Source: Myxococcota bacterium
GTDB lineage: Bacteria; Myxococcota; B64-G9
Reading direction: 5' to 3'
Assembly: GCA_022710975.1 (NCBI GenBank)
Contig: JAKLGA010000007.1
Span: 186,001 to 250,000 of the forward strand
DNA length: 64,000 nucleotides
The translations under genes and the position numbers were made by a program. Each line of letters starts with the position of its first letter. The stretch's first letter is position 1. This document shows positions 1 through 64,000 of this stretch, piece after piece. Under the pieces are notes generated by a model, which was not told where the DNA came from, did no database searches, and worked only from the letters and a program-made list of their open reading frames with translations.

Positions 1-1
1 C

Positions 2-265
2 ATCATCCTGCAGGCGGCCGCGCTGGCGCCCGATCTCGCGGGCGCGCCCGACCTGCCGAGCGCCGCGCCAGTCGACGGCCCGGCCGCCGCGCCGGGCCGG
101 CCGCGCATGCGCGACTTCGTGCGGGCGCAGCAGCGCGCATACTTGAGGACGGTGCTCGAGGAGCACCACGGCAACCTGGCCGCGGCCGCCCGCGCCCTGG
201 GCATGGACCGCGGCAACCTCCATCACCTGGCCCGCCGGCTCGGGCTCGGGCGCAGAGAAAGCTGA
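2..265 (+). CDS. C-terminal fragment of a Fis-type HTH transcriptional regulator
   Basis: An open frame enters from the left edge and stops with TGA at 263-265, giving 87 residues. The last ~50 residues read as a Fis-type helix-turn-helix: a leucine-rich helix, then the motif GNLAAAARALGMDRGNLHHL, which has the spacing gN..AA..LGi.r..L of the HTH_8 domain. That domain ends NtrC-type sigma-54 activators and two-component response regulators, and the Pro/Ala-rich stretch before it resembles the linker to an AAA+ module. The rest of the protein lies outside the window, so activator class and target are unknown. The small membrane gene downstream starts 10 nt after the stop. Confidence 0.75.
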   Translation: MILQAAALAPDLAGAPDLPSAAPVDGPAAAPGRPRMRDFVRAQQRAYLRTVLEEHHGNLAAAARALGMDRGNLHHLARRLGLGRRES

Positions 266-274
266 GGGCTCGTC

Positions 275-613
275 ATGGAGACGAAGCGCCGCGCGCTGCA
301 CGCCGGCCTGCTCGAGGGCCTGGCCTTCCTGGCCACCATCCTCGGCTGCGTGTACTTCGCCTGGTGGCTCTACCCCAACGACCTGTTCGGCTTCGCCATC
401 GGCGGGGCGGGGCTGTTCCTCATCGCCGGGTTGGTGTTCGCCTTCCACGGGCGCTGCCCGGTCTGCCGCGGGATCTTCACCCGCAAGGTGCTGCGCAAGT
501 GGTACTCGCACACCGGCACCCGGACCGAGAACGGCCGCGCGACGAGCGTGAAGATCTACAAGGGCGACTTCCTGTGCTTCCGCTGCGGCCACCGCTGGAC
601 GGACTTCATGTAG
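275..613 (+). CDS. Small two-TM protein with a cytoplasmic-type zinc ribbon
   Basis: 112 residues. Two hydrophobic segments lie at about residues 13-33 and 38-57. They are followed by two Cys pairs, C61-P-V-C64 and C101-F-R-C104, separated by a basic stretch; together these look like a zinc ribbon on one face of the membrane. No named family is recognised. The start is the ATG 10 nt after the preceding regulator, with AGGG upstream, so the two are probably cotranscribed. The function is unknown. Confidence 0.7.
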   Translation: METKRRALHAGLLEGLAFLATILGCVYFAWWLYPNDLFGFAIGGAGLFLIAGLVFAFHGRCPVCRGIFTRKVLRKWYSHTGTRTENGRATSVKIYKGDFLCFRCGHRWTDFM

Positions 614-623
614 CGCGGGCCGG

Positions 624-653
624 CTTTCCTTCCCGCCCGGATTGCGCTAACAC
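624..653 (+). promoter_or_regulatory. Possible promoter (CTTTCC, 18 nt, TAACAC) before 663
   Basis: CTTTCC at 624-629 and TAACAC at 648-653 are 18 nt apart. The block GGCTTTCCT, 12 nt, TGCGCTA recurs almost exactly before the gene at 11293. If used, transcription would start only a few bases before the ATG at 663, giving a nearly leaderless mRNA. The match to a sigma-70 -35 box is poor. Confidence 0.25.
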
Positions 654-662
654 CTTGGGGCG

Positions 663-1562
663 ATGCGACTCCCCCCCCAGGCGGCCTTCCGGCTGCTACC
701 GCTGGCCGCCGTCCTCGGCCTGAGCCTGGTGTGCGCCGGGTCCTGGCTGCTCCGGCCCCTGCTCCAGCCCGACCCGGAGGACACCCGGCGCGCGGCCGAG
801 CGGGTGCTGGCCGAGTGGCGCCCGGGGGACGCCGTGGCCGTGCGGCCCTGGTGGGCCCAGCGCCTGCGGGAGCACCTCGGCGAGCGCCCCTGGGTGCTCG
901 CGCGCGACCTCGAGGCCGAGGACCTGTCCCGCTTCGGCCGGCTGTGGGTGCTCGAGCAGCCTGGCCACCGCGATCGCCTGGGCGGACCCTTCCGGGACGG
1001 GACCTACCGCCTGGAGGCCGAGGCGGAATTCGGCCCCCTGCGCCTGGCGCGCTACGGCCTGCCCCCGCCGGCCGAGGTGCTCTACGACTTCCGGGCCGAG
1101 CTCGCGCGGGCCCAGGTGAGCATGCGCGCCCGGGGGGCGGACAAGCCCTGCGACCTGTGGCTCACCGACCGCTGGGCGTGCAGCCCGGCGGACTGGAACT
1201 TCGTGGGGCGGATGATCGTCGAGCTTGGCGACGATCCGCGCGAGGTGATCTGGACCCACCCCAGCGAGGAGGGGCCGATCTCGATCGGCTTCGCCGAGGT
1301 GCCCCACGGGCGCACGCTGCGGGTGCACACCGGCTTCACCCCGCCCGCGGCCCGGGCCGCGGACGGCGGCCCGGTGACGCTGTCCGTGGAGGTGGACGGC
1401 CGGGTGCTCCAGCGCCTGGTGCAGGACAACCGCACCGGCTACTTCCCCGCCGACGTCCCGCTCTCGGCCCTGCCCGACCAGCCGCACCAGGTCACCTTCC
1501 GGGTGAGCGCCCCGCGGGCCGGGATGCGCCACTTCTGCTGGAGCGCGGAGGTGCGCCGGTGA
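663..1562 (+). CDS. Membrane-anchored or secreted protein of unknown function
   Basis: 299 residues with one hydrophobic segment near residues 9-31 (signal peptide or N-terminal anchor), so the bulk is expected outside the cytoplasm. The C-terminal ~110 residues are rich in alternating hydrophobic residues and Gly/Pro turns, as in a beta-sandwich. No family is recognised. The stop TGA overlaps the GTG start of the following glycosyltransferase (4-nt GTGA overlap), so the two are translationally coupled. That pairing suggests a job in envelope glycan or glycolipid modification, which is inference. Confidence 0.7.
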   Translation: MRLPPQAAFRLLPLAAVLGLSLVCAGSWLLRPLLQPDPEDTRRAAERVLAEWRPGDAVAVRPWWAQRLREHLGERPWVLARDLEAEDLSRFGRLWVLEQPGHRDRLGGPFRDGTYRLEAEAEFGPLRLARYGLPPPAEVLYDFRAELARAQVSMRARGADKPCDLWLTDRWACSPADWNFVGRMIVELGDDPREVIWTHPSEEGPISIGFAEVPHGRTLRVHTGFTPPAARAADGGPVTLSVEVDGRVLQRLVQDNRTGYFPADVPLSALPDQPHQVTFRVSAPRAGMRHFCWSAEVRR

Positions 1563-3331
1563 GCGCCTTCGCCCGCAAGCACGCCACGGGCCTCATCGCC
1601 CTGGGCCTGGGGCTCGGGAGCCTGCTGGTGTTCGCGCTGGCCGCGCCCCGCACCGGCTACACCCGCGACGAGGGCTTCTACTTCGAGGCGGCCGAGGCCT
1701 ACGCCGGCTGGTGGAGGACGCTCGCGCGCGAGCCCGGCCAGGCCTTCAGCGAGCCGGTCATCCGCCGCTCCTTCGAGGTCAACCACGAGCACCCGGTGCT
1801 GGTGAAGAACCTCATGGCGCTCAGCTTCCTGGCCCTGGCCGCGGACGAGGAGCGCTCGCCCACGGACTGGCCCGCCGCCCGGCGCGGGGTGTTCGCCCGG
1901 GCCATGCGGCTCCCCTCCCAGGCCTTCTCGGCCCTGGCCGTGGCGCTCACCTTCCTGCTGGGCGCGGCCGTGACCGGCAAGCGGCGGGTGGGGCTGGTGG
2001 CGGCGCTCGCCTTCGCGCTGGTGCCGCGCCACTTCTACCACGCCCAGCTCGCGTGCTTCGACATGCCGGCCGTGGCCATGTGGCTGGCCGTGGTGCTGGC
2101 CTACCGCAAGGGGCTCTCCTCCTGGGGCTGGGCCCTGGCCACCGGCCTGGTGTGGGGCCTGGCCATCTCCACCAAGCACAACGCGTTCTTCCTGCCCGGC
2201 GTGCTCGGGCTGCACTGGCTGCTGACCCGCGGCCGCGAGCTCCGCCTGGGGCGGGACGGCCTGGCCCTGCCGCCCATCCCGCTGGCCTTCTTCAGCATGC
2301 TGGTGCTCGGCCCGCTGGTGTTCGTCGGCCACTGGCCCTACCTGTGGCACGACACCCTGAACCGTGTCGGCTGGTACTTCGGCTTCCACCTGCACCACGT
2401 GAACTACTACTGGGAGTACCTGGGCACGCTGCTGACCGAGCCGCCCTTCCCCTGGATGTACCCTTTCGTCGTCACCGCGCTGACCTTCCCGGCGGTCTGG
2501 CTGGCGCTCGGCGCCTGGGGCTTCCTGGCCGCGCTGGGCGAGCGGCTGGGGCGTCCGCTCCGCACGCTGCGCGGGCTGCTCGCGCGCCTGGCCGGCCTGG
2601 GCGGGCCGCGCGAGCCGGCCGCCGCGCCCGCCGCCTGGCTGTCTCGCGACGACGGCTGGCTGCTGCTGCTCAACGCCTTCGTCCCGGTGTTCATCATCGC
2701 CATCCCCAGCGTGCCCATCTTCGGCGGGGTCAAGCACTGGATGCACGCCATGCCCTTCGTGTGCGTGCTGGGGGCGCTGGCGCTCGAGCGCGCCATCGGG
2801 CTGCTGCCCGAGCGGCTCGCTCGCCGCCGGACGGTCTTCGCCGGGGCGGCGGCGCTCACCCTGCTGCCCTCGCTGCTCGGGCTGGTCGCCATCGGCTCCT
2901 ACGGCACCTCGTTCTACAACGAGCTGGCCGGCGGGGTGGGCGGCGGGGCGGACCTGGGCATGCAGCGACAGTACTGGTCGAACAACGTCACCGGGGTGCT
3001 GCCCTGGCTGAACGAGCACCTGCCCCCGAACGCGCGGGTGTACTTCCACGAGGTGACCGGCCAGAGCTTCCACGCCTACCGGCGGGACGGGCTGCTGCGG
3101 CCCGACCTCCGCCCGGCCTACGATCCCGAGCACGCGGACTTCACCGTCTACCAGTACCACCGCGAGTTCGTGGACACGGAGTACCGGGTGTGGAACCGGC
3201 TCGGCCACCGCCGGCCGGTCTACGGGCTCTACCTGGACGAGGCGCCCATCATCTTGGTGTACGACACGCGCCAGGCCCCGCCGCCCTCGGCGCGCTCGCT
3301 GCCCGCCCAGCCCCCGCCCAGCCCGCCCTGA
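1559..3331 (+). CDS. ArnT/PMT-like integral membrane glycosyltransferase (GT39/GT83 type)
   Basis: 590 residues from GTG at 1559, chosen because it overlaps the upstream stop; the frame is open further upstream but that part is antisense-like. About ten hydrophobic segments are visible. In the first periplasmic loop, D37-E38 (RDEGFYFEAA) is the acidic pair used by the PMT_2/ArnT superfamily, and E77-H-P (NHEHPVLVK) resembles the conserved second loop. These enzymes transfer sugars from polyprenyl-phosphate donors to lipid or protein acceptors on the outer side of the inner membrane. The acceptor is not evident. The C-terminus is a periplasmic tail ending in Pro/Ser-rich sequence. Confidence 0.85.
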   Translation: MSAFARKHATGLIALGLGLGSLLVFALAAPRTGYTRDEGFYFEAAEAYAGWWRTLAREPGQAFSEPVIRRSFEVNHEHPVLVKNLMALSFLALAADEERSPTDWPAARRGVFARAMRLPSQAFSALAVALTFLLGAAVTGKRRVGLVAALAFALVPRHFYHAQLACFDMPAVAMWLAVVLAYRKGLSSWGWALATGLVWGLAISTKHNAFFLPGVLGLHWLLTRGRELRLGRDGLALPPIPLAFFSMLVLGPLVFVGHWPYLWHDTLNRVGWYFGFHLHHVNYYWEYLGTLLTEPPFPWMYPFVVTALTFPAVWLALGAWGFLAALGERLGRPLRTLRGLLARLAGLGGPREPAAAPAAWLSRDDGWLLLLNAFVPVFIIAIPSVPIFGGVKHWMHAMPFVCVLGALALERAIGLLPERLARRRTVFAGAAALTLLPSLLGLVAIGSYGTSFYNELAGGVGGGADLGMQRQYWSNNVTGVLPWLNEHLPPNARVYFHEVTGQSFHAYRRDGLLRPDLRPAYDPEHADFTVYQYHREFVDTEYRVWNRLGHRRPVYGLYLDEAPIILVYDTRQAPPPSARSLPAQPPPSPP

Positions 3332-3338
3332 CCCCCGC

Positions 3339-4802
3339 TCACCTGGGTGGCGGGACCCAGCCGCCCCGCTCGCGCTCCAGCCACTGCGCGACCGCGATGG
3401 TCAGGTGGTCCTGGCAGGGGCCGCCCACCACCTGCACCCCGAGCGGCAGGCCGCGGGCGTCCAGGCCCAGCGGCACCTGGGTGACCGGCAGCTCGAGGGC
3501 GTTCCACAGGGCGGTGTACACCCAGGCGAACGGGCGCCGGAGCGGCTCGCGGTGGCGCGGGGCCACCCGCGGGTAGGAGGGGAACAGGATCACGCTGTCC
3601 CGCCCCAGCCGCTCGGCGAGCGCCCGGCGCATCTGCTGGCCCTGGACGAGGGCCTTGCGGAGCAGCCGCTCGGTCGGGCCGGCCAGATCCTCGAGCAGCG
3701 CGAGCAGCACCGAGGGCAGGGTGTGGTCCGAGCGGCCCAGCAGCAGGCGCGCCGCCTCGGCCCAGCCGTTCACCGCCGGGCGGCCGGTGTGATCGGCCAG
3801 CAGCTCCTTGTAGCTGGTGCCGTCCTCGAAGTGCAGCCGCGCGGCCCACAGGGACAGCGCCTCGAGCAGCCCGCCCGGCCCGCCCAGCTCCGGGAGCTCC
3901 ACCCGCTCGACCGCGGCCCCCAGCGCCCCCAGCGCGTCGGCCGCCCGGTCCTGGGCGGTGAGCAGGGCGGGCTCCGCGCCGCCCAGGGCCACGGCCCGCG
4001 CGTCCAGCACCCGCACCGCGTCCGGCCGCACGGCCGCGGGGTCTCCGAGCGGCAGCGCCTGGCAGCCCTCGTCCTGCCCGTCCGGGCCGGCCAGCACGCG
4101 CAGCAGCGGCATCAGGTCCTCGGCCCGGCGGCACAGCGGGCCGGTGGTCAGCATGCGCAGCACCGGGCCGTGGGCCAGGGGGAACTGGCCGGTGTTGGGC
4201 ACCAGGCCGCCCGTGCACTTGTGCGTGAAGACCCCGTTGAAGAAGGCCGGCAAGCGCAACGAGCCGCCGATGTCTGAGCCCAGCCCGAAGGGCGAGCCGC
4301 CCGCGCCCACGATGGCGCCCTCCCCGCCCGAGGAGCCGCCCACGATGCGGGTCGGGTCGTAGGGGTTGCGCGCCACCCCGTACACGCGGTTGTGGGACTC
4401 CATCCACATGCACAGCTCGGACACGTTGGTCACCCCGAGGGGGATGCCGCCCGCCGCGCGCAGCCGCGCCACCGCGGGCGCGTCCCGGATCGGGCTGAGG
4501 CCCTGGCGGGAGACGAGCCCGCTGGTCCATGGCAGGCCGGGCGTGGAGAAGTTCTCCTTGATGGTGAAGGGCACCCCGTGGAAGGGCGGCACCCGGTCCG
4601 GACCCGCCGCGGCCAGGCGCCGGTCGGCGGCGGCCGCCTCGGCCCGGGCCGCGTCGAACCGCTCGGCCACCACGGCGTTCAGGCGCGGGTTCACCTCGCG
4701 GACGCGGGCGATGTGCGTCTCCACGACCTCGGCGGAGGTGACCTCGCCCGCCCGGATGCGCCGGGCCAGCTCGCCCGCGGACACCGTCAGGAGCTCGTGC
4801 AT
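3339..4802 (-). CDS. Amidase signature (AS) family hydrolase
   Basis: 487 residues, the usual length for this family. The catalytic Ser-cisSer-Lys triad is complete: K82 (FTIKEN), S157 (GGSSGGEGA) and S181 (GSDIGGS). The 24-residue spacing between the serines is the same as in fatty-acid amide hydrolase. The sequence resembles FAAH-like and generic amidases more than GatA: there is no gatB or gatC next to it, so tRNA amidotransferase is unlikely. The substrate is unknown. It is convergent with the glycosyltransferase (8-nt gap) and divergent from the SDR at 4968. Confidence 0.9.
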   Translation of the reverse strand: MHELLTVSAGELARRIRAGEVTSAEVVETHIARVREVNPRLNAVVAERFDAARAEAAAADRRLAAAGPDRVPPFHGVPFTIKENFSTPGLPWTSGLVSRQGLSPIRDAPAVARLRAAGGIPLGVTNVSELCMWMESHNRVYGVARNPYDPTRIVGGSSGGEGAIVGAGGSPFGLGSDIGGSLRLPAFFNGVFTHKCTGGLVPNTGQFPLAHGPVLRMLTTGPLCRRAEDLMPLLRVLAGPDGQDEGCQALPLGDPAAVRPDAVRVLDARAVALGGAEPALLTAQDRAADALGALGAAVERVELPELGGPGGLLEALSLWAARLHFEDGTSYKELLADHTGRPAVNGWAEAARLLLGRSDHTLPSVLLALLEDLAGPTERLLRKALVQGQQMRRALAERLGRDSVILFPSYPRVAPRHREPLRRPFAWVYTALWNALELPVTQVPLGLDARGLPLGVQVVGGPCQDHLTIAVAQWLERERGGWVPPPR

Positions 4803-4877
4803 GCCGCTTCCCCTTCCACCCCGTTGTGCGCTAGCGTACCCGGGCTCGGGCTCGGGCTCAACCCGCGAGCGAGCGAC

Positions 4878-4938
4878 CCCTCACCCCAACCCCGCACCGC
4901 GGGAGAGGGAGCCCCGGCGAAGCCGGGGCGGGTGAGGG
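4878..4938. repeat. REP-like palindromic intergenic element
   Basis: The outer arms CCCTCACCC (4878-4886) and GGGTGAGGG (4930-4938) are inverted repeats. They enclose a perfect inner hairpin, GCCCCGGC (4911-4918) with GCCGGGGC (4922-4929), and the motif GGGAGAGGGAG. This layout matches the common extragenic palindromes with CCCTCACCC/GGGTGAGGG ends found in many GC-rich proteobacteria. It lies between divergent genes just before the SDR start and could affect mRNA structure there. Confidence 0.6.
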
Positions 4939-4967
4939 AGGGAAGGCCGCGGCGCGACGGAGCGGAC

Positions 4968-5762
4968 ATGAAGCTGGCTGGCAAGACAGTCGTGGTGACC
5001 GGGGCGGCGGGCGGCATCGGGCTGGCCACCGCGCGGGCCTGCCTGGACGCGGGCGCCCGGGTGCACCTGGCCGACGTGGACCCCAGGGTGGTCGCCACCG
5101 CGGCCGGGCTCGGCCCGGCCGCGCGCGGCCACGCGCACGACGTGCGCGACCCGGCCGCCTGGCAGGCGCTGCGCGCGGCCACCGGGCCGGCGGACGCGCT
5201 GGTGAACAACGCCGGGGTGTGCGTCGGCGGCCCGACCGACGAGCTGCCGCTCGAGGCCTGGCAGCAGAGCGTGGACGTGAACCTGTGGGGCCCCATCCAC
5301 GGGCTGCGCGCCTACCTCCCGGACATGCTGGCCCGCGGCCAGGGGGTGATCGTCAACGTGGCCTCGGTGGCCGGGCTGATGGCCTTCCCCATGATGGGGC
5401 CCTACTGCACCTCCAAGTTCGCCCTGGTCGGGCTGAGCGAGGCGCTGGCGGTCGAGCTGGCGGGCCGCGGCGTGCAGGTGTGCACGGTCTGCCCCGGGGC
5501 GGTGCGCACCCAGCTCCTGGCCAGGAGCCAGATCGCGCTGCCGGGCAAGGCGCGCGAGGTGATCGACCGGCTGATCGAGCGCCTGGCCACGAGCCCCGAG
5601 CGCATGGCGGCCGACATCGTGGCGGCCATCCAGGACGGGCGGCCGCTGCTCGTGGCCGCGGGCACCATGTGGCCGCTCTACGCGCTGCACCGCGCGGCCC
5701 CGGGGCTGTACGGCTGGCTCTTCCGCGCCACCACCCGGCTCGCCACCCGCGGCGGGCGTTGA
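4968..5762 (+). CDS. Short-chain dehydrogenase/reductase (classical SDR)
   Basis: 264 residues from the ATG at 4968. Rossmann motif TGAAGGIG at 11-18, NNAG at 80-83, and the catalytic set S133, Y146 and K150 (YCTSK) are all present. Asp at the end of beta-2 (DVDP, residues 36-39) hints at NAD(H) preference. The C-terminal ~60 residues extend beyond the core and contain a hydrophobic stretch (TMWPLYALHRAAPGLYGW), as in membrane-associated SDRs acting on lipids or retinol-like substrates. The substrate is unknown. The next gene starts 34 nt downstream on the same strand. Confidence 0.88.
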   Translation: MKLAGKTVVVTGAAGGIGLATARACLDAGARVHLADVDPRVVATAAGLGPAARGHAHDVRDPAAWQALRAATGPADALVNNAGVCVGGPTDELPLEAWQQSVDVNLWGPIHGLRAYLPDMLARGQGVIVNVASVAGLMAFPMMGPYCTSKFALVGLSEALAVELAGRGVQVCTVCPGAVRTQLLARSQIALPGKAREVIDRLIERLATSPERMAADIVAAIQDGRPLLVAAGTMWPLYALHRAAPGLYGWLFRATTRLATRGGR

Positions 5763-5796
5763 CAAGCGCCCCCGCTTCCCGGTCTGATCCAGGGCC

Positions 5797-7113
5797 ATGA
5801 CCCTCGACACCGAGTTCTACCGGCAGGTCGTCTACGCGCTCGGCATCGGGGTGCTGGTGGGCCTGGAGCGGGCGGTCGACCAGGAGCTCCGGGAGGGGCA
5901 GGCGGAGCGCGCGCTGGACGGCGGAGCGCCCGCGCCGAGCGATCCCACCGGCGACATCGACTACCTGGGGGTGCGCACCTTCGGCATCCTGTCGCTGACC
6001 GGCTTCGGCGCGGCCCTGGCCGGGGCGCAGATCCCCTTCCTGGCCCCGGTCCTGCTGCTGGCGGCCAGCCTGCTCGTGTTGCTCATGTACCACAAGACCA
6101 GCGAGAAGCACGGGACCGGCATCACCACGGAGGTGGCCGCGCTGGCCTGCCTGGGGCTGGGGGCGCTGTGCAGCCTGGCCCCGGAGGCGGCCGGCGTGCT
6201 CGGCCTGCTGCTGACCGTGCTGCTCGCCATGAAACGCTTCACCCGCCAGACCGTGCGCAAGATGCGGCGGGTGGAGCTGACCGACACGCTCAAGTTCCTG
6301 GTGGCCGTGCTGATCGTGTTGCCGCTCCTGCCCAACCGGGCGCTCGACCCCTGGGAGGCGCTCAACCCGTACAAGGTCGGGCTGCTGGTGGTGCTCATCT
6401 CGGGGCTGTCCTTCGTGGGCTACTTCCTGACCCGCATCCTGGGCGCCCAGCGGGGGCTCGGGCTGACCGGCATCCTGGGCGGGCTGACCTCGTCCACCGC
6501 GGTGACCGCGGCCATGGCCGCCCAGGCCCGCCAGAACCCGCAGCTCTCCGCGGTGTGCGCCTTCTCCACCGTGGCGGCCAACGCCACCATGTTCTTGCGG
6601 GTGCTGGTGGTGGTGGCGCTGCTCGACCAGGCGCTGGCCCTGCGCCTGGCCTGGAGCCTGGGGGGCATGGCCCTGGTGGCGGCCGTCGCCGCCCTGGTGC
6701 TGTGGCTGCGCGCCAGCCGGGAGTCGCGCCACCTCAAGGAGACCGGCCAGATCAAGCTGAAGAACCCCTTCTCGGTGGGGCCGGCCCTCAAGTTCGCCGC
6801 CTTCTTCGTCGGCATCCTGGTGGTGGCCAAGCTGGCCAAGCAGTACCTGGGCGACTCGGGCCTGTACCTGGCCGCGGCCGCCTCGGGCCTGGCGGACGTG
6901 GACGCCATCACCCTGTCCATCACCGAGGGGGTCGGCGCCCGGAGCCTGGCCCTCGACGTGGGCGCCATCGGTATCACCATCGCGGTGGTCTCGAACTCGC
7001 TGGTCAAGACCGGCATCGCCCTGTACTCCGGGGGGCTCCGGTTCGGCCGCACCATCGGCCTCTGCCTCGGCCTGGCCACGGGGGCTGGCCTGGCGCTGGC
7101 TTTCCTGCTATAA
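5797..7113 (+). CDS. MgtC/DUF4010 family integral membrane protein
   Basis: 438 residues, about 11-12 hydrophobic segments. The N-terminus (GIGVLVGLERAVDQE, then DYLGVRTFGILSLTG) is the MgtC-like region with the GLER and GxRTF signatures. The C-terminal two thirds (GILGGLTSSTAVTAAMA, SGLADVDAITLS, NSLVKTGIAL) are typical of DUF4010 membrane proteins. Members are annotated as putative Mg2+-related or general transporters, but no transport activity is firmly assigned. ATG at 5797 is preceded by a weak AGGG. Confidence 0.88.
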   Translation: MTLDTEFYRQVVYALGIGVLVGLERAVDQELREGQAERALDGGAPAPSDPTGDIDYLGVRTFGILSLTGFGAALAGAQIPFLAPVLLLAASLLVLLMYHKTSEKHGTGITTEVAALACLGLGALCSLAPEAAGVLGLLLTVLLAMKRFTRQTVRKMRRVELTDTLKFLVAVLIVLPLLPNRALDPWEALNPYKVGLLVVLISGLSFVGYFLTRILGAQRGLGLTGILGGLTSSTAVTAAMAAQARQNPQLSAVCAFSTVAANATMFLRVLVVVALLDQALALRLAWSLGGMALVAAVAALVLWLRASRESRHLKETGQIKLKNPFSVGPALKFAAFFVGILVVAKLAKQYLGDSGLYLAAAASGLADVDAITLSITEGVGARSLALDVGAIGITIAVVSNSLVKTGIALYSGGLRFGRTIGLCLGLATGAGLALAFLL

Positions 7114-7173
7114 GGTCCCGCCCGCCCGGGTCGACCAAGGCCCGGGCGAACCACCCACGAGGAGAACGAGACC

Positions 7174-7647
7174 ATGAAGATCCGGAACCTGTGCCTGCTG
7201 GCCCTGACCCTGTCGCTGGCCCTGCCCTTCGCCGCCTGCGGCGACGACGGCGGCGAGGAGGTGTTCGAGTGCACCGAGGCCAACACCCTGTGCTGGGTGA
7301 TCTCGGTGCCGGCCACCTTCGACGCCACCCCGCTCAACCTGTACGTCACCGGCTTCACCATGTTCCCGCCCACGGGCATGCCAGGCGCCATGTTCAACGC
7401 CACGGCCAACCCGGCCATCGGCGCGAACCTGGCGCTCGAGTACCAGCAGGCCAACATCGACCAGGCCGGCTTCACCGGCAACCTGTACCTGGCCGTGGCG
7501 CTGCTGGTCGAGGGCGGCGGCGCCATGAGCCCGGTCGAGGGCATCGACTGGGTCGGCGCGATGGCCACCCCGGTCAACTTCGACGGCGCGGCCAAGAACA
7601 TCCCGGCCATCGAGCTGGCGCTGTACGACGATCCCGGCACGCCCTGA
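7174..7647 (+). CDS. Secreted lipoprotein, hypothetical
   Basis: 157 residues. A basic N-terminus, a hydrophobic core and the lipobox PFAAC with C21 followed by GDDGG identify it as a lipoprotein. The mature part is acidic with only two further Cys (ECTEANTLC), possibly a disulfide, and appears beta-rich. No family is recognised. The start ATG at 7174 follows GAGGAGAACGAGACC. An extended -10-like TGCTATAAG overlaps the end of the upstream gene at 7106-7114 and could serve this gene. Confidence 0.75.
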   Translation: MKIRNLCLLALTLSLALPFAACGDDGGEEVFECTEANTLCWVISVPATFDATPLNLYVTGFTMFPPTGMPGAMFNATANPAIGANLALEYQQANIDQAGFTGNLYLAVALLVEGGGAMSPVEGIDWVGAMATPVNFDGAAKNIPAIELALYDDPGTP

Positions 7648-7666
7648 GCCCTGACCCTCCCGCGGC

Positions 7667-8353
7667 GTGACCCTGCACGGCCTCAACCTCGACGCCCTGC
7701 TGGCGGTGCTGCTGACCGCCCTGCTGCTCGTCCCTGTCCACCTGCTGACCGACAAGCTCGGGGAGCCCATGGAGACCTTCCTGGTCGGGCTCGGCCTGTT
7801 CGTGGTGGGCGCCGGCATGCGCCTGGCCGGGCGCAAGCCACGCGTGCTGTTCATCCCCGTCTGGCTGGTCGGCCTGGGCGGCGCGGCGGTCGGCATGGTG
7901 ATGGCCTGGGGCTGGTGGACGCTCGGCCTGACGCTGGTGGCGCTGGTCGTCTGTCTGGCCGGGCTGGCCACCCTCGGCTGGCGGATCGAGGCGCGCGAGT
8001 GGCGCCAGGCCCCGGCGGCCCTGGAGGAGGCCAAGCTCGCGCTGCTCGCGGGGGACGAGGAGCGCGCCTGGCGCCAGCTCGAGCTGGCGGCCTACGCCCC
8101 CGCCGCCCTGCACCTCAAGGTGGAGATGGTGCGCCACGCCCGCTCGCTGGGGGAATTCGTCCGCGAGCACCTGGCGGCGCGCCTGGAGCCCGAAGCGGCC
8201 GAGGAGCTCGCCGGGCTCCTGCCGGGGCTCGATGCCGACGCGCTGTCCGCCCCGATCGCCGAGCGGCTGGCGCTCGCGCAGCGCCTGAAGGCGCTGCGGG
8301 CCCTGATCGGTCGCCGCGGGCAGCCGCTCCCGCCGGGCGAGCCCGCGCCCTAG
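7667..8353 (+). CDS. Small polytopic membrane protein with helical cytoplasmic tail
   Basis: 228 residues from GTG at 7667, 19 nt after the lipoprotein stop. Three to four hydrophobic segments fill residues ~8-105; the remainder (~110-228) is a charged, Ala/Leu/Glu-rich helical region that looks like short helix-turn-helix repeats. No family is recognised. It converges with the molybdopterin oxidoreductase, with only 3 nt between the stops. Confidence 0.65.
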   Translation: MTLHGLNLDALLAVLLTALLLVPVHLLTDKLGEPMETFLVGLGLFVVGAGMRLAGRKPRVLFIPVWLVGLGGAAVGMVMAWGWWTLGLTLVALVVCLAGLATLGWRIEAREWRQAPAALEEAKLALLAGDEERAWRQLELAAYAPAALHLKVEMVRHARSLGEFVREHLAARLEPEAAEELAGLLPGLDADALSAPIAERLALAQRLKALRALIGRRGQPLPPGEPAP

Positions 8354-8356
8354 CGC

Positions 8357-9148
8357 TCAGTACCGCCCGGGCCTGAGCTTCGTGGCCGGCACCGGCGCGT
8401 CGTAGGGGTAGCCGTTCTCGACCCAGAAGCCCTCGATGGGGTGATCCGCCAGCTCGATGCGCGCGACGTACTTCGGGCTCTTGTAGGCGTACATGCGGGG
8501 CAGCACCGCCCGGGCCGGGAAGCCGTGCTTCAAGGGCAGGGTGTTGCCGCCGATGCCCAGCGCCAGGAGCGAGCGCGGCTCGAGCGCCACCGCGAGAGGC
8601 CAGGACTCGTTGTACCTCCCCCCCAGGGTGTGGAAGGTAACGTGGGTGGCCTGGGGGCGGACCCGGGCGGCGTCGAACAGGCGCGAGAGGTGCAGCCCGT
8701 CCCAAGGCACGTCCAGGATGCTCCAACCCTCCACGCAGTGGAAGTCCACCAGGAACTCGCGCGGGCCGAGCCCGACCAGGTCCGCGAAGGTGTAGTCGCG
8801 GGGCATCTCGACCAGCCCATCCACCCGCAGGTGCCAGGAGGACAGGATGGACTCCAGCTCCTGCCGATCCACGGTACGCTCGCCCCAGCCGCGGTAGACA
8901 GGGTGATCCTCTGCGCCCGGCTGGAAGGTCAACCCGCCGCCGGCGTCCCCGCCCCCGCCCTCGCCGCCCGCTCCGTCCCCGTCTTCGTCTCCGTCGTCCG
9001 GGAATCCACCGTCCCCCCGGGGGGTCGCGGGCCCCAGGCAGGAGGCCAGGGCCGCCCCACCGAGGGTCAGCACCGCGCCCTTGCCCAGCCACTCCAGCAC
9101 GCTGCGCCGCGTCATGGGTCGATCAGGGTCGTACTTCCTCATGGCCAT
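8357..9148 (-). CDS. Tat-exported molybdopterin-dependent oxidoreductase (sulfite oxidase/YedY fold)
   Basis: 263 residues. The N-terminus carries a twin-arginine signal (RRSVLEWLG, R14-R15) and a lipobox-like ALASC (C37), then a Gly/Asp-rich linker (~45-72), then the oxidoreductase_molyb core. C138 in DFHCVEGWSI is the conserved cysteine that ligates molybdenum. Members include sulfite oxidase and the methionine-sulfoxide reductase MsrP, but here the fold stands alone with no heme or MsrQ-like partner nearby. The SD AGGAGG precedes the ATG at 9148. It is expected to be a periplasmic, membrane-tethered enzyme of unknown substrate. Confidence 0.85.
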   Translation of the reverse strand: MAMRKYDPDRPMTRRSVLEWLGKGAVLTLGGAALASCLGPATPRGDGGFPDDGDEDGDGAGGEGGGGDAGGGLTFQPGAEDHPVYRGWGERTVDRQELESILSSWHLRVDGLVEMPRDYTFADLVGLGPREFLVDFHCVEGWSILDVPWDGLHLSRLFDAARVRPQATHVTFHTLGGRYNESWPLAVALEPRSLLALGIGGNTLPLKHGFPARAVLPRMYAYKSPKYVARIELADHPIEGFWVENGYPYDAPVPATKLRPGRY

Positions 9149-9182
9149 CGAAGGCCTCCTGACCTCTGGTCGGAAGATCAGG

Positions 9183-9194
9183 AGAAAGCTTTCT
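9183..9194. promoter_or_regulatory. Perfect 12-bp palindrome, possible operator
   Basis: AGAAAGCTTTCT is a perfect palindrome located 35-46 nt upstream of the start of the molybdopterin oxidoreductase gene (minus strand). It sits in a 139-nt intergenic stretch. It is unusually AT-rich for this region, and its position is right for an operator. No regulator can be named. Confidence 0.25.
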
Positions 9195-9287
9195 GTGAGG
9201 GCAGGAAGGCCCCAGAGGGGGGGCGGCGACAGCCGAGCAGTCCCAGGGGTGAGGGAGGGGGCCTCCGGCGCTCGGCGGATCTCCGGG

Positions 9288-10052
9288 TCAGGCGACGGTG
9301 TAACCGCCGTCCACGCACAGCACCTGGCCGGTCACGTAGGCGGCCTCGTCGGAGGCCAGGAACACGACCGCGCCGGCGATCTCGGCGGGCTGGGCGTAGC
9401 GTTTCTGGGCGGTGTGGTCGGTGAACACCTTGACGATGTCCGGGCTGCCCACCAGCGCCGAGGCGAACTTCGTGTCCACCAGGCCCGGGGCCACGGCGTT
9501 GACCCGGATGTGGAACGGCGCCAGCTCGACCGCCAGCGTCTGGGTCATGGAGATGATGGCCGCCTTGGTCAGGCCGTAGACGCCCTGCAGCGGCGCGGCG
9601 CGCAGGCCGAGGATGCTGGCCACGTTCACGATCACGCCGGGCTTCTCGCCGTCGCGCCAGCGCCGGGCCACGCGCCGGGTGAGCTCGAACGGCCCGCGGA
9701 CGTTCACCTCGAAGGTCTTCTGCCAGGCGGCCTCCTCGACGTCCAGCATGGGCCCGAAGTAGGGGTTGGTGGCGGCGTTGTTCACCAGCACGTCGGGCAC
9801 GCCGATCTCCTCGAACACCGAGGAGGTGAGCTCCTCGATCTGATCCAGCTCGCCCAGGTGGCACACGCAGGCGTGCACCGGCCCGGGGCCGGCCGCGGCG
9901 ATGCGCACCTTGGCCGCCTCCAGCCCGTCCAGTTTCCGCGAGGCGATGATCACCCGCGCGCCCTCGCGCACGCAGGCGGTGGCGATGGCCTCGCCGATCC
10001 CCCGGCTGCCGCCGGTCACCAGGCACAGCTTGCCCTGCAATCTGCTGCTCAT
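9288..10052 (-). CDS. Classical SDR oxidoreductase (FabG/3-hydroxyacyl- or hydroxysteroid-type)
   Basis: 254 residues from the ATG at 10052, chosen because GGGAGGAATC lies directly upstream; an upstream in-frame ATG lacks a site. TGGSRGIG at 13-20, NNAA at 91-94, S146, Y159 and K163 form a complete SDR active site. The C-terminus (VTGQVLCVDGGYTV) is the typical FabG-like ending. The neighbouring epimerase-like, EthD and FAD genes suggest a role in oxidation of an alicyclic or steroid substrate. The 3beta-HSD-like gene upstream ends 31 nt away on the same strand, so cotranscription is likely. Confidence 0.88.
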   Translation of the reverse strand: MSSRLQGKLCLVTGGSRGIGEAIATACVREGARVIIASRKLDGLEAAKVRIAAAGPGPVHACVCHLGELDQIEELTSSVFEEIGVPDVLVNNAATNPYFGPMLDVEEAAWQKTFEVNVRGPFELTRRVARRWRDGEKPGVIVNVASILGLRAAPLQGVYGLTKAAIISMTQTLAVELAPFHIRVNAVAPGLVDTKFASALVGSPDIVKVFTDHTAQKRYAQPAEIAGAVVFLASDEAAYVTGQVLCVDGGYTVA

Positions 10053-10083
10053 GATTCCTCCCATGCTCGACGTCAGGCCCACG

Positions 10084-11178
10084 CTAGCAGGTCTTCCGGT
10101 AGTGGGCGATGGTCTCGGCGAAGGCCTCGGCCTCGGTGCACACCGGGGCGTAGCCCAGCAACCGCTCGGCCTTGTCGGTGCGGTAGGTGTGGTCCTGGCA
10201 CACGAAGGCCACCCCGTAGCGCGAGATCTTGGGGGTCAGGGTGACGAGCGGCTTCAGCGCCCGCGCCACGGCCTCGTTGAGCACCCCCAGCCCGTAGGCG
10301 AGCGGCCGGGGCACCGCCAGCCACCAGGGTAGCACGCGCCGGTCGAGCGCCCTCAGCACGGGCTCGAAGAAGTCGAAGAAGTTCCGGGCCGGGTAGTCGG
10401 TGGCGTAGAAGGCCTGCCCGCTCACCCCGGGCCGGCCCTCCAGCAGCGCGCGCGCGGCCAGCAGCAGCAGGTGGGCCGCGTTTTCCACGTAGATGCCCTG
10501 GAAACGGGCCTTGCCGTCGCCCATGCGCGGCAGGGGGAAGCGCCGGGAGAGCTCCAGCAGGGACTCCAGGTGGTAGGCGTCCCCGCCGCCCCAGATGCTG
10601 GTCGGGCGCACGACCGCGACCCCGAGGCTCGTCTGGCCGCCCGGCCCGGGCCGGGCCAGCGCCCGGCCAGCCGCGCCCAGCGCGAGCTGCTCGGACTCGG
10701 CCTTGCTCTGGCAGTAGGTGTTCGGGTAGCTCTGCGGGTAGGGCAGCGACTCGTCCCCGTCGCAGATGGGACCGCCGTGGTGCACGGCGTCCTCGCTCGA
10801 GCAGTGCACCAGCGCGGGCACGCCCTCGGCCAGGCAGGCCTCCAGCACGTGGCGGGTGCCGTCCACGTTCACCGCCCGGACCAGCGCGGCCGGGCGCACG
10901 CCCCAGTCGATCAGCGCGGCCAGGTGCAGCACCGCGTCCGCCCCGGCGCAGGCCCGGCGCACGGCGGCCGCGTCGCGCACGTCGCAGGCCAGCGGCACGA
11001 GGCGCGGGCCGCCGGCCGGCACGTCCGGCAGGCCCGCCTCCGGCCGGAGGTCGAGCACGCGCACCTCGCGTGGCGCGAGCACCGGCGCGCCCCGCGGCCG
11101 GCAGAGCGCCCGCACCACCGCCCGCCCCAGGAACCCCGCCCCGCCCGTCACCACCAGCACCGGACCCGCGTCGCCCAT
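10084..11178 (-). CDS. NAD-dependent epimerase / 3beta-hydroxysteroid dehydrogenase family (extended SDR)
   Basis: 364 residues from the ATG at 11178, which has GGAGG about 10 nt upstream. TGGAGFLG at 11-18 is the extended-SDR glycine motif; S127 and Y155-x3-K159 complete the active site. The acidic HLAALIDWG segment and the long C-terminal helical part match 3beta-HSD/isomerase and sterol-4alpha-carboxylate 3-dehydrogenase-like proteins. The family oxidises a 3beta-hydroxyl on sterols or reduces related ketones. It is divergent from the EthD/FAD gene pair at 11293-13604. A nucleotide-sugar role cannot be excluded. Confidence 0.78.
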   Translation of the reverse strand: MGDAGPVLVVTGGAGFLGRAVVRALCRPRGAPVLAPREVRVLDLRPEAGLPDVPAGGPRLVPLACDVRDAAAVRRACAGADAVLHLAALIDWGVRPAALVRAVNVDGTRHVLEACLAEGVPALVHCSSEDAVHHGGPICDGDESLPYPQSYPNTYCQSKAESEQLALGAAGRALARPGPGGQTSLGVAVVRPTSIWGGGDAYHLESLLELSRRFPLPRMGDGKARFQGIYVENAAHLLLLAARALLEGRPGVSGQAFYATDYPARNFFDFFEPVLRALDRRVLPWWLAVPRPLAYGLGVLNEAVARALKPLVTLTPKISRYGVAFVCQDHTYRTDKAERLLGYAPVCTEAEAFAETIAHYRKTC

Positions 11179-11240
11179 GGCCTCCACCTCCGGGCGCCCA
11201 TCCTCCCCCGAAGGCCGGGGCGTCTTCAAGATCCATGAGG

Positions 11241-11270
11241 CTTTCCTCGGGCCGCCGGTTGCGCTACAAG
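11241..11270 (+). promoter_or_regulatory. Possible promoter (CTTTCC, 18 nt, TACAAG) before 11293
   Basis: CTTTCC (11241-11246) and TACAAG (11265-11270) with an 18-nt spacer. The segments GGCTTTCCT and TGCGCTA occur with identical spacing before the gene at 663. The following leader contains AGGGAGGTGCGAG, a good ribosome binding site for the ATG at 11293. Confidence 0.3.
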
Positions 11271-11292
11271 CGAGGGTCCAGGGAGGTGCGAG

Positions 11293-11976
11293 ATGCCCAA
11301 GTGGATGTTCATCTGGAACCCGCCCCGCGGAACCCCGTTGCAGGGCTTCGCCGAGGATGCCCGCGAGCAAGTCTCCGAGAAGGTGCGCGGCCTGGGCGCC
11401 CAGGAGCTCGGCCTGCACGTCACCGCCGAGCCGCCTCCGCGCGCCGGCGTGATCCCCTTCAAGCGCCGCCCGCTGGCCGTGGTTTCCGTGCGCGGGGAGG
11501 ACGTCGCGCTGGGGGCCCTGGCCGGCGATCGCCTGGACGATCTGCCCGGGGCCTGGGCCGGCTACCGGGTCGAGGAGGCCGTGCCGGTGGCCCGCACGCG
11601 CACCTGGGGGATCGGCGAGCGCGCGCCCGGGGCCTGCCTGCTGACCATCTTCCGGCGCCACCCGCGCCTCGATCGCGAGGCCTTCCTGCAGGAGTGGCAC
11701 GGCAAGCACACGCCCATGTCGCTCGAGATCCACCCCTTGTGGAGCTACGTGCGCAACACCGTCACCGAGATCCTGCTGCCCGGCTCGCCGCCCTGGGACG
11801 GGCTGGTGACCGAGTCCTTCCGCGAGCCCGGGGAACTGCTGAACCCGCTGCGGCTCTTCGGCGGGCCGCTCAAGGCGCCGCTGAACATGGCCCGGGTGGG
11901 GATGCACATCTCGCGCTTCATGGATCTCCGCGGCATGGAGAACTTCCTGGTGGGCGAGTGGGACCTGGAGCCCTGA
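11293..11976 (+). CDS. EthD-domain protein (dimeric alpha/beta barrel)
   Basis: 227 residues. Residues ~115-140 (LLTIFRRHPRLDREAFLQEW followed by HGKHTP) carry the EthD signature of an FxxxW..H helix following a beta strand; the N-terminal half looks like a second ferredoxin-like unit with weaker conservation. EthD-type proteins accompany cytochrome P450 and other catabolic enzymes and are thought to be small isomerases, cyclases or stabilisers. It is followed after 2 nt by the FAD dehydrogenase, so the pair is cotranscribed. Its exact function is unknown. Confidence 0.75.
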   Translation: MPKWMFIWNPPRGTPLQGFAEDAREQVSEKVRGLGAQELGLHVTAEPPPRAGVIPFKRRPLAVVSVRGEDVALGALAGDRLDDLPGAWAGYRVEEAVPVARTRTWGIGERAPGACLLTIFRRHPRLDREAFLQEWHGKHTPMSLEIHPLWSYVRNTVTEILLPGSPPWDGLVTESFREPGELLNPLRLFGGPLKAPLNMARVGMHISRFMDLRGMENFLVGEWDLEP

Positions 11977-11978
11977 GC

Positions 11979-13604
11979 ATGCACGCCGACGCGCTCCCCG
12001 CCGAGGGCTCCTGGGACGTGGTGGTGGTGGGCTTCGGCGCCGCCGGGGCCTCGGCCGCGCTGCAGGCGGCCGAGGAGGGCGCGCGGGTGCTCGTGCTCGA
12101 GCGCTTCGACGGCGGCGGCTCGACCCGCCGCTGCGGCGGGGTGATCTACGCCGGGGGCGGCACGCCGGCCCAGCGCGCGGCGGGCTTCGCCGACCGGCCC
12201 GAGCACATGCTGGCCTACCTGAGGCGGGAGACGCGCGGGGAGGCGGACCCGGAGGCGCTGGAGGCCTTCTGCGCGCGCAGCCGGGTGGATCTGGCCTGGC
12301 TGGCCGCCCACGGGCTCGACTTCCCCACCGCCTTCCACCCGCACAAGTCCGTGGTCCCCCCGGAGGGGACCGGGCTGTACTACTCGGGCAACGAGCACGG
12401 CGGCCCGCCCCCGCAGGCGCCGCGCGGGCACCTGCCGGACGGCCACGGCCAGCGCGGCAAGGAGATCTTCGCCGGGCTGGCGCGGGCGGTGCGCACCGCC
12501 GGGATCGAGGTGCGCACCCGCCACCGCGTCACCCGGCTGCTGCGGGACGGGGCGGGGCGGGTGACCGGCGTGGAGGCCCTGCGCCTGCCCGGCGCCGGGC
12601 CCGCGGCGGCCGCACACGACGCGCTGTTCGGGGCGGCGCTCGCCTCGCGCGCGGCCATGGGGCCGCTCGGGGCCTTCGAGCGCAGGCTCGGCCGTCCGAC
12701 GACCTTCGGCGCGCGCGGCGGGGTGGTGCTGGCTGCGGGCGGGTTCGCCTTCGACGTGCGCATGCTCGCGGAGTACGCGCCCGCCTTCCGGGGCTGCATG
12801 CCGCTCGGCACGCCCGGCGACGACGGCGCCGGCATCCGCCTGGGGGCGGAGGCCGGGGGGGCCCTGGACGCCATGGACCGCTGCGCCGCCTGGCGCTTCA
12901 TGTACCCGCCCGAGGCGTTCCTGCGGGGCGTGCTGGTCAACGCCCGCGGCGAGCGCTTCTGCGACGAGAGCCAGTACGGGGCGACCGTCGGTCGGAACAT
13001 CTCCGAGCAGCCCGGCGGGCACGCCTGGCTCGTCGTGGACGCGGCCGTGGTGCGCGCGGTGCGCGCCGAGGCCGCGGCGGACGAGCGCCTGCGCGATCGG
13101 CCGCTCGGCGAGCTCGTGCGCGGCCAGGCCAACGATCTCGTGTTCCGCAAGCTGTCGACCGCGCTCAACCTGGCCGTGAACCGCCGCAAGGCGCGGACCG
13201 CGGCAGGGCTCGAGCGGGCCTGCGGCCTGCCCGTGGGCGCGCTCGAGCGCACGCTGGCCGAGCACAACGCCCGGGCGCACGCGGGCGGCCCGGATCCGTT
13301 CGGCAAGCCCGCCGCGCTGCTCACGCCGCTCGAGGAGCCGCCCTTCCTGGCCATCGTGTGCGACCTCGACAGCAAGCTCTTCCTGGGCCCGTGCTTCACC
13401 CTGGGCGGGCTGCGGACCCACGCGCTCAGCGGCGCGGTGCTGGACGCGCAGCGCGCCCCCATCCCGGGGCTGTACGCGGCCGGGCGCAACGCCGTGGGGC
13501 TGTGCACCGGTGGCTACGTGAGCGGCCTGTCCATCGCCGACTGCGTGTTCGCCGGCCGCAACGCCGGCCGCAGCGCGGCCCGCGCCGTCACTGCGCCGAC
13601 TTGA
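11979..13604 (+). CDS. FAD-dependent dehydrogenase related to 3-ketosteroid-delta1-dehydrogenase / fumarate reductase flavoprotein
   Basis: 541 residues from the ATG at 11979. The FAD dinucleotide fold is clear: VVGFGAAG at 17-23 and acidic E41 at the end of beta-2, with the C-terminal FAD-contact block GLYAAGRNAVG and GGYVSGLSIADCVFAGR. This architecture (FAD_binding_2 with an inserted catalytic cap) covers KstD, flavocytochrome c fumarate reductase and urocanate reductase. The fumarate-reductase heme and twin-Arg features are not evident, and the neighbours are SDR/3beta-HSD-like, so steroid or related ring dehydrogenation is favoured. The 3' end overlaps the convergent AgmX-type gene by 17 nt. 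Confidence 0.8.
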   Translation: MHADALPAEGSWDVVVVGFGAAGASAALQAAEEGARVLVLERFDGGGSTRRCGGVIYAGGGTPAQRAAGFADRPEHMLAYLRRETRGEADPEALEAFCARSRVDLAWLAAHGLDFPTAFHPHKSVVPPEGTGLYYSGNEHGGPPPQAPRGHLPDGHGQRGKEIFAGLARAVRTAGIEVRTRHRVTRLLRDGAGRVTGVEALRLPGAGPAAAAHDALFGAALASRAAMGPLGAFERRLGRPTTFGARGGVVLAAGGFAFDVRMLAEYAPAFRGCMPLGTPGDDGAGIRLGAEAGGALDAMDRCAAWRFMYPPEAFLRGVLVNARGERFCDESQYGATVGRNISEQPGGHAWLVVDAAVVRAVRAEAAADERLRDRPLGELVRGQANDLVFRKLSTALNLAVNRRKARTAAGLERACGLPVGALERTLAEHNARAHAGGPDPFGKPAALLTPLEEPPFLAIVCDLDSKLFLGPCFTLGGLRTHALSGAVLDAQRAPIPGLYAAGRNAVGLCTGGYVSGLSIADCVFAGRNAGRSAARAVTAPT

Positions 13605-16600
13605 AGACCAGCGGGTAGGTCACGTTCACCACCCCGCCGCCCTTGGGCGCGGGGAAGCGCAGGCGCTGGAAGACCTTCTGCACGCAGCCCGCGACCGCCG
13701 GGCTCTTCAGCTCGTCGTCCACGATCTCGGCCCGGCTGACCTGGCCCTCCGGGCCGATGACGAACTTCACCTTGAGCTTACCCTCGAGCTTGGGGTCCCG
13801 GAGCAGCTCCTTCTCGTAGCAGTAGCGCACCTGCGCCTGGTGCTGCTTGATCACCCGGCGGATGATCTCCTTGGGCAGGGGGCCGGTCAGGAGCGGGCCA
13901 CCCGCCTGGACCACGGGCTGCTTGCCCAGCCGCCCGGTCCCCAGCCCGCGGCCCGTCAGGCAGTCCCGGCAGCCCAGTCCCCCGAGGCCGCCGACCCCCT
14001 CACCGTCGAGGCTGCCTAGCGCGCTGCTCAGGCCTCCACCGTCCCCGCCCCTCAGCAGGTCGAGCATGCCGCCGGCGCGTTGGACCGCCGCTTGCCCGCT
14101 GCCGAAGGCCCGGTCGTAGCGGGCCTGGTCCGTGGGCCCAAGGATCACCTTGCGCGGCTGGTGACGCCCCCTGCAGGCCAGCGCCCCGGCCAGCGCGGCC
14201 ACGTCCTCCCAGGGGGTGTCCGGGGCCGGATCGAGGTAGACCGGCGCCTCCGCGAGCCCGACCCGGGCGAGCTGGTCGACGGCGAAGCCCGCGTCCACGC
14301 ACGGCCGGTCCTCGGGGCAGGTGGCCACCGGCGCGGGGCTGGCCGACTCGCCGCCACCCACCACCTCCAGCCGGCCGCCCGGGCCGACCCGGACCAGGCC
14401 GCAGTCGTCCGGGCCGAGCGCCTGGCGACCCTCCTCCGCGGGGATGATGAAGCGGGCGAAGCGATCCTCCGCCGCGGGTGCCCACAGGCTCTCGGTCGCG
14501 GCCGCCGGCCGGCCGTCGATGCCCATGCGCGACGCGGGCGGCGGCGCCGCCGGCGCGGCCGCCGCGGGCGCGGGGCCGGCCGGGAGCTCCACGCTCACGC
14601 CCTGGTTGCCCCCGTCGCCGGCCACGGCCAGGACGAGCAGGCGCGTCCCCGGCCCGGCCAGGGTTCGCAGGACCTCGAGGGCCTGGCCAGCCAGTGCCCG
14701 GCGATCCGCGGCCAGCCCGAACGGCCCATCGCCCGGAGGCGGCAGCGCGGGCGTCGCGCCCCCGGCCGGGAGCCGGGCGAGCTTCCAGCCCTGCAGGCCG
14801 GTCCCGCACACGGTCTCGACCCTGGGGAGCTCGAGCCGCGGCGTCTCCGAGAGCCTGGCCTTGCGCGCGCAGGCCTCCTCCACGCCCTGCTCGCAGCCGA
14901 TCGCCAGGACCCGCGCGAGCTCGTCCTGGCGCAGCTCGCCCTCGTGGAGATCGGCGATCGCCAGGAACAGGCTGCGCTGCAAGCGGCGCGCCTGCTGCTC
15001 GGTCTCCGGCTCGGCCAGGGCGCAGGGGAGCTGCCGGCTGGCCTCCTCCATGGCCCGGGCCAGCACCAGCCCCTTCTGCGACGGGTCCACCGCGGCCAGC
15101 GCGCGGAAGCCCTCGGTCATGCCGCGGGTCACCCCGGCCAGGCACACGGCCCCGCGCCCCGCCGCCGCCCGGGCGCCCGGCGACTCCCAGGCCCACACGG
15201 CCCCCTCGGCGCCCCAGGCCGGCGCCTCCCCCTCGGCGGGCGGGCCGAGCACCGCCTCGCCCTGCAGCCAGCGGCCCTGCAGCCGGCTCCAACCGCGCAG
15301 GCCGCCGAGCCGCGCCAGGATCGCGGCCGCCTCGGGCGCCTCGCCCCGCAGTCCGTCGGCCAGGCCGCGGAGATCCAGACGCACCTCGCCCAGCAACCCA
15401 TGCCCCGCCGGCCCGTCCTCGACGGCGGGCTCCGGGCCACGGAACACCCGCTCGGCCGACTCGTTCAGGCCGAACCACACCCGGGTGTCCTCCGGCCGGA
15501 CCTCGGTGCGCCACAGGACGCCCAGCCCCGCCCGGGCCCCGGCCTCGCGCAGCTCGCCCACCGCCCGCTCCAGGGCCGCGAGGTTCACGCCCACGGGCAG
15601 GCTGGCCACCGCGACCACCGCCGGGGCGGTCGCCAGCCCGGCCGGCAGCGACCCCACGGCCAGGCCCAGGCCGCGCGGCAGGGGGATGGGGAGGTCGGCC
15701 GGCAGGAAGCGCCACAGCGCCTTCAGCAGCCCCAGCGGCGCACGCAGGCCGAAGTGCAGCATGCAGAAGCCGCCGCACTCCTGCACCCGCCGGGCGAGCT
15801 CCTCCATGTCCTTCGCGTCCGCCAGCCCGGGCGGCAGCTCGGCCGCGGCCACGGCCGCGGCGAGATCCAGCCGCATCCACGAGCTCAGGCTGGCCTGCGG
15901 CAGCTCGGCCGCGGGCAGGCGCGCGCCGCCCTCCAGGCCGCGGGCCCACACGCGCGCGCCCTGCTCGGTGAGCGACAGCACGCTGGCCAGGCGGACGCGC
16001 GGCCCGGCCTGGGCGTCCGCGCCCGGGGCCACGCCCAGCGACCAGGCCCAGTCGTCGATCTCGACGCCGCGCGGATCCATCGCCAGGTAACCCTGGCTGA
16101 CCTCCGCGAGCCCGGCCGCCAGCAGCATGGCCCGGTAGGACGGGTCGGCGAAGCGCACCGCCTGGGCCACCTTCGAGGTACCCACCTGGCCGCCCACGTC
16201 GCGTAGCCACCAGGGGCGGAACCACAGGGTGAGCAGCTCCTGACGGCTCGCGGCGAACAGCAGCGCCGGGGTGAGCGGCCCCTCCCGCGGCGGCGGGGGC
16301 GCCAGCAGGGCCGCCACGGCCTCCAGGCGCGCCTCGGGCGAGGCGAACACGCGGGTGTCGGCCTGCAGGATCTCCACCCGCACCCAGCGCGCCTCGGGCA
16401 CCAGCAGGAGCAGGCTGGCCTCCTCGCCCGGCAGGCGCAGCACCTGGCCGCCCCGCAGGCCGGGCAGCGCGCGGGCCTCGGAGTCGGCCGCGAGCCCGAG
16501 CGGGGCGAGCGCCTCCAGCAGCCCTCCCAGCAGCGCGCGGCTGTCGGTGGCCGGGATGAGCACCCGGTGCCGCAGCCCGCTCGTGCCCAGGGCGGCGGCC

Positions 16601-17034
16601 TCCAGCATCAGCGCCCGGGCGGCCAGCACCGAGTCGTCCACGCTCGGCTCGAACAGCGCCAGCGCGAGCGGCCGCGCGGGGTCCCAGCCGGGCAGCACGC
16701 CCGTGAGCCCCGCGGGCCGCTGGCCGAGGGCCAGCTCCGCCAGCTCGCCCGCGGCGGCCCACAGGTCGGGCTGCGCCAGGATCCGCTCGGCCTCGGGGAG
16801 GCTCTGCCCCCGCAGCAGGTCCGCCGCGGCCCGCGCGCCCTCGGTCCAGGCCGACGGACGCACCAGCGCCACCACGAGCGCCCGATCGCCGGCGGCCCGC
16901 AGGAGCTCGAGCGCGGCGGGCTCGGCCGTCTCGGCCAGGAGCTCGGCGGGATCGGCCGGCCGCTTCGGGCACCCGGACAGGACGAGCGCCAGCAGGACGG
17001 ACCAGGCCACGGACGACAGGCAACGCGTGGGCAT
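13588..17034 (-). CDS. Large lipoprotein with C-terminal AgmX/PglI (TonB-C-like) domain
   Basis: 1148 residues from the ATG at 17034, selected for AAAGGAG 7 nt upstream. The N-terminus is a lipoprotein signal (LVLSGC). The long middle (~30-750) is Ala/Leu-rich with recurring patterns of DUF3352-like surface proteins. A Pro/Ala linker follows, then a paired-Cys region (CRDC). The last ~90 residues (HQAQVRYCYEKELLRDP, GKLKVKFVIGPEGQV) are an AgmX/PglI C-terminal domain, a TonB-C-like module frequent in myxobacteria and tied to gliding and envelope functions. It is divergent from glgP. The exact role is unknown. Confidence 0.8.
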   Translation of the reverse strand: MPTRCLSSVAWSVLLALVLSGCPKRPADPAELLAETAEPAALELLRAAGDRALVVALVRPSAWTEGARAAADLLRGQSLPEAERILAQPDLWAAAGELAELALGQRPAGLTGVLPGWDPARPLALALFEPSVDDSVLAARALMLEAAALGTSGLRHRVLIPATDSRALLGGLLEALAPLGLAADSEARALPGLRGGQVLRLPGEEASLLLLVPEARWVRVEILQADTRVFASPEARLEAVAALLAPPPPREGPLTPALLFAASRQELLTLWFRPWWLRDVGGQVGTSKVAQAVRFADPSYRAMLLAAGLAEVSQGYLAMDPRGVEIDDWAWSLGVAPGADAQAGPRVRLASVLSLTEQGARVWARGLEGGARLPAAELPQASLSSWMRLDLAAAVAAAELPPGLADAKDMEELARRVQECGGFCMLHFGLRAPLGLLKALWRFLPADLPIPLPRGLGLAVGSLPAGLATAPAVVAVASLPVGVNLAALERAVGELREAGARAGLGVLWRTEVRPEDTRVWFGLNESAERVFRGPEPAVEDGPAGHGLLGEVRLDLRGLADGLRGEAPEAAAILARLGGLRGWSRLQGRWLQGEAVLGPPAEGEAPAWGAEGAVWAWESPGARAAAGRGAVCLAGVTRGMTEGFRALAAVDPSQKGLVLARAMEEASRQLPCALAEPETEQQARRLQRSLFLAIADLHEGELRQDELARVLAIGCEQGVEEACARKARLSETPRLELPRVETVCGTGLQGWKLARLPAGGATPALPPPGDGPFGLAADRRALAGQALEVLRTLAGPGTRLLVLAVAGDGGNQGVSVELPAGPAPAAAAPAAPPPASRMGIDGRPAAATESLWAPAAEDRFARFIIPAEEGRQALGPDDCGLVRVGPGGRLEVVGGGESASPAPVATCPEDRPCVDAGFAVDQLARVGLAEAPVYLDPAPDTPWEDVAALAGALACRGRHQPRKVILGPTDQARYDRAFGSGQAAVQRAGGMLDLLRGGDGGGLSSALGSLDGEGVGGLGGLGCRDCLTGRGLGTGRLGKQPVVQAGGPLLTGPLPKEIIRRVIKQHQAQVRYCYEKELLRDPKLEGKLKVKFVIGPEGQVSRAEIVDDELKSPAVAGCVQKVFQRLRFPAPKGGGVVNVTYPLVFKSAQ

Positions 17035-17139
17035 GGGGAGCTCCTTTCGGGCCATCCTTGCAAGTAGACGGACCCTTTTCAACCCTGCCCGCGTGTGCTC
17101 TACTGCACGGCGGAACACACAGAACCAGCGAGGTGAGCG

Positions 17140-19623
<2,484 letters not shown>

Positions 19624-19708
19624 CGCCGCCGGCCTGTGCCCCCACGGCCCGCGACGTGCGATTTCGCACGATCCCCTTGACAGCAAAGGCGTTTCGAAGT
19701 TTCTCCCA

Positions 19709-19737
19709 TTGACCGGCGGTGCCCGGGTGGGCTACTC
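19709..19737 (+). promoter_or_regulatory. Candidate promoter of the isoprenoid operon
   Basis: TTGACC at 19709-19714, a 17-nt spacer and CTACTC at 19732-19737 precede the GTG start at 19766 by a short leader containing GGGAGGAGGAG. A second TTGACA (19677-19682) lacks a plausible -10. The TTGAC plus TA-rich pattern matches other candidate promoters in the window, for example at 26932, 45149 and 57058. Confidence 0.4.
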
Positions 19738-19765
19738 CTCGGCTGTCCCGGGAGGAGGAGAGCGC

Positions 19766-21055
19766 GTGCGCCTGGTCGAGTTCGCCGCCCAGCTCGAGCG
19801 CGAGGGCATGCTGTTGCGCGTGTCGCGCGAGGTGGACCCGCGCTTCGAGCTGGCCGCCGTCATCCGCGCGCTGCGCGGCCGCCCGGCGCTGTTCGAGCGC
19901 GTGCGCGGCCACGCCCTGCCGGTGGCCTCCAACCTGTGCGCCAGCCGCGCGCTGGTCGCCCGCGCGCTCGGCTGCGCGCCGGGCGAGCTGCTCCCCCGCC
20001 TGAGCGCGGCCGCGGACGAGCCCCGCCCGCCGCCGGTAGAGCCGGGGGCCGGCCTGTACGAGGAGCGCCCGGTGGACCTGGGCGCGCTGCCGGTGCTCAC
20101 CCACTACCCGCAGGACGGCGGGCCGTACATCGCCTCGGGCGTGGCGGTGGCGGTCGATCCGCAGCACGGCCGCAACGCGAGCTTCCACCGGGCCATGCTG
20201 CGCGGCCCGGGCTCGCTGGCGCTCAGGCTGGTCGAGCGCCACCTGCACCTGTACCGCCAGCGCGGGCTCACGCGCTTTGCCTTCTGCATCGGCAACCCCG
20301 TGCCCGTGCTGCTGGCGGCCGCCATGTCGGTGGAGCTCGGGGTGGACGAGCTCGGGGTGGCCCACGCGCTCGCGCCCAGCCCGCTGGTCGAGCTGGCCGG
20401 CCTGCGGGTGCCGCCCGCGGAGCAGGTGCTGGTGTGCGAGTTCACCGGCGAGCTGGTGGACGAGGGCCCGTTCGTGGACCTGACCGAGACCCCGGACATC
20501 GTCCGCTCCCAGCCCGCGGTGCGGGTCGAGCGGATGTTCGTGCGCCGCGGGCCGAGCCTGTTCCACGCGCTCCTGCCCGGGGACCTCGAGCACAAGCTGC
20601 TGATGGGCATGCCGCGCGAGCCGACCATCTTCCGCGAGGTGTCGAAGGTGTGCGAGTGCCTGGACGTGCGCATCACCCCGGGCGGTTGCTCGTGGCTGCA
20701 CGCCGCCGTGCGCATCCGGAAGCGCGGGCCCGAGGACGGCCGGCGGGCCATCGCGGCCGCCTTCCGCGGGCACCGCTCGCTGAAGCACGTGTGGGTGGTG
20801 GACGAGGACGTCGACCTCGACCGGCCGGCCGAGCTCGAGTGGGCCATGGCCACCCGCTTCCAGGGGCACCGGGATCTGGTAATCCGGGAGGACGAGCCGG
20901 GCTCGTCGCTCGATCCGTCCGCGGACCTCGACACCAGCCACACCACCAAGCTGGGCTTCGACCTCACCGTCCCCGACCTGGCCCGGGCCGCGGAGTTCCG
21001 CAAGGTCCCCCCGCCGCTCGTGGTGCGGCTCGAGGACTACGGGATCCCGCCGTGA
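19766..21055 (+). CDS. UbiD-family prenyl-FMN decarboxylase, probable anhydromevalonate phosphate decarboxylase
   Basis: 429 residues from GTG at 19766, chosen for the strong site GGGAGGAGGAG 5 nt upstream. UbiD-family residues are visible: N137 and R142 (NASFHRAM) for prenyl-FMN binding, E233 and D238 (EGPFVD) as the acid pair. The segments GPFVDLTETPDIVRSQP and LLPGDLEHKLLMGMP resemble archaeal UbiD homologues more than the GPFGDHTGYY form of ubiquinone UbiD. In archaea this family member decarboxylates trans-anhydromevalonate 5-phosphate to isopentenyl phosphate. Aconitase-X, UbiX and IPK in the same operon support that role; assignment by context and motif, not by assay. The stop overlaps the next start. 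Confidence 0.85.
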   Translation: MRLVEFAAQLEREGMLLRVSREVDPRFELAAVIRALRGRPALFERVRGHALPVASNLCASRALVARALGCAPGELLPRLSAAADEPRPPPVEPGAGLYEERPVDLGALPVLTHYPQDGGPYIASGVAVAVDPQHGRNASFHRAMLRGPGSLALRLVERHLHLYRQRGLTRFAFCIGNPVPVLLAAAMSVELGVDELGVAHALAPSPLVELAGLRVPPAEQVLVCEFTGELVDEGPFVDLTETPDIVRSQPAVRVERMFVRRGPSLFHALLPGDLEHKLLMGMPREPTIFREVSKVCECLDVRITPGGCSWLHAAVRIRKRGPEDGRRAIAAAFRGHRSLKHVWVVDEDVDLDRPAELEWAMATRFQGHRDLVIREDEPGSSLDPSADLDTSHTTKLGFDLTVPDLARAAEFRKVPPPLVVRLEDYGIPP

Positions 21056-22269
21056 GCGCGACCCGGCTCGAGCTCGACGACGGCCAGCGCGCGCTCCTGG
21101 CGGGCCAGGCGGGCGGCTGGGTCCAGCGCCTGATGCGGCTGCTGGTGCGGCTGGGGGAGATCTACGGCGCCCGGCGCCTGCTGCCGGTCGCCTCGGTCCA
21201 GGTCTCGGGCGTGTCCTACAAGTCGCTGGGCGAGCCCGGGCTCGCCTTCCTCGAGGAGCTCTCGCAGAGCGGCGCCCGGGTGCGGGCGCTGACCAGCCTG
21301 AACCCCTCGGGGGTGGATCCCGAGCGGGCGGCGGAGCTCGGCTTCCCCGCGGACTTCGTCGAGCGGCAGGCGCGCATCATGGCGGCCTTCGCCCGGCTGG
21401 GCGTGCTCGGCTCGGCCACCTGCACCCCCTACCAGGCCGGGCTCCTGCCCCGCTTCGGCCAGCACCTGGCCTGGGCCGAGTCGTCCTCGGTGGCCTTCGC
21501 CAACGCGGTCCTGGGCGCGCGCACCAACCGCGAGGGCGGACCCTCGGCCCTGGCCGCGGCCGTGTGCGGCTGCACCCCCGAGCACGGCCTGCACCTCGAC
21601 CAGGCGCGCCGGCCCACCCACCGGGTGCGGGTCGAGGCCGAGCTCGGCTCGACGGCCGACCACGGCGCCCTGGGAGTGTGGGTCGGCCGGCGGGTGGGCG
21701 CGGGGGTGCCCTACTTCGAGGCGCTCGGCGCGGCCGGCCCGGGCGCGGACGAGCTCAAGGCGCTGGGCGCGGCCATGGCCGCCAGCGGCGCGGTGGCCAT
21801 GTACCACGTGGCCGGGGTCACGCCCGAGGCGGCGCGGCACGATCCGGCCGGGCTGCCCGAGCTCCGCGTGGGCCGCGCCGAGCTCGACCAGGTGTACGCC
21901 GAGCTCGGCCCGGGGGACGGGGCGGGCGAGCCCGACCTGCTGGTGACCGGCTGCCCGCACGCCTCCCTGGAGGAGATCGCCGCGCTGTCCGGCCGGCTGG
22001 CGGGCAAGCGGCTCCGGCGGCCCCTGTGGGTGTGCACCTCGGCCTTCGTCCGCGAGGCCGCCCGGCGCCTGGGGCTGGCCGGGCCGCTCGAGGCGGCCGG
22101 CGGCCGGCTGGTGGCCGACACCTGCCCGGTGGTCGCGCCCATCGAGCGCATGGGCTTCCGCTGCACCGGGGTGGACTCGGGCAAGGCGGCCTGCTACCTG
22201 CCCGGCCTGTGCCAGCAGCGGGTGGTCTTCCGGCCCCTGGAGGAGCTGCTCGAGGAGGCGCTGGCATGA
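21052..22269 (+). CDS. Aconitase X (AcnX) large subunit, probable phosphomevalonate dehydratase large subunit
   Basis: 405 residues from GTG at 21052, overlapping the UbiD-family stop by 4 nt. AcnX hallmarks are present: SGVSYKSLG near 52-60, C124 in SATCTPY, the block GARTNREGGPSALAAA at ~155-170, C301 (TGCPHASLEE) and C358 (ADTCPV). These three cysteines are the likely [4Fe-4S] ligands. Large and small subunits are separate genes, as in archaeal phosphomevalonate dehydratase, whereas bacterial cis-3-hydroxyproline dehydratases are usually a single fused chain. The predicted reaction is mevalonate 5-phosphate to trans-anhydromevalonate 5-phosphate plus water. Other hydroxyacid substrates remain possible. 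Confidence 0.87.
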   Translation: MSATRLELDDGQRALLAGQAGGWVQRLMRLLVRLGEIYGARRLLPVASVQVSGVSYKSLGEPGLAFLEELSQSGARVRALTSLNPSGVDPERAAELGFPADFVERQARIMAAFARLGVLGSATCTPYQAGLLPRFGQHLAWAESSSVAFANAVLGARTNREGGPSALAAAVCGCTPEHGLHLDQARRPTHRVRVEAELGSTADHGALGVWVGRRVGAGVPYFEALGAAGPGADELKALGAAMAASGAVAMYHVAGVTPEAARHDPAGLPELRVGRAELDQVYAELGPGDGAGEPDLLVTGCPHASLEEIAALSGRLAGKRLRRPLWVCTSAFVREAARRLGLAGPLEAAGGRLVADTCPVVAPIERMGFRCTGVDSGKAACYLPGLCQQRVVFRPLEELLEEALA

Positions 22270-22649
22270 AGGCCCGTCCCATCTCCTCCGGGCGGGCCGC
22301 GGGCCCGGCCCTGGTCTCGCCCGCGCCCATCTCCTTCTACGGCGGGGTGGAGGCGACGACCGGCGTGGTGATCGAGCGCGGCCACCCGCTGTGCGGCCGG
22401 TGCGTGGCCGGCCAGGTGCTGGTGTTCCCCGCCGGCAAGGGCTCGACGGTCGGCTCCTACGTGCTCTACGGCCTGGCCAGGAACGGCGTGGCCCCGGCCG
22501 CCCTGGTGGTGGGCGAGGCCGAGACCATCGTGGCGACCGGCGCCATCCTGGCGGACATCCCCTGCGTGGACCGGGTGGCCCTCGACGGCTTCCGGGACGG
22601 TGAGGCGCTCGAGGTGGACGCCGACCGGGGCGAGGTGCGCCGTGCCTGA
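22266..22649 (+). CDS. Aconitase X small subunit (DUF126), probable phosphomevalonate dehydratase small subunit
   Basis: 127 residues from the ATG at 22266, sharing ATGA with the large-subunit stop. It corresponds to the swivel domain of aconitase. PISFYGGVEATTGVV (~21-35) and GKGSTVGSYVLYGL (~57-70) are the signature of the AcnX small subunit; the serine-containing GSTVGS loop supplies an active-site residue in the family. It must pair with the product of the preceding gene. The UbiX gene begins 8 nt inside its 3' end. Confidence 0.88.
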   Translation: MKARPISSGRAAGPALVSPAPISFYGGVEATTGVVIERGHPLCGRCVAGQVLVFPAGKGSTVGSYVLYGLARNGVAPAALVVGEAETIVATGAILADIPCVDRVALDGFRDGEALEVDADRGEVRRA

Positions 22650-23205
22650 GCCGCGCCGGATCGTGCTCGGCCTGAGCGGCGCCTCGGGCGCGCCGCTCGG
22701 GGTGCGCGCCCTGGAGCTGCTCCACGCGGCCGGGTGCGAGGTGCACCTGGTGGTGAGCGAGGCGGCCCGGGCGGTGCTCGCTGCCGAGTGCCAGCGCACC
22801 GCCGAGTCGCTCGCCCCCCTGGCCCACCGGGTGCACGATCCGCGCGACTTCTGCGCGCCCATCGCCTCGGGCTCGTTCCGCTGCGACGGCATGCTGATCG
22901 CGCCCTGCAGCATGAAGTCGCTGGCCGGGATCGCCCACGGCTACGCGGACAACCTCCTGCTGCGGGCCGCGGACGTGTGCCTCAAGGAGCGGCGCCGGCT
23001 GGTGCTGGTCGCGCGCGAGGCGCCGCTGTCGCTCATCCACCTCGAGAACATGCGCCTGGTGACCCTGGCCGGCGGGATCATCCTGCCGCCCGTGCTCGGC
23101 TTCTACACGAGGCCCGCGAGCCTGGCCGAGGCGGTGGACCAGATCTGCGGCAAGGCGCTCGAGCTGCTGGGCGTCGAGAGCGAGGTCTACCGGCGATGGG
23201 AGTGA
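22642..23205 (+). CDS. ubiX: UbiX flavin prenyltransferase
   Basis: 187 residues from GTG at 22642. GLSGASGAPLG (10-20) is the nucleotide-binding start of UbiX. CSMKSLAGIAHGYADNLLLR, LKERRRLVLVAREAPLS and the C-terminal FYTRP block are diagnostic. UbiX joins dimethylallyl phosphate to FMN to make prenyl-FMN, the cofactor needed by UbiD-family decarboxylases, so it supplies the first enzyme of this operon. Notably the operon also makes isopentenyl phosphate, one isomerisation away from UbiX's own substrate. It overlaps both neighbours. Confidence 0.95.
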   Translation: MPEPRRIVLGLSGASGAPLGVRALELLHAAGCEVHLVVSEAARAVLAAECQRTAESLAPLAHRVHDPRDFCAPIASGSFRCDGMLIAPCSMKSLAGIAHGYADNLLLRAADVCLKERRRLVLVAREAPLSLIHLENMRLVTLAGGIILPPVLGFYTRPASLAEAVDQICGKALELLGVESEVYRRWE

Positions 23206-23984
23206 GCCCCGCCCCGGAGCGCTGCCTGGTGAAGCTGGGCGGCTCGCTCATCACCGACAAGTCCCGCCCCTACACGCTCCGGGCCGGGGTGCTCGAGCGG
23301 CTGGCGCGGGAGATCCACCAGGCGCGCCTGGAGCGCCCGCTGGCGCTGGTGCTGGGCCACGGCGGCGGCTCCTTCCCGCACGTCTCGGCCAGCCGCTACC
23401 GCACGGCCGAGGGAGCCGTGGACGACCGCTCCTGGGAAGGCTTCCTGCGCGTGCACGCGGACGCGGCCCTGCTGAACGCGCAGGTCTGCCGGGCGCTCGA
23501 GCTCGGCGGCGAGCGGCCCTTCCCGCTGGCCCCCTCGGCCGGCGCCACGGCCCGGGCCGGGCGCATCGAGCGCTGGGACACGCGCCCGCTCGAGCTCCTG
23601 CTGCAGGCCGGGGTGCTGCCGGTGGTGTACGGCGACGTGCTGGTGGACGAGGCCCAGGGTTGCGCCATCGCCTCCACCGAGGAGCTCTTCCGCTGGCTGG
23701 CCCGGGCGCTCCGGCCCACGCGCGTGCTGCTGGTCGGCAAGGTGGACGGGGTGCTGGACGGGCGCGGGGCGCTCCTCCCCGAGATATCCCAGGCGGACCT
23801 GCCCCGCGTCCGCGCGGACCTCCGGCCCTCGGACGGCGCCGCGGACGTGACCGGCGGCATGCTGCACAAGGTGGAGCGCACGCTGGAGACGGGCGTGCCC
23901 ACGCTCATCCTGAACGGGCTGGTCCCGGACCGGCTGCGGCTGGCGCTGCTGGGCGAGGATGTGCCCGGCACTCGAGTCCACTAG
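23196..23984 (+). CDS. Isopentenyl phosphate kinase (IPK)
   Basis: 262 residues from the ATG at 23196, overlapping the UbiX stop by 10 nt; GTG at 23202 (4-nt overlap) is an alternative start. This amino-acid-kinase fold protein carries the IPK signature: K13-LGGSLITDK22 at the N-terminus, GHGGGSFPH (54-62) with H62 at the place of the catalytic histidine of archaeal IPKs, and DVTGGM near the C-terminus. The histidine separates IPK from UMP, glutamate and fosfomycin kinases. It phosphorylates isopentenyl phosphate to isopentenyl diphosphate with ATP. It is the last gene of the operon, ending with TAG. Confidence 0.92.
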   Translation: MGVSPAPERCLVKLGGSLITDKSRPYTLRAGVLERLAREIHQARLERPLALVLGHGGGSFPHVSASRYRTAEGAVDDRSWEGFLRVHADAALLNAQVCRALELGGERPFPLAPSAGATARAGRIERWDTRPLELLLQAGVLPVVYGDVLVDEAQGCAIASTEELFRWLARALRPTRVLLVGKVDGVLDGRGALLPEISQADLPRVRADLRPSDGAADVTGGMLHKVERTLETGVPTLILNGLVPDRLRLALLGEDVPGTRVH

Positions 23985-24087
23985 CCTGCGCAGTCGACGA
24001 GCTGTTCATGGAGGATCACGGGAGGGGTGACGCTGAGGCGGGGGGGGAAGCGAGCAGGCAGGACCCCGACCCGCGGAGGCGCGGAGC

Positions 24088-25059
24088 TCAGGGGACTGCG
24101 GCCGAGTCGCCCAGCGCGATCACCACATCCCCGAAGGCCCTCCAGGTGAGCGCCTCGACCGCGGCCCCGCCCGGCACGAGCGCGGCCACCTGCCCGCCCA
24201 CGTCCTCCAGGCCCTTGGCCGCGTACACTACGCTCTTCGGGCGCTCCTTGACCGCCTCGCCCGCGCGGACGATCACCAAGCCGCCCTTGGCGAGCGCGCC
24301 TTCGACCTTCGCCCGGGCCGCGGCCAGCACCTTCTTCGCGCCCAGGAGCTCGATGCGCGGGCCGGCCGCCGGGGTGACCGCGAGCCTGGCGAAGCCGAAG
24401 TCGTTCATCATGGCGTAGCCCCGGTGCAGCACCCAGGCCGCGCGCTTGCCGTCCGGCGACCAGGCCACCGTCACCTCCCCCTGGAGGTTGCCGGCGCTGG
24501 CCTCGGAGTGGCTGGCCACCTTCCAGCGCTTGCCCCCGCCCTCGGTGAACAGGCCGAGCTCGGCCTGCATGAGGATGTCGCTCTCGTCCTTCGGGCCCCA
24601 CCTGAACAGGCCCTGCTCCCACGCGCCCCGGGCCTGGAACCCCTCCCCGGCCTTCACGGAGATCACCGCCCGGCTCCTCTTGTCCGGAGAACTCTCGCCC
24701 TGGAGCAGGGTCAGGGGATGCCCGTCCTGCCAGGCCTTGAAGGCCTCGGCCTTGCCCAGCCTGGCCGCCTTGGGCCGGGTCCTGTCGCAGGTGCCCTCCA
24801 TGGACTCGAGGAACTCCTGGCGCTCGCCGCTCGCGCCGTCGAGCACCACCTGGGTCACGAGCGTGCAGCTCTCGCCCTCATCGCCCGTGGGATCGTCGAT
24901 GAAGGAGGCGTTGCGCTGGTACACCACGAAGCGGCTGTCCGTGCTCCAGCCCTGCAGGACGAGGTTCGCGGCCTCGTCCGCCCACAGCGGCTCGGCCCCG
25001 GCAGCCCCGCAGGCCAGCAGGCCGATCAGGGCCACACCCACTTCGATCCTCGCGCTCAT
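24088..25059 (-). CDS. Secreted protein of unknown function
   Basis: 323 residues from the ATG at 25059, with GAGGAGG nearby upstream. The N-terminal hydrophobic segment ends LLACGAAGAEP and could be a lipobox or a normal signal peptidase site. The mature part has beta-propeller-like phrases (VAWSPDGKRAAWVL and DSRFVVYQ) seen in TolB-like and WD40-like periplasmic proteins, but only a few are clear. No family is named. It ends ~100 nt from the isoprenoid operon on the opposite strand. Confidence 0.7.
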   Translation of the reverse strand: MSARIEVGVALIGLLACGAAGAEPLWADEAANLVLQGWSTDSRFVVYQRNASFIDDPTGDEGESCTLVTQVVLDGASGERQEFLESMEGTCDRTRPKAARLGKAEAFKAWQDGHPLTLLQGESSPDKRSRAVISVKAGEGFQARGAWEQGLFRWGPKDESDILMQAELGLFTEGGGKRWKVASHSEASAGNLQGEVTVAWSPDGKRAAWVLHRGYAMMNDFGFARLAVTPAAGPRIELLGAKKVLAAARAKVEGALAKGGLVIVRAGEAVKERPKSVVYAAKGLEDVGGQVAALVPGGAAVEALTWRAFGDVVIALGDSAAVP

Positions 25060-25105
25060 GCTCCGCCCCTCCTCGGGCAAGTGCCATGCCCGGCCAGTTC
25101 GCCCC

Positions 25106-26389
25106 TCAATCAGGCTCCGCGACGGGCAGGGCGCGCCGCTCCTGCCACAGGCCGTGGATCGGCTCGCGCGGGACGCCCTGGTAGTCGCGCAGCCCCATCG
25201 AGCCCCAGACCTTGGCCGTCATCTCGCCGTAGAACTGCGCCAGCGGGTCGTCGCCGCCCACCGAGCGGAAGATGTCCAGCACCGTGCACCAGGTCGGATC
25301 GAAGTCGCACGGGCAGTCGGTCATGAGCTCCGCCGGCACCAGGTCCCGGTCCGACCACCAGGTGACCAGCTCCATGCCCGCGGCCTGGGCGTCGTCGAGC
25401 AGGCGGGTGAAGTAGGCGGCCTGGGCCCCGGGATCGCCCTCGAGCGCGGTCAGGCAGCCCGTGGGGTGCAGCCCGACCGCGTCGCTCGCCAGCCAGCCGA
25501 CCTCGCCCACCACGGGGGCGAGCCCCAGGCGCGAGGCGGCCCGGGTGAACCAGTCCGCGGGCAGGTCCTCCACCCGGCTGAGCTCCGGGATCAGGTGCGG
25601 GTAGGTCGAGAGGGCGAAGCGGTCCATCTCGAGCCCCTGGAGCTGGGCCAGGTTGGCCTCGAAGCAGGCCTCGCGCGTCTGGCCCGAGGGGCAGAAGCCC
25701 TCGCTGTAGCCGTGCAGCGCGTCGATCTGGATGGAGGGGAAGGCGACGACCGACGGCCGGGCCGCCTTGGCCGCGGCGTAGGCCGCCCGCTCCACCTCGA
25801 CCAGGGCGTCCCAGGCCTGGGCCGGGCAGGTCGAGAAGAGGTTCATCTCGATGGCCACATTGACCCAGTCGGGCTGGAAGCGCCGCACCATCCAGTCCAC
25901 GTAGGCCAGGTAGGCCGCGCGCCTGCCCGCCGCGTCCGGGGCCGAGGAGAAGTCGTAGCACTCCGCGCTCCAGCCCTCCTCCTGCTGCAGCTCGCCGTCC
26001 ACCACCACCGCCCGGCTGGCCAGGAAGCGGCGGCCCGTGCCGGACACGAGCTGGAGGCTCAGGAAGACCGGCTTGTCCGCGGCCGCGACCACGGCCGAGA
26101 GCCGGTCCAGGGCCGCCAGCCACTCGGCGGGGGGCGCGGTGCCCGCCTCGAAGGCCTCCCAGGGCAGGCCATAGAAGTCCTGGTGGAGCGAGATCACGTC
26201 CGCGTCCGCGGCGAGATCCGCCGCGGTGAGCTGCAGCCCCACGGGCGCGTCGATGCGGAGCTGGGTCCCGGTCAGCGCGAGCCGGAACGAGCGGGTCTGC
26301 CCACCGTCCCCTCCACCGCAGCCCACGCCGCTGCAGCCCCCCGCCAGGAACAACGCCCCCAGGATCCAGCCAGCCCTCGCGCGCGCCAT
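25106..26389 (-). CDS. Secreted lipoprotein with glycoside-hydrolase-like TIM barrel
   Basis: 427 residues from the ATG at 26389 (GGAGGG upstream). Lipobox FLAGGC, then a Gly-rich linker. The body reads like a clan GH-A (beta/alpha)8 barrel: strands such as DKPVFLSLQLV, VNVAIEMNLF with a candidate acid/base Glu, and PVVGEVGWLA with a candidate nucleophile Glu near the C-terminal end. Five to six additional Cys (CPAQAW, CPSGQ, CPCDFDPTWC) suggest disulfides. It resembles arabinogalactan endo-galactanase-type proteins in outline, but a substrate cannot be assigned. It is probably cotranscribed with the secreted protein downstream (46-nt gap). Confidence 0.68.
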   Translation of the reverse strand: MARARAGWILGALFLAGGCSGVGCGGGDGGQTRSFRLALTGTQLRIDAPVGLQLTAADLAADADVISLHQDFYGLPWEAFEAGTAPPAEWLAALDRLSAVVAAADKPVFLSLQLVSGTGRRFLASRAVVVDGELQQEEGWSAECYDFSSAPDAAGRRAAYLAYVDWMVRRFQPDWVNVAIEMNLFSTCPAQAWDALVEVERAAYAAAKAARPSVVAFPSIQIDALHGYSEGFCPSGQTREACFEANLAQLQGLEMDRFALSTYPHLIPELSRVEDLPADWFTRAASRLGLAPVVGEVGWLASDAVGLHPTGCLTALEGDPGAQAAYFTRLLDDAQAAGMELVTWWSDRDLVPAELMTDCPCDFDPTWCTVLDIFRSVGGDDPLAQFYGEMTAKVWGSMGLRDYQGVPREPIHGLWQERRALPVAEPD

Positions 26390-26498
26390 GTCCGTACCCT
26401 CCTGCAGCCGCAGCTCACGCCACCTCGAGGTCCAGGAGGCGATGAGCCGGGAACCCGACGCCATGACAGGGTATTATCCTCCAGAGCCGGAGGGAAGC

Positions 26499-26915
26499 AT
26501 GAGGAGCGCGAGCCTGCTTGCGTGGGTGGCGGTCTTGGCCGGGGCGGCTGCGGCCGTTGCCGGGGAGGAGAAGCCCGTGGAGACGAAGATCGCCTTCACC
26601 GGCGAGGTGACCGGGCTGGTCATGCTGTTCGACTACGAGGGGAAGGCCATCCCCATCGGCGCGGACCCGCGCTTCGCGCTCTCGGTCGAGGTCGAGCGGG
26701 TCGCGCCCGAGGATCCGAGCTTCACCCCGGGGAAGGTGACCGTCTTCGCCATCCACAGCCCGGCGCTCCTGTTCGGCGGCACGGGCCTGGCGGAGGCGAA
26801 GGAGATCGTGGGCCAGCGCTTCGACTTCACCGTCGAGAAGCACGCGGAGCCGGGGCACTGCACCTGGGGCGCGCTGCACGTCGAGCGGCACCTGCCCGCG
26901 CCGCCGGCCCCGTGA
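26499..26915 (+). CDS. Small secreted protein, hypothetical
   Basis: 138 residues from the ATG at 26499 (GGAGGGAAGC upstream). A clear signal peptide ends near AAAVAGEE. The mature ~115 residues alternate charged and hydrophobic residues as in a beta-barrel or OB-like fold, with a single Cys in EPGHCTWGAL. No family is recognised. A TATTAT at 26472-26477 may be its -10 box. It is divergent from the lipoprotein at 25106-26389. Confidence 0.6.
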   Translation: MRSASLLAWVAVLAGAAAAVAGEEKPVETKIAFTGEVTGLVMLFDYEGKAIPIGADPRFALSVEVERVAPEDPSFTPGKVTVFAIHSPALLFGGTGLAEAKEIVGQRFDFTVEKHAEPGHCTWGALHVERHLPAPPAP

Positions 26916-26931
26916 GCGTGCCAGTTCGTGC

Positions 26932-26960
26932 TTGACACGCCCCTCCCCTCGGGTTAGAAA
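26932..26960 (+). promoter_or_regulatory. Promoter of tRNA-Asn
   Basis: A perfect -35 TTGACA (26932-26937), a 17-nt spacer and TAGAAA (26955-26960) lie 39 nt before the tRNA 5' end. Spacing and position are as expected for a strong vegetative promoter. Confidence 0.6.
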
Positions 26961-26999
26961 CCCCGTCTGCGCAAGCTCTTTGACCGAGAAGCACGTCAT

Positions 27000-27075
27000 T
27001 CCCGAGTAGCTCAGCCGGTAGAGCAAGTGGCTGTTAACCACTGGGCCGGGGGTTCGAGTCCCTCCTCGGGAGCCA
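27000..27075 (+). tRNA. tRNA-Asn (anticodon GTT)
   Basis: A complete 76-nt cloverleaf. Acceptor TCCCGAG (27000-27006) pairs with CTCGGGA (27065-27071). D-stem GCTC/GAGC, anticodon stem AGTGG/CCACT around CTGTTAA (anticodon GTT at 27033-27035), T-stem GGGGG/CCCTC with TTCGAGT loop (one G-T pair). Discriminator G and an encoded CCA at 27073-27075. It is flanked by a strong promoter and an intrinsic terminator, so it is a monocistronic tRNA gene. Confidence 0.97.
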
Positions 27076-27083
27076 TCCATCCC

Positions 27084-27113
27084 ATGCCCACCTCAAGGTG
27101 GGCATTTTTCTTT
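27084..27113 (+). terminator. Intrinsic terminator of tRNA-Asn
   Basis: A 9-bp perfect stem, ATGCCCACC (27084-27092) with GGTGGGCAT (27097-27105), a TCAA loop and a T-rich tract (TTTTTCTTT) follow the tRNA by 8 nt. Confidence 0.9.
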
Positions 27114-27205
27114 CGGACAACCCAAGGTGCGCTGTACCCGCTGGCCCTCGAAACACCCCGAAGGTCTCTGAACCCTGCCCGCGCACTCCGGTCGCGGCTT
27201 GCCGC

Positions 27206-27985
27206 TCATCGCACCCGCTTCGCGATCGCCCTGCGGATCTTCTCGTAGCTCGGCGGCGGACCCTTCTGGAGGTTCTTGCCGTCCACCAGAACCGCGTCGG
27301 CGATGCCCCACTCGGCCACCGCGACCCGCGTCGAGGTGTCGATCTCGCGGAACGCGACCCTGTCGCCGAACTCGGCCGCCGCGCGCTTGGCGCGTTCGTA
27401 GACCAGGTTCTGCGCCAGGCACCAGCCGCTCGAGAAGGCCGTGACGTTCACCTTGCCGGGAATCGGCTCCGGTCTCTTCCCTGTCGGCGGCAACCAGTGC
27501 GGCGGCTTCGCGTCTTCGGTGAACGGCTTCCAGAGCAGCATCGAGATGCCCTGGCGGTCGGCCTTGCGATAGCCATGCTTCTTGAACCAGGAGGCCTTCA
27601 TCCAGAACGGCAGCCACACGCCCCAGGCGGCCATGCCCTTGGCGCCGAGCCGCCGCGCATCCTCCTCGGCCGCGGACAGCAAGGCGGTGCCCATCCCGTG
27701 CCCCTGGAAGTTGCCGCGCCCCTGCTTGTGGCCGTGGACGTGGATGCAGTACACGAAGTAGAGCCCGTCACCGCCTACGTTCGAGTGCTCGATGGGGCCG
27801 TACTGGATCATCCCGCCCTCGACGCCTTGCTCGTCCACGGCGAGCTTGGCGCGCAGGCCGAGCTTCTCGCTCCGGTCGAGCCACTGCCGGCGCTTCGGCC
27901 CAGCCTCCTTGGCCTCCTCGGACCAGTCCTCGAGGCACAGGCAGAAGAGGTCCTTCCTGTTCTCGGTGAGGTCGATGATCTTCAT
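27206..27985 (-). CDS. GNAT acetyltransferase with C-terminal YoaP-like domain
   Basis: 259 residues from the ATG at 27985 (GAGGAGG 7 nt upstream). The first ~150 residues form a GNAT fold: IHVHGHKQGRGNFQGHGMGTALL is the acetyl-CoA pyrophosphate loop and GYRKADRQG the terminal strand. Residues ~170-259 (NVTAFSSGWCLAQNLVYERA, FREIDTSTR) resemble a thioredoxin-like domain as in Bacillus YoaP, with one conserved Cys. The substrate is unknown. It lies just downstream of the tRNA on the opposite strand, at the start of a block of short accessory genes. Confidence 0.82.
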   Translation of the reverse strand: MKIIDLTENRKDLFCLCLEDWSEEAKEAGPKRRQWLDRSEKLGLRAKLAVDEQGVEGGMIQYGPIEHSNVGGDGLYFVYCIHVHGHKQGRGNFQGHGMGTALLSAAEEDARRLGAKGMAAWGVWLPFWMKASWFKKHGYRKADRQGISMLLWKPFTEDAKPPHWLPPTGKRPEPIPGKVNVTAFSSGWCLAQNLVYERAKRAAAEFGDRVAFREIDTSTRVAVAEWGIADAVLVDGKNLQKGPPPSYEKIRRAIAKRVR

Positions 27986-28080
27986 GACGCGCCTCCTCGT
28001 GCCGGGGATGTCGACGTTGACCGCCGGCGGTCCATCCACGTATACCTGAGCCGCTCCAGCAAACCGGCCATGAGGACAAG

Positions 28081-28518
28081 ATGCCAGAGCAGAACGCCGA
28101 GAGGGAAGGGCCACGGCTGAGGGACGAAGCGGAGTACCCGAGCGACGAGGTGCTGGCACGGCACCTCGGCAAGGCGAAGGCCGCCTGGGACGCCTTCACC
28201 GCCCGCCTCGCGGCGGACTTCCCCGACGCCTCCCTCGAGTGGCGCTTCTACAGGGACGGCAACTCCTGGCTCTGCAAGGTCGTGCGCAAGAAGAAGACCG
28301 TCTGCTGGGTGTCGATCTGGGACCAGGCTTTCCGGACGACGTTCTACTTCACCATGAAGAGCGACCAAGAGATCGACCGATTGCCGATCACTCCGGAGCT
28401 GAGGGCCGCCTATCGCGCGCAGTCCGGGCGCGGCAAGCTGAAGCCGATCACCATCGAGGTGAGCCGCAAGAAGGCGCTGGGGGACGTGTTCACCCTATTC
28501 GGGTACAAGAGCGGGTGA
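28081..28518 (+). CDS. DUF3788 family protein
   Basis: 145 residues. The central region (LEWRFYRDGNSWLCKVVRKK, VCWVSIWDQAFRTTFYF) and the C-terminus (KPITIEVSRKKALGDVF) match the DUF3788 layout of small single-domain proteins resembling a YdhG/DUF1801-like fold. The function is unknown. It is divergent from the GNAT gene, with a 95-nt intergenic region. Confidence 0.75.
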   Translation: MPEQNAEREGPRLRDEAEYPSDEVLARHLGKAKAAWDAFTARLAADFPDASLEWRFYRDGNSWLCKVVRKKKTVCWVSIWDQAFRTTFYFTMKSDQEIDRLPITPELRAAYRAQSGRGKLKPITIEVSRKKALGDVFTLFGYKSG

Positions 28519-28640
28519 GCGGAAGGTGCTGGCCCGGTTCCGCCGCGAAGGTGCCGAGCTCGAACGCCTCCGTGAGAGCGGGCTGAAGCAGGTTGACGAG
28601 TTCTCACCGAGGCCGCCCGAGATGGGCAATGGAGAAGTCG

Positions 28641-28856
28641 ATGACGGCTCGAAGAGAGGATGGCGAGACGAGGTACTTCATCGATCTGGATCTTCGAACG
28701 CGCAGGATCCTCGACTGGGGTTTCGACCAGAGGACCAAGCTGGCGAAGCAGGAACCCCTGGGCCCTGCTCACCTGAGGATCTACGTGACCCGGGGGCAGC
28801 TCCACAAGCTCGAGAAGAAGCATCGAGAGCTGCACGAGAGCGGGTCCGTGACATGA
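28641..28856 (+). CDS. Small conserved-looking hypothetical protein
   Basis: 71 residues from the ATG at 28641 (GGAG just upstream; an in-frame ATG at 28629 is an alternative). The pattern TRYFIDLDLRTRRILDWGFD followed by HLRIYVTRGQLHKLEKK is well structured, with an amphipathic C-terminal helix, and looks like a real small protein rather than GC-rich noise. No family can be named with certainty. Confidence 0.5.
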   Translation: MTARREDGETRYFIDLDLRTRRILDWGFDQRTKLAKQEPLGPAHLRIYVTRGQLHKLEKKHRELHESGSVT

Positions 28857-28949
28857 CCGAGCCGCCGACGCCTGCGGTGCTCGATCTCGGCGACGCGGTC
28901 TGGCGCCGTGAGTGAACACGAGCCCCGGCGTCGCCTGACGAGCCCTGCC

Positions 28950-28979
28950 GTGGAAGGTGCCTGGCTCCTTCGGGAGGGG
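28950..28979 (+). repeat. Copy 1 of a dispersed palindromic repeat
   Basis: The GTGGAAGGTGCCTGGCTCCT block continues CGGGAGGGG. It closely matches the sequence at 30841-30869. The core GGTGCCTGGCTCC is an imperfect copy of the palindrome GGTGCCTGGCACC. Confidence 0.5.
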
Positions 28980-29011
28980 GGAGGCCTCGCCCTCGGCAAC
29001 TCGACCTCGGG

Positions 29012-29605
29012 TCAGGCGATCCTGCACGCCTCGTCGAAGTCCAGGCGGGGGGCTCGCGGATGGAGCCTGGTCGGATCTCCGTGGCCGAGATTCAAGAGGA
29101 AGATCGACTTCCACGCTCCGTCGGGAAAGAACTCGGCGTCGACCTTGGCGGCGTCGAAGCCACCCATCGGACCGCAGTCCAGCCCGAGGCCGCGCGCCGC
29201 GAGGATGATGTACCCGCCCTGCAGCGTGGCGCTCAGCAGCGCCATCCGCCGCCTGGCCTCGGGCTCCATCCCGCCGGTCTTCCTGGCTGCGTCGGGGGAG
29301 TGCGGCGCGAGCTTCGTCAGCTTCAGGTAGAACTCGGTGTCGTACGCGACGATGGCGGTCACCGGCGCGGCCATGGTCTTGTCCACGTTGCCGGCCGCGA
29401 GCGTGGGCCGCAGCCGCTCCTTGGCCGCCTGGCTCTTGACGAACAGGAGGCGCACCGGCTGGCAGTTCATCGCCGTGGGGCCCATGCGCGCCAGCTCGTA
29501 GAGGCGGCGCAGCAGGGCAGCGTCGACCGGATGATCGCTCCAGCCATTGTGGGTTCGTGCGTCCAGGAGGAGCTGTCGCCAGGTTCCATTCTCGAGCTCG
29601 GGCAT
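29012..29605 (-). CDS. RutE/HadB-type nitroreductase-family FMN reductase
   Basis: 197 residues from the ATG at 29605 (GAGGAG upstream). DARTHNGWSDHPVD near the N-terminus, GPTAMNCQPVRLLFV, NVDKTMAAPVTAIVAYD, LGLDCGPMGGFD and the ending PRLDFDEAC align closely with E. coli RutE, which reduces malonic semialdehyde (or a related enal) in pyrimidine degradation. Other rut genes are absent here, so the substrate may differ. A lipoprotein gene lies 17 nt upstream on the same strand. Confidence 0.85.
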   Translation of the reverse strand: MPELENGTWRQLLLDARTHNGWSDHPVDAALLRRLYELARMGPTAMNCQPVRLLFVKSQAAKERLRPTLAAGNVDKTMAAPVTAIVAYDTEFYLKLTKLAPHSPDAARKTGGMEPEARRRMALLSATLQGGYIILAARGLGLDCGPMGGFDAAKVDAEFFPDGAWKSIFLLNLGHGDPTRLHPRAPRLDFDEACRIA

Positions 29606-29622
29606 TTCGGTATCTCCTCGGA

Positions 29623-30045
29623 TCAGCGATCGGCCGCCGCACTTTCTCGTATCTCCAGCCTGACGAAGCGGCCATCCGGCTCGGGCTCGCGTTCCCACCA
29701 GACCGCGCCACCCTGCCGGAGCGCCTCCAGGTGATCATCTCCTTCGATCTTGATCTCCCGGTGACGACCGGCGAGGTTCCCGGAGCTCGCGGTGGCGACC
29801 ATCGCGAAGACCAGGCGGCCGTCCATGGCCTGGTAGTTGGGCAGAAAGTAGAACGGGTAGTCGCCCTGGGTCCAGGTGAGGTAGTAGCCATCCGCGCGGT
29901 GTTCGACGACCGGTGGCGCCGCGAACATCGTTCCGCTGGAACACGGGAAGCCGGGGCCAAACCGCCACCCCATGGCAACACACCCCGTCAGCAGCACGGC
30001 CAGCCCGAACGCCGCGAGCCACCGCGTGAAGAGCCTTGCGGTCAT
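29623..30045 (-). CDS. Small lipoprotein, hypothetical
   Basis: 140 residues from the ATG at 30045; GGAGGGG lies upstream and an adjacent in-frame TTG is a weaker alternative. The signal ends AVLLTGC, a textbook lipobox. The mature part has a Trp/Tyr-rich stretch (GYYLTWTQGDYPFYFLPNY) and a second strand-rich half, and looks beta-structured. No family is recognised. It probably shares a transcript with the RutE-like gene. Confidence 0.7.
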   Translation of the reverse strand: MTARLFTRWLAAFGLAVLLTGCVAMGWRFGPGFPCSSGTMFAAPPVVEHRADGYYLTWTQGDYPFYFLPNYQAMDGRLVFAMVATASSGNLAGRHREIKIEGDDHLEALRQGGAVWWEREPEPDGRFVRLEIRESAAADR

Positions 30046-30149
30046 CAAGTTCCCCTCCTTGTCCGTGACACCGGCAAGGTGCGTTCGAACAGCATCCCCT
30101 GAATCGAGGTCAACCTGTCAAGCACTCCGCCGCGCCCGTATGGAGCCGC

Positions 30150-30740
30150 CTACGTCCGACCGCCGGGTTGCAGCGTCCGCTGAAGCCGCTCGACCTCGTA
30201 CCCCTGGGCGCGCAGCCGCGCGACGATCGCGTCGTAGACGGCGCCGTCCAGCGACGGGGTCCGGCTCAGGATCCACAGGTAGTCGCGGCTCGGGTGGCCG
30301 ACGACCGCGTACTCGTAGTCCGCGCCGAGGTCGGCGATCCAGTAGTCGCCCCAGAAGGGCCGGAAGAAGCTGACCTCGAGCTTGGCGTGGGTCGCGCGAT
30401 CGACGACCCGCGCGCGGCCCCTGGCCACCTTCTCCTCGCCGTCGAGCGAGCCCAGCCGGCAGCGGTTGAGGACGTCGATCTCCCCGTCGGCGCGCAGCGT
30501 GTAGGTCGCGGTCGAGCCCGTGCAGCCTCGCTGGAAGCGCTGCGGGAAGGCCGCGATCTCGTACCAGGTGCCGAGGTACCGATCCAGGTCCACGCGCGGC
30601 ACCGTCTGCAACGGCGGCAGCTTGAGCCGCGCCGTCGTGGTCGTCGAGCACCCGGCGGCGGCGATGGCGGCGCCCAGCAAGAGCTTCACGACCCCTCGCA
30701 GGTGCCACAGCCTCTTCCAGGCCCGGCCCTGCCGATTCAT
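30150..30740 (-). CDS. Bacterial lipocalin (Blc-type) outer-membrane lipoprotein
   Basis: 196 residues from the ATG at 30740 (GTG at 30749 is an alternative). The lipobox AAAGC gives a lipid-modified Cys. Lipocalin signatures: DLDRYLGTWYEIAAFPQRF (GxW motif), then YTLRADGEIDVLNRC, and the DYWIADLGADYEYAVVG / SRDYLWILSRTP region typical of Blc. Lipocalins of this group bind lysophospholipids or fatty acids and are tied to envelope stress. The C-terminus ends with LRAQGYEVERL. Confidence 0.9.
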   Translation of the reverse strand: MNRQGRAWKRLWHLRGVVKLLLGAAIAAAGCSTTTTARLKLPPLQTVPRVDLDRYLGTWYEIAAFPQRFQRGCTGSTATYTLRADGEIDVLNRCRLGSLDGEEKVARGRARVVDRATHAKLEVSFFRPFWGDYWIADLGADYEYAVVGHPSRDYLWILSRTPSLDGAVYDAIVARLRAQGYEVERLQRTLQPGGRT

Positions 30741-30827
30741 GACGCGCACTTGACGCGCGTCAATCTAGCAGAATCAACAGGTTATGAGCCGACCATCCGG
30801 CCATCCCCGGGGTTCGCGGAAGATGTC

Positions 30828-30869
30828 GTGGATGGTGCCCGTGGATGGTGCCTGGCACCTTCGTAGGGG
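30828..30869 (+). repeat. Copy 2 of a dispersed repeat with a 13-nt tandem unit
   Basis: GTGGATGGTGCCC (30828-30840) is followed directly by GTGGATGGTGCCT (30841-30853), a tandem 13-mer. The second unit runs on into the perfect palindrome GGTGCCTGGCACC (30847-30859). The segment 30841-30869 matches 28950-28979. Confidence 0.55.
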
Positions 30870-30951
30870 AACCCGGGTTGCATCCGCCGCCAGCCTGGCG
30901 TATTCGTGCACCGGGCGTCGAGCGTCTCGACCAGGGCAGGCGAGGTGGGAC

Positions 30952-31599
30952 GTGAAGGGTCTGCGCGGTATGATCCCGCTGGGGATGTCGTCGGCGCTCT
31001 TCGTGTTCGTGCTCGTGGCGGGAGCGCTGCGGATGTCGCCAGGCCTGGACGCACGGTTTTTCGTCCAGGCCGCAGCCGTGTGTGCCTACCTGGCGTGGCT
31101 CGTCGCGGAGTCCCTGCTCGTGTCGGTCCGCGAGGCCTCGCTGCCGGACGCCCGCGGCGACAGGGGGAGCTGCGAGCTGTACGCCCTCGCCCAGGGCGCT
31201 GTCGTCATCCTGGCGCTGTTGCTCCCGGGGACGGGCGGCGGCGTCCTCACCGGCGCGATCGGGCTGGCGCTGCTCGTGGTCGGTTGCGGGTTCCGGCTCG
31301 GCGCCATCGTGACGCTCGGCCGCTTCTACTCGCGCCGCGTGCGCCTGCTCGAGGATCATCGCGTGGTGAGCACCGGGCCGTATCGCGTGGTGCGGCATCC
31401 CGCCTACCTCGGCACCCTGGTGGGGCACCTCGGATTCGCCCTGGTGTTCGCCCACTGGGCTCCGCTGCTGGCCTGGGCCGGGCTGTTCGTGCCCATGGTC
31501 GTACGGCGGATCCTCATCGAGGAGCCCTGCCTGTTCGAGCTGGCCGGGTACGACGAGTACGCCAGGGGCCGCAAGCGGCTCGTGCCGCGGGTGTGGTGA
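30952..31599 (+). CDS. Isoprenylcysteine carboxyl methyltransferase (ICMT)-like membrane methyltransferase
   Basis: 215 residues from GTG at 30952 (GAGGTGG upstream); the frame is open upstream but contains repeat DNA. Five or so hydrophobic segments, then the ICMT/PEMT signature: LGRFYSRRVRLLEDHRVVST, GPYRVVRHPAYLG and a C-terminal EEPCLFELAGYDEYA. Bacterial members methylate membrane-embedded lipids or quinone-like substrates with SAM, but few have been tested. Confidence 0.83.
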   Translation: MKGLRGMIPLGMSSALFVFVLVAGALRMSPGLDARFFVQAAAVCAYLAWLVAESLLVSVREASLPDARGDRGSCELYALAQGAVVILALLLPGTGGGVLTGAIGLALLVVGCGFRLGAIVTLGRFYSRRVRLLEDHRVVSTGPYRVVRHPAYLGTLVGHLGFALVFAHWAPLLAWAGLFVPMVVRRILIEEPCLFELAGYDEYARGRKRLVPRVW

Positions 31600-31657
31600 G
31601 GCGCGGCGAGCACCTCGACGTCGCGGAGCGCGTCGGCCGGCAGCGGGCCGGCTCCGG

Positions 31658-32071
31658 CTAGGCCTGGACGGTCAGCTCGAGCTCGATCTCGAGCTTCAGG
31701 ACCTTGGAGATCGGGCACCCGGTCTTGGCCGCCGCGGCCGCCTCCTCGACCTTCGCCCTGTCGGCGCCGGGGGCCCGGACCGTGGTCCGGAGCTGGCTCC
31801 GGGTCAGGGTGAGGTTCTCGAAGGTGATCGCGCACGTGGTCTCGACGGCCGCGGGGGTGATCCCGCGCTCGCCGAGCTGGGCGGAGAGCGCCATGCTGAA
31901 GCAGCTCGCGTGCGCCGCCGCGATCAGCTCCTCGGGGTTGGTGCCCGGGGCGTCCTCGAACCGGGTGCGGAAGCCGTACTTCAGACCCTTGATCGCACCG
32001 CTGTGTACGCCGAAGGCGCCCGCGCCGTCCTTCAAGCCGCCCTGCCAGGTCGCCTGCGCAATTCGCTTCAT
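31658..32071 (-). CDS. OsmC-family peroxiredoxin
   Basis: 137 residues. The two redox cysteines are C57 (HASCFSMALS) and C119 (KTGCPISKVL), with E47-type residues in NPEELIAAA, as in OsmC. It reduces organic hydroperoxides. It begins 15 nt after katG with AAGGAGGAGG before its ATG, so the pair forms a peroxide-detoxification operon. Confidence 0.93.
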   Translation of the reverse strand: MKRIAQATWQGGLKDGAGAFGVHSGAIKGLKYGFRTRFEDAPGTNPEELIAAAHASCFSMALSAQLGERGITPAAVETTCAITFENLTLTRSQLRTTVRAPGADRAKVEEAAAAAKTGCPISKVLKLEIELELTVQA

Positions 32072-32086
32072 GGCACACCTCCTCCT

Positions 32087-34477
<2,391 letters not shown>

Positions 34478-34522
34478 CTAGCGATGACTGCCACGCTGTC
34501 AACCGCGGGCAGACGGGATCGC

Positions 34523-35884
34523 TCACGGCGAGGGGGGGTCCAGCACCCGCAGGGCCTCGTCGGGGATCTTGCCGTAGTAGACCTGACCCTGGATCACGAA
34601 GGCCGGGGTGCCGCGCAGGTTCAGCGACGCCGCGGCCGCGAGATCCGCCTCGACCGGGCGCATCGACTGCGGATCGCCCATGCAGCAGTTGAACTTGCCC
34701 AGGTCCAGCGCCAGCGCCCTGGCGATGTCCTCCGCCGACGGGCCCTGCGCGCGGATGGCCTGCGAGTTGTGGAACAGGTAGTCGGTCATCTCCCAGAAAC
34801 GTCCCTGCTGGCCGGCGCAGACGGCGATCAGCGACAGCTCGCACGCCCTGGGGTGGAAGGGTCGGTCCAGCTTGCGGTTGCAGCGATTGTCCAGCGGCAG
34901 GTGCCGGTGGTAGACCCGCAGCTGGCCCGGGTAGCGGGACACCAGGCGGTTGACCAGCAGGTGGGCGCTGCGGCAGTAGGGGCACTGGAAGTCGGTGAAC
35001 TCGTGGATCTCCACGCTGGGCTGCTCGGCCCCCTTCCAGGGGTAGCCCTCCGCGCTGGTGCCGAAGGCGATCCGCACCGGTGCGTCCGGGCCGGCCCCGG
35101 CGCCCTTGTCGAGGCAGGCCTGGTCCCGGGGCGTGTCCTGCGTCCTCCTGGACCAGGCGTCCGCCTCCAGCCGCTCGTCCTCCCGGGAGACGTAGAGCAT
35201 CTGCGCAGGCCGCGGGTCCTCACCGGCCTTCCGCGGTCCCTGCCGGGCCGCCCGCGCCTGCGCGATCGAGTCCTGGAGGCGCTGCCCACCGAACCACGCC
35301 CCGGCCAGCAGCCCCGCGCCCAGCACGGCCAGCCCGGCCGCCAGCAGGGGCCGCGCCAGCAGGCTGCGGACATCCGCGCGGATCGCCCCGGCCACGGACA
35401 CCCTCGAGACGCGGATGGCGGCGAGGCTGAGCCCGAACAGGGACAGGTTGATGACATCGATGGCGAGGCAGACGATGCACCACGCGCCGATCTCGAAGTG
35501 CATCACGTAGACGAGCCACAGGGAGACGCCGACGAAGAGCACCCCGTTCAGGAACAGGAAGCCCTGCCCGAACCGAGACCGGGCCCGGACCAGGGCCAGC
35601 GCCGTGAGCAGGGCGACGAAGGCGTAGCCCGCCATGGCCCACACGGCGACCGGCGTGCCCAGCACCACCGAGAACTCGTCGTGGAGGGCCACCTTGTCGC
35701 AGTTCATGCTCTCGCTGAGGTTGCAGAAGCTCCGGTACTCCTCGGGGTCCAGGTGGGTCTGGCGGTAGACCTCGACCAGGTGCCAGGCGCTGAGGAGGCC
35801 GATCGCGCAGAGCAGGATGGAGGAGACGAGGACCACCCCCAGCCCCTTCGGGACCGCCTCGCCGGGAGCTTCCGTCCGTGTCAT
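34523..35884 (-). CDS. VKOR-DsbA fusion: vitamin K epoxide reductase plus thioredoxin-fold oxidoreductase
   Basis: 453 residues from the ATG at 35884. The N-terminal half is a polytopic VKOR domain with loop cysteines C54 and C62 and the active C136-I-V-C139. A fifth or sixth hydrophobic segment (~178-198) leads into a periplasmic DsbA-like domain with C301-P-Y-C304 (FTDFQCPYCRSAH). The pair introduces disulfides into secreted proteins, replacing DsbB plus DsbA; quinone re-oxidises the VKOR part. Many secreted Cys-containing proteins in this window are potential substrates. It lies upstream of katG with an 81-nt gap. Confidence 0.93.
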   Translation of the reverse strand: MTRTEAPGEAVPKGLGVVLVSSILLCAIGLLSAWHLVEVYRQTHLDPEEYRSFCNLSESMNCDKVALHDEFSVVLGTPVAVWAMAGYAFVALLTALALVRARSRFGQGFLFLNGVLFVGVSLWLVYVMHFEIGAWCIVCLAIDVINLSLFGLSLAAIRVSRVSVAGAIRADVRSLLARPLLAAGLAVLGAGLLAGAWFGGQRLQDSIAQARAARQGPRKAGEDPRPAQMLYVSREDERLEADAWSRRTQDTPRDQACLDKGAGAGPDAPVRIAFGTSAEGYPWKGAEQPSVEIHEFTDFQCPYCRSAHLLVNRLVSRYPGQLRVYHRHLPLDNRCNRKLDRPFHPRACELSLIAVCAGQQGRFWEMTDYLFHNSQAIRAQGPSAEDIARALALDLGKFNCCMGDPQSMRPVEADLAAAASLNLRGTPAFVIQGQVYYGKIPDEALRVLDPPSP

Positions 35885-35978
35885 GGAGACTCCGCCGTTC
35901 ACCTGTCGTCCTCGGCGCATCCGCGCGAGAGACCAGGCTCGAGCCAGATCTCTTCCCTAGTGCGCTCTGGCCGGCGCG

Positions 35979-36707
35979 TCAAGGCCGATGCCCGCGCCGC
36001 CCTCCCGGGCGAGGCCCGCGCCGCGACGCGAGCGGTCCGGGCTCACCCAGGAGCCGCCCGTGCAGCTCCAGGGCGCGGGCCATGATCGCCTCGCCCGAGC
36101 GCAGGCCGGGCTCGTCCAGCGCGACCCCCAGGCGCACGCCCTTCACGAACTCGCCGCTCCCGCCGGGGCTGGCCACGGCGGACGCGCCCAGCGGGCTGAT
36201 GCAGTCGTGGGCGGTGGCAGGGATCATGTCCAGGGCCCAGAACGCGTACAGGTGGGACAGGTGGGTCGTCTCGACCCCACCGTGCCGGAGCCAGGACACC
36301 GCGGCGCTGACGCCGATCTTGTTCCGGAGCTTCCCGGCGGTGAGGTTGCCGAAGATGAACACGCGCAGCCGATCCAGGAACGCGGCCAGGTACCCGCTGA
36401 GGCGCATGAGGTAGACGGGGCTCGCGAGGACGACGATGTCCGCGCGCTCGAGCTTCTCGAAGATCGCCTGGCCGCCGTCCTCGAGGGCGCAGTAGCGGCC
36501 GGGCGTCTGCCGCCGCGCGCAGAAGTTGCAGTGGACGCAGTCCCCGAGCCCGAGCGCCGAGAGCTTGACCGCCTCGGTCGCCAGGCCCCGCGCCTCGGCG
36601 AACGCGAGCAGGCGCCCGAGGAACGCGTCGGTGTTGCCCTCCCGGACCGGGCTGCCCGAGAGCCCCAGCACGGTTCCTTTCCTCGTCCTGCGCGCAGGCG
36701 TCTTCAC
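35979..36707 (-). CDS. Iron-sulfur flavoprotein (NADPH-dependent FMN reductase family)
   Basis: 242 residues from GTG at 36707 (GGGAG upstream). A flavodoxin-like start (GLSGSPVREGNTDAFL) binds the FMN phosphate. C57-x2-C60-x2-C63 then C73 form the compact cysteine cluster of iron-sulfur flavoproteins, implying a [4Fe-4S] centre. ASPVYLMRLSGYLAAFLDR is the isoalloxazine loop. Such proteins shuttle electrons and remove O2 or H2O2 in anaerobes. The C-terminal ~25 residues are low-complexity Arg/Gly/Pro. Confidence 0.82.
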   Translation of the reverse strand: MKTPARRTRKGTVLGLSGSPVREGNTDAFLGRLLAFAEARGLATEAVKLSALGLGDCVHCNFCARRQTPGRYCALEDGGQAIFEKLERADIVVLASPVYLMRLSGYLAAFLDRLRVFIFGNLTAGKLRNKIGVSAAVSWLRHGGVETTHLSHLYAFWALDMIPATAHDCISPLGASAVASPGGSGEFVKGVRLGVALDEPGLRSGEAIMARALELHGRLLGEPGPLASRRGPRPGGRRGHRP

Positions 36708-36928
36708 TGTGATCTCCCGATCTCGCCCATGGGACCCTCACCTCTCGCCCGCTCCTGGTCGTATCAACCAGGCGCCTGGCGGTCAACCGCGACCTCCCCC
36801 CGCGCGGGCTCGGGCTCGAAGGCGGCGGAGACATGGTCCACCGCTGGAAAGTGGCGCCCGGCGGGGATAGGCTCGAGCCACGAGCCGTCAGGCCCGGGCT
36901 GGCCCGATCGCTCCGGACGGAGGCGCCG

Positions 36929-38065
36929 TTGGACCCGATCTACCTCGATCACAACGCCACGACGCCGGTCCACCCAGCCGTCGTCGAGGCCATGCTGCCC
37001 TACCTCCGCGAGCACTTCGGCAACCCCTCCAGCGGCCACGTCTACGGGCAGCGCGCCAGGCAGGCGATCACCCGGGCGCGCGAGCAGGTGGCCGGGCTGC
37101 TCGGCTGCCAGCCGGACGAGATCCTCTTCACCTCGGGCGGCACCGAGGCCAACAACCTCGCCATCCGCGGGCTGCTCGAGCTGGCCGGGCCCCGCCGGCA
37201 CATCCTCACCTCCACGGTCGAGCACCCGGCCACCGCCCGCCCGTGCGAGCTGCTCGAGCGCCGGGGCATCGAGGTGACGCGCCTGCCGGTGGACGGCGCG
37301 GGGCGCGTGCAGGTCGAGGCGGCCCGCGCCGGCGTGCGCGCTGACACCGCCCTGGTCACGGTCATGCTGGCCCAGAACGAGACCGGCACCTTGATGCCGA
37401 TCGCCGCGCTGGCGGGGCTCGCGCACGAGCGCGGCGGCCGGATCCACACCGACGCGGCGCAGGCGGTCGGGAAGCTGGCCACGCGCGTCGACGCCCTCGG
37501 CGTGGATCTGCTGTCCATCGCCGGGCACAAGCTCTACGCGCCCAAGGGCGTCGGCGCGCTGTACGTCCGGCGCGGGCTGGCGCTGGCGCCCGTCCTGCTG
37601 GGAGCGGGGCACGAGCGCGGCCTGCGTCCCGGCACCGAGAACGTGGCCTCGATCGTCGGCCTCGGCGCGGCCTGCGCGCTGGCGGCGGGGGATCTGGCCT
37701 CGGAGAGCGAGCGCCAGCGCGGCCTCCGGGACGCGCTGTGGGAGCTGCTGCGCGCGGAGATCCCCGGGCTCGCGCTCAACGGGCACCCGCTCGAACGGCT
37801 GCCGAACACCCTGAATGTATCCTTCCCCGGCGCGCGGGGCAGCGCGGTGCTCGCCGCGACCGAGCAGGTGGCGGCCTCGACCGGCTCGGCCTGCCACGCA
37901 GGCAGCGAGACTGCCTCCGCCGTGCTGACCGCCATGGGGCGCGACGCCGCCACCGCGCTCGGGGCCGTGCGCCTGTCCCTGGGCCGCTCGACGACGCCCG
38001 CCCAGGTGGAGGCAGCGGCGCGCGCCCTCGTGCGAGGCTGGGCCGCGGCCCGCGCCTCCGCCTGA
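36929..38065 (+). CDS. Cysteine desulfurase (NifS/IscS family)
   Basis: 378 residues from TTG at 36929; GGAGG 5 nt upstream decides this start, and the family normally begins with (x)IYLDHNATT. PLP lysine K201 in IAGHKLYAPKG and catalytic C322 in STGSACHAGSE are intact. It takes sulfur from cysteine as a persulfide for Fe-S or tRNA thiolation. No iscU, iscA or sufE lies beside it. The short active-site loop places it in the NifS/IscS rather than SufS group. Confidence 0.93.
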   Translation: MDPIYLDHNATTPVHPAVVEAMLPYLREHFGNPSSGHVYGQRARQAITRAREQVAGLLGCQPDEILFTSGGTEANNLAIRGLLELAGPRRHILTSTVEHPATARPCELLERRGIEVTRLPVDGAGRVQVEAARAGVRADTALVTVMLAQNETGTLMPIAALAGLAHERGGRIHTDAAQAVGKLATRVDALGVDLLSIAGHKLYAPKGVGALYVRRGLALAPVLLGAGHERGLRPGTENVASIVGLGAACALAAGDLASESERQRGLRDALWELLRAEIPGLALNGHPLERLPNTLNVSFPGARGSAVLAATEQVAASTGSACHAGSETASAVLTAMGRDAATALGAVRLSLGRSTTPAQVEAAARALVRGWAAARASA

Positions 38066-38113
38066 GGCGGCGGGCGGCTCGGCCCGGCGAGCAGGCGGGA
38101 GGCAGGGGAACGG

Positions 38114-38542
38114 ATGAGGCTCTGGTCACTCCACCCGCGCCACCTCGACGCCCGCGGGCTCGTGGCCCTCTGGCGCGAGGGGCTGCTCGCCCGGGCCGTG
38201 CTCGCGGGCCGGACCCGCGGCTACCGGCACCACCCGCAGCTCGAGCGCTTCCGGGCGCGCCGCGACCCGATCGCCGCGCTCGACTGCTACCTCTCGCGGG
38301 TGCTCGACGAGGCGCGGGCGCGCGGCTACCGCTTCGACGGCGCGAAGATCCGCCCGCGGCGCTGCCGGCACCGCGCGCTGACCGTGGCCGCGGGCCAGCT
38401 GGCGCACGAGTGGTCCCACCTGCTCGCCAAGCTCGAGGCCCGCGACCGGCCGCGCTGGGCCGCCGAACGGCGGCGGCGGCCCGGGCCGCACCCGTGCTTC
38501 CGCGTCGTGCCAGGCCCCGTGGCGGTCTGGGAGCGGCCCTGA
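38114..38542 (+). CDS. Pyrimidine dimer DNA glycosylase (T4 endonuclease V-like)
   Basis: 142 residues. The N-terminus MRLWSLHPRHLDARGLVALW followed by RTRGYRHHPQLERF is the Pyr_excise signature, and the C-terminal HEWSHLLAKLEARD segment fits as well. Proteins of this family cleave the glycosyl bond of cyclobutane pyrimidine dimers in base-excision repair. The start is preceded by GGAGGCAGGGGAACGG. Confidence 0.85.
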   Translation: MRLWSLHPRHLDARGLVALWREGLLARAVLAGRTRGYRHHPQLERFRARRDPIAALDCYLSRVLDEARARGYRFDGAKIRPRRCRHRALTVAAGQLAHEWSHLLAKLEARDRPRWAAERRRRPGPHPCFRVVPGPVAVWERP

Positions 38543-38563
38543 GCTCGCCGCCGGCAGGCGCCG

Positions 38564-38821
38564 CTACGCCGTGACCTTGAAGACCTTGTCCTTCGGCCTG
38601 ACCTTGCCGTCCAGCTTGACGCCGGCCTCCTCGCCGGGCTTGGCGAGCTGCACGGCCTGGCGGTTCACCTGGATCGAGCCGATGGTCGCGGCGAGATCCG
38701 TGGTGCTGCCCTTGATGTGGATCCTGTCACCCACGGCCAGCTCGCCCTGGGTGACCTGGATCATCCCCACCCCGATCTTGTCGAAGTACTTGTTGACGAC
38801 GCCCACTTCGATCTCCGGCAT
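38564..38821 (-). CDS. Stand-alone EF-Tu domain 2-like beta-barrel protein
   Basis: 85 residues from the ATG at 38821 (AAGGAG 6 nt upstream). KIGVGMIQVTQGELAVGDRI followed by HIKGSTTD and AVQLAKPGEEAGVKLDGKVR is the second (beta-barrel) domain of translation elongation factors, present here without a GTPase domain. Such small proteins occur widely and are annotated as translation factor-like; their role is not established. It is convergent with the glycosylase gene (21-nt gap). Confidence 0.8.
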   Translation of the reverse strand: MPEIEVGVVNKYFDKIGVGMIQVTQGELAVGDRIHIKGSTTDLAATIGSIQVNRQAVQLAKPGEEAGVKLDGKVRPKDKVFKVTA

Positions 38822-38929
38822 GTCGCGCTCCTTGTGGTTCCACCCGGGCGCTACCACCTACCAGGTTTCTCGCCGGCAGGCGACTTCTTTCGCGCCTCGC
38901 GGCCTCCGGCCCCACCCGGCAGGATGGCT

Positions 38930-38959
38930 TTGACAAGCCAGCCGGCCTCGTCATAGGGT
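38930..38959 (+). promoter_or_regulatory. Candidate promoter before 39002
   Basis: TTGACA (38930-38935) and TAGGGT (38954-38959), 18 nt apart, lie 43 nt before the ATG at 39002. The -35 box is perfect; the -10 is weak. Confidence 0.4.
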
Positions 38960-39001
38960 GGGGCGTCTCGAACGCCAACAACTTCGCGAGAGAGGTTCCT
39001 G

Positions 39002-39331
39002 ATGAACAACAGAAAAGTGGCGACCCGCGAAACCCGGCTGAGCCGGGTGATGGCCAAGATCGAGGCCCGCAAGAAGGCCCTCGAGCAGCGGGGGCTCGAC
39101 AAGAAGGGCCTGGAGAAGGACTCGACCATGCGCCACCTGCTGGCCGAGGCCAGGAAGGTCAGGCACGTGATCGAGGCCCTCAAGTGGGAGAAGCCCAAGG
39201 TCGAGAAGGTCGAGAAGGCCGAGAAGCCGGAGAAGGCCGCCAAGCCCGCCAAGGAGGCCGCCCAGCCCAAGGCCCCCAAGCCCCCCAAGGAGAAGAAGCC
39301 CAAGAAGGAAGAGGAGGCCCCCCCGGCCTGA
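39002..39331 (+). CDS. Small basic/charged protein with Lys-Pro-rich tail
   Basis: 109 residues. The first ~62 are predicted helical and basic (RVMAKIEARKKALEQRGLDK, then EARKVRHVIEAL). Residues ~63-109 are a low-complexity K/E/P/A tail built from VEKAEKPEK-like and PKEKKPKKEEE-like units, probably disordered. The ATG at 39002 follows GAGAGG. Histone-like or RNA/ribosome-associated function is conceivable but only from composition. The aldehyde dehydrogenase begins 14 nt downstream. Confidence 0.72.
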   Translation: MNNRKVATRETRLSRVMAKIEARKKALEQRGLDKKGLEKDSTMRHLLAEARKVRHVIEALKWEKPKVEKVEKAEKPEKAAKPAKEAAQPKAPKPPKEKKPKKEEEAPPA

Positions 39332-39344
39332 CCGCCCCCCGCCG

Positions 39345-40931
<1,587 letters not shown>

Positions 40932-40945
40932 GCGCGGGGGCCGGC

Positions 40946-41740
40946 CTAGAGCAGGAAGGGGATCAGCGCCTTGCGCTCGGGCGGGTAGTCGGGGAAGCGC
41001 TGGCGGTACCAGCGCTGGGTGGCGAAGGCCCGGGGCACGAGGTTCGCGCAGCTGATGGCGAAGATGAACAGCCCACCCGGGGACCAGGTGGCCAGGGCGA
41101 AGCCCGCCCAGCCGGTCAGCTCCGTGAGGTAGCAGGGGCTCGTGACCCAGCGGTAGAGCCCCCCCCGGGGGATGCGGTACACCCGCTGCCCGGCGGCGAG
41201 CTCCGCGCTCGTGCGGAGGTTGCGCTGGATCGACTCGCCCTGCAGGGTCAGCCCGTACGACACGAGGTACAGCGCGAGGCCCGCCAGAAAGCGCGGGTCG
41301 GTCAGCCAGGCCGTGGTGAGGTGCGCGCCGTACGTGCTCAGCCAGGAGGCGTTGAGGTAGCCGTGCAGCGCGGTGGCCCCCCACCCCGCCACCACCACCA
41401 GCAGGCTGAAGCTGGTCGTGGCACCTGGGGCCACGCGGATGAGGTACGGGAACAGGAAGCCCCGGTTGGCGTAGTGCAGGAGCCACACGCACAGGAACAA
41501 AAGCGGCACCGCCTCTGACCACCGCGGCCCGGTGAAGAAGAACCAGCAGAACACGGGCACGGCCGGCAGCTCCATGAGGAACCAGCCCAGGCGGGGGCTC
41601 AGGTTGAGCCCGAAGCGGGCGGAGGCGAAGCGGCCGTAGGGGGACGGGATGAAGACCGACGCCACCGCCGCGAAGGCCGCGTAGGCCAGGGCCACGGTCA
41701 GCAGCGTGTCGTACGTCGGGTCTCCGGTGCACCAGGTCAT
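40946..41740 (-). CDS. Steroid 5alpha-reductase (3-oxo-5alpha-steroid 4-dehydrogenase) family membrane protein
   Basis: 264 residues with about six hydrophobic segments. RFGLNLSPRLGWFLMELPA in the N-terminal third, the ANRGFLFPY region, and the C-terminal GGLYRWVTSPCYLTELTGW with PRAFATQRWYRQRFPDYP form the steroid 5alpha-reductase signature, including the residues that bind NADPH. It saturates the 4,5 double bond of 3-keto-4-ene steroids. It follows the 3beta-HSD gene by 52 nt on the same strand, which fits a sequential 3-oxidation then 5alpha-reduction. Confidence 0.88.
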   Translation of the reverse strand: MTWCTGDPTYDTLLTVALAYAAFAAVASVFIPSPYGRFASARFGLNLSPRLGWFLMELPAVPVFCWFFFTGPRWSEAVPLLFLCVWLLHYANRGFLFPYLIRVAPGATTSFSLLVVVAGWGATALHGYLNASWLSTYGAHLTTAWLTDPRFLAGLALYLVSYGLTLQGESIQRNLRTSAELAAGQRVYRIPRGGLYRWVTSPCYLTELTGWAGFALATWSPGGLFIFAISCANLVPRAFATQRWYRQRFPDYPPERKALIPFLL

Positions 41741-41792
41741 CGAGTTCTCCGGCGGGCCGGCTCCAGGAGCGTCGACGTGGATGCCGCGCGGC

Positions 41793-42947
41793 TCAGTGCC
41801 CGTCCGGCTCGCCCCGCGCCCGGAGCTCCGCGCCCATGTAGCCCAGCCCCTCGGCGGTGCCGACGAGCGGCCGGTAGCCGAGCAGCGTCCGGGCCCGCTC
41901 GATGGAGTGCGTGTTGGTGGTCACGGCCTTGAGCGCCTCGGTGCGGGTGAAAAGCGGCCGCAACCCGAGGTCCCGCAGCCACCAGCACAGCCGCTCCTGC
42001 ACGGCGCAGCCGCCGACCATGAGGAAGCGGGGCACGCGCACGAACGCCCGGCCCGGGTACCCCAGGCCCCGCACCATGGCGCCGACGACGTCCTGCAGTG
42101 TGTGCACCGCCTCGCCGTCGGTGATGAAGTAGGCCTTGCCCGCCACCTCGGCGGGCGCCTCGCGCACGCGCCGCAGCCACAGCAGGTGAGCCCACACCAG
42201 GTTGTAGACGAAGGTCCAGTCCGTGCGCTGGCTCGGGTCGAGCGAGAAGGGCAGCCCGCGCAGCATGCGCACCAGCGGCACCACCTTGCCGGTAATGTAC
42301 TGCTCGCGCGGGCCGTAGATCCCGTTGGGCCGCAGGATGCCCGTGCGCAGGCCGCCCCCGTTGGCCGCGAGCACCAGCCGCTCGGCGGCGATCTTGCTGC
42401 GGGTGTAGTGATCCAGCCGGCGGCCCATGGCGTAGGGCGTGCTCTCGTCGGCTTCCAGGCGGGGCGTGCCGTCGAAGACGACGTTGGCCGAGCTGGTGTA
42501 CACGAAGTCCGCCACGGACTCGGCCCGGGCCGCGGCCAGGGAGCTCTCCACACCGCGCACGTTGGTGTCGGCGACGTCCTGCCCCGGTCCCAGGCTGCCG
42601 AAGGGCGGGTTGCCGTACACGGCGGCCGAGTGTATGACCGCGTCCATCCCCCGGCAGGCCGCCCGGGCCACCTCCGGGCGCGTGACGTTGCCCGTGGCGA
42701 AGGTCACCCGCGGGTGGTGCGCGCCCCGCGGCGGCGTGCGGCACAGGATGCGCACCTCGGCGGCGCCCCGGGCCAGCAACTCCTCCACCAGGTAGCGGCC
42801 GACGAACCCGGTGCCGCCCACCGACAGGAAGCGCCGGCCGGCCACGGCCGCGTCGACCTCCCGGGTCTCGGCGCGCAGCGCCTCCAGCCGGGTCGCCCAG
42901 TCAGGCGCCGGCGCCGGCGGGTCGGTGGTCCTGCTCGCGGCGTTCAT
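41793..42947 (-). CDS. 3beta-hydroxysteroid dehydrogenase/isomerase family extended SDR
   Basis: 384 residues from the ATG at 42947, overlapping the MFS stop (ATGA). After a ~38-residue extension, the coenzyme motif SVGGTGFVG (42-50) opens an extended SDR; SSANVVFDG carries the Ser and Y181-x3-K185 (HYTRSK) the catalytic pair. ILRPNGIYGPRE and TDWTFVYNLVWAHL match 3beta-HSD family members. It oxidises a 3beta-hydroxyl, possibly with delta5-delta4 isomerisation. Position between a transporter and a 5alpha-reductase supports a steroid substrate. Confidence 0.85.
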   Translation of the reverse strand: MNAASRTTDPPAPAPDWATRLEALRAETREVDAAVAGRRFLSVGGTGFVGRYLVEELLARGAAEVRILCRTPPRGAHHPRVTFATGNVTRPEVARAACRGMDAVIHSAAVYGNPPFGSLGPGQDVADTNVRGVESSLAAARAESVADFVYTSSANVVFDGTPRLEADESTPYAMGRRLDHYTRSKIAAERLVLAANGGGLRTGILRPNGIYGPREQYITGKVVPLVRMLRGLPFSLDPSQRTDWTFVYNLVWAHLLWLRRVREAPAEVAGKAYFITDGEAVHTLQDVVGAMVRGLGYPGRAFVRVPRFLMVGGCAVQERLCWWLRDLGLRPLFTRTEALKAVTTNTHSIERARTLLGYRPLVGTAEGLGYMGAELRARGEPDGH

Positions 42948-44338
42948 GGCGCGGTCTCCATACCAGAAACCCCCCGGTCGGGCAACCCGGAGCCCGGCCT
43001 GCGGACGGCCAGCGCGGCGAACGCGAGCACGAGCGACACGACGGCGGCGGCGATCCACAGGCAGAAGGCGCTGTCGTAGCTGTGCGTCACCGCCCCGTCG
43101 ACGACCCGCCGGGTGGACTCGATGAGCTGGCCGCTGACCGTGTCCTGGGCCGCGGCGCCGAGGTAGGCGAACACCCCGATCATGCCCATGGCCGCGCCCG
43201 TCGCGCGCGTGGGACAGATGTCGACGACCAGCAGCCCCCCGAAGAACACCAGCAGCCCGCCGGTGGCGAAGCCGCACACCCCGAGGGCCAGGCCGTCCAG
43301 CAGGTGCTGTCCGGCAGGCGTGACGTACAGCCCGAACAGCGAGCCGACCAGCAGGGCGCCGTAGCTGAACAGCACCGGCCCCCGCCGTGCCCCGAACACG
43401 AGGTCGGAGATCGTGCCGGCGAGCACCGTGCCGGCCAGGCCGCAGGCCGTCAGCAGCGTCATGCCGAACCCGGCCTCGACCAGGGAGTAGGTCTTGGCCT
43501 CCTGCAGGTAGAGCACGAACCAGCTGTTCACGCCGTAGCGGGTGACGTAGAAGGCGGCGCTGGCGAGCCCGAGCATCCACACGCGGGGGTTGCGGACCAC
43601 CTGCCGCTGCAGCTCGGCCACCGAGGACGGCGCGCCGGCCTCCGGCGCGGGGAGGTCCGCCTTGAACTCGGCGATCGGCGGCAGGCCATGGGTCTGCGGC
43701 CGGTCGAGCACGACCCTGGCGAGGACCACGGACACCAGGGCACAGGCGATGCCCGGGCCGAAGAAGCCCCAGCGCCAGCCCAGCCAGGCGACCAGGGCCG
43801 CCGTCGCCGAGTAGGTGATCCCCTCGCCGAGGCTGTGGGCGATGCTCCAGATCGAGTAGCGCGTCCCGCGCTCGCGCGGGCTGAACCAGTGCGACAGGTT
43901 GACGACGCTCGGGGTCGCGCCCATGGACTGGAACCAGCCGTTCACCGCCCAGAGCAGGGTGAAGAAGGGCACGGACTCGGTGCAACCGAACAGCAGGTTC
44001 ACCACCGCCGAGCCCAGGAGGCCCGCCGCCATGAACCGGCCGACGTGCGCGCGGTCGGCCAGGAATCCGCTGCCGAGCTTGCCCACGGCGTACATGAGCA
44101 GCAGCGCGGAGCCCATCGTGCCGAGCTCGCCGGCGCTGACCACGCCGGCGTCGATGAGCGGCTTCTTCGCCACGACCAGGCTCAGGCGGGTGGTGTAGAA
44201 GAAGGCGTACCCCAGGGTCACGCCGCAGAAGGTCTGCCAGCGGAGCTGGGCGTAGCGCCGCGCGAGCCGGGCCGGGTCCTGCAGGCGCGGGCGCTCCGCG
44301 CCGGTCGCGAACCACCGAACGAGGGCGCGCCAGGGCAT
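42944..44338 (-). CDS. MFS transporter, organophosphate:phosphate antiporter-like (UhpC/GlpT group)
   Basis: 464 residues with 12 hydrophobic segments. The N-terminus YAFFYTTRLSLVVAKKPLID and NGWFQSMGATPSVVNLSHWF with RGTRYSIWSIAHSLGEG are typical of the GlpT/UhpT/UhpC clan. In this operon the cargo may not be a sugar phosphate; the next two genes are steroid-modifying enzymes. The start is the ATG at 44338. It is divergent from the methyltransferase gene, 54 nt away. Confidence 0.88.
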   Translation of the reverse strand: MPWRALVRWFATGAERPRLQDPARLARRYAQLRWQTFCGVTLGYAFFYTTRLSLVVAKKPLIDAGVVSAGELGTMGSALLLMYAVGKLGSGFLADRAHVGRFMAAGLLGSAVVNLLFGCTESVPFFTLLWAVNGWFQSMGATPSVVNLSHWFSPRERGTRYSIWSIAHSLGEGITYSATAALVAWLGWRWGFFGPGIACALVSVVLARVVLDRPQTHGLPPIAEFKADLPAPEAGAPSSVAELQRQVVRNPRVWMLGLASAAFYVTRYGVNSWFVLYLQEAKTYSLVEAGFGMTLLTACGLAGTVLAGTISDLVFGARRGPVLFSYGALLVGSLFGLYVTPAGQHLLDGLALGVCGFATGGLLVFFGGLLVVDICPTRATGAAMGMIGVFAYLGAAAQDTVSGQLIESTRRVVDGAVTHSYDSAFCLWIAAAVVSLVLAFAALAVRRPGSGLPDRGVSGMETAP

Positions 44339-44357
44339 GCCAGAGCCTACCACGCGG

Positions 44358-44387
44358 TTGACAGCGGCACGACTCCGGCCGTACCAA
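44358..44387 (+). promoter_or_regulatory. Possible promoter before 44393, leaderless
   Basis: TTGACA (44358-44363) and TACCAA (44382-44387) are separated by 18 nt. Transcription would start at or next to the ATG at 44393, and no ribosome binding site is visible there, so a leaderless mRNA is possible. Confidence 0.3.
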
Positions 44388-44392
44388 GGTGC

Positions 44393-45106
44393 ATGGCGAC
44401 CTCCGAGCCCCGCCAGAGCTCCGGCGCGGGCCTCCCCCGCCACCACAACCCGGCCTCCAAGAACAAGCTGGTGCCGAACTCGGCCCTGAACTTCCCCGGG
44501 CAGGATCTGTTCTCCCGCGTCGCCCGCGCCGTGTGCGAGGCGGAGTGCCTGCCGCGCAAGGAGCTGTACGAGTCCTGGGAGGTGGCGCGCCGGGTGCGCC
44601 GGCGGTTCTCCGGCCGGCGGGTCGTGGATCTCGCCGCCGGGCACGGGCTGCTCGCCCACCTGCTGCTGCTGCTCGACGACCGCTCGCCGCAAGCGCTGGC
44701 CGTGGACGTGCGCATCCCGGCCAGCGCCCGGCGCGTGAGCGCGGCCCTGTGCGCGCGCTGGCCGCGCCTGCGGGACAGGGTCCAGCTCCTCGAGGCCCCG
44801 ATCGAGTCGGTCGAGCTCGGCCCCGACGATCTGGTCGTCTCGGCGCACGCCTGCGGGCAGCTGACCGATCGGGTCCTCGACCTGGCCCTGGCCGCCCGCG
44901 CGGCGGTGGCCGTGCTGCCCTGCTGCCACGGTTTCTCCCGCGGTGACCGGGGCGGGCTCGAGGGCTGGCTCGACCCGGCGCTGGCCATGGACGTGGTGCG
45001 TGCGGATCGGCTGCGGCGGGCCGGCTACCGGGTCCACACCCAGCTCATCCCGGCCGAGATCACCCCCAAGAACAGGCTGCTGTTCGGCCACCCGCCCGGG
45101 CGCTGA
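44393..45106 (+). CDS. SAM-dependent methyltransferase-like protein (Methyltransf_32/METTL25-like)
   Basis: 237 residues. VVDLAAGHGLLAHLLLLLD is motif I of a class I methyltransferase. VVSAHACGQLTDRVLDLAL, AVAVLPCCHGFSRG and the ending EITPKNRLLFG match proteins with the CGxLT and PCCH motifs of the Methyltransf_32 group. The paired Cys-His could bind metal. The substrate is unknown. The preceding gene is divergent; the kinase gene follows 98 nt downstream. Confidence 0.75.
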   Translation: MATSEPRQSSGAGLPRHHNPASKNKLVPNSALNFPGQDLFSRVARAVCEAECLPRKELYESWEVARRVRRRFSGRRVVDLAAGHGLLAHLLLLLDDRSPQALAVDVRIPASARRVSAALCARWPRLRDRVQLLEAPIESVELGPDDLVVSAHACGQLTDRVLDLALAARAAVAVLPCCHGFSRGDRGGLEGWLDPALAMDVVRADRLRRAGYRVHTQLIPAEITPKNRLLFGHPPGR

Positions 45107-45148
45107 TCCGCCGGAGGCGCTCGAGGCGAGGAGCTCCCGGAGCCGGCC

Positions 45149-45178
45149 TTGACGCCGGATCGCGAGGCCCTCGATACT
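45149..45178 (+). promoter_or_regulatory. Candidate promoter of the hybrid kinase gene
   Basis: TTGACG (45149-45154), 18-nt spacer, GATACT (45173-45178; 4 of 6 matches to TATAAT). The predicted start is about 20 nt before the ATG at 45205. Confidence 0.45.
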
Positions 45179-45204
45179 CTGTGCCGAGGAGCAGGGGGTC
45201 CAGC

Positions 45205-47529
45205 ATGCAGGACTCGAGACCGGAGGCAGACAGGACGCAGCGGGCGAGCGAGCAGAAGATCCGCAGCATCCTGCGCGCTGCGCCCATCGGCATCGGCATG
45301 GTGGTCGACCGGGTCATCCGCGAGGCCAACGACGAGCTGTGCCGCATGACCGGCTACCCGGCCGCGGAGCTGCTGGGCCGGAACGCGCGGATCCTCTACC
45401 CCAGCCAGGAGGACTTCGACTTCGTCGGCCGGGAGAAGTACCGGCAGATCGCGGAGAAAGGCACCGGCACCGTCGAGACGCGCTGGCAGCGGAAGAGCGG
45501 CGAGATCATCGACGTGCTGCTCAGCTCGACCCCGCTCGACCCCGCGGATCACTCGGAGGGCGTGACCTTCACCGCCCTGGACATCACCGAGCGCAAGCGG
45601 GTGCTCCTGGAGCTGCAGGAGAAGTCCGAGGAGATCGACAGGTTCTTCTCCTCCGCCCTGGACCTGCTGTGCATCGCCGACACCGACGGGCGCTTCAGAC
45701 GCCTGAACCCGGAGTGGGAGCGAACCCTCGGCTACCGGCTCGAGGAGCTGCTCGGCAGGCCCTTCCTCGACTTCGTCCACCCCGACGACCTCGCGGCGAC
45801 GCGCGAGCGCGTGGCCGTGCTGATGGGTCAGGCGCCGGTGGCCAACTTCACCAACCGCTACCGGCACAGGGACGGATCCTACCGCTGGATCGAGTGGCGC
45901 TCCTTCCCCGCCGGCAAGATCATCTACGCCGCGGCGCGCGACGTGACCGAGCGCCAGAAGCACGAGGCGGCGCTGCTGGAGAGCGAGCGGCTCAACCGGA
46001 TGATAGCCGAGATGGCCTCCGACTACATCTTCCACCTCCGGGTGGAGGCGGACGGCCGGGCCATCATGGACTACGCCTCCCAGAGCTTCAGCGAGATCAC
46101 CGGCTGGACCCTGGCGCAGGTGGCCGACGTCGCGAGTTGGGGGGCGTTCATCCACCCGGAGGACGTCGCCAGGATCGCCGCCGAGCTGCGGCGGGTCATC
46201 GCCGAGGGCCAGCCGGCCGAGCTCGAGTGCCGCTCGCTGGTGAGAGCAGGCATGCGCTGGACCCACATCTACGCCAGGCCCGAGCTCGACCCGCAAGGGC
46301 AGCGCGTCGTCGGTATCATCGGGTCGTCCAAGGACGTGACCGAGCGCAAGCGCATGGAGCAGGCGCAGGCCAGGCTGCAGGAGCAGCTCCAGCAGGCCAT
46401 GAAGATGGAGGCCATTGGACGCCTGGCCGGGGGCCTGGCGCACGACTTCAACAACCTGCTCACCGGCATCACCGGGAACACTGACCTGGCGCTCATGGAT
46501 CTCGACCCGGCGGGCCCCCTCGCCGCCACGCTGCGGGAGGTGACCAAGGCGGCCCGCAGCGCCGCCGCGCTGACCCACCAGCTCCTGGCCTTCTCGCGCA
46601 AGCAAATGATCGAGCCGCGGGTGCTCGACCTGAACGATCTGCTCACCAACCTGCAGGGCATGCTGCCGCGTCTGCTCGGCGAGGATATCAACCTCCGCCT
46701 GGTCCGCTGCGAGGAGCTGGAGTCGGTCAAGGTCGACCCGGGCCAGTTCGAGCAGGTCATCGTCAACCTGGCGGTCAACGCCCGGGACGCCATGCCGGAC
46801 GGCGGGACATTGATGATCGAGACGGCCAACGTCGAGCTCGGACCGGACTACTGCGCCTCCCACCCGGAGGCGAGGCCCGGCCGCTACGTGCTGCTGGCGG
46901 TCAGCGACACGGGCGTGGGCATGAGCCGGGAGACCGTCGGCCACCTGTTCGAGCCCTTCTTCACCACCAAGCCCAGGGGCAAGGGCACGGGGCTCGGCCT
47001 GGCGACGATCTACGGCACGGTCAAGCAGGCCGGTGGCACCATCGAGGTCTACTCCGAGCCGGGCCAGGGCACGACCTTCAAGCTCTACCTGCCGTCCGTC
47101 GCCGAGAAGGCCACCCGCTGGGAGCCGGAGCTCAAGAGCGAGGAGCTGCCGACCGGCCAGGAGACGGTGCTCCTGGTCGAGGACGAGCAGCTCGTCCGCG
47201 ATCTGGCCGAGCGCGTCCTGCGCCGGCTGGGCTACACGGTGCTGTCCGCCAGGAACGGCGGCGAGGCCCTGCTGCTCGCCGAGGGGCGCGCGGCGCCCAT
47301 CGACGCGCTGCTGACGGACGTGGTCATGCCAGGGATGAGCGGCCGCGAGCTGGCCGACCGGCTCGCTCCCCTGCACCCGGAGACGAGGGTCATGTTCACC
47401 TCGGGCTACACCGAGAACATCATCGTCCACCACGGCGTGGTCGACGAGGGGCTGTGCTTCCTCGGCAAGCCGTACACACCGCAGGGGCTGGCGCGAAAGC
47501 TGCGCGAGCTCCTGGACGGCGCCTGCTAG
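45205..47529 (+). CDS. PAS-PAS-PAS hybrid sensor histidine kinase with receiver domain
   Basis: 774 residues from the ATG at 45205 (the in-frame GTG at 45181 lacks a site). Three PAS domains, ~25-130, 140-250 and 260-385, each end with a DxTERK-like PAC motif. HisKA contains H413 in GGLAHDFNNLL, the form seen in NtrB-like kinases. HATPase_c follows (NLAVNARDAMPDGG, SDTGVGMS, GKGTGLGLATIYG). A C-terminal receiver (~655-770) carries D705 in LLTDVVMPGMSG and K at FLGKPY. No transmembrane segment is present, so it senses a cytoplasmic signal. No partner regulator is adjacent. Confidence 0.95.
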   Translation: MQDSRPEADRTQRASEQKIRSILRAAPIGIGMVVDRVIREANDELCRMTGYPAAELLGRNARILYPSQEDFDFVGREKYRQIAEKGTGTVETRWQRKSGEIIDVLLSSTPLDPADHSEGVTFTALDITERKRVLLELQEKSEEIDRFFSSALDLLCIADTDGRFRRLNPEWERTLGYRLEELLGRPFLDFVHPDDLAATRERVAVLMGQAPVANFTNRYRHRDGSYRWIEWRSFPAGKIIYAAARDVTERQKHEAALLESERLNRMIAEMASDYIFHLRVEADGRAIMDYASQSFSEITGWTLAQVADVASWGAFIHPEDVARIAAELRRVIAEGQPAELECRSLVRAGMRWTHIYARPELDPQGQRVVGIIGSSKDVTERKRMEQAQARLQEQLQQAMKMEAIGRLAGGLAHDFNNLLTGITGNTDLALMDLDPAGPLAATLREVTKAARSAAALTHQLLAFSRKQMIEPRVLDLNDLLTNLQGMLPRLLGEDINLRLVRCEELESVKVDPGQFEQVIVNLAVNARDAMPDGGTLMIETANVELGPDYCASHPEARPGRYVLLAVSDTGVGMSRETVGHLFEPFFTTKPRGKGTGLGLATIYGTVKQAGGTIEVYSEPGQGTTFKLYLPSVAEKATRWEPELKSEELPTGQETVLLVEDEQLVRDLAERVLRRLGYTVLSARNGGEALLLAEGRAAPIDALLTDVVMPGMSGRELADRLAPLHPETRVMFTSGYTENIIVHHGVVDEGLCFLGKPYTPQGLARKLRELLDGAC

Positions 47530-47565
47530 CCCCGGCCGCGCCCGCACCCTGCCAGGAGGGAGCCC

Positions 47566-48372
47566 ATGAAGATCGGGAAGTTCTGGGCCAAGGAGACGGT
47601 GGTCGCCAGGTGCTCGCTCGGCCGCAAGGTCTGCGTGGATCGCTGGGAGACCTCCGACGAGAGCCAGGAGCTCGCGCGGCGGGCCGCCCAGGAGTCGGCC
47701 AGGCGGCTCGAGCAGAAGCTCGCGGCGGGCGGGTCCCTCGACCGCTACCCCTACGGCGTCCGCCCCCTGCGGGAGGAGATCCTGGCGTCCTTCCCCGGGC
47801 CCGACGGCAAGCCGGTGGCGGTGGTGACCCGCAACGGCTACGGCTGCGAGGTGCTCAACGCCGCGCGGGTGATGTTCGTCGACGTCGATCTGCCGACCGG
47901 CGGCGCGCGCGCCGGCGAGGAGCGCCGCGCCCTCGAGCGGTTCGAGCGCCTGGTCCGCGAGCGACCGGACCTCTCCTTCCGCGTCTACCGGACCTTCGGC
48001 GGGCTGCGCGGCCTGGCCACCCAGGCCCCGCTGGTTCCCAGCCCGGAGAACCTCGAGGTGCTCACCGCGCTCGACGGCGATCCCCTCTACCTCACGCTGT
48101 GCCGAGAGCAGGCCTGCTACCGGGCCCGGCTCACCCCCAAGCCCTGGCGCTGCGGGCAGCGGCCCATCCACATCAGCTACCCGTTCGAGGACTCCGGGCA
48201 GGCTGAGCGCTGCGCCGAGTGGGTCGCCGCCTACCGGCGGCGCCAGATGGCCTTCGCCACCTGCGAGCTGGTGAAGGTCCTGGGCAGGCCGGACATCCAC
48301 CCCGAGCTGCAGCCGTTCGTCACCCTGCACGACGAACGGACCCGCGTGGGCAGCGGGCTGCCGCTGGCCTGA
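47566..48372 (+). CDS. Conserved-looking cytoplasmic protein of unknown function
   Basis: 268 residues from the ATG at 47566 (AGGAGGGAGCCC upstream). No signal or membrane segment. Striking blocks are VMFVDVDLP, FRVYRTFGGLRGLAT, DPLYLTLCREQACYRARLTP and PWRCGQRPIHISYPF; the acid-rich DVDLP strand and the clustered Cys suggest an active or metal site. The RVYRT.GGLR phrase recalls other hypothetical proteins but no named family can be claimed. The gene lies 36 nt after the hybrid kinase, possibly in one transcript. Confidence 0.7.
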   Translation: MKIGKFWAKETVVARCSLGRKVCVDRWETSDESQELARRAAQESARRLEQKLAAGGSLDRYPYGVRPLREEILASFPGPDGKPVAVVTRNGYGCEVLNAARVMFVDVDLPTGGARAGEERRALERFERLVRERPDLSFRVYRTFGGLRGLATQAPLVPSPENLEVLTALDGDPLYLTLCREQACYRARLTPKPWRCGQRPIHISYPFEDSGQAERCAEWVAAYRRRQMAFATCELVKVLGRPDIHPELQPFVTLHDERTRVGSGLPLA

Positions 48373-48448
48373 GCTCGGCGCGACCAGCCGCTCGGACCGG
48401 GAGCCAGACAGGGAGTTCCTTCCCGTCAGGATGGGTGCGGGCGGCCGG

Positions 48449-49519
48449 CTAGAGCTGCCTGGCGATCTGCCGCATGGCCTCCAGCAGCTCCTCGGTCGCG
48501 CAGCCGGTCTCCGCCGTGGCGCCGCGCCTGGCCGTCTCGGTCTTCAGATCGAACAGGGTCGAGGTGATCACGCACTTGCCGCCCACCTTGATGAGCGTGG
48601 TCGAGAGCGTACCCTGGGCCGCCAGGGCCTTGCCCAGCTCGATCTGGCAGCCCTCCTCCATGCACTGCCGGTAGCTGCCCTTCTTCTCGTCCAGGAGCTG
48701 CAGCCTGAGCTGATCCCTGGGGACCACGCTGAACCTCCCGTCCTGGACCAGGAGCGTGCTCAGGTAGGTGGTGAGCTGGACCAGCGTATCCTGATCGAGG
48801 TTGCGGGAGGCGTCCTGCACATCGAACACCGCCAGCACGATCGGCGCCGCCGCGCCCGCCCGGCTGCCCGGGTCGGCAGCGCCGCCGGGCGCCGCGGTCT
48901 CGGCCAGGGCCTGGTAGACGTTCTTGTCGGTCCACGCCGTGAGCAGGCCGTTCATGGCCGAGGTCAGGAGCTGCTGCGCGCCGATCCACAGGGTCTCGTA
49001 GGACACCTCGCTCTGGGCCACGCCCGAGAAGGAGAACCGGTAGTCCGCCTGGGTCGAGGGGCGGATGGCGAAGGCCCAGTTCATCTCCAGCACGGCGTGC
49101 GTCAGGTACCCGAGCACCATGTTCTTGGACGAGATGCGGTCCGCCCTGGCCTGCGCCACGTAGTGGAACGAGTCCGGGAAGGCGAAGCCCGGAGCCACGA
49201 AGCTCAGCTCCGAGAAGTAGCCAGCCAGGGCCCGCCTCAGTCCGGCCTCGAGGAAGGCCCGGAACCCCACCACCCCGTGGGTGGAGTTGTCGATCAGGAA
49301 GGCGTCCTCCACCTGCCCGGGGTCGATGATCACGAACAGCTTGCCTGCCAGGGGCTTGGCGATCATCGGCGTGGACGGGTTGATCACCTGGTCGTGCAGG
49401 TCGAAGGTGTACCCACCCCTGGCCGAGGTCGGCGGCGCGTCGTCTGGTCGCTGGGCGCCCACCGCGCCGCAGGCGCTCAGCGCAAGGCCCAGGACCGCCC
49501 ACATGAGAATCCGTCGCAT
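48449..49519 (-). CDS. Lipoprotein with C-terminal FlgO/CsgG/TolB-like assembly domain (paralogue A)
   Basis: 356 residues from the ATG at 49519 (GGAGGA just upstream). Lipobox LALSAC. The N-terminal ~210 residues are not recognised. Residues ~230-356 (VLAVFDVQDASR, QDGRFSVVPRDQLRLQL, CQIELGKALAAQGTLSTTLI) follow the pattern of proteins that form a multimeric periplasmic assembly domain; the same layout ends the protein at 55696-56955. Two Cys pairs in this domain (SYRQCMEEGC, GGKC/ETGC) suggest disulfides. It is expected at the inner face of the outer membrane. Confidence 0.75.
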   Translation of the reverse strand: MRRILMWAVLGLALSACGAVGAQRPDDAPPTSARGGYTFDLHDQVINPSTPMIAKPLAGKLFVIIDPGQVEDAFLIDNSTHGVVGFRAFLEAGLRRALAGYFSELSFVAPGFAFPDSFHYVAQARADRISSKNMVLGYLTHAVLEMNWAFAIRPSTQADYRFSFSGVAQSEVSYETLWIGAQQLLTSAMNGLLTAWTDKNVYQALAETAAPGGAADPGSRAGAAAPIVLAVFDVQDASRNLDQDTLVQLTTYLSTLLVQDGRFSVVPRDQLRLQLLDEKKGSYRQCMEEGCQIELGKALAAQGTLSTTLIKVGGKCVITSTLFDLKTETARRGATAETGCATEELLEAMRQIARQL

Positions 49520-49683
49520 GCGTCCTCCGGCTGGATGGTCCAGCGCGTCCATTCGCCGGGCCAAGCTAGTCCAGGCGCCCGCGCCGGTCAACAGACAGGG
49601 CGCCTTGAGCGACCCTCCCGGTGTTGCTGACCTCCCCGGCGGAGAGGATGCCGCTCTTCCGTCCATCCTCCAGAGGCTGGAGC

Positions 49684-49954
49684 ATGCCACCCGCGGACGA
49701 CCGGCTCAGAGAGACGCTCACGGCGCAGGGCCCCGGGAATCGGGGCGGCGCTGCTCTGCCTCGCGCTCTTCGCCTGGGTGCGGGACGTGTGGATCGCGCA
49801 CCTGGTGAACCTGTGCCTGGCCGTGGGGACGGCGGGCCTGGTGGGGAGCTTCCTCGACAGCGGGCGCACGAGCTACGTCATGCCGACCATCCTCGGCTTC
49901 CTGGCCGTGACCGCCAGCTGGTACCTCGTCCTGTTCCTCAGGAGGCGGAGGTAG
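49684..49954 (+). pseudogene. Small two-TM membrane protein gene split by a 1-nt frameshift
   Basis: ATG at 49684 with CTGGAGC before it opens MPPADDRLRETLTAQGPG in one frame. From ~49739 the reading continues in the +1 frame as IGAALLCLALFAWV and later LGFLAVTASWYLVLFLRRRR, ending at TAG 49952-49954. The second frame has two clear membrane segments and no start codon of its own. Removing one A near 49738 (GGGAATCGG to GGGATCGG) would join both parts into an ~89-residue protein. Either a recent inactivating insertion or a sequencing error. Confidence 0.55.
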
Positions 49955-50065
49955 GCGGGCGGCCCGTCCGCATGCTGCTCGAAGAGTGCCGTTTGTCTGG
50001 ATCGTCAAGGTACTCTTGCGACTCGTCACCGGCGAGGAACACCCACCCGCAGTCGTCCGTGACCC

Positions 50066-50097
50066 CTTCCCCCCCGCGCACAGCGCGGTGGGGGAAG
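50066..50097. repeat. Intergenic inverted repeat
   Basis: CTTCCCCCCCGCGC (50066-50079) pairs with GCGCGGTGGGGGAAG (50083-50097), 14 bp with one bulged T and an ACA loop. No T tract follows, so it is more likely an extragenic palindrome than a terminator. It lies 86 nt before the gene at 50183. Confidence 0.5.
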
Positions 50098-50182
50098 AGC
50101 ACGGGCAAGCGCACGGCCTGTCGTCCCGCCGGCGGGAGTGGTAGGCTGGCGCAGGTCGATTCCTTGGGAAAGGGGGTCTCTC

Positions 50183-50776
50183 GTGCGGACGATTCGTGGT
50201 CGGATGATCCTCCCGGCGATCCTGGCCCTGGGGCTCGCGTCGGCCGGCACGCAGGGCGCCGAGCCGCCGGCGGCGGGCCAGGCCGCCGACACCGCGGCCT
50301 TCTACAAGGAGCTGGACGCCCGCTTCCCGCAGAACAAGCGGCTGCGCGCCAACCGCGTCCCGGCCAAGGACCTGCGCGAGCAAGGGGCCAAGCTCAAGGG
50401 CTGGTACTACGTGCTGGACCTGAGCACGGTCCAGTTCATCCGCGAGCTCAGCACGGACGACAAGGTGGCCAGCTGGCTGGTGTGGATCCCGGCCACCGGC
50501 TCGGGCCCGGACCTGGCGCCCATGGTCTTCCAGATGCCGGTCAACGACTGGGTCAAGAAGCGCAAGCTCCGCCGGGACGAGGGCGGGGCCGGGTACACCT
50601 ACTCCTGCGGCCCGCAGGTCTGCGACCAGACCACCGTGGTGGGGGAGCCGACCGGCATCAACCTGGACCTGCCCGTGGGCGACCAGGCCGTGGTCATGAA
50701 GGTGCCGAAGATCGAGATCGTCGGGGTGGCGGACAAGAACGGCGCCTGGCTGCCCGCCCAGGCTGACAAGAAGTAG
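50183..50776 (+). CDS. Secreted protein, hypothetical
   Basis: 197 residues from GTG at 50183 (GGGAAAGGGGG upstream); ATG at 50204 would also preserve the signal peptide (LPAILALGLASAGTQG). The mature part has a helix (FYKELDARFPQNKRLRA) and then strand-rich sequence ending in PKIEIVGVADKNG. A single Cys pair (SCGPQVC) may form a disulfide. No family is recognised. Confidence 0.65.
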   Translation: MRTIRGRMILPAILALGLASAGTQGAEPPAAGQAADTAAFYKELDARFPQNKRLRANRVPAKDLREQGAKLKGWYYVLDLSTVQFIRELSTDDKVASWLVWIPATGSGPDLAPMVFQMPVNDWVKKRKLRRDEGGAGYTYSCGPQVCDQTTVVGEPTGINLDLPVGDQAVVMKVPKIEIVGVADKNGAWLPAQADKK

Positions 50777-51093
50777 GTCCTACGCCTCGATCGGCCCGGT
50801 CTGCAGGAGCCTGATGGCACCTATGTGCCCGGTTCGACCTGTCACCCATGTGCCCGGCCGGTCATCGTGGCAGCCCCCCACCCATCCTCCCCCACACCGC
50901 ACGGCTGACCGCGACACTGAGTAATCCGGCGGGGGGAGGGGTCGGGCCCGGTCAAGACCAGCACGCCAACAGCCTGGCAGGAAAACCTCGGATGGTCACT
51001 CCAGGGCCTCCTTCCGAAGAACGCAACTCACTCGAGATAAGTAGAGCCACCCGCCTGGAATTGATAGCCTCGCCACGCGGGGACTGGATCGGA
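50777..51093. other. 317-nt stretch without a gene; possible IS-end remnant
   Basis: Between convergent genes. It contains two near-identical 15-mers in direct orientation, CACCTATGTGCCCGG (50818-50832) and CACCCATGTGCCCGG (50843-50857), 25 nt apart. Such repeated CACC-ATGT-CCCGG motifs resemble the ends of IS21- or IS481-type elements, but no transposase or complete end is present. The remainder shows no gene or convincing structure. Confidence 0.35.
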
Positions 51094-52395
51094 TCAGGCC
51101 GAGGCGTGAGCGAGGCCGTCGGCCGCGGCCCGCCGGCGGGGCGGGGCGGTCCGGGCCCGCGCGACCGGGGTCACCCGGGTCACGGGCCGGGGCGCGCAGG
51201 TGCGCTCGATGCTCTCCGCGATGGCGCGCACCCCGTCCGTGCGCACCAGCCCGGCCACCACCCTGGCCTGGTGCCGGTAGGTCGGCTGGAGCAGCGCGCG
51301 CAGCAGCCGGGCGAGCTTCGCCACCGTGAGCCGTGCGTGCGGGACGGGCCCGGGCCCGAGGCCGAGCACGCGCACCCGCTCGCCCCAGAAGAACTGGTCG
51401 ACCATGTGGGGCACGATCGCCTGCGGCACGCCCGCGCGGGCGGCGCTGTGGGTCGTGCCGCTGCCGCCGTGGTGGACCAGGCCCGCCATGCGCGGGAACA
51501 GCCGGCGGTGGGGCGCGTCGCGCACCACCAGCACCTGGTCGCTCACCTGCGCGCCGTCGCCGAGCCCGGTCCAGCCCGCGGCCAGGACCGCCCGGCAGCC
51601 GACCCGCGCGACCGCCTCCAGGACGAGCTCCGTGGTCCGCTCCGGGTGGGGCAGGCACACGCTGCCGAAGCCGAGGTAGACGGGCCGCGGGCCCGCGGCC
51701 AGGAACTCCTCGACCTGGCGCGGGAGCGCCCCGTCATCGCCGCCGAAGGGGTAACCCACGTACTCGTAGGGGTGGCGCCAGCCGCGCCCGGGCGGGTTCA
51801 GCACCGGGTCCATGGCGAGCAGGTTGTGGCTGGTGCCCGCGGCGTAGTCGCTGAAGCGGCGCACCCGCGAGAGGCCCAGCTCCTGGCGCTTGGCGTTGAG
51901 CGCCCGGCCGAACAGCAGCAGGGTGCCGAGCTCGACCCCCTGCCACAGGAGCCGGTTCAGGACCGCGGGCAGGCGCTGGAGCGGCTGCACCGCCGGCGGC
52001 TGCTCCCCCACCAGGCAGGGCACACAGCACACCCGGAAGTGCGGGATGCGGCGGTGCTCGGCGACGGTCGGCGCGCCGAGCTCGTTGACCATGGTGACCA
52101 GCGCGTCGGCGCCCTCGGTCGCCGGCAGCAGCGCGTCGAACTGCTCGCGCATGGCCTGCTCGGCCCAGGCCAGGATCCGGGTCGCCGAGCGGAAGCCCGC
52201 GGGGACCGACTGCATGAGCGCCTGGCTGTCGGTGGAGAAGAAGCTGGCCGGCAGGTCGCGCCGGGCCGCCTCCGCCTCGAACAGGCGGGGGGCGAAGACG
52301 CGCACCGCGTGGCCCCGAGCCTGGAGCAGGGCGGCGACCTCGAGGATCGGCAGCACGTCGCCGCGCGAGCCGGCCGAGGCGAGTACGACGCGCAT
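51094..52395 (-). CDS. UGT-type glycosyltransferase, sterol 3beta-glucosyltransferase-like
   Basis: 433 residues from the ATG at 52395, overlapping the radical SAM stop (ATGA). The N-terminal Rossmann fold starts with the MRVVLASAGSRGDVLP motif. The C-terminal domain carries YLGFGSVCLP and LVHHGGSGTTHSAARAGVPQ with PHMVDQFFWGERV, the nucleotide-sugar site of the GT1/GT28 group most like sterol glucosyltransferases (UGT80) and antibiotic glycosyltransferases. It transfers a sugar from UDP or TDP to a lipophilic acceptor. The acceptor is unknown; the coupled radical SAM enzyme suggests a modified lipid or natural product. Confidence 0.85.
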   Translation of the reverse strand: MRVVLASAGSRGDVLPILEVAALLQARGHAVRVFAPRLFEAEAARRDLPASFFSTDSQALMQSVPAGFRSATRILAWAEQAMREQFDALLPATEGADALVTMVNELGAPTVAEHRRIPHFRVCCVPCLVGEQPPAVQPLQRLPAVLNRLLWQGVELGTLLLFGRALNAKRQELGLSRVRRFSDYAAGTSHNLLAMDPVLNPPGRGWRHPYEYVGYPFGGDDGALPRQVEEFLAAGPRPVYLGFGSVCLPHPERTTELVLEAVARVGCRAVLAAGWTGLGDGAQVSDQVLVVRDAPHRRLFPRMAGLVHHGGSGTTHSAARAGVPQAIVPHMVDQFFWGERVRVLGLGPGPVPHARLTVAKLARLLRALLQPTYRHQARVVAGLVRTDGVRAIAESIERTCAPRPVTRVTPVARARTAPPRRRAAADGLAHASA

Positions 52396-53606
52396 CACGC
52401 CCTCGCCAGGTGGTAGCGGCGCTCGAGGTCGGCCAGATCGATCCGCGCTGGGTCGAGCTTCGGGTAGCCCTTCCAGGCGGCCGCCAGGTAGCCGCGCGGG
52501 ACGTCGAGGACGATCTTGCGGGGGCTGAACTTGGTCGAGGAGAGCGTCCAGCAGGTGTGCGTGCACCAGCAGTTCGCGCGCGCCCCGCCGCCGATGGCGC
52601 GGATCTCGTCGCGCATGGCCGGGCTGCCGTGGGCGGCGGCGAGGTCGAAGCCGTAGTCGCGCAGGTGGCCGATGCGCGGCCGCAGCTCGCAGGCGCGGAA
52701 GCCGCCGTCGTGATCGACGACCAGCGTGGTCTCCCCGGCGGTGCAGTCCATGCCCCAGGGGTGCGGGCCCTCGAGGTTCGCGCGCTGCAGGCGGTAGAGC
52801 TCGAGGGTCATGCCGATGAAGCTCATCTTGGCCAGCCCGCGCACGGCGCGGGGCAGACCGCCGAACAGCCGCTCGGCCATGGCGTCGTACAGGGGCAGCA
52901 GCCGCTGGTGGAGCCCCTCGAGCTGGCGGCGGTCGACGCGAGCGAGCTGCGGGTCGCGGCTCTCGCCCCGCACCGCCTCGAAGAATTGGGTCGCCAGGTT
53001 GAAGCGCTTGAAGAGGTACAGCCCCAGATCGTGCAGCCCGTCGATGTTCTCGGCCACCACCACGCTGGCGACGTTCTGGTGGATGCGCGGGTGCCCGGCG
53101 AAGGCCTTCTTCGTCCGCTCCATCGCGGCCATGGTGCGCTCGAAGCTGCCCGGCACGCCGCGGATCTTGTCGTGGACCTCCCCGAGCCCGTCCAGGGAGA
53201 AGTTGAGGTGGATGGCCAGCTTCGGGCAGGTGTCGGCCAGCCGCCTGACCTCGGACTCGACGCGGTCCGCCAGCAGCCCGTTGGTCGGGAAGTTGACCGT
53301 CCGGATGCCGTTGTTGCGGTAGAACAGCGCGACGATCTCGACCAGGTCGTCGCGCAGCAGCGGCTCGCCGCCCGAGAGCCACAGCTTGTCGAAGGGCGGC
53401 GCGGTCTCGGACAGGCGCTGGATCTCGGCGAAGGTGAGGTCCGCGCCCGGGTGGGTCTCCTTGGCGTAGAAGCAGGTGCGGCACTTCGAGTTGCAGTTCA
53501 CCGTGGCGAACAGGAACACCGACTCGAGCTTGCGGCGGCGCACCACCTTGCGGAGGAAGCCCTGCTCACCGAGCTGGATGTCACGCGTCGAGGTCATGGC
53601 GGCCAT
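52395..53606 (-). CDS. Radical SAM enzyme with SPASM-like C-terminal cysteines
   Basis: 403 residues from the ATG at 53606 (GGAGGAG upstream). The cluster-binding motif is C38-x3-C42-x2-C45 (VNCNSKCRTC), followed by WLSGGEPLLRDDL (SAM-binding GGEP). The C-terminal third has clustered cysteines (GMDCTAGE, FRACEL, NCWCTHTC), as in SPASM-type enzymes with auxiliary Fe-S clusters. Members modify peptides or activate other enzymes. No precursor peptide is visible nearby. The stop overlaps the glycosyltransferase start. Confidence 0.88.
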   Translation of the reverse strand: MAAMTSTRDIQLGEQGFLRKVVRRRKLESVFLFATVNCNSKCRTCFYAKETHPGADLTFAEIQRLSETAPPFDKLWLSGGEPLLRDDLVEIVALFYRNNGIRTVNFPTNGLLADRVESEVRRLADTCPKLAIHLNFSLDGLGEVHDKIRGVPGSFERTMAAMERTKKAFAGHPRIHQNVASVVVAENIDGLHDLGLYLFKRFNLATQFFEAVRGESRDPQLARVDRRQLEGLHQRLLPLYDAMAERLFGGLPRAVRGLAKMSFIGMTLELYRLQRANLEGPHPWGMDCTAGETTLVVDHDGGFRACELRPRIGHLRDYGFDLAAAHGSPAMRDEIRAIGGGARANCWCTHTCWTLSSTKFSPRKIVLDVPRGYLAAAWKGYPKLDPARIDLADLERRYHLARA

Positions 53607-53825
53607 GGGTCTCTCCTCCGGGGGGTGGTCCCGCGTTCAGGACCCGACCCGGGAGCAAGGTCCGTGCCGCCGGACGACGCCCGGCAGCAGGTGCCAGCCA
53701 CCCGCAGCATGCTGGATTCAAACGAGATCCTGCCTGTCGCCGCGGACGGCCCACGGGGGAGGGCCGCGTGCGGATCCGCACCGCCGTTCGAAACCGCGCG
53801 CTGCGTTTCCAGGGCGGGCGCCTCC

Positions 53826-54374
53826 TCATCCGGGGCATTCGACCTGGAGCCGCCCAGCCGCGAGCTCCTCGTCGGTCGTGCACACGACGCCGGCCTGGAC
53901 GAGGAGGGCAGCGAGCACCCCGTCCCCGGGCGCGAGCGCGCCGTCGATCTCGGTCTGCCCCAGGCCGCAGGAGGGAGAGCGGGCCTTGAGGATGGCCAGC
54001 CGCGCGCCGCGCGCGAGCTCCGAGGCCCGCGCCGCGCCCCGCAGGAAGGCCGCGGTGACATCCAGCCCCTGTTCCGCGGTCAAGACCCGCGCGCGCCCGG
54101 AGAGCGCGGCGTGACCGTCACCGCCCGCGAGGTGCGCCCCTGGCCTGGGGACGCCCAGGCCGCCTAGCACCTCGGGGCACACGACGACCACCTCGACGCC
54201 CGCACGCCTGCAGTCAGCCGCCAGCGCGATCACACCCGGGCTCGCCTTCGATGCTCCGTCGTAGCGGCAGGTCTCACCCAGCAGGCAGGCAGAGATGGCC
54301 AGGCGCTCCCCCGGCGCGAACCGCACGATCCGGATCGCGGCCCGGGGGCCGCGCCTCTGTTCCTCCCGAACCAT
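53826..54374 (-). CDS. DUF523/TudS-family protein
   Basis: 182 residues from the ATG at 54374; the conserved core begins at ISAC (residue 27), so a start further in is possible. ISACLLGETCRYDG, VVVVCPEVLGGLG and LKARSPSCGLG contain the four family cysteines C30, C36, C66 and C136. Three of them hold a [4Fe-4S] cluster in TudS, which removes sulfur from thiouracil. Other DUF523 members have no known activity. Confidence 0.85.
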   Translation of the reverse strand: MVREEQRRGPRAAIRIVRFAPGERLAISACLLGETCRYDGASKASPGVIALAADCRRAGVEVVVVCPEVLGGLGVPRPGAHLAGGDGHAALSGRARVLTAEQGLDVTAAFLRGAARASELARGARLAILKARSPSCGLGQTEIDGALAPGDGVLAALLVQAGVVCTTDEELAAGRLQVECPG

Positions 54375-54540
54375 GCGCCGGAAACTGTCACACGCCGACG
54401 CGCGGTTCAACCTCCCGCTCGGCGAGCCTCACCTCTCTCCCCCGGCGGCTCGACCGGGGGGACGGGCGGTCCTGGGCGGGTGGACAGGGTCTGGAGGAGA
54501 AGCCGTGCAGCCGGGTAGAATGTCCGGCGCGGGAGGAGGC

Positions 54541-55572
54541 ATGGGCCGGCCGATGCGCCTGCGGGTCGATCCGCTCCCCGCGCTGCTCGGGAGCGGGGAG
54601 GCAGCGCTGATCTACTGGGTGCAGCGCGATCTCCTGGGGGAGGACCCTGGCGAGGTGGCCGAAGCGGTGTGGCCGCTGCCCGAGGTCGCCCGCCTCCTGC
54701 GCCGGCAGCGCGCCGACGGCGCCTGGAAGCCGACCGGTGACCGGCAGGCCCGACACCCGCGCGTCGACTACGCGCTCATCGAGACCTGGAAGCAGCTCCG
54801 CTTCGCCGTGGACCAGTACGGGCTGGATCGCCGGCACCCGGCCGTGGCGCGGGCGGCCGAGTTCGTCTTCAGCCGCCAGACCGAGGAGGGCGACGTCCGC
54901 GGCTTCCTCGGCAACCAGGTGGCCATGTACTACACCGGCGCGGTGCTGGCGCTGCTGTGCCGGGCCGGCTACGCGGACGACCCACGCACCGCCCGCGGCC
55001 TGGCCTGGCTGCTCGCCTCTCGGCAGGACGACGGCGGCTGGGTCGCCAACCGGCTGATGAGCCTCGGCCGGCTGTCCTGGGCGGAGACCACCGCCCTGAC
55101 CTCGCGGGATCTGCCCACGCTGACCGACCACGATCGGAGCGCCCCGTCCTCCCCGCACTGGACCGGCATGGTCCTGCGCGCCTTCGCCGCGCACCCTGGC
55201 TGGCGACGGCACCCGGACGTCCTGGCGGCCGCGCGGCTGCTGAAGTCCGGATTCTTCAGCCAGGACCCCTACTCCTCCTACCGGGCGGCCGATCACTGGC
55301 TTAGGTTCCAGTTCCCGTTCTGGTGGAACAACCTGGTCTCGGCCCTCGACTGCCTGTCGCTGCTCGGGCTGCCCGCCGGGGACGGGGATGTCTCCCGGGG
55401 CCTCGCCTGGCTGGTGGCGCACCAGCAGCCCTCCGGGCTGTGGCTCGGCAGCTACTCCCGCCTCCACCGCAGCGCCACCGACTCGCCCAGGGCCCGCGCC
55501 GAGCAGCGCTGGATCACGCTGGCGATCTGCCGCGTCCTGGCGCGCCTGGGCACCAGCCGCCCGCCTCGCTGA
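54541..55572 (+). CDS. Alpha/alpha-barrel protein related to prenyltransferase/squalene oxidocyclase repeats
   Basis: 343 residues from the ATG at 54541 (GGGAGGAGGC upstream). Repeated QW-like phrases are visible: LLRRQRADGAWKPT, LLASRQDDGGWVANR and LVAHQQPSGLWLGSY, as in terpene cyclase and prenyltransferase beta barrels. The chain is half the length of squalene-hopene cyclase and no DXDD motif is evident, so it is probably not a cyclase; related short proteins are of unknown function. It is convergent with paralogue B (55696). Confidence 0.72.
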   Translation: MGRPMRLRVDPLPALLGSGEAALIYWVQRDLLGEDPGEVAEAVWPLPEVARLLRRQRADGAWKPTGDRQARHPRVDYALIETWKQLRFAVDQYGLDRRHPAVARAAEFVFSRQTEEGDVRGFLGNQVAMYYTGAVLALLCRAGYADDPRTARGLAWLLASRQDDGGWVANRLMSLGRLSWAETTALTSRDLPTLTDHDRSAPSSPHWTGMVLRAFAAHPGWRRHPDVLAAARLLKSGFFSQDPYSSYRAADHWLRFQFPFWWNNLVSALDCLSLLGLPAGDGDVSRGLAWLVAHQQPSGLWLGSYSRLHRSATDSPRARAEQRWITLAICRVLARLGTSRPPR

Positions 55573-55695
55573 AGCCCCCCACCAGAGCCCGGGCACGAGC
55601 CGCCTCCGGGCGCGCGCGAACTCCACGTGGCCCGCGACGCCCCTGTTCCCCTGGCCCCACGCGCCGGAAGCGGCGGTGCGGCTCGCCGGCCGGCC

Positions 55696-56955
55696 CTAGC
55701 GCCCGGCGAGCTGGCCGGCCAGCGCGGCCATGGCCTGGGTGAAGGCGGGCGCCGTGCAGGCGCACCTGACCGAGGCGGATCGCTCGGTGGCGCTCTTGGC
55801 GATGTCGAACAGGGTGGCGGTGACGGCGCAGCCCCCCTCCAGCCGGCTGAGCCCGGTGACCACCAGCTGCCCGGCGTTCAGCGCCCGGCCGAGCTCCACC
55901 TGGGTCTTCTCGTCGTAGCCGTTCTGGTACGAGGCCACCTTCTGCGCGTCGAGCTGGGAGCGCACCTGGGCGCGCGGGACCACCCGGAAGCGCCGCTGGG
56001 CGGCGAGCTGGGCCAGCAGCTCATCCGTCAACGCGTCGCGCTCGGCCGGCTGCAGCAGCCCGCCCGGATCGGCCACGTCGAACAGCGCCAGCACGGTGCG
56101 CTCGTCGGCCGCCATGGCGGCGAACTCGAGCTTCTTGAGCGCCCCCTCGGCCGCCCGGCGCACCTCGCCGCTGCGATCCTCCTTGGCCCGCTGCAGGGCG
56201 GCGAGCACGTTGTCGGAGCGCAGCTCGAGCGCCGCGAGCAGCATGGCCGCGCCGTAGCGCGCCTCCCAGTGGGCGTGCCCCAGGAGCCCCACCAGCGGCT
56301 CGAGCGCCTCCTCGCGCCGCCGCAGCACCACCGGCCGCAGGGCCTCCAGGGCGTCGTCGACCAGCTCCGTCGTGGACTTCACCCCGTGCAGGCTGAGGCT
56401 CTTGACGCGGTCGACCGTGTCCACCTGGATGCGCTCGAGGCGGCGCAGCCCGGCCGCGAGCAGCCCCGGGGCGTCGGGGGCCAGGGCGGCGGCCGCCCTC
56501 AGGGCGGCGGGCGCGCAGACCTCGCCGCCGGCCGCCGCGATCAGCCCGTCCGCCCTGGCCCGGGCGCGCTCGGCGCGCTTGACCAGCTCGCCGAAGGCCT
56601 CGCAGCGGCCCTTGGCGCCGAGCTTGAGCAGGGCGTCGATCGTCTCCGGACCGTCGTCGCAGATGCGCTCGACGGCCTGCAGACCCTCGGCGAAGCAGAT
56701 CTCCCGCGCCATGGCGTCGACCAGGTCGGGCAGGGCCTCCCTGGCCTTGGCGCGCATGCGCCCGATCTCGTCGGCCGCCTGGCAGTACCCGTCCTCGAGC
56801 GCCCGGAGCAGCTTGGGGATGTTGGCGGGCGCGCGCAGCGCGTCCTCGTCCTCGATGCCGTAGGCGCCGTACCAGGCCCGCCGGCCGCAGCCGTCCAGGG
56901 CCACCACGAGCGCCAGTGCCGCCAGGGCGGCGATCGTCGAAGCGCGCGCTCTCAT
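55696..56955 (-). CDS. Lipoprotein with HEAT-like repeats and C-terminal FlgO/CsgG/TolB-like domain (paralogue B)
   Basis: 419 residues from the ATG at 56955 (GGAGGGAACG). Lipobox-like LDGC. Residues ~40-285 are helical, with HEAT-like phrases (ALEPLVGLLGHAHWEARYGA, GEVRRAAEGALKKLE). Residues ~285-419 (VLALFDVADPGG, RRFRVVPRAQVRSQL, QVELGRALNAGQLVVTGLS, ATLFDIAKSATERS) are collinear with the last third of the protein at 48449-49519. The two appear to be paralogues that differ in their N-terminal modules. It is divergent from the surface-protein gene at 57340. Confidence 0.78.
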   Translation of the reverse strand: MRARASTIAALAALALVVALDGCGRRAWYGAYGIEDEDALRAPANIPKLLRALEDGYCQAADEIGRMRAKAREALPDLVDAMAREICFAEGLQAVERICDDGPETIDALLKLGAKGRCEAFGELVKRAERARARADGLIAAAGGEVCAPAALRAAAALAPDAPGLLAAGLRRLERIQVDTVDRVKSLSLHGVKSTTELVDDALEALRPVVLRRREEALEPLVGLLGHAHWEARYGAAMLLAALELRSDNVLAALQRAKEDRSGEVRRAAEGALKKLEFAAMAADERTVLALFDVADPGGLLQPAERDALTDELLAQLAAQRRFRVVPRAQVRSQLDAQKVASYQNGYDEKTQVELGRALNAGQLVVTGLSRLEGGCAVTATLFDIAKSATERSASVRCACTAPAFTQAMAALAGQLAGR

Positions 56956-57339
56956 CGTTCCCTCCGAGCCGTGGGCGTTCACCGACGCCCCGAGGATAGC
57001 CGCTCCCCGGCCGGCTGCCAAGCCACCCCGTGGCGCCATGGCCTGAAGCGGCGCGGATTGACCGGATGGCGAAGCGCGCGCTATGAAACCCCAACGGCCC
57101 TGTCGCGCCCCGAGGCCATTCCCGATTCGTCGACCGCTGGAGGTCGAGGCGATGCACCTGCTCGGGTCGCTGAGTCGGATGGAGTCTGCGATGGCCTTGA
57201 GGCTGCACGTGGGTGCGCCGCAGCCCCTGAGCACGGCCAGCGGCCCGGGCGGTGCGCTCGAGTCCGGAGCTGGCGCCAGACCCTGAACCCGGCGTCTGAG
57301 GCATTGTTGAAAGCAGCGAAGCAACCCAGGAGGTCTCGC
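56956..57339. other. 384-nt divergent intergenic region with a long leader
   Basis: It separates the starts of paralogue B (minus) and the surface protein (plus). A promoter at 57058-57087 points right, leaving a ~245-nt untranslated leader before the ATG at 57340. The leader has no clear terminator, riboswitch or small gene; the frame at 57083-57286 starts inside the -10 box and is not supported. Confidence 0.5.
57058..57087 (+). promoter_or_regulatory. Candidate promoter of the surface-protein gene
   Basis: TTGACC (57058-57063), 18-nt spacer and TATGAA (57082-57087) match a sigma-70 promoter with 5/6 and 4/6 identity. It is the best promoter match in the window apart from that of the tRNA. 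Confidence 0.5.
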
Positions 57340-59034
57340 ATGTCCAATCGCTTAGTGGTCCTCCCCTTCGTGGCCGTCCTTGCCCTGTCGCTCTCTGCCC
57401 TGGCCGCGGCGCCGGGGTTCATGCCCGTACAGGGCTTCCTGACGGACGCGGAGGGGCGGCCCGTGGACGACGAGGTGATCCTCACATGCCGCGTCTGGGA
57501 CGACATCACTGGCGGCCAGGTGGTGTTCAGCGAGGTGCAGGCGGTCCTGGTGGAAGACGGATTCTTCACCGCGTACCTGGGCGCGCAGGGCGACCCGGCC
57601 CTGGACCTCTCACTGTTCCGCGATCACGGCGCGCTCTACCTGGGGCTGCAGGTAGGAGCCGAGGCCGAGATGCAGCCCCGGCTGTCCCTGGGCTCCGTGC
57701 CCTACGCGGGCTTCGCCCAGTACGCCGGAGACACGCAGACCCTGGGCGGGCGCCCGGCTTCGGACTACCGCCTGGGCGCGGACCTCCTGGGCTGGGATGA
57801 GCTGGACGGCGTGCCCGACACCCTGCTGGACGGCGACGCGGACACGCTGACCTCGCTAGCCTGCAACCCGGGTCAGACGGCCAAGTGGGACGGCCTGGCC
57901 TGGGCCTGTGCGGACGACGTAGACACCGACTCGGGCGGCGACATCACCGAGGTGGGCGCCGGTCCCGGCTTGACCGGAGGCGGCGCAGCCGGCGGCGTGA
58001 CCCTGGAGGTGGCGTTCGCCGGGACGGGCGCAGCCGCGACCGCGGCGCGCAGCGACCACCATCACGACGCAGCCTACGTCAACGAGGGACAGCCGAGCAG
58101 CGTCACCTCGGACATGATCGTGGACGGGACCATCACCGGGGCGGACATCGACGCCGCCGAGGTGCAGGCCCGGGTGGACGCGCCCTGCAGCGCCGGCAGC
58201 TCGATCCGCGCAATCGACGCCACGGGCGCGGTGAGCTGCGAGCCGGATGACGACACCACCTACGCAGCGGGAGAGGGCCTCACGCTGGCAGGCAACACCT
58301 TCGCGGTCGACTTCGCCGGCGCAGGCACCGACGCCACCGCGGCCCGCTCCGACGCCGTCCCGCTGCTCCGCGAGGAGCTGCTAGCGCTCCTCGAGAACTA
58401 CCAGCGCGCGCCGGTGGGCCCGGTCTACCGCTGGACCGTCTTCAGCACCTACGCCGAGTGGATCGGCGGTGGCTGGGCCTTCGACAATCGCGCGGAGTTG
58501 TTCGGCGGCGTGAATCCATCCAACTGGACCGACGGCAACTACCGGGCTGTTCACCTGACCAACAACGCCGACACCTTGAAGTCTCTGCTGACCCGGCGCG
58601 GGTACGCAGGGCCGAACGCCAACGTCTACGCCGAGACCTACTGGCAGTACAGCTCCACCAACGGGAAGGTGGTGGTGCTGATGTTCCGGATCCGCAACTC
58701 CACGGACGCCGCCATCGACTGGACGCCCTACTTCTACTACAGCGCCTTCGGCAGCTGGTCCGAATACGCCGGCGTCGCGCTCAACGGCGGCGAGATCTGG
58801 CACAGCAACGGCGCCAACACGGGCACCAGCAACGCCGCCTCCGTCACCCTCACGCTGCCGGCGAACCAGATCAGCACGGTCCTCTTCTCCATCCCCTCCT
58901 CGGGCGCCTACAGCAACCACGATGGCATGCACATCCGCTTCTGCGGTTTGGCGTTCTACAACAACAGCCTGAACCTGCCCGCCGGCCTGTCGTACGTGGA
59001 TGATCTGGACCGGCTGACCGGCGCGCTGTGGTAG
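57340..59034 (+). CDS. Secreted multi-domain surface protein with tail-fibre-like repeats
   Basis: 564 residues from the ATG at 57340 (AGGAGGTCTCGC, near-perfect SD). A signal peptide ends at LAAAPGF. Residues ~22-150 form a prefold often found at the start of such proteins (PVQGFLTDAEGRPVDDEV, LSLGSVPYAGFAQYA, LGGRPASDYR). Two copies of a TxAGxGLxxxGN/TxxVxFAGxG-like segment (ITEVGAGPGLTGGG, TTYAAGEGLTLAGN) resemble fibre repeats of phage tail and surface proteins. The last ~190 residues are a separate aromatic-rich beta domain. It is probably displayed on the surface; the ligand is unknown. Confidence 0.75.
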   Translation: MSNRLVVLPFVAVLALSLSALAAAPGFMPVQGFLTDAEGRPVDDEVILTCRVWDDITGGQVVFSEVQAVLVEDGFFTAYLGAQGDPALDLSLFRDHGALYLGLQVGAEAEMQPRLSLGSVPYAGFAQYAGDTQTLGGRPASDYRLGADLLGWDELDGVPDTLLDGDADTLTSLACNPGQTAKWDGLAWACADDVDTDSGGDITEVGAGPGLTGGGAAGGVTLEVAFAGTGAAATAARSDHHHDAAYVNEGQPSSVTSDMIVDGTITGADIDAAEVQARVDAPCSAGSSIRAIDATGAVSCEPDDDTTYAAGEGLTLAGNTFAVDFAGAGTDATAARSDAVPLLREELLALLENYQRAPVGPVYRWTVFSTYAEWIGGGWAFDNRAELFGGVNPSNWTDGNYRAVHLTNNADTLKSLLTRRGYAGPNANVYAETYWQYSSTNGKVVVLMFRIRNSTDAAIDWTPYFYYSAFGSWSEYAGVALNGGEIWHSNGANTGTSNAASVTLTLPANQISTVLFSIPSSGAYSNHDGMHIRFCGLAFYNNSLNLPAGLSYVDDLDRLTGALW

Positions 59035-59052
59035 GCGTCTCGAGGCACCCGC

Positions 59053-59433
59053 ATGGACGACAGGGACACGTACTGGCAGGGCTGGACCGACGAGACGCCG
59101 GCGGGCGGCCAGGTGGTCCGCGTCCGGGTCAAGCGAGACAGGTACACGCTCATCACCCTGACCGTGGTGCGGGCGCTCCCGCCGGGCGCGGGCCCGTACG
59201 CGCACCCGCCCTTCGAGCCCGGCACCGACGAGTTCTTCCGCAGCGCCCCGCACCCTGGCAGCGGTTACGGGGCCTACGACGGCCGCTGCGCGGCCTGCGG
59301 CAGCCGGAACACCCTCTGCTTCGCGGTCGGCGGGACGGCCATCGCCATGGGCGTGGACGAGACCACCGGCGAGCTCCGCTGCGAGGACTGCGGCCTGTAC
59401 ACCCTGCTCGACTACCAGAAGGACTCGAGCTAG
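59053..59433 (+). CDS. Zinc-ribbon protein, hypothetical
   Basis: 126 residues. [17 protein letters not shown] and, about 30 residues later, CEDCGLYTL give a two-knuckle zinc ribbon in the C-terminal half. The N-terminus is a short strand-rich segment ([18 protein letters not shown]). No family is named. The start lies 18 nt after the surface protein stop, so it is probably cotranscribed. Confidence 0.68.
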
Positions 59434-59560
59434 GCGGCCCGGTACGGGTGAGGCGCCGGCTCCTGCGGCGCGGCGCGCAGGGCTGGGAACGAGCGCGGAG
59501 CCGTGCAAGATTGCGCGGGTTTCGGCCGACACACGCGTGGCTAGGGCGAGGGAGCGGGCC

Positions 59561-61789
<2,229 letters not shown>

Positions 61790-61801
61790 GCCGGGCGAGC
61801 G

Positions 61802-62695
61802 TCAGTGGGCGGGAGGAACCTCGGCCAGGGCCACGCGGTAGAACCTGAAGCCCCGCATCCGGCGTCCGCGCTCTCCCCAGCAGCGCGCCCGGTACTCCTC
61901 CGCCCCGAGGTCCTCGCGCAGCGCCAGGCCGCGCGCCTCCAGGAACGCGGGCAGCTCGGCCGGCTCCAGCCCGAAGATCCACGGCTCGCCGTCTCGCGCC
62001 ACCTGCTCGCGCGACGTCCGGGCGTCGGCGAACTCCGCGCTGCCCGCGAGCAGGCCGCGGTGGAGGTAGGTGAACACCAGCCGGCTGCCCGGCGCGAGCA
62101 GGCCCGCCAGGGCGCGCAGGCTGGCGTCCACGGCCTGCGCGCCCAGGTAGTGCGTCACCCCCTCCCACACCACCAGGGCGGGCGCGCGCGCGTCCAGGCC
62201 GGATGCCCGCAGGACCCCGCCCAGCTCCTCCCGGGCCAGGTCCGCCCCGACGTAGCTCACCTGCCCGCGCGGCGGCGTCGGGCGCCTCGCCAGGCACGCC
62301 CGCTTGCGGGTCTGGGTGTCGGGGTGATCCACCTCGAAGACCGGACAGGCCGCCAGCTCCGGCAGGCGGTGGGCGCGGCAGTCGAAGCCCGCGCCCAGGA
62401 GCACCACCTGGGCGATCCCGGCGCGCAGCGCCGCCCGCAGGTGATCGTCGATCAGCCGGGTGCGGGCGATGCCCGAGGTCATCGCGCCCGGCCAGCGCCG
62501 GTCCACGTAGGTGAACACGGCCGGGCCGACGGCCGGCAGGCCCGCGAGCCACACGAAGCGGCGCAGGCCGGCGTCCAGGAAGTGGACCGCGAAGGGATCC
62601 TCGAACAGGCGCGCGCTGGCGGGGCGGCGGACGGACTCGAGGGCCCGGAAGGCGGCGGCGTACTCCGCGGTGCGGCTGGCGGTCCCGGGCCTCAA
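61802..62695 (-). CDS. Class I SAM-dependent methyltransferase, LCMT-like (TIGR00027 group)
   Basis: 297 residues from TTG at 62695, 22 nt after the upstream stop. RLFEDPFAVHFLDAGLRRFV near the N-terminus, VVLLGAGFDCRAHRLPEL (SAM motif), CPVFEVDHPDTQTRKRA and VVWEGVTHYLGAQAVDASL match the leucine-carboxyl-methyltransferase fold of bacterial putative O-methyltransferases. The acceptor is unknown. A run of ten G (coding strand) lies in the spacer before the start and may affect translation. Confidence 0.85.
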   Translation of the reverse strand: MRPGTASRTAEYAAAFRALESVRRPASARLFEDPFAVHFLDAGLRRFVWLAGLPAVGPAVFTYVDRRWPGAMTSGIARTRLIDDHLRAALRAGIAQVVLLGAGFDCRAHRLPELAACPVFEVDHPDTQTRKRACLARRPTPPRGQVSYVGADLAREELGGVLRASGLDARAPALVVWEGVTHYLGAQAVDASLRALAGLLAPGSRLVFTYLHRGLLAGSAEFADARTSREQVARDGEPWIFGLEPAELPAFLEARGLALREDLGAEEYRARCWGERGRRMRGFRFYRVALAEVPPAH

Positions 62696-62699
62696 GGCG

Positions 62700-62709
62700 C
62701 CCCCCCCCC
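62700..62709 (+). repeat. Homopolymer tract of ten C (G on the minus strand)
   Basis: Ten consecutive C at 62700-62709. On the minus strand this is G10 between the upstream stop (62717-62719) and the TTG start of the methyltransferase (62693-62695), overlapping its ribosome-binding zone. Confidence 0.9.
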
Positions 62710-62716
62710 GACTCCG

Positions 62717-64000
62717 TCAACGGATGTCGATCAACACGCCGCTCTTGAGCTTGGCGGCTTTCTCCTGGTCCTTCGGATCCGGCTGGCGGACGAAGAGCCG
62801 CTCCGGCGAGATGGCCGGATCCGCGCGCAGCGCCTGCATGACCACCTCGACCCGCGCCAGGCCGAGCTCGCGGAGCTGCTCCGGCCCGGCGGCCAGGCTC
62901 TGGCGCAGGAACTCCTCCTGGCTCCCCTGCCGCGCCTCGGGCGTCAGCTCGCCCGCGGGCGCCGCCCAGCCGGACGCCAGGGCCACCTGCTCGACCAGGC
63001 GGGGGCGCTCCGCGGGGGCGAACACCACGTCGGCCGGCCTGGTCGGGGGGGCGCCGCTGTCCTCGAGCTCGGCGTGCTTCTGCCGCCTGAGCGCCTGCTC
63101 CACCCGCTGTCGGGTGAGCGCCTCGCCGTCCAGGGCGGGGTCGATGATGGGCGCGATCGCCAGCCGCACGCCGGGCCTCTTCTTCATGGCCTGGATGAGC
63201 AGCCCGGCCTTCTCGGCCGAGCCTGCCTGGAGCTGGGTCGTCCCCGGCTCCATGGCGAGGAGGTCGATGTCCTCCCCGCCCACCAGGCTCGCCAGGAAGG
63301 TGAAGGGCGAGGTGACGATCTTGGTGAGCACGTTGGCGATCGCGCGCCAGATCACCTTTCCCAGCGCGAACTCGGGATCGTCCAGGTCGCCGCTCACCGG
63401 CACGTCCAGCTCGATCCCGTTGTCGCTGTCCCGCACCAGCATCAGCACCAGCCCGACCGGGATGCCCACGTCGTCCGGGCTCTCTCGCTCGTCGCCCAGG
63501 GTGAAGTTGGAGAACACCGCCTTGTTCTGCCCCGAGAGCTTGCCGTCGGCGACCTCCAGGTGGACGTGCAGGTCGAGCTTGCCCGTCGCCACCGGGTGAG
63601 AGATGAAGCGTAGGGTGTACGGGGAGAAGGCGGTCACGTCCGCGCCGTTGATCTTGACGTCCACCATGGGGTTCAGCCCGCGGTCGTTCGGGTTGGCCGC
63701 GCCCTCGACCGCGATGCGGCCCTGCGCGCCCGCGTCCGCGCTGGCCGTCAGGGCGGCGCGGCTGCCGGGCAGGGTCGAGAAGCCGCGCAGCTCGACCTCG
63801 AGGTCCTTGAGCACGCCCACGAAGGGCGGCGTGAGGTTCTGATCGACGAACTGCACCTGGCCCTTACGCAGCGCGATGCGCGGCAGGCTGAAGGCCGGCC
63901 CGGGCTCCGCCGCGGGCGCCGCCGGCGCGGGGGCCGGCGTGTCCTCGGCCTTCGGCGCCGGCGGGCCGAAGAGCACCCGGGCCACGTTGAAGCCCCCGGA
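62717..64000 (-). CDS. DUF748/AsmA-like envelope protein, C-terminal part (runs off the window)
   Basis: The frame is open from the right edge and ends with TGA at 62717-62719; 427 residues are visible and the N-terminus is missing. PRIALRKGQVQFVDQNLTPP, ELRGFSTLPGSRAAL, GLNPMVDVKINGADVTAFSPY and LDVPVSGDLDDPEFALGKVI are DUF748 motifs, with a long C-terminal acidic/basic helical tail (QRVEQALRRQKHAELEDSG). AsmA-like proteins span the periplasm and bridge inner and outer membranes for lipid transport. The methyltransferase gene follows directly. Confidence 0.82.
   Translation of the reverse strand, partial: SGGFNVARVLFGPPAPKAEDTPAPAPAAPAAEPGPAFSLPRIALRKGQVQFVDQNLTPPFVGVLKDLEVELRGFSTLPGSRAALTASADAGAQGRIAVEGAANPNDRGLNPMVDVKINGADVTAFSPYTLRFISHPVATGKLDLHVHLEVADGKLSGQNKAVFSNFTLGDERESPDDVGIPVGLVLMLVRDSDNGIELDVPVSGDLDDPEFALGKVIWRAIANVLTKIVTSPFTFLASLVGGEDIDLLAMEPGTTQLQAGSAEKAGLLIQAMKKRPGVRLAIAPIIDPALDGEALTRQRVEQALRRQKHAELEDSGAPPTRPADVVFAPAERPRLVEQVALASGWAAPAGELTPEARQGSQEEFLRQSLAAGPEQLRELGLARVEVVMQALRADPAISPERLFVRQPDPKDQEKAAKLKSGVLIDIR

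Follow-up and report, generated by a model that had tools for sequence, protein, structure and literature searches.

An archaeal-type lower mevalonate branch in a Myxococcota-type genome, where it has apparently taken over from the classical branch

Mevalonate routes already described

The archaeal modified mevalonate pathway is that of Aeropyrum pernix (Hayakawa et al. 2018, as cited in PMC10040528 and PMC8184944), and the abstract of PMC10040528 describes its anhydromevalonate route as unique to archaea. Is it? An archaeal mevalonate pathway has been reported for Candidatus Promineifilum breve, of the Chloroflexota (Kanno et al. 2024, Appl Environ Microbiol 90:e0110624, here through its citation in PMC13001223), and the Chloroflexota precedent mentioned in the original prediction for the present locus is a real one. 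A different route, involving phosphomevalonate decarboxylase and isopentenyl phosphate kinase (IPK), is found in haloarchaea and Roseiflexus (Dellas et al. 2013, again through PMC13001223).

The window considered here is a stretch of 64,000 nucleotides. That its genome has an archaeal lower branch of archaeal origin, that this took the place of phosphomevalonate kinase (PMK) and diphosphomevalonate decarboxylase (MDC) with fusion of genes at the old locus, and that it operates in parallel with MEP is, as a whole, held with considerable confidence. Computation shows what the genes are and how they are ordered, which residues are conserved, which pathway genes are there and which are not, the fused frame and the placement in trees. 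The most interesting evidence, namely loss of the classical genes and a kinase-reductase fusion, lies outside the window.

The five-gene operon and its host

The features involved, read 5' to 3', are as follows.

19750 to 19765, plus strand: purine-rich ribosome-binding stretch (gggaggagga) ahead of the first gene, from direct reading of the sequence
19766 to 21055, plus strand: decarboxylase of the UbiD family, 429 aa, predicted to act on trans-anhydromevalonate 5-phosphate; starts with GTG
21052 to 22269, plus strand: AcnX-L, large subunit of aconitase X, predicted to be that of mevalonate 5-phosphate dehydratase; 405 aa, with a GTG start that overlaps the stop codon of UbiD
22266 to 22649, plus strand: AcnX-S, small (swivel) subunit of aconitase X; 127 aa, starting with ATG
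22642 to 23205, plus strand: UbiX flavin prenyltransferase, which makes prenylated FMN as cofactor for UbiD; 187 aa, GTG start
23196 to 23984, plus strand: IPK; 262 aa, ATG start at 23196, an alternative GTG at 23202 being possible

All five genes are intact, in the order and at the positions claimed for them, with adjacent genes overlapping by 4–10 nt. In the predicted chemistry, AcnX-L and AcnX-S would dehydrate mevalonate 5-phosphate to trans-anhydromevalonate 5-phosphate, UbiD, with prenylated FMN from UbiX, would decarboxylate this to isopentenyl phosphate, and IPK would phosphorylate the latter to IPP.

Profile searches identify the genes, with matches that chance could not explain. UbiD scores 269.8 bits with TIGR00148 (cut-off 244.85), also matches PF01977, PF20695 and PF20696, and is the only UbiD found when it was itself used as query against the genome. 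It is 61% identical to the UbiD of G195, one of two other myxobacterium-type genomes with the same enzyme set (the second is G011), and 51–59% identical to those of the nearest archaeal AcnX operons, with whose UbiD proteins it clusters. Its partner UbiX, also within the operon, reaches 229.8 bits with TIGR00421 (cut-off 108.9) and 236.9 with PRK06029 (cut-off 188). IPK, with 166.1 bits, exceeds the NF040647 cut-off of 120, as happens in only 3 of the 195 genomes of the phylum; it retains His55 and His62 and matches the solved archaeal IPKs 3ll9 (E=1e-32) and 3k4o.

What is the substrate of the AcnX pair? It is of type IIb, with large and small subunits from separate genes, AcnX-L matching PF04412 (E=3e-137) and AcnX-S the AcnX swivel model PF01989 (E=1e-33) and the small chain of TkAcnX, 7cnr_B (E=3e-38). 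Among the bacterial type-II AcnX groups are several that act on hydroxyproline or whose function is not known (PMC8184944, PMC10040528), and with that precedent, together with the hydroxyproline dehydratase model being the sole NCBIfam model to match AcnX-L, the operon could be catabolic with no part in isoprenoids. However, the score on that model is only 252 bits, far under its 700-bit cut-off, and the best solved relative of AcnX-L is TkAcnX (7cnr, E=2e-90; hydroxyproline dehydratase gives 3e-53). Taking PMC8184944 as the reference for active-site residues, AcnX-L retains the three cluster cysteines (Cys124, Cys301 and Cys358), the phosphate loop Gly53-Val54-Ser55 and the substrate contacts Glu143, Ser144, Ser145, Lys378, Tyr382 and Asn84, and AcnX-S retains its contacts Ser60, Thr61 and Val62. 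The phosphate-contacting Asn53 of TkAcnX is Ser, as it also is in 70 of 80 archaeal homologues. Though fold and family are common to both, the binding residues and cysteine set differ from those of the hydroxyproline enzymes: Asp203, Ile206, Thr72 and Trp35, with which AtAcnX binds hydroxyproline, correspond to Ser52, Ser55, Val62 of the small subunit and Tyr25 of the small subunit, and the type-IIb cysteine set is present while the site-C cysteine is missing, valine being there. (The aligned AtAcnX is 7D2R, with engineered S449C/C510V; in the wild type the residue there is Ser.) Proline-pathway genes are lacking from the operon, its last gene is IPK, and the genome is without classical lower enzymes. 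On its binding residues a hydroxyproline dehydratase identity is ruled out, in so far as residues in an alignment can do so, and a catabolic role for the operon is left with scarcely any probability. The pair is a far better sequence match to the archaeal mevalonate-5-phosphate dehydratase, nearly all of whose substrate contacts are kept. The claim of an archaeal-type lower mevalonate branch is supported by homology and residues, by the order of the genes and by their genomic context, the enzyme activities being inferred.

The genome, of 7.1 Mb and 98.6% complete, is a draft in 29 contigs. A protein with a myxobacterial AgmX/PglI tail is encoded ~2.7 kb upstream of the operon and supports the Myxococcota-type host proposed earlier. 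The GC3 of the operon, 0.97–0.985, is like that of the flanking glycogen phosphorylase (0.977). Because of this host-like codon usage, and because its neighbours on a 346-kb contig are bacterial, the operon is not a stray archaeal contig, and contamination is ruled out.

Classical gene loss and a fused kinase-reductase

Genes for HMG-CoA synthase, HMG-CoA reductase (HMGR) and mevalonate kinase (MVK) were all found outside the window. The synthase, at 352.5 bits, is just below its curated cut-off of 360.35 with both Pfam domains above theirs; HMGR scores 335 bits (cut-off 260) and MVK 204 bits (cut-off 163), and a type 2 IPP isomerase (IDI-2) is also encoded. The absence of PMK and MDC, which the original prediction had named as a point to check, holds as far as TIGR01240 and an inventory of GHMP genes can detect it. 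TIGR01240, the MDC model, gave no match in the genome, whereas both sister genomes yield ~280 bits. The only three GHMP kinases are galactokinase (GalK), the MVK just mentioned and IspE; no GHMP gene for MDC or PMK occurs across the 7.1 Mb, and no GHMP-type phosphomevalonate decarboxylase of the haloarchaeal or Roseiflexus type was found in it. MDC was likewise not found in the two further myxobacterium-type genomes with AcnX.

MVK and HMGR are in one open frame of 704 aa, with the junction in G000:C7:117816-119930, on a contig other than that of the operon, the MVK match covering residues 3–311 and the HMGR match 314–697. With HMG-CoA synthase, this one-chain protein would supply mevalonate 5-phosphate. 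Its gene is adjacent to those for the type 2 IPP isomerase and FPP synthase, a presqualene-synthase-like gene and an oxidosqualene-cyclase-type gene. The classical cluster of the sisters G004 and G006 is at the same locus, with FPP synthase, IDI-2, MVK, the cyclase and a U32-like gene in common; HMGR at the shared locus is seen in G004. In G004, of the same family, the order is IDI2-MVK-MDC-PMK-HMGR, all consecutive, and in G006 it is IDI2-MVK-MDC and a further GHMP gene, after which the contig ends. Compared with the row in G004, MDC and PMK are gone from the window genome and the outer two, MVK and HMGR, are joined in frame.

Could the joining and the loss be assembly or binning artefacts, the archaeal operon having merely been added to a complete classical pathway? 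The draft is in many contigs and the fusion is known from one assembly only, without a read-level check. However, the frame is open throughout, GC3 is 0.94–1.0 over both halves and the junction, the junction coincides with the end of the sisters' MVK proteins and the start of their HMGR, and both the lack of an MDC or PMK GHMP gene in so complete a genome and the absence of MDC from the other two AcnX-bearing genomes count against it. An artefact retains a slim chance only. It seems instead that the classical branch was replaced by the archaeal one. The order and direction of the swap, an inference from these arrangements, would be acquisition of the archaeal operon, its use in place of PMK and MDC, and deletion of these two with fusion of the flanking MVK and HMGR genes.

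Origin, use and comparison with known systems

Since AcnX-L alone left the donor unresolved, UbiD and AcnX-S were added to the tree. A clade of the window genome, G195 and the Aenigmatarchaeota genome L039 then has support of 99/94, and in the IPK tree 100/100. L039 has the order MVK-UbiD-AcnXL-AcnXS-UbiX-IPK-IDI2, and operons of named archaeal genomes have a neighbourhood like that in the window. The inferred donor is an archaeon, most likely one related to L039. A single acquisition for all three bacterial genomes was rejected by the AU test (p 1.6e-5), although the long branch of G011 calls for caution; with the same proviso, the independence ascribed to the present case extends to its being separate from one other case in the phylum, if not more.

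The expectation that MEP would be missing was not borne out: dxr, ispE and ispH are present (dxs, ispD, ispF and ispG were outside the search). A bacterium relying on MEP alone is ruled out too, mevalonate genes being present beside these three. Due to their presence the archaeal branch is a second route, and need not be essential. Might it even be an insertion that merely duplicates MEP and is used little or not at all, the mevalonate genes being kept only for leucine/HMG-CoA metabolism? dxr and ispH look intact in their usual conserved neighbourhoods (rpsB-tsf-pyrH-frr-uppS-cdsA-dxr and cmk-ispH-rpsA), and the reductase is of a class often called degradative. However, the five genes overlap and are intact, their codon usage is like that of the host and their active sites are conserved, which suggests that they have long been maintained. 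MVK, moreover, was retained, fused in frame with the reductase, while PMK and MDC were lost. Idleness is accordingly given very little credence. As PMK and MDC were lost and MVK kept, mevalonate 5-phosphate has no known outlet other than the archaeal branch. Its IPP probably feeds the squalene and cyclase genes at the fused locus, a use that is inferred, and the route would run in parallel with MEP, probably for triterpenoid synthesis. A fuller reading, in which a functional half-pathway was swapped across domains, the MVK-HMGR protein is bifunctional, MEP meets general needs, the hybrid route serves cyclised triterpenoids and the phylum gained the branch at least twice, is favoured only modestly when taken in its entirety.

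By established biochemistry, the anhydromevalonate branch saves one ATP relative to PMK and MDC together, but requires an iron-sulphur enzyme and prenylated FMN. With close relatives still having the replaced genes, any advantage of the archaeal branch is directly testable. The fused kinase-reductase is an unusual protein, and literature searches turned up nothing relevant on naturally fused MVK and HMGR or on the archaeal mevalonate route in Myxococcota. Here, then, is a second bacterial group with the anhydromevalonate route, in three genomes and from at least two separate acquisitions.

As described in the citing sources, the A. pernix pathway shares with the window a heterodimeric type-IIb AcnX, a UbiD-type decarboxylase with UbiX partner, and IPK, and its cluster cysteines and substrate contacts are identical to those of the window AcnX. 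The differences are that the present host is a bacterium which also has MEP genes, that all five genes of its lower branch overlap within a single operon, and that kinase and reductase are one polypeptide. The haloarchaeal and Roseiflexus route, which the citing source places in some Chloroflexota, likewise ends in IPK, but uses a GHMP-family decarboxylase where the window operon has AcnX and UbiD. P. breve, to judge from the citation of it, also represents an archaeal-type mevalonate pathway in an uncultured bacterium, and such a route in a bacterium is to that extent already known. In contrast to P. breve, so far as that citation allows, the present host is of a different phylum, has sisters with the classical genes, shows deletion and fusion at the old locus, and retains MEP genes; the swap, the fusion and the repeated gain appear to be new.

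An archaeal-type operon among bacterial genes

The original prediction of five consecutive genes is borne out, with all five found on the forward strand in the predicted order and their family assignments unambiguous. Each overlaps the next by 4–10 nt, so the operon is very probably one transcript. The genome (7.13 Mb, 29 contigs, completeness 98.63%, contamination 2.08%) has bacterial genes beside it; the window covers positions 186001-250000 of its contig C27.

19766-23984, + strand: operon of UbiD, aconitase X large and small subunits (AcnX-L, AcnX-S), UbiX and isopentenyl phosphate kinase (IPK)
17140-19623: glycogen phosphorylase, upstream of the operon
13588-17055, − strand: 1155-aa protein ending in an AgmX/PglI C-terminal domain (NF033768, 105 bits, cut-off 40)

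The last lies beyond glycogen phosphorylase as seen from the operon, and its terminal domain is typical of myxobacteria, one ground for inferring that the phylum is Myxococcota; its end is also similar to the gliding protein GltG.

How archaeal are the encoded enzymes? The nearest solved structure to AcnX-L is the type-IIb AcnX of Thermococcus kodakarensis (TkAcnX, 7cnr; E 2e-90, against 3e-53 for a hydroxyproline dehydratase), and AcnX-S matches the TkAcnX small chain (E 3e-38). The TkAcnX contacts with mevalonate 5-phosphate, as listed in PMC8184944, were compared through an alignment including 80 archaeal sequences. AcnX-L keeps 3/3 cluster cysteines, Asn79, Glu129, Ser130, Ser131, Lys361, Tyr365 and the Gly48-Val49-Ser50 loop, and AcnX-S keeps Ser62/Thr63/Val64. 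Asn53 is replaced by Ser and small-subunit Leu27 by Tyr, both majority archaeal states (70/80 and 68/73 sequences), and Ala47 by Ser, present in 10/80. With TkAcnX the closest solved relative and most substrate contacts kept, the claim of an archaeal-like AcnX stands. A hydroxyproline enzyme was considered and rejected, the residues specific for it being missing. IPK matches solved archaeal IPKs and retains His55 and His62. With the operon's UbiD as query no second UbiD was found in the genome, and therefore UbiX most likely serves the operon's decarboxylase.

The classical locus and a fused gene

Upper-pathway genes had been expected elsewhere in the genome and classical lower enzymes had not; the searches agree on both counts. 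Mevalonate kinase (MVK) and HMG-CoA reductase (HMGR) share one frame on L006, a stretch of another contig (C7).

L006:12817-14931: 704-aa MVK-HMGR protein, P0006 (mevalon_kin, 204 bits, residues 4-287; HMG_CoA_R_NAD, 335 bits, residues 315-694; class-II HMGR)
L006:6169-8121, − strand: oxidosqualene-cyclase-type protein with DCTAE motif (746 bits, below the cut-off of 851)
L006:8145-9431, − strand; L167:13915-15201; L168:2387-3676: U32-peptidase-like proteins, 69-72% identical, no NCBIfam match

The fusion adjoins type-2 IPP isomerase (IDI-2), FPP synthase, a presqualene-diphosphate-synthase-like gene and the cyclase-type gene; HMG-CoA synthase, 7.6 kb from IDI-2, scores just under cut-off (352 bits, 360) with both Pfam domains found. 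Diphosphomevalonate decarboxylase (MDC) was not found in the genome, whose GHMP kinases are a galactokinase (by its motif), the fused MVK and IspE.

Two sister genomes of the same family, G004 and G006, have the classical cluster. At the corresponding locus G004 carries IDI2-MVK-MDC-PMK-HMGR (PMK, phosphomevalonate kinase), then squalene genes of the HpnC/HpnD/HpnE type, and its opposite flank holds FPP synthase, a DAHP-synthase gene, the U32-like gene and the cyclase; G006 carries IDI2-MVK-MDC and a further GHMP gene before its contig ends. The present genome has the same neighbours, MDC and PMK being gone from between MVK and HMGR. MVK aligns with the sister proteins over residues 3-311 and HMGR over 314-697, which makes for a clean junction, and both halves and the junction itself have a high GC3. 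The most economical history, which is an inference only, would be that the archaeal operon arrived in this lineage, that PMK and MDC then became dispensable, and that their deletion joined the neighbouring MVK and HMGR in frame.

In all three genomes the cyclase-type gene near the mevalonate genes is conserved, and the U32-like gene lies near it, adjoining a DAHP-synthase/chorismate-mutase gene. G+C at the sisters' classical cluster (L167 in G004, L168 in G006) is ~52-54%, and that of the window is 73%; base composition thus varies widely within the family.

Isoprenoid routes in this and other bacteria

The expected absence of MEP genes failed: of dxr, ispE and ispH, to which the search was confined (dxs, ispD, ispF and ispG were not covered), all are present, dxr (376 bits) and ispH (224 bits, retaining its cluster cysteines) in their customary conserved neighbourhoods. 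As ispH occurs in 8/9 genomes of the family and HMGR in 3/9, MEP is probably its base route and mevalonate an additional one.

Among 195 genomes of the phylum only this one and G011 (82% complete) have AcnX-L. On separate contigs (loci L012 on G011:C310, L163, L164, L165) G011 has AcnX-L/S, UbiD (43%), an IPK-UbiX pair and HMGR-MVK; neither ispH, MDC nor any GHMP gene but galactokinase was found in that incomplete genome, so the archaeal-type route may be its only one. The third case is G195 ('Deltaproteobacteria bacterium Zod_Metabat.169', L031), whose bacterial-looking contigs carry AcnX-L/S-UbiX-IPK at 59/63/54/57%, UbiD at 61%, HMGR and MVK; MDC was not found in it. Separately, G129 has three tandem GHMP genes beside HMGR, no AcnX, and also an IPK (L127, G129:C7:387697-388434; 134 bits, cut-off 120).

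Archaeal relatives and known systems

The anhydromevalonate-type route is known in archaea, where the order MVK-UbiD-AcnXL-AcnXS is widespread; an Aenigmatarchaeota locus, L039, has MVK-UbiD-AcnXL-AcnXS-UbiX-IPK-IDI2, with two small genes separating UbiD from AcnXL. In the UbiD+AcnX-L+AcnX-S tree the window pairs with G195 (100/99) and the pair joins L039 (99/94), nested among archaea, and G011 pairs with the archaeon L085 (100/99). The IPK tree is concordant (window, G195 and L039, 100/100). One group of the three bacteria is rejected (p-AU 1.6e-5), with the caveat that G011 is a long branch.

Literature searches, which cannot prove absence, found no report of the archaeal-type route in myxobacteria and no description of a natural MVK-HMGR fusion. 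A Chloroflexota precedent does exist, at least as a report on Ca. Promineifilum breve cited in PMC13001223.
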